From Nipponacmea schrenckii (taxonomy: Eukaryota > Mollusca > Gastropoda > Lottiidae): a stretch of DNA of 64,000 nucleotides. The number at the start of each line of letters is the position of its first letter. The stretch's first letter is position 1. The notes beneath the pieces are model-generated. The model ran no database searches. It had not been told where the DNA came from and saw only the letters and a list, made by a program, of their open reading frames with translations. The stretch lies in contig JAUJPP010000001.1 in NCBI GenBank assembly GCA_030562195.1, forward strand, positions 13,136,472 to 13,200,471. Direction: 5' to 3'. The translations under genes were made by a program, and so were the position numbers. Below, piece after piece: positions 1 through 64,000 of this stretch.

Positions 1-1
1 G

Positions 2-845
2 ATCCATATTTCGGAAACCCGCATGATTGTGGTGACCGTACAGTCTGCTCCATCAACTAGCAAGCCACTACCAATTACCAATCGTTTTTCGGCTCTTACC
101 AAATCTTCTAAGAAACGTCTGCACTCCCCTCCAATCGCAGAACAATTTTCACCAGAAATTCTACCAACTACTTAACGACATATCACAAATACCGATTCCA
201 CGACACATCTTTCTTCTTCTGTCTCACCTTTACCCCAGTCACCTATAACTAGAGCTGACAACCAATAGAGAACCCCGAAACCAAATCCAAAAACACTTAG
301 ACAATCTGTTGGCACCAGGCGACGCCTGAGTTTAGGCCACCAACCAGCCAATAAACCACGAAGAAACGATCATGATAATAAAAATCTGATTGGAGCCTTC
401 CGGAAATCTTGAATCTGTTCATCGGTTCATCCAATATCTCTCGTGTACCAGAAATAGACCTCAACACCCACCCAAGCTGAATCCTACCCAGGATCACACA
501 TCCGTCATATCTTTAATATCCCTTTTAAGGCTGAACCCACCAATGTACCAGAAAAGGTTATCTTCCATGTAGGCATCGACAACAGACATCTATAAACAAA
601 TTTTGGAACTTCTGAACCTCTCCAAATCTACATTCCCTGCAGCTACCATTTATGCAACCCAAATACCATTTACTACCAGTTTACAAAGAGACGAGCCCCA
701 TGCTACAGAAAATCTCCGCCGTTACAATAATTTGATCTACCATAAGCCTTCTCCTGTTTCCACTACCATCCCAAAGTTCAATGGTCGACGTCTGCTCCGA
801 TCACGTCCACTAGACGGCCTCCACTGCTGGAATTCTTTACATTAA
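2..845 (+). pseudogene. CR1-like LINE ORF1 relic with SGNH/esterase-like segment
   Basis: A decayed reading frame runs from base 2 to about 597 with several in-frame stops, then continues after a one-base shift from 603 to 845. The first part is Ser/Pro/Arg-rich linker. The end has the pattern of an SGNH/GDSL esterase core: a hydrophobic strand with HVGIDN near 575 (block III normally GxND), then FPAATI and IPFTTS, then YNN. Esterase domains are known in ORF1 of CR1-like non-LTR retrotransposons, which is the basis for the name. The catalytic Asp/His end is not seen and the left end leaves the window. It could also be another retroelement gag-like protein. Confidence 0.4.
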
Positions 846-1304
846 ATGGGATACCATTTAAACTAGACGCGGGAGGAAGTATTCTAAAATTCGAGGGCTC
901 AGTGCAACAGGTTGTCATGTCCAAAAGTGTCATTTTGAGAAAAATGCATTTTAATTTTAGATAGGCCGTGAAAAAAAAGTTATGTGTTGATTATCACAAT
1001 TTTTATTGAAAATAAACTTTGTAATTGACTAATAATTTAAGAATTTATAACAATGAACAGTTGTGTGCATTAAACACTTGAAGGACATATCATTTTGTGG
1101 TAAAAAAATATGGAAAATAAAATGGACATAAGGTTTTTATCTAAACCTTGGGTTGGTCAAACTTTAACCACTAGTCGAAAAAACATTTTCAATATATGAA
1201 ACATAAATTGAAACAAATACAAACTAGAACTGTGAACAGTACTGAGAGTGGCAAACAACTCCTGTGGGGCCACTTGATACAAGGTCACATGATATAGCCT
1301 TTTT
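846..1304. other. AT-rich stretch without a gene
   Basis: No convincing coding sequence. Bases 888-945 are an inverted copy of 4487-4540, next to the Penelope fragment. From about 1225 the sequence resembles the head of the retroposons at 5007 and 6482 (ACTAGAACTGTGAACAG). Confidence 0.5.
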
Positions 1305-3447
1305 TATACGCCCACATAGAAATGTGGACGTATATTGTTGTCGCCCCTGTCCGTCGGTCCGTTGGTCCGTCGGTCCGTTGGTCCGTCGGTCCGTCTGTCA
1401 ACAATTGTTTGTGGACACTGTAGAGACTACAGTTTTTATTGGAATTTCTTGAAACTTGGTATACTTGTTTATAATCACTCAAGGAAGAACCCTATCGATT
1501 TTGGTATGATTCCGAAAAAAATTCCTGGAATTCTTGGACTTTGAATTTCAAATTGTTCTGTTTGTAAACAAAAGCTTGTGGACACTGTAGAGACTCCATT
1601 TCTTTATGAATCTTTTTGTAACTTGGTATATTTGTTTATTACCATCCAAGGAAGACCCCTATTGATTTTGATATGATTCTGAAAAAAATTCCTGGAATTC
1701 TGGAACTTGGAATTTCGAATGTACTGTTTCTCATCCGTCTGTCAACAATTGTTTGTGGACACTGTAGAGACTACAGTTTTTATTGGATCTTCTTGAAACT
1801 TGGTATACATGTTTATTACCATTCAACGAAGACCCCTATCGATTTTGGTATGATTCCGAAAAAAATTCCTGGAATTCTTGAACTTTGAATTTCAAATTGT
1901 TCTGTTTGATAACAAAAGCTTGTGGACACTGTAGAGACTCCATTTTTTTATGAATCTTTTTGTAACTTGGTATATTTGTTTATAACCATCCAAGGAAGAA
2001 CCCTATTGATTTTGATATGATTCTGAAAAAAATTCCTGGAATTCTGGGACTTGGAATTTCGAATTGTACTGTTTGTCATCCGTCTGTCAATAATTGTTTG
2101 TGGACACTGTAGAGACTACAGTTTTTATTGGATTTTCTTGAAACTTGGTATACATGTTTATTATCATTCAATGAAGACCCCTATTGATTTTGGTATGATT
2201 CCGAAAAAAATTCCTGGAATTCTTGGATTTGAATTTCAAATTGTTCTGTTTGTAAACAAAAGCTTGTGGACACTGTAGAGACTCCATTTCTTTATGAATC
2301 TTTTTGTAACTTGGTATATTTGTTTATTACCATCCAAGGAAGACCCCTATTGATTTTGATATGATTCTGAAAAAAATTCCTGGAATTCTGGAACTTGGAA
2401 TTTCAAATTGTACTGTTTGTCATCCGTCTGTCAACAATTGTTTGTGGACACTGTGGAGACTACAGTTTTTATTGGATTTTCTTGAAACTTGGTATATATG
2501 TTTTTATCATTCAATGAAGACCCCTATCGATTTTGGTATAATTCCAAAAAAAATTCCTGGAATTCTGGGACTTGGAATTCGAAGTTGTTCTGTCTGTCTA
2601 CAATTGCTTGTTGGCACTCTAGAGACTACAGTTTTTGATAGATCTCTTTGAAACTTTGTTTTTATATGCCCACATAGAAATATGGACGTATATTGTTGTC
2701 GCCCCTGTCTGGAATTCTGTGACTTGGAAAAATTCCTGGGATCTCTTTGAAACTTTGTATACAATATGTTTATTATCACTCAAGAAAAAACCAATATCAA
2801 TTTGGTCTGATTACGAAAAGAATTCCTGGAATTCTGTGACTTGGAAAAATTCCTGGAATTCTGGGACTTGGAATTTAAAGTTTTCTGTGTGTCGTCAATT
2901 GCTTGTAGACAATGCAGGAAGTACAGTTTTTTATATACCCAAATGGAAATTCGGAAGTATAATGTTGTTGCCCCTGTCCATCCGTCTGTTCGTCTGTCAG
3001 CCCGTTTGTTTGTGGACACTGTAGAGACTACAGTTTTTATAGAATTTTCTCATACTTGTTCATTATCATCTAAGGCAGACCCCTATTGATTTTTGTTTGA
3101 TTATGAAAGAAATTCCTTCAATTCTGGAACTTTGGTTTTAAAAATTTGTTCTGTCTTTCAACCATTTCTTGTGGACACTGTACAAACTATATTCTATAAA
3201 CTAAAAACTTCTTTAATACCAACCAAGGAAGAAGAAGATTTTGGTAGGATTCCAAAAAGAATTCCTGGAATTCTGGGAATTTCAAATTGTTCTGTTTGTC
3301 AACAAATGCTTTTTGATTTTTTTACTGAATGCAATACAATATAGTTAACTTCCAAGTTCCGTGTAAATCAGGAACCAGCTGTAATTGGACTTTTACTTTT
3401 ACAATCAAAGCTATCAGTGGGCGTATGTTACCTTGCCTGGCAAGCTA
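1305..3447 (+). mobile_element. Pearl-like (HINE-type) element with ~170-bp tandem core
   Basis: It opens with a hairpin at 1305-1334 (TATACGCCCACAT, short loop, ATGTGGACGTATA), followed by GTCGCCCCTGTCCGTC and an 8-bp CCGTYGGT run. The core is about ten copies of a ~170-bp monomer containing GTGGACACTGTAGAGACT, alternating as ~345-bp dimers. The right end has CAGTGGGCGTATGTTA and a small stem CTTGCC/GGCAAG (to 3447). ATACGCCCAC occurs inverted near both ends. Pearl/HINE elements of bivalves have this plan: subterminal inverted repeats, tandem core and terminal stem-loop. A second partial head lies at 2663-2692. Short open frames in the array are repeat artefacts. Confidence 0.55.
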
Positions 3448-4411
3448 TCTTTAAACACTCAAAACAAACTTTTTTAACAACCATTATAAGCATATGTATG
3501 AACAGCTTAGGTCAAGTACATTATTTGACTTGAAAATTATTAAGGTAATTGAAGGTCAAGGTCCCTTGATATAGCCTTTTGAATTTTTTTAAAAACTAAA
3601 ACGGGTATAAAAAAATTGTTGTTGACCATTATAGGCCTATGTGTGGATAGCAAAGGTCAAGAACATTCTACTTGTAAAAATTCAGGGTCATTGAAGGTCA
3701 AGGTCATTTGATATAATTGTTGTCGTTCATAATAGGCATATGTGTGGATAGCTTAGGTCAAGAACACCCTACTTGAAAAAATTAAGGGTCATTGAAGGTC
3801 AAGGTCATTGTATTTGGCCTTTTGAATTTTCAAAAAAATTCAATCGGGCATTAAAAAGATTTAAATTTGAAAATCAAAATTCTGTTCCCAACAAGTTTTC
3901 GATAAAGTAACAAGGTTTCGAAAAACACCAAAATCGGACAAATCGGATAAAAATTAGGGAACTTATTAAAATTTTGCTGAATGTGACCGTTCTGTGATGA
4001 CACATTCCGGTATCACTTCCGGTTTGGATTTTTTTATTCTAAAAGGGTTCTAATTATGCCTGATAGTATATATGTATAGCTTTTGTACTGATTTCTTACA
4101 TACACCGGAAGCTGGGTGACCCAACGCGGTTCTAAAAAACCGGAAGTTCTCACGCAAGAACCGGAAGTGGTAAAAAAAAATTTATGATGCGGTTCTATTT
4201 CTATAGGCGACTTCTCTATATTCTGTAATTTTCAAAGCGATCAAAGTTATGCAATTATTCAATTATTATTATGCAATTACTAACTACTGATGCATAAAAA
4301 TTTTAGTTTTATATATTCATTTTCTATTCCAGTACGTATCTTATCGTATTTTTCAAACCAAATGTCTATACCATTTTCGAGATGGGCTAGGGAGCTTCCC
4401 GAAAAAAAAAA
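3448..4411 (+). mobile_element. Tail of poly(A)-tailed retroposon family, copy 1
   Basis: No gene. It contains TTGAAGGTCAAGGTCA blocks (about 3550, 3690 and 3800), several CCGGAAGT words (about 4010-4165), and the family 3' end GGGCTAGGGAGCTTCCC followed by poly(A) near 4400. The pearl-like element appears to be inserted in its 5' half, because a matching head occurs at about 1225. Confidence 0.5.
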
Positions 4412-4428
4412 AGTCTAATGAAAACAAA

Positions 4429-4455
4429 GAGTGGCAAATTTCTAATTTGCCACTC
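4429..4455. repeat. Perfect 11-bp stem hairpin
   Basis: GAGTGGCAAAT and its reverse complement ATTTGCCACTC are separated by 5 bases. It sits between the poly(A) of the retroposon and the Penelope fragment. The GAGYGTGGCAA-type word also starts the neighbouring retroposons (about 1244, 5025, 6499). Confidence 0.6.
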
Positions 4456-4554
4456 AATTATGAAGTGGACTAACATTGTGATGAACCTATTTTCTCAAAT
4501 TTTGGACATAACAACTTGTAGCACTAAGCCCTCGAATTAGGTCAAACAATTCTA

Positions 4555-4878
4555 AATCTTAGCCCACGTAAACTTTCTCCCGTTGAAGAAAGACTTTTGG
4601 ATCGCGGATTGACTTTTATTCCCATGGCAAAGCCAATTTTGTCATCGGTACAAGAAATTCAGCGAATATTCAAACTCAATTTTTTCTTTCGAGAACGCTT
4701 TGGTCGCGGAAAACGTACTAATTTTGTTAAAAAGACTGGTTGGAATCCACCAGACAGCACAATATACAATGGTATTATTTATATTTCCAATGAAATGTTT
4801 GAAGAAGTCACTTGGTTACCTTTGGTAGACGAGAAGAACAATTTTGAGCGTAGGGCATTGAATAAATTAAAGAATTAA
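4555..4878 (+). pseudogene. Penelope-like element, N-terminal ORF fragment
   Basis: An open frame of about 107 codons without a local start begins NLSPRKLS, followed by LLDRGLTFIP, KLNFFFRERF and KKTGWNPP. This order (N-L-S-x3-L-S, LL.[KR]GL.F.P, a basic FF motif, then a W-x-PP motif) is the conserved segment ahead of the reverse transcriptase in Penelope-like elements. It stops at TAA 4876-4878 and no reverse transcriptase or GIY-YIG domain follows, so it is a 3'-truncated fragment. An inverted ~50-bp repeat (888-945 versus 4487-4540) ends just upstream. Confidence 0.6.
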
Positions 4879-5006
4879 ACTATATTTTTTAATTAGATAA
4901 GCAGTTAAGTAATCAAAATCATTATCGCGAACTAGACAGACCAATTTTCATGGAAACATCTATAAGAATCAACGATATTTTGACAATTTTAGTTCCAAAA
5001 AAAAAC
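4879..5006. other. Short AT-rich spacer
   Basis: Nothing recognisable. It ends in AAAAAAAAC at the head of the next retroposon. Confidence 0.5.
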
Positions 5007-6481
5007 TAGAACTGTGAACAGCTCCGAGCGTGGCAACTGTGCGTTATCCCATGGATTTCGAACATTTTGAAACTTCTAACCTGCTAGCTTTCAATTCCGG
5101 TACTTTTCAGCCTACAATTGTAAGCGTAAACTTTCCGCTATATAGGCAATTTTTTCTACTATAAGTTTCTACTATCAGTTCCTTATTAGATTTTTGTACA
5201 TGTCTAAGATTTCGGTAGGATATTTACATAAATTCCAAACTAAAATTTAAGTAGGTAGTAAGATGTCAATTTGTCATGAAATTTAAACTCTCTATATTCA
5301 AATTTAAACATTATTTTGTAACTTTGGTTGTAATTAACATAGAGAGAAAGAAAATTCAAGCTATGTGATAATTTGCTAATTCACAGCTTTATAAAGAGAT
5401 ATTTTTTGAATTTGTATGCAAAAATTTTACAAAAAAATAAATAAATTTAATTAGCAATTGGAATTTTTTTCTTCTCGAGGGATGCAAATTATTTTGTATA
5501 GCTAATGTACTGTTTTTGCTTACATTCTTGAATTACACGGGATGTAGAGTCGCCTGAAATGAGATAAAAAAAAAAAACGGAAGTCCCCACGCCCAAACCG
5601 GAAGTGATCAAAAATTTTGATGATATATTTTTAATTGTGTTGCGTATCTATCTATATCCTGTAAATTTCAGATCGATCCGAACATTAGAGCCCGAAAGTG
5701 TAACATAACCATCCAAAATTGCAAAATAGTCAGATTTCGGTGGGCTATAAAACCGGAAGTTAATATTTGTCATGCAATATCAGCACATCTATAGACAGCT
5801 GAGGTCAATGACATTCTACATCTCAAATGTCAAGGTCATTTAAGGTCAAGGTCACGAGATATAGAGTTTTAAATTTTCAAAAAATTCGAACGGGCATAAA
5901 AAAAATTCAAATTCGAAAATCAAAATTCTGTTCCCAACATTTTTTAGATAAAGTATCAAGGTAACGATAAACACCAAAATCATAAAAATCGGTTAATAAT
6001 TGGCGGACTTATTAAATTTTTAAGAAAATTTTCCATTTTTGAAAACTGCGCATGCGCAACATTCAATTTAATTTTTCTTCATCTCAGGGGATTAAAATCA
6101 TTTAGTATAGCTAAAATATACTGATTTTGTTTAGAATCTTGAATTACATCGGAAGCAGGGTCGCCCGACATGAGACGAAAAAACCGGAAGTCCCCACGCC
6201 CAAACCGGAAGTGATCAAAAAATTTTGATGATGTAGTTTTAATTGCGCTGCCTATCTATCTATATCCTGTAAATTTCAGACCGATGCGACTATTAGGGCC
6301 CGAGCTAGCTTGAAATCTTATTTGCATATTATGCAATTAGCCACTTTCGGTTTAGCGAAAATTACATGTTAGATATTCATTTTTGATTCCAGCCCATATA
6401 AAAACCATTGGTGAATACAGAAATAGTCTATCTTTTTCCGTTTGGGCTAGCGAGCTTCCCAAAAAAAAAAAAAAAAAAAAA
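5007..6481 (+). mobile_element. Poly(A)-tailed retroposon, copy 2
   Basis: Head ACTAGAACTGTGAACAG, then CTCCGAGCGTGGCAACT. The 3' end is GGGCTAGCGAGCTTCCC plus about 22 A. It has no open frame. It carries TCAAGGTCA words (about 5840), CCGGAAGT words (about 5600, 5753, 6184, 6205) and TGCGCATGCGCA at 6047-6058. It joins copy 3 head to tail. A poly(A) tail implies retroposition, but no promoter, tRNA head or encoded protein was recognised, so the class is open. Confidence 0.6.
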
Positions 6482-7812
6482 ACTAGAACTGTGAACAGCT
6501 CCGAGCGTGGCAACTATGCGTTATCCCATGGATTTCGAACATTTTGAAACTTCTAACCTGCTAGCTTTCAATTCCGGTACTTTTCAGCCTCCAATTGTGG
6601 AACAAGCGTAACAATATTGTTAGATCTATAGACAGCTGATGTCAAGGCCATTCTATATGGAAAATTTCAAGGTCATTGAAGGTGAAGGTCACAATATTTA
6701 GAATTTCAAATTTTTTAAAAATTCAAACGGGCATAAATAATAAATGACGGACTAATTAAATTTTAAAGAAAATTTGCCATTCTCGGAAAAATGGCGCATG
6801 CGCAACTAGCAATTGGAATTTTTTTCTTCTCGGGGGATACAAATTATTTTGTATAGCTAATATATACTTTTTTTGCTTAAATTCTTGAATTACACGGGAT
6901 GTAGGGTCGCCTGAAATGAGATAAAAAACCGGAAGTCCCCACGCCCAAACCGGAAGTGATCAAAAAATTTTGATGATATATTTTTAATTGTGTTGCGTAT
7001 TTATCTATATCCTGTAAATTTCAGATCGATCCGAACATTAGAGCCCGAAAGTGTAATATAACCGTCCAAAATTGCAAAATAGTCAGATTTCGGTGGGCTA
7101 TAAAACCGGAAGTTAATATTTGTCATGCAATAACAGCACATCTATAGACAGCTGAGGTCAAGGACATTCTACATCTCAAATGTCAAGGTCATTGAAGGTC
7201 AAGGTCACGAGATATAGAGTTTTAAATTTTTGAAAAATTCGAACGGGCATAAAAAAAATTCAAATTCGAAAATCAAAATTCTGTTCCCAACATTTTTTAG
7301 ATAAAGTATCAAGGTTTCGATAAACACCAAAATCATAAAAATCGGTTAATAATTGGCGGACTTATTAAATTTTTAAGAAAATTTGCCATTTTTGAAAACT
7401 GCGCATGCGCAACATTCAATTTAATTTTTCTTCATCTCAGGGGATTAAAATCATTTAGTATAGCTAAAATATACTGATTTTGTTTAGAATCTTGAATTAC
7501 ATCGGAAGCAGGGTCGCCCGACATGAGACGAAAAAACCGGAAGTCCCCACGCCCAAACCGGAAGTGATCAAAAAATTTTGATGATGTAGTTTTAATTGCG
7601 CTGCCTATCTATCTATATCCTGTAAATTTCAGACCGATGCGACCATTAGGGCCCGGGCTAGCTTGAAATCTTATTTGCATATTATGCAATTAGCCACTTT
7701 CGGTTTAGCAAAAATTTCATGTTAGACATTCATTTTTGATTCCAGCCCATATAAAAACCATTGGTGAAAACAGAAATAGTCCATCTTTTTCCGTTTGGGC
7801 TAGCGAGCTTCC

Positions 7813-7847
<35 letters not shown>

Positions 7848-7848
7848 A
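6482..7848 (+). mobile_element. Poly(A)-tailed retroposon, copy 3
   Basis: The head is almost identical to copy 2, and the same 3' end is followed by about 30 A. The interior has one inserted or lost block relative to copy 2, with GCGCATGCGC at 6794-6803 and again at 7401-7410. Similarity between the copies is very high by eye over about 7100-7800 versus 5700-6460, so the tandem is recent. Confidence 0.6.
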
Positions 7849-8752
7849 CTAGAATTGCTTACAATTATGAACGTATTTCGAGAGCCTTAAAATATTATGT
7901 AGGCTAAATTTGCAATGACCTACATCTAGACAATATAATGGATATCAGTTTACCTAGTTTTCAAAGTCATAAAATAATTAGGTCACACCTTCCGTAACGG
8001 TTAATGATGGCGAAAATATGAAAATTATCAATTTTTGCTGTATTTAAGTACACTTATCTCTATGAATTTTTTAAGTAAGCCAAATTAAAAAATATCTACT
8101 CTTAGACAATATATTGAATATTATTTGACCTAATTTTCAAGGTCATAGATTAAGTGGGTCACACCTTCCGTAGCCGTTAAAGTGACCTAATTTTGAAAAA
8201 ATCGAAATTTAAATAATTCGAAAGAAAATACGAAATTTGAAAATCGGTCTCCAAGAAAAGGTAGATAATGATCTATTGTATCTATGTGCTAAATTTCATC
8301 AAAATCGGTCTATCAGTAGTGTCTGAATTTCGGATTTAAGAATTGTAACGAAAATTCAAAATGGCGGCCGATATGGCAGCTTGACCTAATTATTTAGGTC
8401 AAATCAATTACTATTGACAAGTTATTTATAAAACAGTTTTCACTTTTCACCTAGCAGTTATAGACCGGAAGTTACGTAATTACGTCATTTGAGGCTAAAC
8501 CGGAAGTGGAATTTTTATTTTCACATTTTTTCAAAAATTATAAACATATCGCCTATCAACTGGTAAAGTTTCAAAATTTTACCATTTATATTAAAGGAGA
8601 AATCACGGTCTGAAATTTTTGCCGATGACCCTTGAATATTGAATTGCAAATCGTGGGTAAAATAATTAATCTAATTGCATAAAACCTATAATTGTTAGTT
8701 GACAAATACATTGAAGTTTTCAAATCTGAAAATCCGGTCAAAATCGAACTGA
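7849..8752. repeat. Related non-coding repeat
   Basis: AT-rich with no gene. It contains AAAATGGCGGCCGATATGGC near 8355, GGTCACACCTTCCGTA twice (about 7984 and 8158), and CCGGAAGT words near 8464 and 8500. It is cut by the gap at 8753. Confidence 0.4.
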
Positions 8753-9252
8753 NNNNNNNNNNNNNNNNNNNNNNNNNNNNNNNNNNNNNNNNNNNNNNNN
8801 NNNNNNNNNNNNNNNNNNNNNNNNNNNNNNNNNNNNNNNNNNNNNNNNNNNNNNNNNNNNNNNNNNNNNNNNNNNNNNNNNNNNNNNNNNNNNNNNNNNN
8901 NNNNNNNNNNNNNNNNNNNNNNNNNNNNNNNNNNNNNNNNNNNNNNNNNNNNNNNNNNNNNNNNNNNNNNNNNNNNNNNNNNNNNNNNNNNNNNNNNNNN
9001 NNNNNNNNNNNNNNNNNNNNNNNNNNNNNNNNNNNNNNNNNNNNNNNNNNNNNNNNNNNNNNNNNNNNNNNNNNNNNNNNNNNNNNNNNNNNNNNNNNNN
9101 NNNNNNNNNNNNNNNNNNNNNNNNNNNNNNNNNNNNNNNNNNNNNNNNNNNNNNNNNNNNNNNNNNNNNNNNNNNNNNNNNNNNNNNNNNNNNNNNNNNN
9201 NNNNNNNNNNNNNNNNNNNNNNNNNNNNNNNNNNNNNNNNNNNNNNNNNNNN
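8753..9252. other. Assembly gap (500 N)
   Basis: Exactly 500 unknown bases, so a fixed-size scaffold gap of unknown true length. Any open frame across it is meaningless. Confidence 0.99.
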
Positions 9253-10008
9253 ATTTTCAATATAAAATGTTCTTGACCTCATCTATCCACTGGTATGCTT
9301 TAAATGGTTGCCAAACTCTAACTTTCGGTTTTATAGGCATCTAAAAATTTACATCTATGTCATCTTTGGACGGCTGTATCACAATCTCTAGGCGTCTCTA
9401 GCGTACTTAAGAGTTGAATTTTACAAATTATCAATGACCATTTGCTTCTCTTTTTAACGATATATAACAAAAATTCATAATTATATTTTTTAAAATATTG
9501 GTTTTATTTTTCGAATGAGGATCTAACTCTTTATGTTTATATTCCCCATCAATATGGATTTTAAAAATACAAAAGGACTTGATTATCTCTATTTAAATAT
9601 ATATGACATGGAAAGTTTAATACAAAATTATAGATTGTTTAATTTCGCAAAATTAAACGACAAGTCCTATTTTTCTGCTAAAATAAGTGATTTTTGTGGT
9701 TACCATGATTGACAGGTGTTAAATGAAGGTAATACAACAATGATAATAAAACTATTGGTATGAACTTTTCACACAGAGGTCATTTAGCTATACATTACAA
9801 ATTTATCTCATTATGTAATTTTTTTAAATTTGAATTGATATTATTGCAATGTGCTTGTCCTCAGTTTTCTAACAATATCTTTATTTTAGTTTTAGACCGT
9901 AAACTGTTGAAAAAACAGACGATGGAAAATAAGCGATTTTAATATTTTTTTTAGTTCTACTTAACTTAAAGACAAAATTCGAACATATTAATAATGTACA
10001 AATTCACT
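9253..10008 (+). repeat. Direct repeat, left copy (~757 bp)
   Basis: Matches 15553-16310 almost base for base, with a few substitutions and one-base indels. It starts exactly at the gap edge and ends at the gypsy junction. A shared 60-codon open frame (9760-9942 and 16061-16243) has no recognisable family and is probably chance. Confidence 0.9.
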
Positions 10009-10024
10009 GCGATACATCTACAGT

Positions 10025-11822
10025 TTATAATCGAAGGCGACTTGTATTTTCCCTTTGCTCGTTTCTTCCACATTGGACACAATGATTTCGGGAGAGCCCA
10101 TCAGCGTTTCTGTGTACGAAACCATGACGATGCTGTATTGTAAACTCATACCCAGCCAATATTTCCAACCATCTTGCGACCTGTCCTTCGGGATTCCTGA
10201 AATTCATCAACCAGGTTAAGGCGCCAAGGTCAGTTCTAACCAGAAATGGTCTCCCGTATAGATATGGTCGAAAATGTTTAATCATTTTAACAACTGCTAA
10301 CAATTCCCTTCTTGTGACACAATATTTTCTTTCGGCATTCGACAAACTCTTGCTAGCATAAACAATCACTCGCTCTTGATTATTGAAAATTTGAGAGAGT
10401 ACGCCTCCGATTCCATAGCCGCTAGCATCTGTGTATAGAATGAATGATGTAGAAGGATCAGGATAAGCCAATATTGGAGCCGTTATTAGTTTTGTTTTAA
10501 GAGAATTAAAGGCATCTTCTTGTTCTGCTTCCCAGTGATATGGTTGGTCTTTTTGTGTAAGTCTGTTTAGTGGTGAAGCTAATTTTGAAAATTGATGAAT
10601 AAATCTTCTATAGTATGAACATAAACCAAGAAAACTTTTTAGTTCGTGTAGATCTTTGGGTCTTTTACAATTCTTTACAACTACTATCTTCGCAGGGTCT
10701 GTTGATATTCCCTTTTCAGAAACTATGTGGCCCAAATATTGAACTTCCTTCTGGAACAGGAAACACTTCTTAGCCTTCAGTTTCAAACCAGCGGTTTTTA
10801 ATCTATTGAAAACTTGTGTCAAATCAAAAGGTTTTCGAAAACACTATTACATCATCCAAATATATGAGACATATCTCCCACTGTAGTCCAGCCAACACTC
10901 GTTCCATCAATCTTTCGAATGTGGATGGAGCATTACAAAGTCCGAATGGCATTACTTTGAATTGATATAAGCCTTGATAAGTCGTAAATGCTGTCTTGGC
11001 TACATCTTCAGGATCCATAGCCACCTGCCAATATCCAGCAGCCAAGTCGAGTGTAGAGAACCAGGATACTCCATGCAAGGCATCTAAAGTTTCATCTATG
11101 CGGGGAAGAGGATATACATCTTTTTCTGTAACGCTGTTCAGCTTCCTGTAATCAATACAAAACCGGGTAGAGCCATCTTTCTTGCGAACGAGGACTATTG
11201 GACTTGCCCATGGACTGCAAGACTCTTCGATTACATTTTGTTTTAACATTTTCTTAAGAGCATCTTCTACTTCCTTTTTCTGATGAAGAGGTACACGTCT
11301 CGGTCTTTGTTTAATTGGAAGGGCTGAGCCAGAATTTATTTTGTGCATCACTGCATTGGTCCTTCCTAGCTCGAAGTCATCTTTGGCAAAAGAAGCCTTA
11401 TAATCTATCATGAACTGTTTCAACTTTTGGACTTGGTTTTGATCCAGGTTTGTCTTGGACCTTTCAAACAGCTCATGGAGATGTTCAGGTAATTTTATCT
11501 TGTCTGACTGAATGGCGTCTTCATCTTTTATAACTTGGTCAATAAAGCAAAGTTTTCCTATATTACTAGATTTAAATATAGTTACTGGTTCAGTAGATAC
11601 ATTCATTATCCTGACAGGAACTGCTAAACAATGTGAAGTTATCAACCCATCTTTTTCAATAAGATGAGGATGTGGTTCGACCAGCGCTATACCTCCGTGT
11701 AGCTTGTTTCGCACCTCTTCATGAATTTTGTCCGAAATTATCATCTCAACACCAGCTGGAATAGTGATATTTCTTATTGATGTTACATAGCAAAGTTTTA
11801 ACACTTCTTCCAGATGTAGATC
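10025..11822 (-). pseudogene. pol: Gypsy pol: reverse transcriptase and RNase H
   Basis: The RT part (about 11820-10824) shows VRKKDGSTRFCIDYRKLN, LDLAAGYWQ, FGLCNAPSTF and the catalytic IYLDD. RNase H (about 10822-10025) follows with QYLGH, LYTDASGYGIGG (first Asp), RRELLAVV (Glu) and RTDLGALTWL, where the usual TDHxAL His is Leu. One extra T in a TTTT run near 10826 shifts the frame between the two. After NADGLSRNH only about 20 residues remain, and no HHCC/DDE integrase is present. As in active relatives the product would copy the RNA genome into DNA, but this copy cannot make an intact protein. Confidence 0.88.
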
Positions 11823-12922
11823 TTACTTCTTACCACACAGTTCCATCTCTTTTGAGGACAAGTCAAGCTGACAATTGTGCTTTTCCAGGAAATCCAGACC
11901 TAATATGCATTGAGGACCAATGTCGGCAACTACAACTTGATGGCTGCAGAAAACATCATCTATAATAATGTTCAGATCTGTTGCACCTTTGATATCAAGC
12001 TTTTTACCGTCTGCCTGGCACAAATCATGACCCAACTTCCACAAACGAGGCTTGTTTTGAAGTTTATCAAATACATCTGATGAAATTAATGTTAAGCTTG
12101 CTCCGGTGTCGATAAGACAGTAAATCTGTATACCTCCTATGCTGGTCAAAACGTGGAGTCCACATTCATTAGGTGAAGTGAAATGGTTTTCCAAGGGAGA
12201 TTTGGAATTGCTGTTTTTCCTCATGTTTCTAACTCCATCGGGCTTCTTTCTATCTGGCACCAGTTTTACTCTGCAGTTGTTACTAGTATGACCACCCTTC
12301 TTACATCTATAGCATACAACATTTGCCTTCTTATGCTTCTCTTCCATTTTTTCCAGCTTAATCTGTAATGTCTTCAATCCGTCACATAAACCTTCTATTT
12401 GCTTCATTAACTTTCTGTCTTCCATTAGTAATGAGCTTAATACTTGTTGAGCAGAACCCATTAAACTTCCTGACAGATGTAAACCTTGTTCCTCTCTTGT
12501 CCATTCATTAATCTGTATACAAGCCTGAAAGTGGGCTATATAATCCATTAAAGGAGTTGAACCATCGTACTTGCTGGCGGCTAAAATTGGTTTTCTGTGA
12601 TGGGACCTTGGCATTCCACCGAATCCTCCATAACTAGTGCGACCAAACCGTCCAGCATTCTCGCCATCATCGGGCAATGAGACAGACGAGAAATTCAACC
12701 GACGAGGTGGTATGTACTCCAGTACTCTTGGCCTTGCCCCTTGACTCTCTCGTTCTGTAACATTTTAGGAACGCCTTCAGCTTGCATCTCTCGACGTATT
12801 CTGGTTTGTTCTCTGGTGTTAACAGACGCAGAAAGTATATCTGCAAGGGTTTGCTTTCCCGGACCTGGTCTTTGGTCCTTCGGGTCTGTCGAATAAGGGG
12901 GTGTATCATCTGTACCAGACAT
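11823..12922 (-). pseudogene. gag: Gypsy gag, zinc knuckle and aspartic protease
   Basis: The first ATG on the minus strand is at 12922. After about 75 codons the frame shifts near 12700 and continues to 11823. It contains a gag-like core (DGSTPLMDYIAHFQ), a CCHC knuckle C-x2-C-x4-H-x4-C (CYRCKKGGHTSNNC, about 12300), and a retroviral-type protease with LIDTGASLTLIS (about 12110) and ILGLDFL (about 11890). Gag looks internally shortened between the core and the knuckle. It ends in TAA at 11823-11825, in the same frame as pol. That stop may be decay or a programmed readthrough signal; the nearby shifts favour decay. Confidence 0.85.
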
Positions 12923-12984
12923 CGTTGACTATCAGGCGAGTAGTAACAATCTAGGTGATTTCTTTATCAAATGTGATATTGAAT

Positions 12985-13002
12985 ATCCCACCTCTGCCAC
13001 CA
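12985..13002 (-). promoter_or_regulatory. tRNA primer-binding site (tRNA-Leu-like)
   Basis: The plus strand reads ATCCCACCTCTGCCACCA, identical in form to a tRNA 3' end with CCA, so the minus strand is complementary to it. It lies 5 bases inside the LTR edge at 13008. Leu-type acceptor ends look like this, but the exact tRNA is not settled. Confidence 0.7.
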
Positions 13003-13007
13003 AAATC

Positions 13008-13191
13008 TGTAACGCACCAAAACGGCGGCAGGGATTCATATAACTTGCACTGCCGCTATCACCAGGGATTCGTATAACTTGCACTGCCGCTATCACCAGG
13101 GAGTTGTTTAGATAGACGGGATTATACCAGTACTTTAATGGAGGTCAATTCTAAATATAGTTTTGTCTACAAAGGGATATCTTAAATTACA
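13008..13191 (-). repeat. Putative gypsy 5' LTR
   Basis: The inner edge is fixed by the primer site. On the plus strand it starts TGTAACGC, and the nearest matching outer edge is AAATTACA at 13191, giving TGTAA/TTACA termini and 184 bp. A 34-bp unit (AGGGATTC...CTATCACC) is duplicated at about 13033-13100. The outer edge is a guess because no second LTR exists to compare. Confidence 0.45.
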
Positions 13192-13850
13192 TGTATATAA
13201 TGCTTAAAGATCTGACATGAAAAGTTATTGATGGAGATGGCCAAAATAATATTTAGTGCTCTTAAAAGCCTTTCATAAAGTGACTAAAGTTTTAATTTAC
13301 CTATGTTTTCAATATTATTTATTCTGTAACATGAGCGTGTAATTTTATACTATAGTCTTGATCTGCCAGACACATTCTTCTAATAATATAATAGTAATAA
13401 ACTATAAAGCTACAGACTACAACTATTTTCTCTACACTCTGTTATTAGTGACGTCATAAAATATTCATTTAAAATTAAAATTTATTTTTTAGATACATTA
13501 CATTGACCAAGGTGAAGAAAAATTTGCTTGATGTATTTGAAGTAAATAAACTAACTACATTGTATTCTTATGTTAGATATACAAGGGCTGGATTGCAAAC
13601 TTTGAAAAAATACTAATATTCCGCAGTTTTCAGTAACTTCTCTTAATAGCCGCCTTGTCAGGTTTGTATACACATTCGCCAGAGATATTGCGAAGCCCTG
13701 CTACAGATCAACAAGAGATTTTACACAGACACCCTAAAATACAAAATATGATTTGTAACAAGTAGTATTCAGCAACTATAATAGTTACAACAACATTTTC
13801 AATGCCCTAGATATTCATTTTCGGTCTATTACTGAATAAATATAAATTGG
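13192..13850. other. Non-coding stretch with an orphan 3' exon copy
   Basis: AT-rich with no gene except the orphan exon-like segment at 13493-13563, described separately. Confidence 0.5.
13493..13563 (+). pseudogene. Orphan copy of the gene B/C terminal 3' exon
   Basis: After TTTTTTAG comes a version of ATACATTGACCAA...AATAAACTAA, the same segment that ends genes B (54501) and C (63838), with AATAAA at 13545-13550. No matching cysteine exon is found upstream, where the gypsy LTR and the gap lie. It is probably the tail of a third paralogue cut off by rearrangement, or by the gypsy insertion. Confidence 0.55.
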
Positions 13851-15552
13851 AACGTTTTTGCTAAACCGGAAGTGCAAAATTAAAAACTGTTCAGAAGCAG
13901 AAAATTGGTCATTGAAGGCGCGTTTTTGCTTCAATTTTGCTTGGATTTTCAATTTAAGAATCTTGCTCAAATATCTAATATGATAGCATTAAAAAAAATC
14001 GAATTTTGAAAATTCATAGCACACATTTTTGACCCGAATTTTCTATTTTCTCGTGTATTTGTCAAATTGATTTGAAATTTATTGTGCTAAAAACGACCAC
14101 GAAAGAAAACAATTTTGCTCAAATACAAATTTTGCATCACTTCCGGTTTCCACAAAATAAAGGTACAAACTTCCAGTTAGCCCACTCATTAAGTATTGTC
14201 TGAATGTCACCAAAACTTATATTGATAGGTTTCTATCGATATGACTTAAAGAATGAAGAACACTTTTAGGGTAGGAATTGTTGATAGTTTGGCCGCCATC
14301 TTGATATGACTTACTTTTGTAAAACTCAAAATGGGGACCCAGGGTTAAATCTAATTTGCATAATTTTAGACTTTCTTAAACATTAATCGATTGCACAAAA
14401 AAGTATGCGAAGGAATTTTTGAATTTCGATTTTGTTTTTCTTTTATTTCCGGTTAAAAAGTTGTCAAATCTTTAAAGGGTCATATTTCGTGATCTAGACC
14501 TTTGGTGACCTTTTGACCTGAACAAAAGTTATTGCTTTTGATTATATCTGCCGAATCGGCTTCCACAATATGTAGCATTGAATTTTGGATAGCTGTATAC
14601 TTTGTACAAATCAAAGGTCACTAATCGTTTAAGTTGTCGTAAGTCGCCAGGGTATAACATTGAGACACCACATAGCCCGGCTTTACACTTTAAAATTTAT
14701 ATTGAATAGAGTTCCGTCCCTTAGACCACTATTCCACGCAGCTATGGAAGCCGATAGCGGCCATCCTCTTTTTTCAAAGTCGCCAACTCGACAAATCGCC
14801 GGATTTAAAGTCGCCAACTCGCCAACTCGACAAGTTGTATTGATCATAGATCTTAGAATAGACTGGAATCAAAAATGAATATCTAACATGAAAGTTTAGA
14901 TTACTCGGAAGTGACTTATTGCATAATGTCGACAAAATTTGTTTGGAAGCTGTAGACCTTATTTATGGACCGATTTACCTCGGGTTTCCTTTTTAATTCT
15001 TTTTATAACAAGATTTATGGGATGGAATAAAAAAAAAATTTGAAAACTGAAAATTTTCATAGACATAGAAAATTTTCATGAAAAATTTCAAAATTTTCAA
15101 CTCGGGTGCTAATTATCGGATCGATCTGAAATTTACAGGACATAGAGAGAAGGCCACAACAAATAGAAATATCTCATCAAAATTGTTGAATCACTTCCGG
15201 TTTGTGCGTGGGGACTTCCAGTTTCTCGAATTACTTAGGGGGGCCCTGCTTCCTGTGTAATTCACAAATGTAGACAAAAACAGTACGAATTATCTAAGAT
15301 GAGTAATTTGAATCACCTAAGAAAAAAAATATCACATGAAAGTCACGTATGCGCTGTTACATCAGAGTTGCAAATTTTAGCAAAATTTTAATGTCATCTG
15401 ATTTTGATGTTTATAAAAACCTTGTTACTTTATCTAAAAAAATGTTGGAATCAGAATTTTGATTTTCGAATTTAAATTTTTTTTATTCCGGTTTGAATTT
15501 TTTGAAAATTCAAAAGTCTATATTAAGTGACCTTGACTTTCATTGACATTGC
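13851..15552 (-). mobile_element. Retroposon-family copy in reverse, with MITE piece
   Basis: Reverse-oriented relatives of the 5007-7848 family: ACTTCCGG words at about 14140 and 15185, and GTGGGGACTTCC at about 15208, which mirrors the CCGGAAGTCCCCAC block of the plus copies. A 3'-truncated TGGAAGCC MITE lies at 14745-14838. No gene seen. Confidence 0.5.
14745..14838 (+). mobile_element. TGGAAGCC MITE, truncated copy
   Basis: It begins TA then TGGAAGCCGATAGCGGCCAT, followed by GTCGCCAACTCGAC repeats, and stops without the right inverted repeat. Same family as 34472-34986 and 37793-38038. Confidence 0.7.
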
Positions 15553-16310
15553 AATTTTCAATATAGAATGTTCTTGACCTCATCTATCCACTGGTATGCT
15601 TTAAATGGTTGCCAAACTCTAACTTTCGGTTTTATAGGCATCTAAAAATTTACATCTATGTCATCTTTGGACGGCTGTATCACAATCTCTAGGCGTCTCT
15701 AGCGTACTTAAGAGTTGAATTTTACAAATTATCAATGACCATTTGCTTCTCTTTTTAACGATATATGACAATAATTCATAATCATATTTTTTAAAATATT
15801 GGTTTTATTTTTCGAATGAGGATCTAACTCTTTATGTTTATATTCCCCATCAATATGGATTTTAAAAATACAAAAGGACTTGATTATCTCTATTTCAATA
15901 TATATGACATGGAAAGTTTAATACAAAATTATAGATTGTTTAATTTCGCAAAATTAAACGACAAGTCCTATTTTTCTGCTAAAATAAGTGATTTTTGTGG
16001 TTACCATGATTGACAGGTGTTAAATGAAGGTAATACAACAATGATAATAAAACTATTGGTATGAACTTTTCACACAGAGGTCATTTAGCTATACATTACA
16101 AATTTATCTCATTATGTAATTTTTTGAAATTTGAATTGATATTATTGCAATGTGCTTGTCCTCAGTTTTCTAACAATATCTTTATTTTAGTTTTAGACCG
16201 TAAACTGTTGAAAAAACAGACGATGGAAAATAAGCGATTTTAATATTTTTTTTTAGTTCTACTTAACTTAAAGACAAAATTCGAACATATTAATAATGTA
16301 CAAATTCACT
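15553..16310 (+). repeat. Direct repeat, right copy (~757 bp)
   Basis: Counterpart of 9253-10008. Left flank here is retroposon-like sequence and right flank is AT-rich unique sequence. Confidence 0.9.
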
Positions 16311-16737
16311 TTAAAACATTATATAAGTCAATAATTATGTATAAATAAAATTTTCGAAAAAATTTTGAAATAAAATTACATGTTAATTAAACAGATATAA
16401 ATCTTACAAGAGGAGTTACAAAGATTGTATAACAGGATATAAAGTCAAATTGTGTTGATTAGTAAAGAAATGTTAAATTTCATTTATTTCTCCCAAGGTT
16501 AGACTATACAACTTACCATACGATAACGTTATATTAGATTAAATACCCTTAAGATTAAATAAATCTATTTTCCGCCTCTTTATGTCGAAGCTTTTGTTTC
16601 TTTATTATGTACAATTTAACATATTGTGTATGTATGTACATGTATAAAGTTGAGGTTGTATTAGGTACTTGAAAGTTCGTCTTAATTTACTGTTAATTAT
16701 TTTTTTTTTAACTTTTAAAAACTTCTAAATTGAGAGC
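16311..16737. other. AT-rich stretch without a gene
   Basis: No coding, RNA or repeat feature recognised. Confidence 0.5.
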
Positions 16738-16741
16738 TTAA

Positions 16742-17807
16742 GGCCATGAAAAGAAAATATCTTGGTTCTCAGGCAATTACCTGGGGAAAAAATGGTGCGG
16801 GCGGGAAGTTGGATTTTTTTTTATTTCTCCAAATTACCTCCCCTTAATCAAAATAAAAAGCATAATATTAGACATTATTGAAAGCGGGCGGGCGGCTTTT
16901 CTTTTTTTTTCTTTTTTTTTTTTTTATAAAACTAAGCCTTAAAATGAATGAATGGTATGGACAGTCTTTGTCTCGCCGGTAAACATCTTCACTTCGTAAC
17001 CGTATTAATCGGGTCACCGTCTTCCACATCTTGGGCACGACGCCGAGCTCAGCTACTAGTGAGCTAGTTTCCACATGGATTCCGGTGGTTTCTTTCAATA
17101 ATACATTTACTTTAGAAGTTTTTTTTTCCGCTGGAATAATTGTCCAGGGTCATGTAGCAATCCCCTTTTCTGTCAAAACCGACGTCAACGCTGTCATGAA
17201 TTATTCAGAAAATTTCAAATCATCTCGAATCGTCTAGAATTTTTTTTACACTTGTGGCGAATGACCTTGAACCCTTTTAATAAGGGAGATAACCACACCA
17301 CCTCGTCAGGTCGTACAAAATGCTTCACAATCGCCAGATCGTCCATCTAAATATTTAGTCATGCCGAAATCGGCACTCAAACTTATTTCTGTTTAAATTA
17401 AACTAACATACATCTGGAAACGATTCCGACTAAATTACGATTATTTCCCAAATTGCGTAAATCCCCGTTAAAGTGTAGCAACGACCGGATAATCGAGGCT
17501 AGTAGTGTAAAGCAGTCACCGGAAATACACAAAGATGGCGTATTACCGGATATATGAAGTTCGTTAAAGAAGACAAAAGTAAAGACGGGAAATTAAAACA
17601 TATAGCTTCTCATACTATCATACCCTACCGAAATTGGCAAGATGTGTCCCAGTTCAAGAATAGGCAGTTTTTTATTGATTGCAAAGATGATGCGGGCGGG
17701 CGACGTATTTTTATTTTTATTTTTTTTTTAACAAATAAAATGGTTTGAAGCGTGAGGTTTATGCCGGTGCGGCGGTGCCTGAGAACCAAGATACTTTTTT
17801 TGTGGCC
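16742..17807. mobile_element. PIF/Harbinger-like non-autonomous DNA transposon
   Basis: Both ends carry the same ~33-bp inverted repeat, GGCCAnnAAAA...TATCTTGGTTCTCAGGCA (left at 16742, right reverse-complement ending 17807), flanked by TAA on each side. A 3-bp TWA duplication is typical of PIF/Harbinger. GCGGGCGGG occurs near both ends. The interior has no DDE transposase. Its short open frames on either strand (about 16868-17098 and 17554-17748) match no family I know. Confidence 0.65.
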
Positions 17808-19070
17808 TAATGTTTTTTTTTTTTTTTTTTTGGAATAGTTGCTGTCCTAAGGCAATGCTTGAATTTCGTTGCCCACTTTGGTTACTAGTGGATTGGGAGG
17901 GACATCATCATCAAAACTAAAGTGAAGACCATGTTAGCATTTTATGGGTTTAGTCTCTCTTTCAGTCGTCAATAAAATTATATTATATTCTTATTTAGGA
18001 TAGCTAACCAGGTAGGATAACAGATGCCCAATGGCATCTGTCAGAAATGATAAAGTCTTTATTGACTTAAAATTCATCAACCTCAACATTCTTTCAAATT
18101 TAACAATGTAAAAACAACAACAGATCTTATGGATGAAATTTGTCACATTGAATAAATCAAGAGCCATTCCTAATTAAACGAAATATTATCAATTTGACTA
18201 AACTTGACTAGGATTAAAATGTATAGTCATACACATGGGCAATAAAGAAGTTTCGGATTTCCGCCGCCATATTCTGTAGGTAGCAGCCTTCGATATTTTA
18301 ACTAATCAAAGCCATTAGATTACATTATAGTCTTTACAAATCTGGTATTATTCATTGAATATTATTCTTGAAGTAAGTGCGGCCCTACCCACATTCGTTT
18401 AGGGTATGTTATTGGTATTATTATTTCAATAAAATGAGACTTTTGATACCATGTATGCATTGTTTTGTCCCCATAAGCTAGACCATTTCCTTGTGTATTG
18501 GACCTTATTCTGATCCATGTAAAATAAAGAGTTTATCATTAATCTCATAAGAAATATATATACAAATAAATGGGCGACAAGTTTGATCTTACTGTATGTA
18601 ATACTGAACAACAACGATTTGACTTTATTAAAGATCTTTATTGATAATTTTTTTATATATATTTATTGTAATTTTCATAAAGCGCAGTATTCCTTTAAGT
18701 TAAAATAGCCAGTTTTAATGAACTGCAAAAGTGTTCGACATGACATAAATGTTGTGGCGCTCCACAATACAATGATAAGCTTAGACATTTTCTCCATCTC
18801 GTCATATCTCCGCTTGTCGACTTTGACTTATGGATTGAGAATGAATTAGTGCATGGTCGCTAAAAGCAATACAGGATATTTTTTAGCAAATAATACATAT
18901 GAACAACATACTTTTTAGAAAACATAATATAAATAAATAACATATTTAGCAAAGATTTACATTTACATTTATGTATACTGTGGCCCCAATTTTTTTAAAA
19001 TAAGAAGATCTGGATTAGTGTATTTATTCATAATATCTGCCTAGGTCAACGTATCTGAAAAAGAAACATT
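17808..19070. other. Intergenic, no gene seen
   Basis: Poly(T) at about 17812-17831, then AT-rich unique-looking sequence. No splice-bounded exon of the gene A cysteine-module type was found here on the minus strand. Confidence 0.5.
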
Positions 19071-19107
19071 TTGTATTTTAATGATTTTAAAGAGCTTCTT
19101 ATCTTAC

Positions 19108-19222
19108 GCAAACATCATTTTGTCTCTAACACAAACATCATTTTGTCTCTCACGCAAACATCATTTTGTATCCAACACAAACATCATTTTGTCTCTCACC
19201 AAACATCATTTTGTCGGCGTAC
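19108..19222. repeat. ~26-bp minisatellite, 5 copies
   Basis: The unit contains CAAACATCATTTTGTCTC. Open frames across it are repeat artefacts. Confidence 0.85.
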
Positions 19223-19422
19223 AAATACGAACTCGAAAATTCTTAAAGATCATAGTTCAACATATATTTGCAGGTTGATTTGGGCTGTTTATATGTAAAT
19301 AGTCTTCAGAAGAAACAGACCTGTAAGAAATTCGCATTAGTCTTAATAATAGTGTCCCAAACTAGGAACTTCATCCCTGTTTTTTTTTATTATATGTTAA
19401 CTCTCTTCCCAAATATTGTGTA

Positions 19423-19730
19423 ACCTACATGGAAATTCAAAATAGTGCAAATAGAAGCTATTAATGAACCTGTATCGAAATTAAAATAGGGCAAATAGGA
19501 ACTACTAATGAACCTGTATGGAAATCAAAATAGTGCAAATAGAAACTATTAATGAACCTGTATGAAAATTAAAATAAGGCAAATAGAAACTATTAATGAA
19601 CCTGTATGGAAATTAAAATAGTGCAAATAGAAACTATTAATGAACCTGCATGAAAATTAATATAGTGCAAATAAAAACTATTAATGAACCTGCATGGAAA
19701 TCAAAATAGTGCAAATAGAAACTATTAATG
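19423..19730. repeat. 44-bp minisatellite, 7 copies
   Basis: Seven consecutive units of the form ACCTGTATGGAAAT...AAACTATTAATGA. It lies just downstream of the last visible micro-exon of gene A. Confidence 0.9.
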
Positions 19731-19853
19731 CCTACGATACACATATAAAAATTAGAAAAGTTCTTGTGAATAATTGTAATATATCATACTATTTTATATT
19801 ACATCTGAGGTAGATGATGTTCAAAATATGAACATGACTTGATAGAAACATAC

Positions 19854-21657
19854 CTAGTGAATCACCAACTGATTCAACATTACGACGTCTACGACCACCT
19901 CCATGACTAGGCCTACCTCCACAACAATTTCCTTTTACAGCCACTGAAAATCAATAACATAAGACAAAACGTTAACCTAGCTCAAATTGTTTATGAACTG
20001 TAGAATCAATACCTGGGTAACAGTGGCCATAATTTCTTCTTATAAATTGATACATTTACAGTAGGCTAAACGAGATCTGATTTTGATGTCAACTCTGATA
20101 TACCTTAATGCCATTAAACTATGTGCATTGTTTGATTGAAACATACCTTGCGCCCGTTCTTCGAGATCATCAACGGAGTCAACATTTCGACGGCGGCGAC
20201 CAGTAGGAGGGGCATCATATACTTTAACAGCTACTTGACCAAATAACAACGAAATACATATTGTTAGGTTTATCTCATAGTATTATGAAATGATGGGTCG
20301 GTGGGCGACCGTGGTATATTTTATAAATTGATAAAGCCGGTAATTAAAGCACGGCAGCTATAAATGATTCTAATAGGTTTACATGAATCAATCCCTCCCT
20401 CCCCCGAAATATAAAGATTCTACTGCATATTGCCTCTCTTCGGTATGTACACCTGGCAAAAACTAGATTAATACATACCTTGTTCATTTTCTTCATCAAC
20501 GGAGTCAACATTACGACGTCGGCGACCAGCAGGAGGGGCATCATATACTTGAACAGCTACTTAACCAAATAACAACGAAATACATATTGTTAGGTTTATC
20601 TCATTGTATTATGAAATGACGGGTCGGTGGGCGACCGTGGTATATTTTATAAATTGATAAAGCCGGTAATTAAAGCACGGCAGCTATTAATGAATCCAAT
20701 ATGTATACATGAATCAATCCCTCCCTTCCCCGAAATATAAAGATTCTACTGCATATTGCATCTCATCGGTATTTACACCTGGCAAAGTAAACGTTTTGAA
20801 ACAATGTACGTAACTAGATTAATAGAACATACCTTGTTCATTTTCTTTATCAACAGAGTCAACATTACGACGGCGACGACCAGGAGGACCAGGAGGACCA
20901 CTTACTAAACCAGAAAACAACAAAAGACAAAACGTTAGCTTTATCTCGTATTTTATAGGAATTGGAGGATCAATGGATGACCGCGTTTTCTAAATTTTTG
21001 ATAAGTTGATCAACATTAAAACACAATAGCTATGAATATGCAAAAAATCATAAATTTATTTTGCAGTTAAAGTAGAAGATGCCGAATGAATGATTAAGAT
21101 GAAAATAGCAGCCTTAAGTGACCGACATACAAAAACTAGAGAGCACATCTTTAATATTTTACCCGTTTTGATATCACCTCTGGTGTACCTCAATGCCATT
21201 AAACTACGTGCAGTGTTTGATTGAAGCATACCTTGTTCATTTTCTTCATCAACGGAGTCAACATTACGACGTCTGCGACCACCTCTACCACCATATGCCT
21301 TAAGAGCCACTGCATCAACCAACAATAAAGGCAAAATGTTAATTAAGCTCAAATTTTATATGAACTGGGGAATCAATGCCTGAGCGTAAATCAACGAAAA
21401 TAAACATAACATTAACATGATAACACCATTTCTTTGAACATAAAAACTCAATTAGATTTTACTGTTAAGGTTAAAGATACCGAATGAATGATTAAAATGA
21501 TGCAAATAAAATGACCCACATACAAAAACTAGAGTGCATATCTTTTTTTTCCCGTTTTCATATATACAGCTGAACATGCACGAACTATTTGCATGGTTTA
21601 ATTGAAACATACCTTGTGCTTTTTCTTCGAGATCATCAACGGAGTCAACATTGCGAT
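19854..21657 (-). repeat. Gene A micro-exon module array, ~290-400 bp period
   Basis: Exon starts are spaced 293, 332, 354, 399 and 381 bp, and the introns also align. For example GGGTCGGTGGGCGACCGTGG recurs after 20290 and 20625, and the TGATTGAAACATACCTTG-type border recurs. The whole exon-plus-intron module was therefore duplicated. Exon lengths of 90, 87, 81, 72, 78 and 45 bp are all multiples of three. The 45-bp module (21613-21657) has lost its RRRR half and has a weak acceptor. Confidence 0.85.
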
Positions 21658-21936
21658 CTCATTGTTCATGTGATATAGTGGATCTATGGACGATTGTGTT
21701 ATATTTTATAAAATGATAAAAATAAACAGGTGCTAGTGCACATTGCCTATCTTTGGCATTTACACCTTACATAGTAATGCTCTAAAGCAATGTGCGTGGC
21801 TTAATCGAAACTTACCTTGTGCTTCATGAACGGAGTCAACTTTTCGACGTTGAAGACCGGGTTGACCACTCGGACCAACATTTGCGTTAACAACAACTAA
21901 AATAACCAACAGCAAATAACAAATTATAAGCTTCAT
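19854..21936 (-). CDS. Gene A: secreted precursor built from tandem micro-exons (3' end not found)
   Basis: Coding exons on the minus strand: 21936-21816 (start ATG), optional 21657-21613, then 21309-21232, 20904-20833, 20559-20479, 20233-20147 and 19943-19854. Each internal exon begins and ends in phase 1 with AG/GT borders, so any can be skipped or added in frame. The first exon encodes an 18-residue signal peptide (MKLIICYLLLVILVVVNA) and a short unit ending QRRKVDSVHEAQ. Every full internal exon encodes a variable Gly/Pro or VAVKVYDAPP stretch, then RRRR, then N-V-[DE]-S-V and an acidic tail. At least 176 residues are visible, 191 with the optional exon. RRRR is a good furin-type cleavage site, so this may be a peptide precursor; the basic runs could instead bind heparin. 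The last exon ends in an open donor with no terminal exon found. No known family is recognised. Confidence 0.7.
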
Positions 21937-21975
21937 ATCGCCTGCGGATTTGAATTTTGGCTTTGAGTTTAGTGT

Positions 21976-22852
21976 CTGAAATATTAATTAGGCTGCTATG
22001 TGAAATTTTGTTTAATTGCATTGGTTTTTCTTTCATATGATGGCTTTGATACATAAAGAAAAAAAAATAAACTCATTTCTAGTAGAATTTGTCCTTATAC
22101 CGGTCAATTTTTAGCCCAAATTTTCTTTAGAATAAATATATTACATATTAACTGACATATTTTTATATTTAGTTCTAATTCAAGTACGACTTTCAAATTG
22201 GAACATAAATAAACATTGAATAAAATCGATAATTTAATAATAATAATAAACTCCATTTGATACATGCTTCAGGATTAGCCCCAATACACATGGGCATGAC
22301 CCTGTCTGACATTCAGTCCATTGGACAATACCATGATATAAAAAAATACAAAAGAATACACAAACATCTGGTGTAAATTTTGTTAAAAAAAACATAATTA
22401 CATGTGTATTAGATGGACAGATCTAGTTAGCCGCGATCAGGTACATGTCCACAAAAGAAATAAAACAAGCACATACATACATATTCATGTGAACAGCAAA
22501 AAATAAGCTAGCCAAAAGGGCAGTGTAAGTGGTACATAACACTACTAAATGTTCTTTTTTCTCTACGGAGGAGGAGATGGGATTTATCTATGCTCAATAT
22601 CGTGTATTACGAATTTTGACTTTAAAACTATTCAAGTTCAGATCAAAACTGAATCGTTAGTGAAACAGTATGTTTATTTTTTTAAGTAATCAAATCATTA
22701 GAAGATAATTGTTCGAAGTAAAAGGCGGAATACCGATAGAATAATATTTTTTTTCATTCTCCTTTAGTATTTTGTCACTTAAGTACCTAAAAGGCATAAA
22801 AGAGTTATGAATCAAATATTACGTCCAGGGATGAACAAAAAAACAAGCATAC
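21976..22852 (-). other. Gene A 5' UTR intron
   Basis: Acceptor ATATTTCAG before 21975 and donor CAG|GTATGC at 22852 (minus strand). It includes a retroposon tail at about 22225-22345. Confidence 0.5.
22225..22345 (-). mobile_element. 3' tail of a LINE or SINE
   Basis: On the minus strand it contains GGGTCATGCCCATGTGTATT and ends in AGTTTATTATTATT. A related tail lies at 55310-55410 in the same orientation. Only the terminal ~110 bp is present. Confidence 0.5.
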
Positions 22853-22918
22853 CTGATTTTGATATTTAGCCTATAATTACCATGAAAATAAAATACTAAC
22901 TGAAACAAAACAAAACTT
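22853..22918 (-). other. Gene A non-coding first exon (predicted)
   Basis: It lies between a TATA box and a good donor (AATCAG|GTATGC). The transcription start near 22918 is an estimate of 25-30 bases from the TATA box. Confidence 0.45.
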
Positions 22919-22943
22919 CTGCTGTTTATATATTCGAAACCAG

Positions 22944-22951
22944 TATTTATA
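22944..22951 (-). promoter_or_regulatory. TATA box of gene A
   Basis: TATAAATA on the minus strand, about 30 bases before the predicted first exon. Genes B and C have the same plan of TATA box, short untranslated exon and intron. Confidence 0.5.
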
Positions 22952-24091
22952 CTAGAGCTGAGTTCAGCACTCTGCTTGGCATATGACATTTTGCCCCATA
23001 TCTTTAAGGCTATTTTGTACTTTAATATTTTTCGCCCGGTGTTTTCTCAGCCGCTTTAATTAAAAAGGCAAACTGTGAAATATTTTAATCATTTGTTTTT
23101 TGGGGTTTTTTTTTTGTGTACACATGACTTTCAATTTATTTTGTTTCTTTCTAAGATAATTTAAATTATTTATTGTAGATAGTCTGTAGTGTTTTTGTCT
23201 ACATTTGTGAATTACCGGAAGCAGAGTTGTCCTCGGTGATTTTGAGAAAGCGAAAGTCGTTGTTTTGGCCTTCTCTCCATATGCTGTAAATTTCAGATCG
23301 ATCCGATAATTAGACCCGAGTTAAATAATTTCATGAAAATACTTTTTTTCTGTTAAATTTTCTCAATTCCATCTAATAAATCTTGTAACAAAGAAAATGA
23401 AAATGAAACCCGAGGTAAATCGGTCCATAAATAAGCTCTACGGCTTACTAACATATTTTGTCGATATTATGCAATACATCACTTCCAGGTAACCAAAAGT
23501 TTCATGTTAAATATTCATTTTTGAGTCAGCCAGTTTATAGATCTATGGTCAGATCAGATATACTCTCCACCAACCAAAAAAAAAAAAATTAATAAATAAA
23601 ATTGTTACAAAAACAAAACTTTCCAAGCAAGAAGCACGTGACCAAGTGATTTGTAATTTGACATCAATGGTTTTGGCCAAGGAGTTCTCAACGAGGGATG
23701 ATGGATTATTTCGAATGTAGGTTACCGAATTTGATATGTTTTGTATATGTTTTGTGGAATTATGATTTGAAGTTCTATTCATTCAATTAAAAGAAAAAAT
23801 CTATAGTGAATTTTATGTTGTATTTCGAATAATTGTCTAGTCTACAATAATATTACAGTAATAGTTGCCGACTATAATGCTGCTGTGTTCGGGTGTTTTT
23901 GTTGTTCTTGCAATATTTGTAACTTTATATCCGAACTATGTAATATAGGCGAGTACAATCTGTATTCACAGTACCTTCTCTTTATGATTGTCAATATCAT
24001 ACACGCACTCACTATCCCTGTCCAGTTTAACAGGGCAATTATCACATTCCTCCCCACCCCAACCTTAAACACACATACATTCAAAAGGTAA
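22952..24091. other. Intergenic with retroposon relic
   Basis: About 23150-23530 is a decayed plus-strand relative of the 5007-7848 family (ATTACCGGAAGCAGAGT, then TTTCAGATCGATCC). The rest is AT-rich without a gene. Confidence 0.5.
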
Positions 24092-25039
24092 GCAGTCATT
24101 TAGGCACACTTTTTTTTAAGCACACCTCTTTTAGGCATACTTTATTTAGGCACACGTTCAGATAACCACTTGTCAATTAGGCACAGAGTTATTTATGCAT
24201 ATCAATTTAGGCACACTCTCAATTAGGCACATACTCAATTAGGCACATACTCAATTAGGCAAACTCCTTTTAGGTAAACTAAAATTTGGCACAATATTTT
24301 AGGCACAATGATTTAGGCACTCCTCCAATAAGGCACACCATCAATTAGGCACATATTCAATTGGGCACACATAGATTCGGCACTATGTCAATTAGGCCCC
24401 CAAAACCTCACTTCATAGTGGAAGAAAGCAATCACTATTTAGGAAATCATTATCGGCGCAATATTTTTAACCTTAACATACATTGCAATGAATTGATATT
24501 AAAGGGATACTGCGTCTTAGCATGAACATAAAATTTAAGTTCACAAGAATGGTTATATGAATATATATTCATCAGTGAACTTACCTTACTTTGATATGTG
24601 TGTGTGTGCTTACCAGGTGACACAGTGTACAATGGAGACTAAAGCAAAAAGGAGATGTGTCTGGCCATGTAAGAATGCGTGCATAATTGAAAGTGTGCGT
24701 AAATTAACGTTGATATAGTTTAAGGGGTGCCTAAATGGATGTGTGCCTAAAATAATGTGTGTGTGCCTAAACCAATATGTGCCTAATTGAAGGTGTGCCT
24801 AAATGATTGTGTGCCGAATTTTGGTGTGCCCTAAATAGTGTGCCTAATTGAGTATGTGCCTAATTGAAAGTATGTCCAAAACGCTGTGCCTAAATTACAC
24901 TGTGCCTAAACAACATGTACTTATCTATCTGTGTGCCTAAATGACATGTGCTTATCTGACTGTGTGCCTAAATGAAGTGTGCCTAAAGTACTGTGTCTAA
25001 ATGAGGTATGCTTAAAAAATGTGTGCCTAAATGACAGTG
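24092..25039. mobile_element. Foldback element with TTAGGCACAC arms
   Basis: The left arm (24092 to about 24400) is built from degenerate repeats of ATTAGGCACAC, and the right arm (about 24715-25039) of the reverse complement GTGTGCCTAA. The outer end reads CACTGTCATTTAGGCACAC on the right and a variant of it on the left. The centre holds half of a TTAA-type MITE (about 24490-24600). One arm end recurs alone near 48273. There is no open frame for a transposase. Confidence 0.75.
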
Positions 25040-25379
25040 AACCCATTCACAACAGGTCAACGCCACTTGTCAGGTGAATAAGTTTTATTTTATATATCTT
25101 GCCTACTATGAAAACCAAAAATTGGTCAACCGTGGAACAAATGTTTTCGTTTTGATTGACCGATTTATAAAAAAAAAAGATTATGACCTTCAAACGGTCA
25201 CGTTTTGATAATAACAAACACAACACATCAGTAACCCTGTGGTCAAATCGGACCCATTCATTATTATAACTGAAATATATTATCAGATTTCAAAATAAAA
25301 AATTTCTTTTCTGGTACAAAAAAGGCCGTGCAGACTTTTGTACAGCAGATTGTAATGTGCTACATATAACAAATTGATA
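25040..25379. other. AT-rich spacer without a gene
   Basis: Nothing recognised. Confidence 0.5.
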
Positions 25380-27290
25380 TTTAAAGCTCACAACAAAATA
25401 GATAACTAATGCACACAACAAAATCTGATACACATACGCAATGGTACATGAAAAAACACATATATGATACACACAAAAACATGATACTTAAAACACTAAA
25501 TAATGTCTTGACATGACAAATTGACATCCTATACTGAAACCAAAAACACAATGATATATGATGCAGATACCAAAAAATAAAATACCAAGGAAAAAATTGA
25601 CAATTCATACTGCTACCTAAAATAAATACAGATCTGATACTGAGACTCAACACAAATTAATATCTACGATAATATGATAAATTTGTGAGTAAAACTCATA
25701 CATAACCAAATTGCTAGATAATACTGCTTCCGGACACAAACTGACATCCGATACTGAGAGTCAAAACAAATTGATATCTGATACTGAGAGTCAAAACAAA
25801 CTAATATCTACGACATGTATGTGGTAGTGATACCAAAAACAAAATGATGTATTTTAAAGATACCCAACAACAAAATGATATATAATACAGATACCAACAA
25901 CAAAATGATATATGATACAGATACCAACAACAAAATGATATATAATACAGATACACAACCACAAAATGATATATGATACAGATACACAACAACAAAATGA
26001 TATATGATACAGATACCCAACAACAAAATGATATATGATACAGATACACAACAACAAAATGATATATAACACAGATACCCGACAACAAAATAATATATAA
26101 TACAGATACCAACAACAAAATAATATATAATACAGATACCAACAACAAAATAATATATAATACAGATACCACAACAAAATGATATATGATACAGATACCA
26201 ACAACAAAATAAAATGATATGTGATACAGATACCAACAACAAAATGATATATGATACAGATACACAACAACAAAATGATATATGATACAGATACCCAACA
26301 GCAAAATGATATATGATACAAATACCAACAACAAAATGATATATGATACAGATACCCAACAACAAAATGACATATGATACAGATACACAACAACAAAATG
26401 ATATATAACACAGATACCCGACAACAAAATGATATATAATACAGATACCAACAAAAAAATGATATATAATACAGATAACAACAAAAAAATGATATATAAT
26501 ACAGATACCAACAACAAAATGATATATAATACAGATACCCAACAACAAAATGATATATAATACAGATACCAACAACAAAATGATATATGATACAGATACC
26601 AACAACAAAATGATATATAATAAAGATACCCAACAACAAAATGATATATAATACAGATACCAACAACAAAATGATATATAATAAAGATACCCAACAACAA
26701 AATGATATATAATACAGATACCAACAACAAAATGATATATAATACAGATACCAACAACAAAATGATATATGATACAGATACCAACAACAAAATGATATAT
26801 AATACAGATACACAACCACAAAATGATATATGATACAGATACCCAACAACAAAATGATATATGATACAGATACACAACAACAAAATGATATATGATACAG
26901 ATACCAACAACAAAAATGATATATGATACAGATACCAACAACAAAATGATATATAAAACAGATACCAACAACAAAAATGATATATGATACAGATACCAAC
27001 AACAAAATGATATATGATACAGATACCAACAACAAAATGATATAGGATACAGATGCCAACAACAAAATGATATCTTACACTGCTACTCAAAACATACTGA
27101 GATCTGGTACTGTGGATGAACAAAAACTAATATCAATGACATCGGTGTGTGATACTGATACATAAACAAATCGATTTCTTTGATACCCCCCAATAAATTG
27201 ATATTTAATACAAGGGGCCCAAAAAAAGTTGAAATATCTGATAATGATACAAATTAATATTCTATCAGAGAAAAAAAAGTTGGATACATG
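25380..27290. repeat. Large 30-bp minisatellite
   Basis: About 45 near-identical units of GATACAGATACC, then AACAACAAAATGATATAT, at 25830-27070, with diverged units (GATACTGAGAGTCAAAACAA type) on both sides. Because the unit is often exactly 30 bp, all three minus-strand frames stay open for 390-440 codons of monotonous hydrophobic text. These are not genes. A related array is at 29516-29735. Confidence 0.95.
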
Positions 27291-28037
27291 GTTTAAAATA
27301 ATTTTATAATTTGACCAATTTACTTGTGTCTGCTTTTGATCCATTTGACGACTTGAAATCTTGACGGTACAGCATAATGGAAATACAAGCCCAAACAGTT
27401 ATATCGGTCTTTATCACGATACTTTTTCTGACAATACTGATCGAGCTAACAACTAGATTAAGATAGATTCTTTATTCATTATCTGTATAAAACTATAACA
27501 AATTTATATACCCAGCTAACTACATAATTATGATTGCTCATGAACAGAATTTCAAGGTCGTATTTATATTATAATGTATCTACGCTATTTTATCCCATAC
27601 TTGACATGAAAAATTAAATTTGTTTTAGATGAGTTTTTTTCTCATGTACAATGTCTGTGGTGCATTCTAGATAAAAAAAATGTCAAATCTTTAGTTGGAT
27701 AAAAGTGACATCTTGTTGACCATTGAATAAACATATTGGTATTCGATGGGCGGGGCCACAGGCTGTCATCGTTTAACGCATTTGCTTATTTCCATTAGAA
27801 CCATTTTTTTAGATGAGTTTTTTTCTTATGTACTATGTCTGTGATTACTAGATAAAATAAAAATCAAAATTTTTCAGTTGGATAAAAATTATATTCTTGT
27901 TTCCCGTTGAAAACAGGCCATTGAATAACTATTTTGGTATTCGATGGGCGGGGCAAAAGGGTACACAAGACCAAAATTCATCTAAAACAAAAACAAACTT
28001 GAAATTTATATTTTTCACATTAGGTATAGGGTAAATA
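27291..28037. repeat. Non-coding, with a tandem ~190-bp duplication
   Basis: About 27620-27760 and 27805-27955 are two copies of a segment starting TTTAGATGAGTTTTTTTCT and ending TATTCGATGGGCGGGGC. No gene. Confidence 0.6.
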
Positions 28038-28156
28038 GGTTATCCAATGGCTAACTCGTGGATATGGTTTTTATGCCACTCGTGCTTGTGATATTTTCAT
28101 TATCACAAGCACTCATGGCATAGAAACAATATCCACGAGTTAGCCATAGGATAACC
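28038..28156. repeat. 119-bp near-perfect hairpin
   Basis: Arms of about 55 bases (GGTTATCCAATGGCTAACTC... and its reverse complement ending ATAGGATAACC) with only a few mismatches, around a loop of about 7 bases (TTTTCAT). It could be a small foldback element or a transcribed hairpin; the sequence alone cannot decide. Confidence 0.85.
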
Positions 28157-28166
28157 TCTATATATT

Positions 28167-28191
28167 CAATAATCGCATATGCGAGTTATTG
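28167..28191. repeat. 25-bp palindrome centred on GCATATGC
   Basis: CAATAATCGCATATGCG followed by AGTTATTG is its own reverse complement except at one symmetric pair. It is 10 bases from the 119-bp hairpin. Confidence 0.75.
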
Positions 28192-28384
28192 TTTTGGACG
28201 AAATATACATTTCCTATTTTATTGATAGATAAGTTTATTGCATGTGCATCTATAAAACATAATGCTAAAGCATTTACAAAAAGTGAATATAAAGATATTT
28301 CTTTTACAATATTTGTAAATATAAAATATAAACCAGCGGGATAGAAATCTCAGTTTTCTATACAGCGACAACAAAAATAAAGAT

Positions 28385-29430
28385 AGCTTGCCAGGCAAGA
28401 TAACATACGCCCACTGGCAGAATTTGAATTTGAATAATAAATTGAACAATAGCTCAAAAACATTCACTGAATATTGAAGTCAAGGGAAAAAACTCAAAAA
28501 ACCATTCATTAAAAAAAAGTCGTCAAATTCAAACTTGACTACTGTCTTATCAATTCTAAAGCTTAAACATGAAAAAAACATTTCATGAAAATCCTTTGAA
28601 AATTGAAGCTTCTTATTGCAACCACAATAGAATTTTGACACAATTTTACTAAGTCCAGGGCAATAACTCGCAAGCCGTGCATAGAAAAATCATAACATTT
28701 GAACTTGACGGGCATCTAAACCATTTCAATGCTAACACCAAGTTTCATGTAATGTAATGTAATTTAATGTAATGAAATGTAAATGTAATGTAATGTAATG
28801 TAATGTCATTTTCTTCTATAGCGCTGAACCACTAAAAGTGCTCTTCTGCGCTTTACAATTAAAAAAAAAATGATTCAATAAAATGCTTGTTTAAACAGAT
28901 GTGTTTTAAGCTGTTTTTTAAACGAGTGAAGGTTGGTACAGTTTTTTTTTCATCAAAATCCATTGAAAATTGTTGCTACGATTGCATCTGCAATTGAATA
29001 TTGACGCGATTTTACTAAGTCAATGGCAATAACTCAAAAAGTGTTAATTGAAAAATCGTCAAATTCGAACTTGATCGCTATCTTATCAGGGGCAATAACT
29101 ACCAAACCATTTTTCAAAAATAGTCATATTCGCACTTGGTCGGCGTTTAATCAATTCCAATCCTAACAATAAGTTTCATCGAAATCCATTACATATTGTA
29201 GCTTCTTTTGCACTCACAATAAAATTTTGACGTGATTTTACTCAGTCAAGGGAAATAACTCGAGAACTGTTTATCAAAACAATCGTCAAATTCCAACTTG
29301 ACCACCGCCTTATCAATTATCAAGTTTCATATAAAATTGTAGCTTCTATAGTGTCTACAACAAATGTTGACGGACGGACGGACGGAAAGGGGCGACGACA
29401 AATACGTCCACATATTCATGTGGGCGTATA
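28385..29430 (-). mobile_element. Pearl-like element, reverse copy
   Basis: On the minus strand it starts with the hairpin at 29430-29403 (TATACGCCCACAT/ATGTGGACGTA) and GTCGCCCC...CCGTCCGTCC. It continues through diverged repeat units containing the GGGCAATAACTC complement and ends with the stem CTTGCC/GGCAAG near 28385-28420, as at 3447. A (TAATG)n microsatellite and a short retroposon tail (28746-28860) lie inside. Confidence 0.55.
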
Positions 29431-29515
29431 AAGATGAAATCCATATCCAACATTTTGGAATTAAAACATTCGCAAATTTGATCAACTTTGGGGAAGTTTT
29501 AGTATACTAGAAGTC

Positions 29516-29735
29516 CTATCTAATATCTTTGATACTGATAACCAAAATAAATTGATATATGATACCGAGAACCAAAATAAATTTATATCTGATACTTATA
29601 CCCAAATTAAATTGAAATATGATACTAATACCCAAAGTAAATTGAAATATGATACTAATATCCAAAATAAATTGAAAAACGATACTGATAGCCAAAACAA
29701 ATTGAAATATGATACTGATAACCAAAATAAATAGA
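29516..29735. repeat. 30-bp minisatellite, about 7 copies
   Basis: The unit GATACTGATAACC, AAAATAAATTGAAATAT is related to the 25380-27290 array. It lies just downstream of the D1 stop codon. Open frames on both strands are artefacts. Confidence 0.9.
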
Positions 29736-29813
29736 CAGCACAAAAAAAAACCAATAGTGATCAATATCAGATCAATACAAAACAAAACGATTTAGTTTAT
29801 GAACGCCTGATAT

Positions 29814-32800
29814 TTATTGGTATGTAGCTGAAAATCTCAAATTGAGATAATCCAATGCTGAAATAGGTTTGTATTTATTTGATTCATCCAAGCAATTTAT
29901 GACAAAATCATCGTCAGGATGGATAAAAACCGCTATGGATTGTCTCCCTTTATTCTTTGAAACTTCACTTTCTGGGATGAGCACCCGATGTTTCTGAAAG
30001 GTAAAATATTAAGTTTGAGTCATGCTTATTTAGCTCGTCTTGAAAATAGTTCTGCAAACTGCAAAAACGTGTTGCATAGCTATTTTTTCTGATGCGTTCT
30101 TTTCTCTCTGTCCATAGAATAATGTTCTTTGCGAAATTCAGTTTTCAGGAGTTTTGCGTAAAGGAAAACTGAAAAGGGAGGTAAGACCTACAGACTGGGA
30201 GTAAAGGTTGTAACTTTGTACTATAATGACAAAGTTACGAAAGCAAAGGCACAGGAGTTATAAGTTTAAAAGTTCTATTTGAATTAACAAAATTTGTTTT
30301 AATAATTAAATGTTCGCAAATATGGGTTCTGTATCGCATAACTATAGTTTATCTGAAAGTAGCAGAACAGAAAATCTCCTTGGGGATCTTTGGATCAATA
30401 TCAAAACAAATTTTAAGAAAAACAATGAAAAAAATGTTTGACAATAAATGTTTAAGAAGATGGATATTATGAGGCATGCTATTTTGACTATAATGTAATA
30501 CGAAGACTTAATGCGGCAACCCTGTCACCCCCCAAGAGATTCTCATAGACCTCATATCCCCAAGAACGCTATAAATGTCAATAAATTTTTGCGATTTTGT
30601 CTGAAAATGATTTCTTACTGTAGCTAAAAGTCTATCGGCTGTCCATCTCTGCATCAGATCACCAATATTAACACATATAGCACCTGGTACAGGTGTAGCG
30701 GGTATATAATCACCATTCTTATTACAAACCTGTAACATAATTTTTCGTTGTTTTATTTAAATAATATATGAACTTTTCTAATGGAAATTGGTAGAAGAAG
30801 CTATTCGAAGAGTAAGGTCGTGTTATGTCATAGACAAATCAAAAGAAATATCTCGACATGCATTTGGCAAATGTTTTATTCCCTTGATAGATATGGTTTA
30901 CCTTTTAACATTAACTTTCCAAAGCCGAAACATCAAGGCCAACGACTACATAATGCGTTTTAGTGTACTGACAATCTAAATGATAATGGAAAATTTTGTA
31001 ATGTAAGCAAGCATACGAATTCACGCGAAACTTGATGTGCACATATTATTTTCTAATTCGGAAATAAAGGTTCAACATTGCGAGACCTATTTTTTAAATA
31101 CATGTAACTGAAAGAGGAGTCAAAATTTACTTACCTCTAAGCCCCCGATACCATCTTGAAACAGTAACGTCATGGTGCCATAATCACTATGTTCTCCACA
31201 ACGAACTTGGCCTGGTTTTATACCTGAAACCAATATCGATAGACAATAAATCCAAAAAAGTTAACCAATGTTATTCTACACATCGAAATGAAATTGTAAA
31301 TGTCGAAAGATTCCCAACCTCGTTCATAGACCTAACCGTAACAACCGTAATGACGGGCCTTTGGCTATGATTTATGTATAGTTTGTTATTTACAAAGGTA
31401 TCTAGTTCTCGACATCAGGTATACTACGGACTCCTTTTTTTCTTTTTTTAAATCCGCGGATTATAGTCAAGGCGTTACTAAAAGACGGATTTCCCTGGAA
31501 TCCGTCGTTTAGTAGCCCGTAGAGGACTGCTGTTTTAAAATACGCGGAATCCGCGGATTATGTGTCACGGCATCAATAAAAGACGGATTCTTCGGAATCC
31601 GAGGAATCCGTCTTTTATTAACGCCGGTCATGATATTAATAAAAAACGGATTCTGCAGATTAATAAAAGACCGATTCCGCGGAATCCGTCTTTTATTAAC
31701 GCCGATTCTTTATGCATAGTTTGTTATTTTCATAGGTATCTAGTTCTCGACATCATTTATACCAGAGGACTGCTTTTTAAAAAAAATCAGCGGATTCTGC
31801 GGATTATAGCCACGGCATAGAGGCCTGCTTTTTAAAAATCCGCAGATAATCCGCCTTTTTTTAACGCCGGTCATCACATTAATAAAAGACGGATTCTGTA
31901 GATTAATAAAAGACGCGGAATCTGCCTTTTATTAACGCCGCCATATTCAGTGTCATGAAGACCCCAAAGCCGGATTAAAGGGATAATAGGTCTTTGAATG
32001 AATTTTAAATTTGGTCAACAAAAGCTCTTTTCATCAGTAAATATACCTGCTGCCATAAATAACTCAAAAAATAAATTAATATCGAAAAAAACTAAGTAAT
32101 TATCTATAAAGATGCATTTGATTAATATTATTTTTTCAAAAATGACTTTTTGTGAGTTTTCCAGATTTTAAGGGATTCTGTTAACAGGTAAGTTCACTGA
32201 TGAATATAATCATTCTTTGAGAACTAAAATATTACGTTCGTGCTAAGACACAGTATCCCTTTAAATTTTAAGAAAGTTTGAAGCTCAGTTCTCTAAAAAA
32301 GCGAGCAAATGTAGCCCTATAATTCAATTTGGATAAAGTCATATTGCTTGTTTCTTCGTTTATTTTCGTTTCAAACTTCGGACCATTACGATAGAGAGGC
32401 AACTGGATTTAGCCATCAAAACGATTGGTACTTACTTCCGTCTTTTGGTAATGGTGGATACCACAATGATCTTAAAGTTGTACAGTTCCCGGCACAGCCA
32501 ATGCTTTTATGACTATTTCGAAGAAAATTTCTATCCTAAAAAATTATACATCAAAAAATTTATGCGAAGGGGGTTGGCAACATGAAAACTTGTGTATTGA
32601 ACACCCTTGCAACAGTTGAATTTCCCATCTGGCGTCTGCTGTAATTTCCGAAAACTTTGAGAAGATTTGTAAATTTTAAATAGTAAAATATTTTTGATTC
32701 CAAATAAATGAAACGGTCGGGGTCTACAAATTGACGGAATAGATAGGCCATGGTATAACTGGCCCAACATATTTATGCAAAACTACAGGGTTTAAAACCC

Positions 32801-33659
32801 CTGGTCTAAAAGAATGAATACATTCTCACAATGAACAACAAATAAATAATAAATAACTAGGAAAGAATAAGATTCACCTCGAGTTTTAACCCTAATGTAA
32901 AAGCATCAAATATACGAAAAGCTATCATTTTACATTCATCATAAAATTTGTGAAATATTTCTTTCATCTCTGGAACTTCTTTATTCGGCCAAAACTGCAA
33001 TCAGAGAAAGATGAGGTCTACAGATGATTTCAAAATCCAAGGAAGATTCACTCATATGCGTATAGAAATAATATAATACCTTCATGTCTGTGAAGGTTGT
33101 TATTTCTTCAAATTGTCCTAAGCATTAGTTTTACGTTTTAGTTTTTTTTTTCTATATTGGGCAAATTTAATAATGGAAAGTGTGGTAAACAAAACAGTAA
33201 TTTACCTTTGCTTGGTCAGGTGTAAAATTAAATGCTTCTTTACAATCACCAGGTCTTTGAGGATTTAATCTTTAACAGACAATTTTTTATTACCAATAAC
33301 ACTTATTAGTCTTACGATTAAAATATCACACAACTTTGTTTACTTCATGTGGGCTATGGTCTTGTTTATCAGATATTTTGCACTGGTTTTCCAGAATTCC
33401 CAATTTAAATTAGATTGCTTCTGATTGGAAAAATTCAAGGTGTACAGACGTATGAGTTTCTATTCAATTTATCAAAGTTTCAAAGGAAGACAAGATATCA
33501 ACGCTCCAGAAAACTGAGGGGATATAGTCTGAAATACCTTTCTCGTCCCATTTCTACATATCCATGATTGTCAGAAACGTCTCTAGAGCGAACGTATTTT
33601 ATTTTTGCTTCTGTTGGTAAGTCAAAAAATGATTTTGAGACTCCAAATATCTGATTGAT
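29814..33659 (-). CDS. D1: isopenicillin-N-synthase-like 2OG-Fe(II) oxygenase (first exon not found)
   Basis: Seven exons on the minus strand: 33659-33538, 33269-33206, 32994-32878, 32535-32436, 31223-31135, 30729-30619 and 29993-29814 (TAA at 29816-29814). Lengths 122, 64, 117, 100, 89, 111 and 180 equal those of exons 2-8 of D2, and all join in frame (260 residues). The double-stranded beta-helix fold ligands are visible: GEHSDYG (HxD), KHRV (distal His) and RQS (2-oxoglutarate carboxylate site). FFDLPTEAKIKYVR and NHGYVE are typical of the N-terminal DIOX region. The family couples 2-oxoglutarate or O2 to substrate oxidation; the substrate is unknown. No counterpart of D2 exon 1 was found between 33660 and 36440, so it is either 5'-truncated or uses the D2 first exon. 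Confidence 0.8.
31440..31945. repeat. Cluster of AATAAAAGACGGATTC palindromes
   Basis: In D1 intron 5 (between 32436 and 31223), several palindromic segments recur, e.g. 31660-31699, a 40-bp inverted repeat centred on CCGCGG, and about 31577-31620. They alternate with TTAACGCCGGTCAT and a duplicated TAGTTTGTTATTT...TCTCGACATC segment (about 31379 and 31719). Confidence 0.7.
31979..32260. mobile_element. piggyBac-type MITE, 282 bp
   Basis: Flanked by TTAA on both sides (31975-31978 and 32261-32264) with AGGGATA / TATCCCT termini. A second copy lies at 45483-45784 and a half copy at about 24490-24600. TTAA duplication and CCCT-type ends fit piggyBac. It has no coding capacity. Confidence 0.7.
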
Positions 33660-33842
33660 CTGAAAAATAAACAATGTAATCGGATCACACATCTTGTTGT
33701 TGGTAACATTTTTATATAAATTCCTCACATGACATCTTGTTTGAAAATAACAGAGGAACCATATCCGTCTTCGTGATTGATTTGCATTGTCAGAATGGAA
33801 GTCCACGTGAGTTCCCATGAGAAATCGGGAAGTGCTTTGGCC

Positions 33843-34095
33843 TCTTTACGATAGTGCAGGGGTCGGGTTTGTGCAGTGATTAGGTGCCTGCTGGCTTACC
33901 TGAAGGTCGAGGTTTCAATCCCGATTCAAGTTCGAGATGAAATTTCGGATTTTTCAACCCGATTTCCCCTTGTCAATGATGTAGGCCGGGGGCTGACAGG
34001 CAAAAAGCTTCCCACGTGGCACACTGCATGGTGTTGCCTGTCTTCATAAGGTGCAGAAGAGTAGGACGTAAAGCTGCATTCCTTTCATTTCACGA
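33843..34095 (+). mobile_element. tRNA-derived SINE
   Basis: A tRNA-like head with a GTGATTAGGTG A-box and AGGTTTCAATCCC B-box is followed by a conserved core (TTTCCCCTTGTCAATGATG, CAAAAAGCTTCCC) and the tail GTAGGACGTAAAGCTGCATT. Related core at 48790-48870 and tail at about 54925. Confidence 0.65.
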
Positions 34096-34471
34096 TATTG
34101 CATGTTTCTGTTTTTCTTACTTATGTATGACTATGTGTTTTTATTAATTAATTGCGTTTTGATTTTTTTTCCAAACTACAGTAATTGCTAGGGTTTATAC
34201 CAGGGTCATGGCTAAAATAGTTATTTGAAAGATAAAAATGCATAACCACGTTTGGATTGACTGTATGAGTAGAATATAATTTATTATCATTATTTATTTA
34301 TTTTTTTTTTTGCTAATTGAATACAGAGCAAGCAACATAATGTAATATTTCAGCAAGCACGAGAGTCAAGTACTCCATTATGTTAAGTGGCCTACCAATA
34401 AAATATAGTAGTACTAAATATGTCAGGATATATACTAAATGCATAGAAATAGATATATGGATATAACACTA

Positions 34472-34986
34472 TGGAAGCCGATAGCGGCCATTTGTTAACC
34501 GCGACTTGGCGCCCTCTAATTTCAAAGTCGCCAACTCGACAACACGACAAAACAGCGCGACACGAAATGGCGACTTGTCGAGTTGGTGACTTTGAAATCC
34601 GGCGACTTGTCGAGTTGGCGACTTGGCGACTTTGAAATCCAACTCGCCAAGTCGACAACTCGACAAGTCGCCGGATTTCAAGGTCGCCAAGTCGCCAACT
34701 CGACAAGTCGACATTTCGTAATTCGCCAACTCGACAAGTCGCGGAAGGCGGGGCGACAACTCGAAAGTCGCCAACTCGACAAGTCGCCAAAAGAATCTGT
34801 CGAGTTGGCGACCCGCCATACGCGACTTTTCGCGCTTTTTTGTCGTGTTGTCGAGTTGTAGACTTGGCGACTTTGAATTTCCGGCGACTTGTCGAGTTGG
34901 CGACTTGACGACTTTGAAACCCGGCGACTTGTCGACTTGGCAACTTTGAGACATTGAAAAAAGAGGATGTCCGCTATCGGCTTCCA
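34472..34986. mobile_element. TGGAAGCC MITE, complete copy (515 bp)
   Basis: Flanked by TA on each side, with ends TGGAAGCCGATAGCGGCCAT and GCTATCGGCTTCCA. The whole interior is made of GTCGCCAACTCGACAAGT words in both directions, so it can fold on itself at many registers. Four or more open frames of 90-180 codons over it (Ser/Arg/Gln text) are artefacts. Confidence 0.85.
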
Positions 34987-36435
34987 TATAACACCAATAT
35001 TTTCGTTATTGGGATAACACTTTCTAGGTGTTTCAGGGTCCGTTAGCCGAGTGGTCTCAATGTTGACGTAAAAAATATGTCGCAATAGAAAGGTCGACTT
35101 ATTTCCTATTGCAAAAAAAATTATTTTTTATTCGCCAGTCTCACTTATGTCGATACGATTCTTATGTCTATAATATCTGAAGTATGTCGACTTCAGCATA
35201 TCGACATGTTCACAAGATTTGAAGTATGTCGACTTAAGCATTTCATCATCTTTACATGTACCAAGGGTGATTGGCGCATTTTTCATTCAGGCTGTAAAGC
35301 TCAAGGAGAGTGGACCACATGGATATGCTTTGAATTCTATAAAATATTCCTGCTAAAATCAAGGTAAATAATTGTAGTTTATAAAATGAATGAGTCTTGA
35401 TTACCTTTTCTTAAACACAAACTTTAAGAGTTTTTATTAGATATTTATAAAAGGGGCAGAATCTGGAATATTTTGGGAATAATTTTGCTTTAAATGTCGA
35501 GATTATGTTTGAAACCTTATGTAAGTTGCTACATGGTGCCTGGAGATCTGTGCACAGTCTTGTTTCTATCTTTTGCACGCGTGTTGGGGTTTCCGTATTT
35601 CAGTCAAAAACAAAACACTATTCTGCTATATTGTTATATTCTTGACGGAAAGAATATTCTACATTCACAGTTCACAAAGAATAATGTCACATAATTAACA
35701 TAAGAAATAACGGCAAAGCAAAACAATAGGAGTCACGTCTAACGGTGAAAAATAGTATAGAAACTAGGTTTTCTCCAAGCCATGCTGGTCATTCATTTTA
35801 CTATCCCATAATAGTCAATGTCGCCTTGACTACCTAAAATGTGCTCAGCTTTGATTATCAAGTCCTATTTCACACTATGCTATTTCAAAAGACACTGGAC
35901 AACTAAAGACTAGTCGTTTCACATATTGAACTGTTCTAACTTACAGGGGTGAAGGTTGGGGTAATAAATGAACTTTCCCAAATTGCAGACGATAATTTGA
36001 CAATATGAGGTACAACTGATTTTGGACTCTACACCTTATTTAAAATCTGACAAGCATGCGTAAAAACTAAAAATGAAAGGACGATTATTTCAGAACTACT
36101 CAAGATTTTGGCCTTTTGTTTGGATTCTAAGCTCTTAGAGGACATTATGCACCTAATGGTTACAATGGATTTCATTTCCGCGACGAAAAGCTTTTAAAGC
36201 CTATTCCAGAAACTATAGGCCTACCTATAATTTTTCAGCGGATTTTCTTTTTCTTTTTTTTTTTACCTACGTACTTTCTACATCCTATGGGGAAATCCTT
36301 AGTATTTGCACATCAGCTTTCTTGGATAAATGTAACAACATAATTGCATGATGAATGACGGACTTTGGAGAGAGTAGACGTGTTACACTGACCGCTCCAC
36401 GCTCGAGTAATTTTGATTATTCTACTTATCAATTG
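34987..36435. other. Non-coding stretch
   Basis: No gene recognised. About 35040-35062 looks like a piece of a Ser/Leu tRNA A-box region (TAGCCGAGTGGTC) without the rest. A duplicated GAAGTATGTCGACTT occurs at 35179 and 35221. Confidence 0.5.
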
Positions 36436-36451
36436 ATTCACTGTTTTCAAT

Positions 36452-36943
36452 ATGTCGAGTCTGAATGAATTGGACATAAATGAAAAACTGATTAAGATAA
36501 TGGATATTGCAACAAATCTGGATTATAGAATGAAACATATTGAAGAAAAAGTGGAAAAAATTGACGAAGTGTACTTGATTATTACATCTGTGTCGGCCAA
36601 GGTGAACGAGTTGGAGTTGGAGTTGAACAGTGTTAAAGCGAACAATGATCAGTTGGGTGAGAAAGTTAATACACTACAGGCTACAAACGGTAATATTTTA
36701 CAATTGCTCGATTCTACAAACTCTAAGTTTGATTCAATAGTGCAGCAAACAGACTTAGACCATGAAATGAATTCCCTAATGATAAGAAAGATTAGTGCTA
36801 TAAACGATAAGCAAAGTGAAATGGATCGACTTTTAATCGATTTACAATGCAGATCAATGAAGCTAAACCTTGTCTTCCATGGATTACAGGAAGTCGAAAA
36901 CGAAAAAACTGAGGATATGCTTAGATCGTTTATACAAGAGGAA
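36452..36943 (+). pseudogene. LINE ORF1-type coiled-coil protein, cut by gap
   Basis: An open frame from ATG 36452 runs 164 codons into the gap. It is acidic and heptad-rich over about residues 1-125 (LDINEKLIKIMDIATNL, VNELELELNSV), followed by CRSMKLNLVFHGL, E..NEKTEDMLRSFI, the start of the RRM-like domain of L1-type ORF1 (transposase_22 family). ORF1 proteins bind LINE RNA as trimers. No stop is seen before the gap. After the gap the sequence is MITE, so the rest is not visible. Confidence 0.7.
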
Positions 36944-37443
36944 NNNNNNNNNNNNNNNNNNNNNNNNNNNNNNNNNNNNNNNNNNNNNNNNNNNNNNNNN
37001 NNNNNNNNNNNNNNNNNNNNNNNNNNNNNNNNNNNNNNNNNNNNNNNNNNNNNNNNNNNNNNNNNNNNNNNNNNNNNNNNNNNNNNNNNNNNNNNNNNNN
37101 NNNNNNNNNNNNNNNNNNNNNNNNNNNNNNNNNNNNNNNNNNNNNNNNNNNNNNNNNNNNNNNNNNNNNNNNNNNNNNNNNNNNNNNNNNNNNNNNNNNN
37201 NNNNNNNNNNNNNNNNNNNNNNNNNNNNNNNNNNNNNNNNNNNNNNNNNNNNNNNNNNNNNNNNNNNNNNNNNNNNNNNNNNNNNNNNNNNNNNNNNNNN
37301 NNNNNNNNNNNNNNNNNNNNNNNNNNNNNNNNNNNNNNNNNNNNNNNNNNNNNNNNNNNNNNNNNNNNNNNNNNNNNNNNNNNNNNNNNNNNNNNNNNNN
37401 NNNNNNNNNNNNNNNNNNNNNNNNNNNNNNNNNNNNNNNNNNN
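36944..37443. other. Assembly gap (500 N)
   Basis: Exactly 500 unknown bases. It lies in or next to self-complementary MITE repeats, a likely reason for the break. Confidence 0.99.
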
Positions 37444-37649
37444 TCCGGCGACTTGTCGACTTGGCGACTTGGCGACTTTGGGTCGGATTTCAGGGTCGCC
37501 AAGTCGACAACTCGACAAGTCGCCAAGTCGCCATTTGAATTTCCGGCGAGTTGGCGACTTGGCGACTTTTTAATCCGGCGACTTGTCGACTTGGCGACTT
37601 TGAGACATTGAAAAAAGAGGATGGCGGCTTCCATAGCTATCGGCTTCCA
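37444..37649. mobile_element. TGGAAGCC MITE, right part
   Basis: GTCGCCAAGT-type words then ATCGGCTTCCA|TA at 37649. The left end is lost in the gap. Confidence 0.75.
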
Positions 37650-37792
37650 TATTAATACGTTTCTTCTTGGACTTATTATTCGTAATAGAAAGAGATTCCG
37701 TCGTGTTTGTTTACATTCACGATGAAAGTACATCCCTCCCCGCTAGGCGGCGCTTCTAAACAACGATTACATCTGTTAAAATTGGCGAGATA

Positions 37793-38038
37793 TGGAAGCC
37801 GATAGCGGCCATCCGCTTTTTTCAATGTCTCAAAGTCGCCAAGTCGAAAAGTCGCCGGAAATTCGAAATGGCGACTTGGCGACCTTGAAATCCGGCGACT
37901 TGTCGAGTTGGCGACTGTTGGTGGATTTCAAAGTCGCCAAGTCGCCAACTCGACAAGTCGCCGGATTTCAAAGTCGCCAACTCGACAAGCCGCCAAGTCG
38001 CCAAGTCACGGTTAACAAATGGCCGCTATCGGCTTCCA
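37793..38038. mobile_element. TGGAAGCC MITE, short complete copy (246 bp)
   Basis: TA on both sides, TGGAAGCCGATAGCGGCCAT at the left and ATGGCCGCTATCGGCTTCCA at the right. It lies directly before the THAP segment and probably removed or displaced its start. Confidence 0.85.
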
Positions 38039-38041
38039 TAT

Positions 38042-38320
38042 ATTAATCATGTGTGTGCCGCAGTCAACTGTTCTAAATCAAGAGAGCGAGATACTGATCT
38101 TTCTTTTTTCAAGTTTCCTTTGAAGGACGTAGAAAGGTGCAAAAAATGGATTGTTAATTTGCGAAGAAATGAACTGAATTCGAGTGATGTTCAATGTGAT
38201 CGAAACCTTTTGCTATGCGAGGATCATTTTGAAGCTTCTCAATTTATGTGTCCAGACGGTAAAGGTATTAGGAAAAGAGGAAAAAATTACTATGCTATTC
38301 TCAGGTATAAATATATGTAG
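38042..38320 (+). pseudogene. THAP-domain exon
   Basis: The frame reads CAAVNCSKS...FFKFPLKD.ERCKKWIVNLRR...LLCEDHFEASQFM, a C2CH THAP zinc finger (C-x4-C, then C-x2-H) with the conserved Pro and Trp. THAP domains bind DNA in P-element-type transposases and host factors. No ATG is in a good position; the frame opens at the MITE border. ATTCTCAG|GTATAA near 38306 is a good donor. The frame otherwise stops at TAG 38318-38320. Confidence 0.7.
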
Positions 38321-38878
38321 AGTAGATTAAATATTGTATATATCTCAATCTAGCTATTTTTGAACTAACTTAAGCTAATTTCTGGCACCCACATCTTAAT
38401 GCACGGCTTTATAGCTTTAACTTCACTAATGGCTTGCTTCTAATCTATCCTTTCTGCCTTCTGGATTCGGTTTCACAAAAGCATTAATTTCTTTGCACAC
38501 ATATTCTCTCTCTGTGGACATAAAAATAATAAAACACAAAATCACCCAAAAATTTATTTATTTTTGATTTTTGTTAAGTTCAAAATTGATTGACACATAA
38601 AGTAAAATAATATTTCTAGTGAAAACCTTTATTTTTCGCCTACGAAAGAATATTTTTGGCAGAAATTAACATGGTGGAGGTTTTTCTACACCTTTTTTGT
38701 TACGGAAAGACAAACTGACGGGTGATTACAATATAGGACCACTTTAGATGTGGGCGTATAAAAATGAAAGTTAAATTGTTTGTTTTGCAATTTTATAACC
38801 TAAACCTTGCTAAACTGTGTTGGCATGTAGCAGGCATCTTCTCAATATTAAGATTAATTATATTATCTTCTCGTTTAA

Positions 38879-39148
38879 GACTATGAAGAAACTGTAAATT
38901 CAAATAATGGTTTTGATACTGTTCTGGAGGTTAATGCAGTTACACCTACTAAATTAAAGCCGCCGAAATCCTGCCGACTTTCAAATAAAATCTTGGAGTT
39001 AAAAGATGAACATGACAATAAACAGATTACAGAATTGGATTCAGCTATTAATGTTATTTCTAAGCACATCCAAGGACCAGCTTTTAATTTCTTCTTGGCC
39101 CAAATAAAACTCATGTTTGTTGTCGTATTCGGATGGATCTGTTGTTGA
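38879..39148 (+). pseudogene. Probable second exon of the THAP gene or transposon
   Basis: After TCTCGTTTAAG the frame GAC-TAT-GAA is open for 89 codons to TGA at 39146. It has TPTKLKPPKSCRLSNKI and then HIQGPAFNFFLAQIKLM, which resembles the leucine-rich segment before the transposase core in THAP/P-element-like proteins. With the donor near 38306 the two exons do not join in phase, so either a border is mis-set or there is an indel. No catalytic core follows. Confidence 0.4.
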
Positions 39149-39557
39149 TATTTGTAAAAGGGGGGATTATTGTTTAATTAGTATTTATACGACATTCATT
39201 GTTATGGTTAGTATGGTTCCTCCACATAAGACTTAAATATTTCTTATAAAATATACATGTACTAAGTAACATTCCTTATAGTGAAGATCTGCAATTTATT
39301 TTTTACGCTGACCTAAGATAACCTAAGGCTAAACGCTAAATTAATTAACAATAATTAATTATAAATCTAGTACTTTTACACTAGGTAAAAATAACTATTG
39401 TACATTCTAAAAGTCCTAGGAAGCCTCAGATGGCGTAACATGACTGATTTCATTGTAATTGTAACTTAAAGTTTGCTTGTCAGGAAAATTTCGCTTGTCA
39501 TGAAAATTCCAGGTTTCTGATTGGCTAATCGCCTCTCCTCGGGACTATAAAAGCCGA

Positions 39558-39868
39558 AAGCGCTTTGATTACCGAACCATCCTTCTGTAGCCATCTGCAA
39601 ACTGGTAACCAGACTACGCACCAACCATGTCATGCGAGACCATCAGTTCAATGCCATTAAATGCCGATGCGGACACGTTGCCACCAGGACGCATCTTCTC
39701 ATTCAATGCACCGAATTGAAACCATCTCGTAAGACATTGACGGACTACCTGGAAACCAACGGCATACCAATCACCATACAGAATATTTTGGCTCCACCCA
39801 CGGACCACTGGTACAAAATAATGGAACTCATCTACCAATTTATTACCACATCTGTTTTAAACAGATAA
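39558..39868 (+). pseudogene. 3' end of a LINE ORF2
   Basis: The frame reads VAICKLVTRLRTNHVMRDH, then IKCRCGHVATRTHLLIQCTELKPSRKTL and stops at TAA 39866-39868. C-x-C-G...T..HLL..C......R is the usual C-terminal zinc-knuckle-like end of non-LTR reverse transcriptase proteins. Only the last ~100 residues remain. TATAAAA at about 39545 lies just upstream, but I do not read it as a host promoter. Confidence 0.6.
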
Positions 39869-39946
39869 CCTAAGTTTCTTTTAAAATTTATATAATCAAT
39901 TTTCAAAACAAGTTTCATAGCAGAAACAAAAGAGAACATCTTATTT

Positions 39947-39979
<33 letters not shown>

Positions 39980-40560
39980 CTTTGTGAAAGCTTTTTTTTT
40001 TTTTTTTTTTTTTTCTCTTCTTCTCTCCTTTCTCACGTCTCCTTTTCTTCTTTCTTTCAGGTCTTCAACTCTTCCAAGCACAGACAGATATTCAAACCAA
40101 ACCAAACCAAACCAAACCAACAACCACCAACAACAACCACCATGATCATAACGAGTTTTGGAAGAATGTAGAAGACTGAATCACTCACGCCACACTATCC
40201 AGGGCCGAGTTTCACCGCCATGACATTCGTTCCGACCAGATCGTACGATTTCTCAAACCACCACCAAACCAACAGTTTTCTAAATCATCCAATTGATTCT
40301 AAATCCACTACCAACGACGACCAAAGTGCAACTACCTAGTTTGCGATATTGCTGGAAGCGAACGTTAACTCGCCATTTACCTACCTGATTACCGAAGCAG
40401 ACACCATACCTACCAGTCAGTCAGTCATGCTCGGCAGATAGCTCTTAACAGGCAACTGAGTAAGACCTTACACTCAACTACTTCCTAATACGGAATAATC
40501 AGGAACGTGTCAGGAATGATCCAAATTATCTTTCTATAAAGGCCTGATAAATTCCTGACA
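39869..40560. repeat. Poly-pyrimidine and simple repeats
   Basis: Long T/CT runs at 39942-40060 and (CCAAA)n at about 40095-40120, then unique-looking sequence. An AAGKKKKK-type minus-strand open frame here is an artefact. Confidence 0.6.
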
Positions 40561-40860
40561 ATTTGATCCATTTCACCTTGTCACAGCCTGAGATCAAATC
40601 CTGACATAATAATTCCTGACAAGTTAGATCCTGACAAACAATTTCCTGACATAATAATTCCTGAAAAGTTAGACCCTGACAAATAATTTCCTGACACACA
40701 AGATGCTGACAAGTAAATTCCTAACAAATTATTTACTGACATAATAATTCCCGACACATTAGATCCTGACGAAACATTTCCTGGCAAATCATTTTCAGAA
40801 TTTGTAAACCTGACAAACATGATCCTGACATACCATTTCCTAACGAAGTAGTTCCTGACA
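40561..40860. repeat. ~18-20-bp CCTGACA minisatellite
   Basis: About 16 degenerate units of the type ATTCCTGACAAATTAGATCC. A minus-strand Ser/Gly open frame here is a repeat artefact. Confidence 0.8.
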
Positions 40861-41354
40861 CTTCACATTTTGGCTAATGAACTTCTACTGTAAACTAAAT
40901 ATGTAATAGAACAATTAAGACTATATGCCACCATTCACTTAATTATAGTATCGAGTTGTACATAGCTTTCTTGTGGGGGAACCAACACTTGTTTATATGT
41001 AAAAGTTATGATATTGTTATATGGCTGTACATGTATATGATTACATTCATGTCGATGTTATATAAGAGAGAGAGGATAAACTATACATAAAGAGATCATA
41101 GATGAACAATTGTCGTCATTCCCCACCAAATGATATCGTCCGTCAGAAAGCCTTAGACCGGCGGTCGTTACATTATGTACATCAAAATTGATAATGCCAA
41201 TACACTCAATTTGATTTCTAATACTCTAACATTATAACAAATGCTCAACAAGCTATATTTTATTCACGCACAAACTCGTGACTGAAGATATTGATTTTTC
41301 ACACTTGAATCTTATATACTGTTATAAGTACCGAGAGAAAGATAATGAACATAA
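40861..41354. other. Non-coding, 3' of gene D2
   Basis: AT-rich. GGCGGTCGTTACA at about 41160-41172 looks like an LTR-type end, but no partner was found. Confidence 0.4.
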
Positions 41355-44300
41355 TCATAAATACGTTAATGAAAATCTCAATTTCAAGTAGTCCAATGCT
41401 GAAATAGGTTTATATTTATCTGAACCATCCAAGCATGTTATAACACGATCAACGTCAGGGTGGATAAAAAATGCTATGGATTGTCTCCCTTTATTCTTTA
41501 AAACTTCACTTTCAGGGATGAGCACCCGATGTTTCTGAAATGGAAGCACATATACTTTATTGGTTTGTTCATATATGGAACGCCGTAACTGGCTTATGTT
41601 AGTATTTTTGCATTATGAGGGTCTTGTTGTATTATCAGCATCATCTTTTCTTATTATCATCTTATTCTATTTTCATCTTTTTGCATTATCAGCATCATCT
41701 TTTTGTATTATCAGCATTATCTTTCATATTATCATCATTTTGCATTATCAGCATCATCTTTTTGCAATATGAGCATCTTTTTGTATTATCAGCATCATCT
41801 TTTCGTATTATCTTATTCTATTATCATCTATTTGCATTATCAGCATCATCTTTTTGTATTATAATCTTTTTGTATTATCAGCATATTTTTTTTCTATTAT
41901 CATCTTTTAGTATTATCATCTTTTCTGTAACTGGCCGTAGGTTTCAGCCGACATGATGACAGAATTGCGTTCGATTTCCAAGCTTAAAGCTATGGAATAA
42001 GTTTTGGTTTTGTATATATTTCAAAACAACTTGCAGTGTTAGCTACAAAAATGTTTAATCAAAGTAAAAATTAGGCAAATAGACAAGATTGTTGAATCGA
42101 ACGGAATTAATGGGAGAAAACTAAATTAATCGAAGACTGGACCTCATTAACCTAATCTACGACACCTTCTTTATGTCGACTTTTTACGAAGATTACCGTT
42201 GATTTCCGTTAACCTACGGCCAGTTACGGAAAAGATGATAATACTAAAGGATGATAATAGAAAAAAGTTGATGCTGATAATACAAAAAGATGATGCTGAT
42301 TATGCAAAAGGGTGATAAAAGAAAAAGAGGATAATACGAAAAGATGATCCTGACAATACAAAAAGATGCTGCTAATGCAAAAAGATGATACTGATAATAC
42401 AAAAAGATGATAATACGAAAAGATGATGCTGATAATACAAAAAGATGCTGATAATGCGTTACGGCGTTCCATATTCATGCTATACAGGGAGTTTGTTGAC
42501 TCCATCTGCATTTCTGAGAATATTCCAGCATCAGTATCAAATGATTGTGAGGTAAAAAGTAGGTCTTTCAGACATGCATCCTTTTAAAAGCATTCTATGG
42601 ACGTGAGAAGGTCTTATTACAAAGTTGTCTACAGAATGTATCCAAACATAAGTACCATTTAGACGTATCATATAAAGAGAGTTACACGTATATCTCATCA
42701 AAGGCATCTTTTCCGTGTATTCTGAGAATGTCTCCTAAATAAAGCGTATGCTATATTGACACTGAAAATAAGTAGCAATAGATGTGCGTTGAACAATGGT
42801 ACGTTTTGAGGTTCTAATCCTCGCTATTGACAGAAATGATTCGATTTCTTACAGTTGCTTTGAGTTTATCGGCTGTCCATCTTTGCATCAGATCACCAAT
42901 ATTAACACATATAGCACCAGGTACGGGTGTAGCGGGTATATAATCGCCATTCTTATTACAAACCTACAAGATTATTTAACATAATAGTTGCTTAAAACAA
43001 ATAAATGATCGTTTCCCGTACATTTTCATAAGACGCTCACCAGAGTGAAGATCACATAGATACGGTTTTTATCTTTGTCTATAACAGATAGCTTACCCTC
43101 TACTACTATCCTTACTGATTTCTTAAGTGATATAAACGATCGAAGCAAATTTCATTCAACTAAGATGACATCTGTTGTCTCTACGCCAATTTCGATGCGC
43201 TTTGAGTAAGTTAAGGGTAATAACTCAAAAACCGTCCATCGAACTATATCAATTTCCTTCAAATCAGATGAAAACTGTAGTCTTTTGCCTTCTTGAGCCA
43301 ACTTTGGCTAGTTTTGACTTAGTCTTTGGTGGTGAATGGATCTGTGGTTAGCGAGTTGGACTGTCGTCTGCTAGGCGACTAGGTGCCGTGGGTTCGAATC
43401 CCGATCGGTGCGAGGAAATAAAAATTTGGTCTGATTCCTAGGCCCGTGCTTTCACGGAACTACGAGATAGTAGTTTCCCCCCTCTATCAAAAACTGTTCG
43501 TCGACGAAAAATCGTCAATATCGATCTTGTCCAAGATCTCAACAAAATGTTCACGCCAAATTTCATTCAAATCAGATGAAAACTGTAGTCTTATCCCGCT
43601 CATAAGCAAATTGTTGACGGAATAACGGACGGACAGGTTACAGCAAAATACGAAACCTTATAATGAGGACGTATAAAAAGTGAATACTTACCTCCAAACC
43701 ACCGATATCATCTTGAAACAAAAGCGTCATTGAGCCATAATCACTATGTTCTCCACAACGAACCTGGCCTGGTTTTATACCTGAAACCATTATGAATACA
43801 TTGATGAAAATCAAAATTTAAAATATATACTATTGGCCTTTCGTCTAATGTTTCGGCTTAATACTGTGTCAAAAAATCACGTTTGTAGTTTATGATCGTT
43901 TTTTTTTTTTTCGTCATTCTTTTACTTAATCCAAGAGTTTTGACGTATTAAAGCTTGGGTAAAAGAAAAGGTTATTTCAAAATATAAAAGAAAACAATGA
44001 TAACAATATTTACTTCCGTCTTTTGGTAATGGTGGATACCAATTTGTTCTGATTATGGTGCAGTTACCATCCTTTCCAATGTTCTTATGATTATTGCGTA
44101 GAAAATTTTTGTCCTGCAAAATCATAAAAAAAATATTCAATAGACGAAAAACCAAACAGCAGATGAATTTTTCTTTCATACAAGAATCATACATGCATCA
44201 AAACCGTTAGACTGTAGACTGAGACTCAGAACCAAGATGAAAACAATAAGTCATCAAACCAAATATAGATCATTTCTATTTTAGTTAAAAAGTAATCCAG

Positions 44301-46715
44301 TCAAGCCTTACCTCGAGGTTCAAACCGGAAGTGAAAGCGTCAAATATACGAAAAGACGTTTCTTTACATTGATCATAAAATTTTTGAAATATATCTTTCA
44401 TCTCTGGAACTTCCTTGTTTGGCCAAAACTGTAATATATTCAGTAGACAATTTTGGACACAAAAGGTTTATTAAAGCATCTTTAATGGACTTTTTGTAAA
44501 AGTGTTTTCAAATGTTATTATGCTCAAGAGCGTATTTTTGCATAGAAGAAATGTTACTATTATACGTATCCACTATTTTAGCTTGTAAAAAATGATTCTG
44601 CAGGCAAATATTTAAATGTGTGTAATATCTTCTCTTTAAAATATCAAATTGAGATCGGTATTAAATAGCTTCCCCATGTCATATAAAGAATTCTTTGATT
44701 CACCTTTTGATGACTTGGTGCAAAATCGAAAGCTTCTTTGGAATCACCTGGTCGTTCTGGATTCAAACTAAAATAGAAAGAAGATTAATAGAAGGGACTC
44801 AATAGAAAAAGACAAATGGCACAGCAGTGACAGGCGACGGCATCAAGAGATTCAGAAATACATCAAGGAGGGACAAGCGACATGATAAAGAAATACATCA
44901 AAGATGTCAAACGTCACAGAAAGAGAGTCAAATGAAACTGCAAAGATAATCAAGAGACACCAAAAGATTGTCAAGAAAAATCTCAACAAGTGGAACAAAA
45001 GACACAACAAAGAGTCAAAAGACAATTCGGCGAAATAGGACTAAAAAATTGAAACTAAATTCCCGCCATAGGACGTGCACAATTTGAGGAATAACACGTT
45101 TACCGTCAAAAACGAATAGTACAGAAGCTATTTTATTTGGTCAAATTATAATATATCTATTTGTAGTGAGATAATGTAAGAATAATGAATATTACTAAAT
45201 TCTAAATATTTAACAATGAAAGCTTTAACGTATATTCCCATTACGTCCGTTGATTATGAGCCTTACTGTTATTACAAACCATGAGTTGAGGAGATAATTC
45301 ATATAATTTGATAGGAGAAGTTTTAACTCTTGGTTCTTGCAGTTCCTTATAACCAGGGAACAATTTCCCCAACCTTGTTTCCTTCAAAGTCAGTAAACAT
45401 ATTGATTGTTAAGAGGGCTGATTGGAAACCTATTTCTTCTGCCTCTTATAGCATTTAGTCAAAAAGACCGATAGACTTTTAAAGTAATACTGCGACTTAG
45501 CATGAACGTAAGGTTTTAGTTCTCAAGAATAGTCAATATGATTATATATTCATCAGTGAACTTAAAGTGTCATAAAGTACCAGAATTCCTTCAAATCTGG
45601 AAAACTAAGTAATTTTTTAAAAACGCTTAATAAATTGATTATAATGCATCTTTATCGATAATTATTTAGTTTTTTTTATGTATATTTATTTGTTTTATGT
45701 TATTTATGGCAGCGGGTATATTTACTGGTGACTACGGTTTAAAATTTTCAAAATTTTATGTTCATTTTAAGACCTATTATCCTTTTAAAGAGTCGGATGC
45801 AATCAATAACAAAATACAGATATTTTGATCTGACCACAGAAAATTGCGGAAATATACGTCTTTGACCTAAAATTTCTTGATCCTGAAATTTGGCACTACC
45901 TATGACAGGAATCTAGTTTCGATTTTTAGTCTCTTCTGATCCAATTCGGAGAATTCAGAGAGTTAGGGAATTCTGAATTTTACACTCGACGGGGACAGTC
46001 AGGGAGTAGAGTTAGCCAAGAGACACAGCGAGGTGTGTCAGGAACCATCAAAAGAATTGACAATTTTATCATCTCTTTCTATCCTGGGTTATTTAAATAC
46101 ATAACAGCTATGGTAGTATATGCGAAACCCTGTTCGCTAATCCTATTACATAAATAAATCTTGTTCAGCAAATAAAATTAAAATACATATTGTATATTGT
46201 TTACAATACCTCTCGGCTTCCATCCGAACATATCCATGGTCCATATCAGAGTCTTTGGGACGAACATATTTCATTTTCCCTTCTGTTGGTAAATCGAAAA
46301 AAGTTTTTGAGACGTTGAACATCTGATCAACCTGAAATATTAAGAGTCATACTAATTTCAAACTCCACGTAAATGCAGATCGGACAACAAATATTTCACA
46401 TTCAGCCTCCAGTAAATAGGGACAGAGAAAAGTATCCTTTTTTATTTATTTTTAGGAGGGGTTTGTAATAATATGAAGCCAAACAATTAAGAAACAAATT
46501 TTAAACCTCGTTCTTAATTAGGCGCTAAGCTCCAGATTAGTACTTACGTAATCCTGTGATATACCATGATTTATAATATAACAGAAACCAATAGAATCAA
46601 ACGCCGAAACGAGTTCATCTCCTATCTTCTTTAAATTTTCATCGGTGATTTCGGCTTTATTCTTTATATGTAATCCATATTTTTGAAAGTCTACAACTGG
46701 TATCGAGGTCGCCAT
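41355..46715 (-). CDS. D2: isopenicillin-N-synthase-like 2OG-Fe(II) oxygenase (complete)
   Basis: Eight exons on the minus strand: 46715-46548, 46331-46210, 44767-44704, 44428-44312, 44113-44014, 43780-43692, 42963-42853 and 41534-41355. All have GT-AG borders and sum to 951 bp, a 316-residue protein of normal length. Exon 1 starts MATSIPVVDFQKYG and has GFCYIINHGI, the DIOX_N signature. Exon 6 has GEHSDYG (iron HxD); exon 8 has KHRV (third iron ligand) and RQS (co-substrate site), then FFIHPD and a C-terminal helix. Cytosolic by lack of signal. The family includes isopenicillin N synthase, plant dioxygenases and many uncharacterised animal proteins; the reaction here is unknown. Introns hold a foldback element, a SINE, a pearl-like fragment and a piggyBac MITE. 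Confidence 0.88.
41576..42471. mobile_element. Foldback element with TGGAACGCC ends
   Basis: Flanked by TA, with ends TGGAACGCCGTAAC and GTTACGGCGTTCCA. The left arm (to about 41945) is a ~22-bp minisatellite, TTGTATTATCAGCATCATCT. The right arm (from about 42212) is its reverse complement. CCTACGGCCAGTTACGG and its complement mark the inner edges, and the centre is about 270 bp. It lies in D2 intron 7, 41 bp from exon 8. The Ser/Phe/Tyr open frames over it are artefacts. Confidence 0.85.
43030..43676 (-). mobile_element. Pearl-like fragment with nested SINE
   Basis: It ends at 43676 with the element head (minus-strand TTTTATACGTCCTCATT, a decayed hairpin) next to a CCGTCCGTTATTCC complement. 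Two repeat units contain TCAGATGAAAACTGTAGTCT (about 43264 and 43574). A SINE is inserted between them. Confidence 0.5.
43328..43480 (+). mobile_element. tRNA-derived SINE
   Basis: Head with TGGTTAGCGAGTTGG (A-box) and GGGTTCGAATCCC (B-box), then a non-tRNA body. It cannot fold as a full tRNA with a paired acceptor stem, so it is a SINE head. Confidence 0.6.
45483..45784. mobile_element. piggyBac-type MITE, second copy
   Basis: TTAA at 45479-45482 and 45785-45788. Inverted relative to 31979-32260, sharing TGGCAGCGGGTATATTTACT and GACTTAGCATGAACGT-type segments. It lies in D2 intron 2. Confidence 0.7.
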
Positions 46716-49700
46716 AACAGGTGTAAATTTCTACTGAATTGTAAAAGTAACATTATAATTATTCACCCTATAATTTGAGGATGTAATCTCACTTTGCCAA
46801 TCGACTAAAGTAAGAGATTGAAATTCACGGTAGAGTTATTTGCCGGTTATAGTCGGTTCTAATAAATAGTATTCAGGTTAAGTCATCCTTGTGACATGTG
46901 AAATATGTTCACTCATATTGATATATAATCCCTTACCGAACTCTTAATAACGCAGGTGAAATTGATGAAATCGAAATCATTTTCTTCCACACTTAACGCC
47001 GTCGCTGATGTTCTTCGCACTTCTAGAGACATTAATAACCAGACGACGTTAGACTGCATGCAAAAGATTTCCTGACCCAAGCCTGTAGCGAACTACAGAC
47101 AAGTGTTACAAAATGACCCAGAAAGAGGAGGTGCAGGAACCTTGACGAACGACTAAGCTAACCTCCCCAATAATACCCTAACAGCTGTACAGTATGGTGA
47201 TGAAGTTGCTAACCTCGTTGGTGAAACAGAACTTTTACGCTAGTTTGTAGCATATTAAAAATATATTAAATAGACATACAACAAGTCGGATAACTACGAC
47301 TTCAGGTTTTAACTCACCACACTCAAGTTGACTAAAAACAAGTCTTTCCTTAGATGCAACAAATAGAGTGTTCCCCAGGGATATCTTTACGTTAGTAGAA
47401 AATAAACAGGAGCAACATTATGTTTTAAATATTTTAGTTTTTACAGTGGACAATTCTTTCTTTGAAGAAATTTCTAGGAGGGAAATAAAAGGCCTTCTAT
47501 GCTTTTCATCAAACTATAGTGAAAACTGAGCACTCACCAACAAAATGGAGTCCTAACACACCAATGCAATTATGCAATGAATTTAAGTGTGAAGACCCGG
47601 TATAGCAAGTTTTTTATTTGTTATACGACAACCGTCCTTGACCTTTTATGGCCCCTTTAATCTAACAATTTTTGGCATATCAATTAGTACTTTCATGTAC
47701 ATTGTGAATATCATTTTTTACCCATAGTTTTACAATGAATTTGCGTTCACAGAAATAAACCTTTAAAACCACATGTGATATTTTGGCAAGAATTCCTCCC
47801 TATTTTTAGTATCTTTTAAATATTATAAAAATGGTTCAGAACTGTGACTAATAGAGTGTTTTCGAGAATAAAACGATCGCCATTCGAAAGAACTCGCCTT
47901 TGATGGTCTTATTATGAACAAAATCCTAAGTAGGGTCCTAATTTTATAATATTAAATATGACAACTAATAAACACACAGAAAAATTGAATTGATTTCTGA
48001 ATTGAAGTTTCTGACACATCATACTCATTTAAAATAGAATACAAATTTGGGTACTCTTCATTCAAATAGTTGTAGGTGTGGTACTTTGGTCACACGAGAA
48101 ACTGGTCCAATTAATATTTTCCGTTTGGTAAACACCATTCGATATAAAATAATATTAAGCATAGGTATATACATTGTATCTATAAAGTATATTAGATTAT
48201 CTGTTATCTGTATAAGATATAATATACCATGCAGAAAAGAAGATGGTAAAACAAAATTCATGTAGATAATAGGTTCACTGTCATTTAGGCACACATTTTT
48301 TTTAAGAACACCTCATTTAGACCTAGTACTTTAGGAACGATATATCGCTGAATCGATATGACATGCCACTATACACGTATTGTATCGATATGTAGTGTAT
48401 CGATTGCTATTTTGACGTGTGTCTAAATTGTAAGCATACTCCTGTCGAAACATATTTACATATTATAGCTATTAGAGGCTAGAAAGAGACATGTTTTTCG
48501 GACTAACCAGAATGACTCATAAGTATGTCATACTTATCAAATACAAGCTGTCATGCATCCATTCACTTCTCTGAAATGTTTAGAAGAGTAAGTGGAGTAT
48601 AAATGAAAATAAGCCACTGAGTACAGGTTCATTATGATCTTTAAAAATTGATCTACCGTGTAGATGATAAATGTGAATTCGCTTGGTTGCCCATATATAT
48701 TTAATTACGTAGAAAAGAAGTTTCGACCTTTTTTTCTAAACTGTGTACATCCAGTATCTAACTATTGAAATGTGATTTCTCTTAGTCCTTCGGCTGATGA
48801 ACTTTTCCACCCGGTTTCCACTTGTAGTGATGCAGATGAAAGGAGCTGACATGCAAAAAGCTTCCGAATTGGAAAATAAACCGAAATCTAGCGGACTACA
48901 AGCTATGTATGTTAAAGATCCCTCGATTGTTTGTTTGTTTGACAAAATTTCCGTCATTGCATTGGGGAATTTGTTTTCTTCTTTATTTCTTTTGTTACCT
49001 GTTTTCCCCGTTTATAAACATCATGAACCTGAGGCAAGACATTATCAAAATCAAAGGTAATCGAATTCACTAAAGAATGACGGGCACTAGCACACTTTTT
49101 TGCATCGGATTTTGTGTGTCCAAATTGGCCAATTAATTCATCGTGTCCTTCCACCATTCTTCATACTTCATTGAGGCCGTGGTAACACAAATGAGACAAA
49201 AAACGTATTCATTGCTTTGTAGTTTGGTGGGCTTTTTGAAAATACGGGATAGTAATTCAAAACCAGTATTCGGGATACGATGCAATTAACTATGACCACA
49301 TCAATGTGCCCTTTCCAGCAAAGAGATTTGTTACTTCTGAACTTTTCTCCCTTGTATCAATTGCCTTGTCGTCCAGTCGCGGTGTTTACAGAATCATATT
49401 TTAAATTATTTTCGTATATACAAAATTCTTAAGAGTCTTAATTTGACTATGGGCCGATGAATATATCGACCATGTAGCAAATTTGATTTTACTTGGGGTA
49501 ATATATGGAATATTTGTGTATAAACGAATTGAAATTTAGAAGTCACAATAGATGAAAAGTAGATCTCTTTCCACATATTAATCTGTATCACATGATTAAT
49601 TATTAGAAATTGCAATTAAAAGCTGAGATTTCGGTATTATTTCACGAATAGTGTTCATTAATTTTAAATAGGAATATAATACTTCAAAAAACACATATAA

Positions 49701-50150
49701 AAAAGCTTAATTAATTACAGCTAATGGCAAGGTATTGCGATGGTCGTCTTGAAGGCAATTGTTACCTTTCTTGTATTGCTAAATTTGTAAATGCGCTACC
49801 GTTTGACGAATATATCCACGGTCAAAAGTAGATTTAACACATATCTCAAAAAAGTGACAGTGAGGAAAACTAAGCCAAAATTTAGGCGTTCGTTGAATTT
49901 CAACCGTTGAATCGTTTGTGTAGCACATGGTATGTTTAGGGCGAACATCGGGCGGTGATCATGCACAGTACAAAGTGTAGGTCTCTTTGCTACATTCAGA
50001 GCAAGGTCATGGTGTGTTTAATCCGTCCACAGCCTATGACTACCCCTGAAGTCTGATTTTTGAGACTTGATATCCGCGAATTGAAAAATTGAAAAAGATA
50101 TAATTATGACACTAGCTGTATAGACATAACATTCAATCGAATAAATATAC
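46716..50150. other. Intergenic between D2 and gene B
   Basis: No intact gene. About 46965-47241 has a coding-like minus-free frame on the plus strand with three stops (NAVADVLRTSRDIN, ANLPNNTLTAVQYGDEV), a possible relic of unknown family. At 48273-48330 there is one arm end of the TTAGGCACAC foldback. At 48790-48870 there is a SINE core. At 49850-50040 there is a repeat shared with 56480-56690 (TTCGTTGAATTTCAAC, ACATCGGGCGG). Confidence 0.45.
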
Positions 50151-50219
50151 CATAACAATATTATTATAATCCCTCAAATTGGTGGTAATTAACTCTTAAC
50201 AAGATTATAATTACAAGAT

Positions 50220-50233
50220 CGGTCATATGACCG
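50220..50233. promoter_or_regulatory. Promoter palindrome of gene B
   Basis: CGGTCATATGACCG, a perfect 14-bp palindrome with a CATATG centre, about 110 bp upstream of the TATA box. An identical site lies at the same place in gene C (61484-61497). Confidence 0.45.
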
Positions 50234-50343
50234 AATATCAGAATATCAATTAAATTTGAATAATTATCAGGCAAAATATTTTAATGATATGCGATACAAT
50301 TTCATACAGGATCTTGTTCATATCAAGAGCTCTTCTCCGTACC

Positions 50344-50350
50344 TATATAA
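50344..50350 (+). promoter_or_regulatory. TATA box of gene B
   Basis: TATATAA, about 30 bases before the predicted start. It is followed by a short untranslated exon ending GCTCA|GTAAGT at 50397 and an intron whose acceptor is GCTTCAG at 50646. Confidence 0.6.
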
Positions 50351-50686
50351 CTGCTAGGTTCAGATTTCTTGACACATTCTATATTTGGCTTTGCTCAGTA
50401 AGTATATTTTAACTTATATAAACATTGCTAATTCGGTTTATTTTAAAATCGACGCTTATACTATATTCTACTGTATCAGGAATACCGGACCGGATATCGG
50501 ATCAAGCACCATACCTCGGATTAAGCACCATACCTCGTGGGTAGCATCCATTAATCTATTTATATTTTCATTTCACCTTCAATTGCATTCCGATATAGGA
50601 TATTTTCATCGTTAATATTAAACATTATTATTAATTATTGCTTCAGAATAGACAAAATTCACGCAGTTTAAAAATTCATAGACGAG

Positions 50687-52582
50687 ATGAAGGTTACAAT
50701 TTTTGTTTTGATGTTAGTTAGTGCAGTGGCTGTTAACGCACAAGGTAATAATAGTGGTGATCGGCGTGGTCGCTCCATTGATGATCGCAAAGAACAGACA
50801 CCAGGTAATGCTTCAATCAAATCAACCTTTTTGTGATTAATATTTGGAGGAACTTTAAGATATAAAAGAGGTATGTTTCAAGCAAATCTAGGGTTTTTAA
50901 AACGTTTGATATTGTCAACTGGTGTAAATACCCCTAGACAATATAATTAAAGAGAAAAATCTATATTTTTTGTATATATATCGGGAACCGTTCAAAGTTA
51001 TTCCTATAATAATAAATGTATAAATAAATGTTCCTATAAGTTAAATTATTTCTAACTTTATTGCAAAATATACAATATTAAGGTCATATTCCATGACTTG
51101 AGATCACTTTTGGCCTTCTGTTGTCGTGTTCTAATATTTATAAAAAATATTATCATTATGCAAATATGGACAACCCATAGTCTGGGTGAGTTTGTTCTCA
51201 TAGTACAGATATACTTTTAACACCTCTATTTAACCATAAACAAGATCGTTTTCGAAAGTTGGCACTGGCATTGTAAAAATCAAAGAAATGACGGTGTAAG
51301 TAATGGAGTATTATGGTTTAATTTAGAAAAAGGTCACTTCCCGTCTTTTCTAAACTATAATTACCGGTACATACAAAACTACGTATGGTTCCTACACGGA
51401 ATTCGAAAATGATATAATGCTTCATATTCCATAACTTGACTACACTTTTGGCCTTCTGTTATCATGTTCGAATATTTATAAAAAGAAATATTATCAAATT
51501 GTTGTAGCTTGCAAATATGGAAAACCCATAGTTGGTGAATGCAATGGAGAAGAGTATACTTTTGTATTTGAAAGTGACGATTGTCCAACCCGTGAAAGAA
51601 CTGGTAAATGTATGGTCAATTCTGAGGGAGATATGGTTCCTGTTGCCAGTGTTTTCAAGAGTCTGGGTGAGTTTGTTCTCATAGTACAGATATACTTTTA
51701 ACACCTCTATTTAACCATAAACAAGATCGTTTTCGAAAGTTGACAGTGGCAGTGTAAAAAGCAAAGAAAGGACGGTGTAAGTAGTGGAGTATTATGGTTT
51801 AATTTAGAAAGGTACCTTCCCGTCCTTTTTAAATTATAATTACCGGTACATACAAAACTACGTATGGTTCCTACACGGCACTCGGAAATGATATAATGCT
51901 TTATTTTTATACCTATACCACTTTTAGTCACTATGTTTTGAAAATTATGTAAAGAAACATGATGACATAAGAATATTTTATGACAAAAGAGCATCTTATC
52001 TATTGACCAACGTTCATGAGAACTATTTTATGATAACTTTTATCGGCACTCAATTTTAAATTTAACGTAAAAAAAAATTTCTATCGACATAAACATATTT
52101 TAAGATGTTACTATAATCTTTTAATAGATTTAACATGTAAATAATTGGTCAAATCGATTGTTGATACCTATTGTTATTGTGTACTTTCAGAATGCTTCTA
52201 CACCCTTCCTGAAGTGTCAGGAGACTGTGACCCGGAAACAAATACTTTGATACTTTCCCATACTCTGTTGACTAAAGATGTAGAGGGATGCGACCAAACA
52301 ATCGAGTCGACCGTTCAATGTTCAGAAAACAACGATGGGAAACTTGTTCCAAAACTTGGTGAAATGAGTCTTTTTCCTAGGCGAACAGAATTCAATTGTC
52401 TTAATTCAGAAGAACGTAGGGGTCCACAGAGTAGACGGAGCGAACACTTTGGTGTAAAACATGGTGAAAACAGAAATAGGGGGCGCAATGGAAGAGGAAA
52501 CGTTGGAAGACGTTATGGCAAAGGAAGATTACCAAATGGAGGTAGACGAGGAGGAGTCCGAGGTAGAAGAGATAATGAATAA
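50687..52582 (+). CDS. Gene B: secreted two-module cysteine protein, pleiotrophin/midkine-like
   Basis: Coding exons 50687-50804, 51508-51666 and 52191-52582 give 222 residues; all internal borders are phase 1. Residues 1-18 are a signal peptide (MKVTIFVLMLVSAVAVNA). Next is a basic segment, GDRRGRSIDDRKEQTP, like the gene A unit. Module 1 (about 41-80) has CKY..xxVGEC and spacing C-x9-C-x13-C-x8-C. Module 2 (about 94-137) has C-x10-C-x20-C-x9-C with GDCDPETNT and CDQTIESTVQC. Each module is followed by N-x2-G-x-[ML]-VP. The last ~60 residues are Arg/Gly-rich. In pleiotrophin/midkine the C-terminal domain is C-x9-C-x21-C-x9-C with CKY, GEC and C..T[IV]...C, so module 2 fits well, but the conserved Trp before Gly is absent. 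The basic tail would suit heparin or glycan binding. Function is inference. Confidence 0.72.
51160..51186 (+). pseudogene. Relic of a duplicated gene B cysteine exon
   Basis: GCAAATATGGACAACCCATAG followed by TCTGG and GTGAGT is the start of exon 51508-51666 joined to its end, with about 130 bp deleted between AGT microhomologies. The flanking intron also repeats (about 51082-51419 versus 51420-51902). The acceptor AG is lost. Confidence 0.75.
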
Positions 52583-52777
52583 AAACACATTTTCTTTCAA
52601 AATGAGGTAGAACAGTTTCTTTATATTTCAACCAATTACAATCTATCTGGAATGACCAAATTACGGATAGATATTGCATGAAGGGATCTTGTTTTTAACT
52701 TATGATCGATGCAACAAAGTGTCTCGGAATGAAATTATTATGAAATAATGCTTGTCCATCGAACACAAATCTGTAGG
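52583..52777 (+). other. Gene B 3' untranslated sequence
   Basis: Aligns with 63510-63720 of gene C. A weak possible donor, GAG|GTAGAA (about 52603), is shared as AAG|GTAGTT in gene C and would splice to the terminal exon. Confidence 0.4.
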
Positions 52778-54395
52778 TTTTATACACCCACATACTATGG
52801 TCGTATATAGTTGTCGCCCCTGTCCGTCTGTCCACAAATGGCTTCAAAACGTTAGACATTGACGGTTTTTCGATCAACAGTTTCTGGGTTATTTCCCTTG
52901 ACTTTGTCAAAACTCGCCAAAATTGGCATTTGAACGCGATACTTTTCATCTAATTTAAATGAAATTTGGTGTGATCATTTATATTAAAGAGATCTTGGAC
53001 AAATTCGATATTGACAATTTTCAATGAACGATGTGAGTTATTGCCCTTGACTTGTGGGTTCTGTCTACATTACACTGTAAATTATCTTAAATTAGCAGAA
53101 CAGAGCAGAAAATCCCCTTGGGCCCTAGCGTGGCATTTGATACTTTTTCGATAGCATAAAAACTTAAACGGTTAAAATTATCAGCATATCTATAGATAGC
53201 ATAGGTCAAGGTCACTGTACACTGAAAATTCCAAGTTCATTGAAGGTCAAGGTCACTAGATGGAGACATAAAAAAAAATGTGTCTAAATAAAATTTAAAT
53301 TCGAAATTAAAAATTCTGTCCTAATAACATTTAGATAAAGTTAAAAGGCTTTGATAGAGTCTGACTCTGACTTCCATTGAAGGTCAAGGTCACTAGATGG
53401 AGACATAAAAAAAAATGTGTCTAAATATGATTTAAATTCGTAATTTAAAATTCTGTCCTAATAACATTTAGATAAAGTTAAGAGGCTTTGATAGAGTCTG
53501 ACTCTGACTTCCAGTCAGAATCTTTTCTTCTATCTGGTAGTGCAGGCTCCAGACGTGATTATGAATACCTCACGCTCAAACCGGAAGTGAAAAATTAATC
53601 ACACGCTATTATTTAAATGGACAACTTGTCAGTATTCTGAGAATTTCAGATTGAACAGAAAATTAGCAACAAAGTCAGAAATTTCTAATTTTGGGGGAAA
53701 TTTTTGTTTAATTTTTTTTGGAAAATTTTTCAAATGCACTAAATAGATCTTTTTATAATTAACATATTAAATAAAATCGATACAGAAATAAGCCATATAG
53801 CTGCAAAATTCTTGCTCATTATGCAATATCTCATTTCCGGTTGGTGGTTCAGTTCTTCTCAAATGTTTTAGTATGACTAAAATACTATGCCATTTTCTGT
53901 TTTGCCTAGAGTCCTTACACAAGCAAATATAATCCCCAAAAAATTGAAGTTTGATTTCTTTGTACAATATGTCTATATTTTGTGAATTTCAGATCGATCC
54001 CACAATTAGCACCAAAATGTTTGATAACAATTATCTCAGTCAACACATTTCAAAACCTTAAATTAAAAAACTTTATAAAATAGATCTTTATAACAAATAA
54101 AAAAAAAATAAAGAAAATTTCTGATCTAGAAAAAATTTGATTTCATTTTTTATTCCAGCCCATTTAGAAATGTTCGTCCAAACAAAAACGCTCTATGTAT
54201 TTCAATTTTTCTAGAGACGTTCTCAAATAAAAGTCGATACGAAAACAAAGCATGGAATCGATAAAGCGATGCCACGCAAAAAACAGTACAAATAATGTTT
54301 GACAATTAATTTCTGAGAAGAAGGATATTATGAAACATGGAGCTTGGGGATGGGACATTATAATATATATTATAATATATTATTAAGATTTGAAC
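52778..54395 (+). mobile_element. Insertion in gene B 3' region, pearl/retroposon composite
   Basis: Gene C lacks this ~1.6 kb: its CAAATCTGTAG and CATGTGAGTTAAA segments are only about 35 bases apart. The insert opens with TTTTATACACCCACAT, the pearl-like head, then GTCGCCCCTGTCCGTC. It also holds AAGGTCAAGGTCACTAG in a ~142-bp tandem (53236-53515) and CCGGAAGTG at 53581. Its right edge is near a TATAATATAT run at about 54360-54385. Confidence 0.6.
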
Positions 54396-54500
54396 GACAT
54401 GTGAGTTAAACCTTGAAGAGACCTCCACATCATTAAAGCGTTTTGTTGAGTACTTGAATTGGTAGTTACATGCTTATTTTAAATTCATTTTTTTTTTCAG

Positions 54501-54565
54501 ATACATTGACCAAACCAAAGCGAATTTGCATGATGTATTTGAATTAATAAACTAATACCATACAA
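54501..54565 (+). other. Gene B terminal untranslated exon
   Basis: Preceded by TTTTTTTTTCAG. It reads ATACATTGACCAAACC... with AATAAA at 54546-54551. It is conserved with 63838-63905 (gene C) and 13493-13563. Confidence 0.5.
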
Positions 54566-57500
54566 TTATCCTTTTGTTAAACTCAAAATTTCAAAACATA
54601 ATTGCTCTGCCATTTTAGGCCTTGTCCATTAAGATTTTGCTTATATGTTCCTTCTTTTGTCACTTTCGATTTCATCGCCCTATAAAATCTCATATCATAT
54701 CTTCACGATGGCATAGCGGGATATATGGATAGTCGTCTGGCAGCTTCTTGTTACTTCGTTGTGTCTTCACGTGCCGAGAATTTCCCAGTGGCAAGGGAGG
54801 ATAGTACGAATTAATGAGCAAGATTTACGAAGGGTAAAAAAGACACATGTGGTCACAAACGACAGAATTAACTTTTTCATTTTAATCAAAAACTTTAATT
54901 TTCTCCAAGGTGATAATTGAAAAGTAGGACGTTAAACTCCATTCATTTCATTTATTTTGCTAATTATTATCACCTTGGTTAAAATTAATTTCGAATTTAA
55001 AATTTCCTAGGTGAAAATTGGGTGATAAGTCCTGTAGGTAAAAATTCAGTGAAAATGTTGTTTTCAAACTAAATATTTCAATTCAAAACTAAAGGAGTTA
55101 TCACCTTATTTTCAATTTTTTAAATAAAATACCATAGTATTATCACATTCAAATAATGTTGCAAATAATTATCAACTAGGTGAAAAATAAATTTTTTAAT
55201 CAAAAAGTACAGGAATTATCTAGGTAAGAATTCAGGTTTTTAATTCAATATTAAAAATTCATAATAAAAAGTTGGCGTATTTGAGACAAAGTAGACGCAT
55301 AATAAATAACCTTATAATAATATAGACTCTTTATTTTACATGGGTCAGAATTAGGCGCAATACACAAGGACATGGTCCTGTCTAACATTCAACCCACGGG
55401 ACAATACAATGGATTATTGTATAATAATATTCATGATAACAAATTTAATATAAATAACAAATAACATGGAAAACATCAATACGTCCTTCGTCAATTTTTT
55501 TGGACACAAGATGACTGAAGATGTTCTCACGATTGGATCGATATTTACGACCGTGTAAACATCTGATGCTTATTTTCTTGATCACTATTATGACCATATA
55601 AGATTTGTTTAATATTTTATCATGAGCATAGTAACTTATTTTTGGCAAGAGCATATAAATTAATTCCTGAAATTGGTTGTATCCTATATTATTATTTCGT
55701 TTATAAATTATCCAATTCACAAAGATGGCAGGAACTTAAAAATACTTATCAGTTTTTAGGCTTTATCAGATTCAGATTGTCATTAAAATATAAATATTGT
55801 AAAGGGCCTGGACTGTCTATTAACATGGTATTTGTACATTAATCATTCTATTTTGTCATTATGTATTTTTGGTGTGCGCGAATTGTTGGATTACCGGACC
55901 ACAAATAACCTATTTTTTAGTCTTGACATATCAAGTAAACCGGTATTTTATTAGTGAAGTTTATTAGTATTTGTCAGTTTTATCTGATATATTTCTAAAT
56001 TTTGGGAACCATAAGAGTCTCTTTACTCCTTTGACATTTATCATTCATGAGCCTATATTCCTATGGTTTCCATCTGTTATCCAAGTAGATTTTTGTGACA
56101 TAAGTGCTTTGATTGATTTATACTGTAAATTGACATCCCCATTTCATATTGTATATTTCAGTCAATCGTTTTTTCGTTTACTACAATCATAAGATGTAAA
56201 GTCATTCAACTGTTTATTCATTCATCCTTCATGTTTTGCTTTTGATAATATATACATATAAAACTAGATTCTTTGTTCTTTATGACCATGCCTACAGCAC
56301 AAATGAGCGCATTATTGTATGGAACTCCTGACCCGCTGGCAGCCACAATTATCACTAGCAGGGAGTGTAAAAATAAATTTTGTTCTCCATGGCCTATTGC
56401 ATACTAAAAACATGTCCTAATGTTTAGGGATGCAAGTCCGCGTCCATCAGTACATTTCTCTCTATAAAAATAGATGTGTAATGTTGAAACTAAGTCAAAA
56501 TTACGGCGTTCGTTGCATTTCAACAGATGCATAAATTATGCAGCACATGATGGACCCGAAACATCGGCCTTTACTCCAATCTCTGATTGCTAAATTTTGA
56601 CATTGCCGGATGGTGATTGGCACAGTGGAAAGTTTTAGGTCACAGTGTATTTAATAATCCAACAGCCTCCGACTCATTTGGTTACATCCGTAAATTTCCG
56701 TTATTGTAGTTAAGCCTCTGGCTTAAATAGCGTAGAGATTTGCTTTAAAGTTTGGTGATAGGTTTAGTACCTTATAACTGCCTGATTATCCTCTATCGGG
56801 GTCCATTCACTATAAAATAATGGGTGATAACTCATTTGTTTAACATTACTTCTTATGAAAAATATTTGGACAATCGCTACTTTTACAGACGGCTGACAAT
56901 GTTGATATTTTTTCGAAGAAAATGCTTTGTGTCGGCTTTGACGGCTTAAAGTATTGAAAAATGTATCTCTGTACAGATATACTGGATATGGAAAGAGTTT
57001 GATTTTCCAATTATTGCCTTGGAATTTAGAACCAGATTCAACACCAACGATCGACAACAACAAAGGGAACATAAAAAATATCAAAATAAAATAAATATTT
57101 TATCTTTAAATGGTTGAGTATTTGTTTCACGCATCTTTAGCAAGAAATCCAAACGCTTTTTTCGATCACTACAACAATAAACATTCTGTTTCACCCATGC
57201 AATGGGCTCTAACAGGCAGCATAAACCATAACACAGAGATGACACAATAAAGTATGTTTATTAAAATGCCCACTGTAAGTATTTGTGTAACCCATGGTAA
57301 AAAGCTAAAAATACACATAAATGAATTATAAGAAACAAATCGTCGGTCTCCTGGAAGGACCTCGTAAGTCGACTTAAGGGAAATTATTTTTTTTAAATTT
57401 ATATTCCTTAGGCAATTACCCACCAGTTGGTATAAACCTCAAGAGTCAATGTCATTTACTTTTTTCACAAACAATTCTAAAATAAACCTATAAACCAAAT

Positions 57501-57930
57501 TGTGTAACTCAAAACTCACAAATTAACTTATGAGTTGTTCATTTGGAAATTATTATCAGTATTGATAGAATAAAACAGGTAAGTTGAGTTACGAGGTTTT
57601 CTTTTTTTAGAATTGTTGACAATTGTTTTAAAATAGCTTGATTTATGAGTGATGCAATAAGATGTACACAGCATGGTAACAATGGTATTATGGTTATGGT
57701 ATCTATTTACTAAACACAAGTTGACAGAAAGGTAGGTTTAAGTTTTGTTCTAGACTGTCAAGAACTACCTTGGATACTTCGACATGGTCTAAGTGTCATA
57801 CTGCATAGAAGTGATGCAATGAAGTTGAGGTTGTCATAATAGACTTGCTTGCTATATTTGGCTTACAACAAACAACCATCATTCTTTTGAATCAGCATTA
57901 ACATCCTTTTTATTATCTAATTCCAGAATT
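54566..57930. other. Intergenic, repeats only
   Basis: SINE-like fragments at about 54700-54840 and 54915-54950 (tail GTAGGACGTTAAACTCCATTC). A minus-strand retroposon tail at 55310-55410. Open frames at 55445-55720 (minus) and 55642-55842 (plus) have no family I recognise. A repeat at 56480-56690 is shared with 49850-50040. Bases 57340-57372 share CTTACGAGGTC...CCAGGAGACCGACGA with 61349-61376 in inverted orientation. Confidence 0.45.
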
Positions 57931-58290
57931 ATGAATGTTCCCAAGATGTTAAGCAGGGGAGAACTTATGGTTAAGTTAGCAAATAAAGATCATACGTCAG
58001 AATCAATCAAAAAGAAGAGAATAGGAAATTCGGTAGAAAATGGAATAGGAATAAAAGTAAATAGAATAGGAAATTCGGTAGAAGATAGAATAGGACCAAA
58101 AGAAAAGAGAATAGGAAATTCGGTGGAAGATAGAATAGGACCAAAAGAAAAGAGAATAGGAAATTCGGTAGAAGATAGAATAGGACCAAAAGAAAAGAGA
58201 ATAGGAAATTCGGTAGAAGATAGAATATGACCAAAAGAAAAGAGAATAGGAAATTCGGTAGAAGATAGAATAGGACCAAAAGAAAAGAGA
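57931..58290 (+). repeat. 45-bp repeat encoding RIGNSVEDRIGPKEK
   Basis: Following TCTAATTCCAG, an ATG-led frame (57931-58230) reads MNVPKMLSRGELMVKLANK and then tandem 15-residue units with a 45-bp DNA period. A TGA replaces GGA at 58228-58230, while the DNA repeat continues to about 58310 and grades into AGAAGAAAAGA-rich text to 58900. It could be an exon with a coding repeat or only a minisatellite. The splice-like acceptor and multiple-of-three period favour a former coding origin. Confidence 0.45.
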
Positions 58291-58930
58291 ATGGGAAATT
58301 TCTAGAAGATAGAATGGGACCAAAAGAAAAGAGAATGGAAATTTGGAGAAAATGGAATGGGACCAAAAGAAAAAGAATGGAAATTTAAAGAAGATAGAAT
58401 AGAACCAGAAAAGAGAATTGGAGAAATGGAAGACAAATTAGAACCAGAAGAAATGAAATGGAGACAAATTAGAACCAGAAGAAAAGAAATTGGAGACAAA
58501 TTAGACCAGAAGAAAAGAAAATTTGGGAAAAGGGCAAATTAGAACCAGAAGAAAAGAGAATTGGAGAAAGGAAGACAAATTAGAACCAGAAGAAAAAAAT
58601 TGGAGAAATAAAAGACAAATTAGAACCAGAAGAAAAAGAAATGGAGAAATAAAAAAGAAAATTAAACCCAAAAAAAGAGAATTGGACAAATTAGAACCAG
58701 AAGAAAAGATAATCGGAGGGAAATTGAACCAAAAGAAAAGAGAATTGGAGACAAATTGAACCAAAGAAAAGAGAATTTGGGAAAATGGAACAAATTGAAC
58801 CAATAAAATGAAATTGGAAATTTTTGAAATAAGGGGAACAAGATAAAAAAAATTATTTTGGAATTTAAATTTAAAAAAAATCGAAAATAAAGAAAAAAAT
58901 ATAAATGACAAAAGAGATGGAAAGTGTGTT
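58291..58930. repeat. Purine-rich degenerate repeat
   Basis: Decaying units of AACCAGAAGAAAAGAAATTGGAGA. Lys/Glu open frames on the plus strand and Phe/Leu/Ser frames on the minus strand are artefacts. Confidence 0.7.
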
Positions 58931-60332
58931 AGGAAGAAAATTCCACAAAGAATACTTGGAAATCCATGCAAGTCTGAATTTTGTAAAAAATCCCAATTCC
59001 GAAATTGTAGCAAGATCACACAAGAGCAGCGCGAGGAATTGTGGAAACAATTTTGGGATGAAATGGACTGGGGTCAGTGAAAGATATATATTGCTTCACT
59101 GGTACAGTTCAAGAATTCAAAGTCCTATAAGATTGATAGACAAAGAGAAAGAAGGGGGACAATGTATTATCTTCGAATCGACGAAAAACAAATACAAGTA
59201 TGTAAATCTATGTTTCTTAACACCTTTGGTATAAAAGAATGGTCAGTTTTAAGTTGGGTAAAGCAATCTTCAAATGGTATTTATAAAAGTCACAAAACCA
59301 AAGAACAAACATCTTTATATAGCCAGAATGTTCAAAAACGCACTACTATAATTAATTTCCTGGATTCACTGCCAACTTTCCGTCCCACTATTGCCGAAAA
59401 GAATCTGAAAAAATGTACTGGGAAACCAGTATTCCTAATGAAACCCAACTGTAAGCTCTTTTAAAATCCTACTGTGAAGATCTTGGAGTAAAAGTTCCAT
59501 CAAAACATATGCTTATAAAAGATATGAAACTTAGAAATGTAGCATTATGTAAGTTTCTTAAAAGGTTTTGAATGGTAATTTAATTCTGCTGTGCTGTGAA
59601 ACATGGTAACATACCCGAAGAAGAATATTTACCCCATCTTGAAAAAAAGCAGCAGGGACAACAAGAAAAAGAAGCTGATAAGAAAGCAGCAAGCACATTT
59701 TTTTCTTACAATGGACTTGCAGGTAGTTTTGTTGGCTCCGAGAGTTTTTGCAAATGCCAATTATTACAAAACTAAACTCTTTTGTCATAATTTCTGATGG
59801 AAATGTGATGTGTTACTTTTGGCATGAAGGTAACGATGAAGTTACTGGTAATAACTTTGCTTCTTGTATCTTTCATCAACTTGAGCAGATAATAAAATCT
59901 AAACCTAACATAAACACAATAATTCTGTACAGTGATGGGTGCTGTTACCAGAACCGAAATGTTTTACTCTCTAATGCCTTACTCCATTTTACATTGAACA
60001 CTGGAGTTACTATAATTCAGAAATATCTGGAGAAGGACTACACATGGATGGAAGTGGATTCTGTACATTCTTGCATAGAAAGAAAATTACGGCCAGCAGA
60101 ATACATATCATCATTTGTAGAAGCACGCAAAAACAACCCCTATGTTGTTAAGGAGCTTGATTTCTCTTTTTTTCAAGATTTCTCCGGTCTTCAGTATTGT
60201 TCCAGCATACGATATGGTGACCCTGTAGTTGTTGACATAAGAGCCTTAAAATATAACACGGATGGTAGTATTGAGTATAAACTGCAACTCCTTGATGAAT
60301 GGAAGAATAAACTCAAATCCTGGTTCCATTAA
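58931..60332 (+). pseudogene. Decayed mobile-element-type gene (SDGC..QNRN family)
   Basis: One protein-like sequence is spread over shifting frames: a Cys segment (NPCKSEFCKKSQFRNCSK), QREELWKQFW, RGTMYYLRIDEKQIQVCKSMFLNTF, YCEDLGVKVPS, then 59748-60332 with ILYSDGCCYQNRNVLLSNAL, KDYTWMEVDSVHS and IRYGDPVVVDIRAL. Breaks: TGA at about 59087, a shift near 59460, TGA at about 59570 and a shift near 59790. I have seen this motif series in many uncharacterised animal proteins that behave like repeats. The D in SDGC and the D/E in MEVDSVHS..E recall a DDE or RNase H-like catalytic fold, but I cannot assign a superfamily. Confidence 0.55.
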
Positions 60333-61424
60333 AAAAATTATATCAACATCCCTTGAAGATCAAACTATCAAAATGGTAGCACCTTCAAGACTTGAAAACT
60401 GTAATACCAAAATCGTTCCACAACTTTTATGAAAACCTCCCTCATGAATAAATTAAAGGCAATCGGCCTGTAGTTTGTTAATTATTAAAGCGATATTAGT
60501 AGCAATATTTGTTTACTGAAATAGAGGAAAAATTAGATCCTACTTTTGTAAAATGAAATTTGTTTGTTACAGTGCAACTATACTAATAACGAATTCGAAA
60601 CATATTTTTATCAAATATTTCAGTGAACAATTATGCAACTATGTCCCTTTAATATGAGTTTGTATTTTGTTATTTGATTTTAATTGATGATTTAAGATTT
60701 AATGTTATGACTCTTATGTTATTGTTTGATATTAAAGTTGGTTTCAGTGTTATATCGTCTTGATTCATGATCCCATTTGCATTTACTCCCTTAGAGTTTG
60801 TAATAGAAAAGATTTAATAAGCAATTGTATGCATAGCAAAATCATAATCTAGAAGCGTATTGGACTATACATTTATGCTTTCATCTTGTATGTACATGAG
60901 AAGGACTGGTGTTGATCCAAAGAACTTATTTGTTTGAGTTTCATTTTCCTAATCGTGTGTTTGTACCAGATGCTTGGCAGTAGACTGCGACTTTGCTTTA
61001 GACCATGGTCATGATATCTTAGTCAAAATGTTCGAATTTGATTATAATCCCATTATTCTACAAATGGACTCAAGCAGATATATCTAAAATATCTAAAACA
61101 CAAGGCCGATTTCAATAATCAATAGGAATAAACATTTTTTCAAACAGAATGTTCTCAAAAGAAATTCTCGTAAGTCTAACTATTTGTACATATTCGTAGG
61201 TATTCAAAAGTATGGAGCATATTTTATATGATTCTATGTGGTAGTTTATACTATTATGATTATATAGCATGATCAGGCATCACTTATGGGGTGGTTTTGA
61301 AAGAATCAAAATGTTTTTTGTGTTTTTCTCAAAACAGTCCAAAATAACTTACGAGGTCGTTCCAGGAGACCGACGAAATACACTTTATTAAAAGCCTTGG
61401 TACTCGAATCATCAACACATAACT
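60333..61424. other. Intergenic, nothing recognised
   Basis: AT-rich with no gene, RNA or repeat identified except the short shared segment at 61349-61376. Confidence 0.5.
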
Positions 61425-61483
61425 ATAATATAATCCCTCAAATTGGTGGTAATTAACTCTTAACAAGATTGTCATTACAAGAT

Positions 61484-61497
61484 CGGTCATATGACCG
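61484..61497. promoter_or_regulatory. Promoter palindrome of gene C
   Basis: CGGTCATATGACCG, identical to gene B 50220-50233 and at the same distance from the TATA box. Confidence 0.45.
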
Positions 61498-61607
61498 AAT
61501 ATCAGAATATCAATTAAATTTGAATAATTATCAGGTAAAATATTTTAATGATCTGCTATACAATTTCATACAGGATCTTGTTCATATCACGAGCTCTCCT
61601 CCGTACC

Positions 61608-61614
61608 TATATAA
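61608..61614 (+). promoter_or_regulatory. TATA box of gene C
   Basis: TATATAA in sequence closely matching gene B from about 61425 to 61705. The untranslated exon ends GCTCT|GTAAGT at 61661. An ~85-bp insertion (about 61710-61800) distinguishes its intron. Confidence 0.55.
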
Positions 61615-61993
61615 CTGCTAGGTTCAGATTTCTTGACACATTCTGTATTTGGCTTTGCTCTGTAAGTATATTTTAACTTATATAACCATTGCTAATTCGG
61701 TTTATTTTGAACAACAGACTAGGTTAGAAAAGACGTCACCCGGCCCAATTCGGGCTTATCGATTCTATAGAAAATAGAAGAAGCAAATACACTATGCGGA
61801 CACAAATCTACGCTTCTACTATATTCTTCTGTATCGAGAATACCGGACCGGACATCGGATCAAGCACCATACCTTGGATCAAGCACCATACCTCGTGGGC
61901 TGTTTACATCCATTGATCGATTTATATTTTCATTAAATTTAAACTTATTTTAATTATTCTTTAGAAAGCAAATTCCACGCAAATTTAAAAACT

Positions 61994-63509
61994 ATGAGAA
62001 AATTACAATTTGTTTTTGATTTGGGGTGAGTCTTTAAGACAAAACGGATCATGTGACGTTCGTCCCTTGATGTGAAAAACGAAAAAAGGGGGAATTTTAA
62101 ATTTTCTCTTTTGTGTTTGTTATCGCACGCAAGTAAGATTTTAGGATCAATTTACGTGGTGTTTCATAATATCGCAAGAAACAAAGAGGTAAAGTTCAAT
62201 CAAAATCCATTGTTTAAAACATAATATTATTTTTTGATTAGTATTTAGGGTTTTTTTGATAAAAAATTTTTAACAAACCCAACTTTTTTAAAAGTTTAAT
62301 TGTCAATGGTGAAAACCCCGCAAAATTTTAAAGAGAAAAAAATTTTATTTTTTATTGTTCGGGAACCGTTCAAATTATTCCTATAAAATAATATAAAATA
62401 AATGTTCCTAAATTTGTTCTTTAAATTTCAACTTTTTCAAAACCAACATTAAGGTATATTAATCTTGGAAATTTTCCTTCTTTATGTGTTTAAAATTTTA
62501 AAAATTTTTTAAAATAATATTATCAAATTTTTAGTTGAAATATGGGGAAAATATTTAATGAAGGGAAAGTTCTTTCATTTTAAATATATTTCCCCAAGTG
62601 AAAGAATGGAAATGTATGGGCAATTTGGGGTAAAATGGTTCCGTAAGGTTTTTTAGGATTCTATTTGTTCGATAGACAAATAGCTTTAAATTTTTTAACC
62701 ATAAACAAGTCTTTTGAAAAATTGACAGTGGCTTAAAAAACAAAAAAGGACTGTGAGTGGGTATTATGGTTAAAGAAAAAGGTACTTGTCCTTTTTGTAT
62801 AATTACATAAAATACGTATGTTTCCCCAGGAATCGGAAAGATAAAGCTTTATTTTTAACATATATACCCTATTAGTTTTTTTGAAAATTTTAAAAAAAAT
62901 AAAAGAATATTTTAGCAAAAAGCCCTTTTTTAAACCTTTGATAATTTCATGGGAATAGTAGAAATTTTATTAAAATAATAATGTATAATCGGGCTCAATT
63001 TTAAATTTAATTAAAAAAAAAATTTCTATAATAAAAAATTTTAAATTTTACATCATTTTTTAAGGATTTAACTGAAATAATTGGCTCGATTGTTATATAT
63101 TTTATTTTATTTCAAATGTTTCTCATTCCATAGTGGGGCCTGGAAGAAACAAAAAAAATTGGTACTTTCCCCAAAAATTTTTTGGACTAAAGATGTCAAT
63201 CGAGAAAAATCCGTAACCGTTCAATGTAAAGAAAAAAACTGGAAACTTATTCCAAAACCTTCAAATTGACGCAGTTTTTTTCCTAGGAGACCAAAAGTTG
63301 ATTATATAAATTCAGAAAAAGCTGAGGGTATACCACAAAGACAAGGGAGACGCTTCAAGGGAAAAAATAGTGGAGGTAGAAACAGTGACGAGGGGCTGAT
63401 CGGAAGACAATTGAATGAAAGGAATGGTGCAGGAAAACGTCGGGACAAAGGAAACAGAAGAAATATTGGTGATGGAAGACGAGTCCGAGGTGGAAGAAAT
63501 AATGAATAA
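61994..63509 (+). pseudogene. Gene C: degraded paralogue of gene B
   Basis: The ATG at 61994 aligns with the gene B start, but the frame stops at codon 12 (TGA). The cysteine exon (about 62534-62660) and the start of the last exon (about 63130-63290) align with gene B yet have lost many bases and all clear cysteine spacing. From about 63300 the frame is clean again and encodes an Arg/Gly-rich tail (RRFKGKNSGGRN, GRRVRGGRNNE) ending at TAA 63507-63509. Identity with B is high in the promoter and 3' end. Damage is concentrated at 62000-63295 and is rich in homopolymers, so consensus error is as likely as true decay. Confidence 0.6.
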
Positions 63510-63837
63510 CACACACATTTTCAAAATAAGGTAGTTAATAACAGTTTCTTTATCTGTCAACCATATTTATCTCGAAGGAAAAAATTGCAGATAAATGATG
63601 ATTGAAGGGATCTTGTTTTAACTTATGAGTGATGCAACAATACCTCTGTACGATATCAAGCCAGTGTCTCGGCATAAAATTTTTATCAAATATTATTTGT
63701 TTATTGAACTCAAATCTGTAGTATTTTTTGTTGAAGCTGCGACGTAATAAGGCATGTGAGTTAAATCATTGAAGAGACCTCGTTATCATTAAAGCGTTTT
63801 ATTGAGTATTGTATTGGTAGTTATGTGCTTATTTCAG

Positions 63838-63905
63838 ATACATTGACCAAACAGAAGCGAATTTGCATGCTGTTTTTGAATTAATAAACTAATACCACAC
63901 GCTGT
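63838..63905 (+). other. Gene C terminal untranslated exon
   Basis: Preceded by GCTTATTTCAG. It reads ATACATTGACCAAACAG with AATAAA at 63883-63888. Here it is only about 330 bp from the stop codon. Confidence 0.5.
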
Positions 63906-64000
63906 TCTTAATATCTTAGACTCTACAATATCCTTGGCCAATGAAAAATTGCCATTATCTCAGGTATTTGAAAGAAAATGCAATTTCAGATATCAAATTC
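63906..64000. other. End of window, nothing recognised
   Basis: Short AT-rich sequence. Confidence 0.5.

Follow-up and report, generated by a model that had tools for sequence, protein, structure and literature searches.

A family of gastropod genes for predicted secreted precursors whose small unit exons are most likely copies of the signal exon

In several animal groups, secreted-peptide genes are known to contain rows of small symmetric exons. The gain of many same-phase exons by a single gene is, to our knowledge, seldom visible.

In Xenopus laevis, the magainin and caerulein genes carry tandem peptide-encoding exons within one precursor gene, with RXXR-type cut sites; in the parts of that paper drawn on here, unequal crossing-over is named as one way in which the pipid peptide exons multiply, and related Silurana genes are described as clustered (PMC3731216). 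The schistosome MEGs, in the sections cited, have a signal peptide and mostly very small symmetrical exons, encode secreted or membrane-anchored products, and have a faster-changing mature part (PMC4350168). The mussel myticalins and modiocalins are described as a signal peptide, a variable segment, a dibasic site that often follows Gly, and an anionic extension, with a phase-1 intron in the anionic extension and another intron before the ATG; in the myticalins the mature peptide precedes the dibasic site and the anionic tail (PMC5577615, PMC12294457, gene descriptions therein). For mussel mCRP-I, the excerpted account places all modules in one last exon, and its authors deem exon duplication implausible (PMC10138031).

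Here a gene of related build, gene A, is described from the minus strand of a 64,000-nucleotide stretch of the Nipponacmea schrenckii genome (the window), together with its relatives A2, C, D and E. Like the pipid genes, gene A has repeated peptide-coding exons, RXXR sites and a place in a gene cluster, a likeness of architecture only; sequence and animal group differ, and the repeated pipid exons, in the parts of the paper drawn on, are almost undiverged and are not described as signal-exon copies (PMC3731216). With the MEGs the gene A family shares, by description alone, a signal peptide and small symmetrical exons (57–96 nt and phase 1-1 in the gene models), whereas the MEGs are reported in that source to be seemingly restricted to platyhelminths and to vary in splicing (PMC4350168). 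Myticalins and modiocalins, likened to gene A by description and not by sequence, have in the cited descriptions one unit per gene and three exons, whereas in gene A six live coding exons are followed by a terminal one, all joined in phase 1; gene C, with two coding exons plus the terminal exon, comes nearest to the myticalin shape. The mCRP-I genes resemble the gene A family as clustered secreted-peptide genes of variable module number, with many pseudogenes in mCRP-I as excerpted (PMC10138031), and differ in their knottin cysteine array, which is not seen in gene A.

Exon structure of gene A

The original prediction was of a signal-peptide exon followed by five full phase 1-1 micro-exons and one short one. 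Coordinates, GT-AG borders and donor scores agree with this for the signal exon and the five full exons (Table 1). All five unit exons have GT-AG borders, phase 1-1 and lengths that are multiples of three, and all five read, essentially as had been proposed, through a variable linker, GRRRR, NV[DE]SV and a tail. The tails are acidic, as was claimed, with the exception of E7, whose GDSL tail is hardly so. It had been missed that exon 1 holds a unit of its own, QRRKVDSVHEAQ.

On a rough scale (a consensus matrix, computed for gene A only), the donors of the six live exons lie at the 98.3–99.9 percentile among 3500 minus-strand GT sites, and the five unit acceptors at the 74–93 percentile among 3072 minus-strand AG sites. 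The signal peptide has a hydropathy of 3.5 over 12 residues; among the 545 open ATG frames of the window, five reach 2.9. The putative acceptor ahead of the gene A ATG recurs before the ATG of A2, and in C and E it takes the form atcatttcag/AATAGA.

Table 1. Features of the window, with positions counted from its first nucleotide
Feature	Position	Strand	Description
Probable 5' untranslated stretch	21937..21975	-	after acceptor atttcagACACTAAAC; inferred, acceptor at 73 percentile
Exon 1	21816..21936	-	ATG, signal peptide MKLIICYLLLVILVVVNA, then NVGPSGQPGLQRRKVDSVHEAQ; phase-1 donor gtaagt
Relic unit E2 (short micro-exon of the original prediction)	21613..21657	-	RNVDSVDDLEEKAQ; retains its donor but has lost RRR and a usable acceptor
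Intron end before E3	21310..21350 (approximate)	-	weaker signal-code match; 7/200 shuffles, 5/3957
Unit exon E3	21232..21309	-	78 nt; VALKAYGGRGG-RRRR-NVDSVDEENEQ
Intron end before E4	20906..20949	-	ACGAGATAAAGCTAAC...GGTTTA, putative homologue of ATG and signal code; ATG = ATA; score 30, 0/3957
Unit exon E4	20833..20904	-	72 nt; VSGPPGPPG-RRRR-NVDSVDKENEQ
Intron end before E5	20557..20602 (approximate)	-	putative former signal code; 0/3957
Unit exon E5	20479..20556	-	78 nt; AVQVYDAPPAG-RRRR-NVDSVDEENEQ
Intron end before E6	20231..20276 (approximate)	-	putative former signal code; 0/3957
Unit exon E6	20147..20230	-	84 nt; AVKVYDAPPTG-RRRR-NVDSVDDLEERAQ
Recent tandem duplication, period 326 bp	20167..20786	-	exon core to exon core; RRRR-to-RRRR unit and its intron
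Intron end before E7	19944..19990 (approximate)	-	weaker signal-code match; 1/200 shuffles, 3/3957
Unit exon E7	19854..19943	-	90 nt; VAVKGNCCGGRPSHGGG-RRRR-NVESVGDSL
44-bp minisatellite	19422..19730	-	within last intron of gene A; present in A2 too
Terminal exon (likely)	19010..19054	-	ttttcagATACGTTGACCTAGG, DTLT-stop; TAG 19043-19041; AATAAA from 19028; 3' end approximate
Gene B	50687..52582	+	signal exon 50687-50804; Cys-rich exons 51510ff, 52190-52582; basic C-terminus
Family terminal-exon copy behind gene B	54501..54570 (approximate)	+	ttttttcagATACATTGACC

The sixth, short micro-exon, proposed at 21657-21613, does not stand. Its acceptor is weak (11.6 percentile among minus-strand AG sites), RRR is missing, and the intron ahead of it aligns with the E5–E6 intron at 78% over 50 nt before the alignment stops, so E2 is read as a truncated relic, left when a unit lost its 5' part by deletion.

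The last exon of gene A is likely the one that begins at 19054, outside the range given in the original prediction. This start is preferred because C, D and E have homologous exons. The family terminal exon consists of four residues, a stop and AATAAA; its peptide is DTLT in A and A2, DTLH in D, VTFH in C and DALH in E, the last of these missed by the pattern search and recovered by alignment. The pattern also matched the plus strand at C1:13294593 (C1 being the contig of the window), which was taken as chance. Between A and A2 the exon is 100% identical in 50-nt windows, against a mean of 90.6%, a level also reached by two other non-coding A/A2 stretches, so that identity alone does not single out 19054. 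Other endings were set aside in its favour: read-through after E7, an acceptor at 19689 in the 44-bp minisatellite (GSLIVFICTILIFMQVH-stop), and acceptors at 19303 and 19320 in a block about 98% identical to A2.

That block (19336-19230, minus strand, about 98% A/A2 identity) has good acceptors at 19320 and 19303 and is a possible alternative last exon or regulatory stretch. Beyond the last exon, at 18626-18547 (minus strand), 50-nt windows are 100% identical between A and A2.

In an 11-codon core compared over the five live gene A units (E1 and E2 being excluded from the seven exon candidates), pS was 0.27 and pN 0.05, a ratio of 0.18. The synonymous share of change was 0.68 versus a shuffled mean of 0.27, with 36 of 5000 column shuffles as high; the other five reading frames gave shares of 0 to 0.51. 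Across 18 of the 22 exons from the five genes the share was 0.58 versus 0.25 after shuffling (15 of 1000 shuffles as high), for cores that were chosen by motif and are biased to conservation; exon 1 of genes A, C, D and E fell outside this motif. Judged by this synonymous-dominated core and by similarly built relatives at other places in the genome, the exon row is more than a chance arrangement.

The clustered family and gene B

The four relatives of gene A lie within about 105 kb. When the assembly (399.4 Mb in 1093 contigs, possibly incomplete) was searched with the gene A precursor, 18 matches reached E <= 10. C1 holds sixteen of these, between 13054261 and 13158407: 12 have E <= 0.075, and the other four, which fall in genes C, D, E and A2, have E values of 0.66–1.91. 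The remaining two are on C3 (E = 6.27). Because this query found C, D and E only at E 0.66–1.91, distant family members elsewhere would be missed. A2, which has the same build as gene A, runs downwards from C1:13090734 within the surrounding 318 kb that were compared, and tblastn in the same region also picks out the signal exons and units of C, D and E, plus gene B.

According to the models so obtained, gene A belongs to a clustered family with a shared signal exon, a variable number of phase 1-1 units and a tiny last exon. Each of the five models (A, A2, C, D, E) gives on splicing an open frame with a single stop, in the terminal exon, once the units judged broken are omitted (A.E2, A2.u5, A2.u9, D.u4, D.u5, E.u3); the A2 model would stop early with u9 included. 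The 17 unit exons retained measure 57–96 nt, all multiples of three, with broken units left uncounted; A2.u5, which is without an AG acceptor, is counted among the 17. Because six units spread over four of the five genes look broken (D.u4, D.u5 and E.u3 as judged by eye), the family may be decaying.

Exon 1 of gene A and that of A2 are 80.6% identical over 36 residues. The two genes differ in unit number, and the first five units of A2 alternate between NPPG and CC types. Exon 1 has no RRR in D and E. Where RRR occurs in C, E, D.u2 and D.u3, Arg is absent at P4, so the strict furin motif is limited to the units of A and A2 and the broken D.u4. The Gly that stands before the Arg run in all five gene A units is not kept in C, D and E.

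No homologue of the gene A precursor was found at E <= 10 among about 5.8 billion predicted proteins (6866 candidates). Against Pfam, the gene A query, taken without its DTLT end, gave no match above the curated cut-off, the one match having E = 0.49 and 11.3 bits against 23.8. The one PDB match, to ribosomal protein eL14 (E = 0.025), was taken as chance with basic sequence.

The 5' stretch and signal exon of gene B resemble those of the family (blastn E 1.6e-12 versus D), and gene B is a possible case of exon exchange. Its Cys-rich exons matched Pfam PTN_MK_C (PF01091) at E = 0.0019 and 18.9 bits, below the curated cut-off of 25.3, and no PDB match was found for them up to E = 1; compared with the midkine/pleiotrophin C-domain, the spacing of Cys and of CDxxT is similar, with the score under the cut-off. 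Within the 318 kb, tblastn found no midkine/pleiotrophin-like exon in gene A, and the Cys-rich exons of gene B were rejected as its last exons. The tblastn matches of these exons lie in gene B, at window 51159 (a broken second copy of the gene B middle exon), at window 63159 and in three weak downstream stretches.

The stretch at 63159-63506 (plus strand) is a partial, stop-bearing relative of the gene B last exon, 38% identical over 120 columns. The three weak matches to that exon, at C1:13310616-13321352 (E 0.11–0.64, 110–121 kb past the window end), have midkine-like Cys spacing by eye. Elsewhere in the window, a 45-bp repeat at 58008-58422 (plus strand) reads KRIGNSVEDRIGPKE in the open frame 57829-58230, for which there was no Pfam match; retrotransposon-like frames lie at 10025-12764 (minus strand), with Pfam RT_RNaseH matches in the tested piece 10028-10843; and a THAP-domain frame (E = 5.7e-14) at 37889-38320 (plus strand) starts in short AAGTCGCC-type repeats.

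Predicted processing and function

The predicted precursor of gene A has 178 residues, and the original claim of a secreted, modular precursor is borne out as a prediction by its signal peptide and symmetric exons. A run of RRRR downstream of a signal peptide is a typical convertase motif, and all five live units carry it there as an R-X-[KR]-R convertase-type site; the precursor would enter the secretory pathway and then be cut after RRR(R). Since the units have RRRR as their polybasic site and exon 1 has RRK, the predicted cut would free the acidic head of one exon together with the linker of the next. The predicted pieces are 13–33 residues long and in the majority run across an exon junction (e.g. 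NVDSVDEENEQVSGPPGPPG, NVDSVDKENEQAVQVYDAPPAG). Release of short NVDSVD peptides, which had been proposed, is not what the predicted cuts give, and free NVDSVD peptides do not follow because there is no dibasic site between a tail and the next linker. The first predicted piece would be basic and the others acidic, beginning NV[DE]SV; all the later pieces except the last would end in a variable Gly/Pro/Cys-rich stretch, and would be amidated there if the Gly ahead of RRRR is used. The head is conserved between units and the linker is variable.

A neurohormone appears less likely than a defence- or mucus-type secreted peptide: the genes lie in a cluster, their number of units is unstable, units decay and linkers change. 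Clustering, unstable unit number and unit decay are found in known defence-peptide families. A neuropeptide or peptide-hormone precursor, with NVDSV as its receptor-binding head, would fit the conserved sequence repeated between polybasic sites and the Gly before RRRR in gene A. It is nevertheless quite improbable: neuropeptide genes do not usually form clustered families whose members decay and whose unit number is unstable, conservation lies at the N-terminus and variation at the end that would be amidated, and no paper on NVDSVD or RRRRNV was found in the open-access literature searched.

A possible but doubtful alternative is that the linker before G-RRRR is the active peptide, a hypervariable effector, with NVDSV and the acidic tail as conserved propeptide, an order like that of the myticalins. 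The myticalin segment order and phase-1 intron, as described in the cited sources (PMC5577615, PMC12294457), favour it, as does the Gly before RRRR in gene A. Unit linkers also vary in length and composition while signal and core are largely conserved, and the comparison of C.u2 with E.u4 shows 14 differences among 41 linker bases, compared with 14 among 152 in the flanks and core (Fisher p = 0.0002). In this C/E linker, however, synonymous and replacement changes are equally frequent (0.36 and 0.32), so that selection accounts for it no better than a mosaic of older sequence does. Positive selection on linkers was considered and is not shown; in the pooled comparison the dN/dS-like ratio of 1.45 for linkers versus 0.38 for core and tail comes from few changes in four pairs and is not significant (Fisher p = 0.21). 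Some linkers have four or five residues (VNPPG, APPGF), which is short for an effector, and the linker is not parted from the preceding acidic tail by a convertase site. By hand count, moreover, family linkers have charges of about -2 to +2, with no Arg repeats, whereas the myticalin mature peptide is described in those sources as cationic, Arg-rich and mostly Pro-rich.

The regular alternation of RRRR and acidic stretches, the Gly/Pro-rich linkers (e.g. GPPGPPG) and the conservation of Arg runs despite codon changes would also suit a protein secreted whole, whose Arg and acidic blocks act as mucus, adhesive or matrix by condensing or binding polyanions. Such a product is unlikely, since the models of C, D and E have only two Arg blocks yet keep RRR and an NV/YV/YI head, and since the established convertase role of RRRR behind a signal peptide speaks for cutting. 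The locus might, at the other extreme, be dying, a duplication hotspot with little or no product in which conserved cores reflect gene conversion and not selection. The broken-looking units, six in four of five genes, and the mosaic copies are what would be expected of it, but this too is improbable, given that the five models are still open and have the terminal exon in common, that core change is mostly synonymous, which conversion alone does not yield, and that the live donors of gene A, the only ones scored, are strong. A secreted precursor cut after RRR(R) is the preferred reading.

Origin and multiplication of the unit exons

Both tblastn and blastn matched the signal exon to intron sequence ahead of unit exons. 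The 60 nt before each unit acceptor were compared with the ATG and signal code of six signal exons. Relative to Markov shuffles, 11 of 19 units stood at <=2/200 and 16 of 19 at <=10/200; those that failed were A2.u3 (62 of 200), A2.u5 (57) and D.u2 (22), and the start of D.u4 was misplaced by three bases in this test. A second comparison, which omitted A2.u5 and D.u4, used 3957 random AG-ending 60-mers from the 318 kb; 13 of 17 intron ends, including all five of gene A, stood at <=5, the weaker ones being A2.u3 (38), D.u2 (125), D.u3 (22) and E.u2 (60). The intron end before E4 (ACGAGATAAAGCTAAC...GGTTTAG) is identical at 37 of 44 positions to exon 1 of gene E (ATGAAGCTAAC...GGTTTAA). The former ATG reads ATA in A.E4, A.E5, A.E6, A2.u4, A2.u6, D.u3 and E.u2; C.u2 retains an ATG at the former start, with the frame closed.

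Exon 1 of A and A2, and in part that of C, consists of signal, linker, Arg run and NVDSV-like head. Most likely, the unit exons are copies of exon 1 in which the signal code has turned into a polypyrimidine tract and acceptor. We infer the direction from exon 1 to unit; the reverse would require a signal peptide arising from an intron end. Because some acceptors match weakly, this reading stands firmly for gene A and for much of A2 but not for every unit, and because tandem copies are not independent, the unit counts overstate the number of separate events.

Tandem copying of exon 1 would, on this account, have founded the row of units. In each copy the T-rich signal code would have become a polypyrimidine tract and an AG acceptor in the old signal frame, and once the acceptor was gained only linker, RRRR, NVDSV and tail would have remained exonic. 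The phase of the units follows because the acceptor AG falls inside the old signal frame; since the phase-1 donor of exon 1 was kept and the new acceptor was in phase 1, each copy would immediately have been an in-frame cassette.

Whole RRRR-to-RRRR units would afterwards be added or removed as exon cores exchanged unequally. The stretch from the E4 tail through the intron to the E5 linker and that from the E5 tail to the E6 linker form a 326-bp repeat, 94–95% identical, and because its borders fall within the exon core, the DNA unit exchanged would run from RRRR to RRRR. Exon E6 is mosaic, E5-like in its 5' half and like relic E2 in its tail. Growth by unequal exchange with duplication of the introns had been suggested originally, and is supported by this period and identity, by the borders in the core and by the difference in unit number between A and A2. 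The stretch of DNA last duplicated coincides with the peptide unit between two cut sites. Taken as one account, exon 1 copying and unequal exchange, with a secreted precursor cut after RRR(R), is moderately probable.

Two A2 units suggest a further, more speculative possibility, which we hold to be rather doubtful: cassette making by copying of the signal exon may be self-feeding, since T-rich signal code would easily turn into a polypyrimidine tract and acceptor, with the stretches at A2.u2 and A2.u8 serving as signal peptide or as intron according to the choice of start, and precursor length varying with it. A2.u2 retains its ATG, with the frame open through the acceptor (MKLTFCILLFGGV then VNPPGRRRRNVDSV / VNPPGRRRRNVDSVDE), and A2.u8 is open from an ATG one codon further on. 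If this is true, one gene would yield precursors of differing length via start choice.

No paper combining intronization, exon duplication and a signal peptide was found in the open-access literature searched. If the unit exons did arise from exon 1, gene A would offer a visible route by which in-frame rows of small exons can arise, one that is readable, and may be tested in other peptide families, because a likeness to the old signal code persists in the intron ends.
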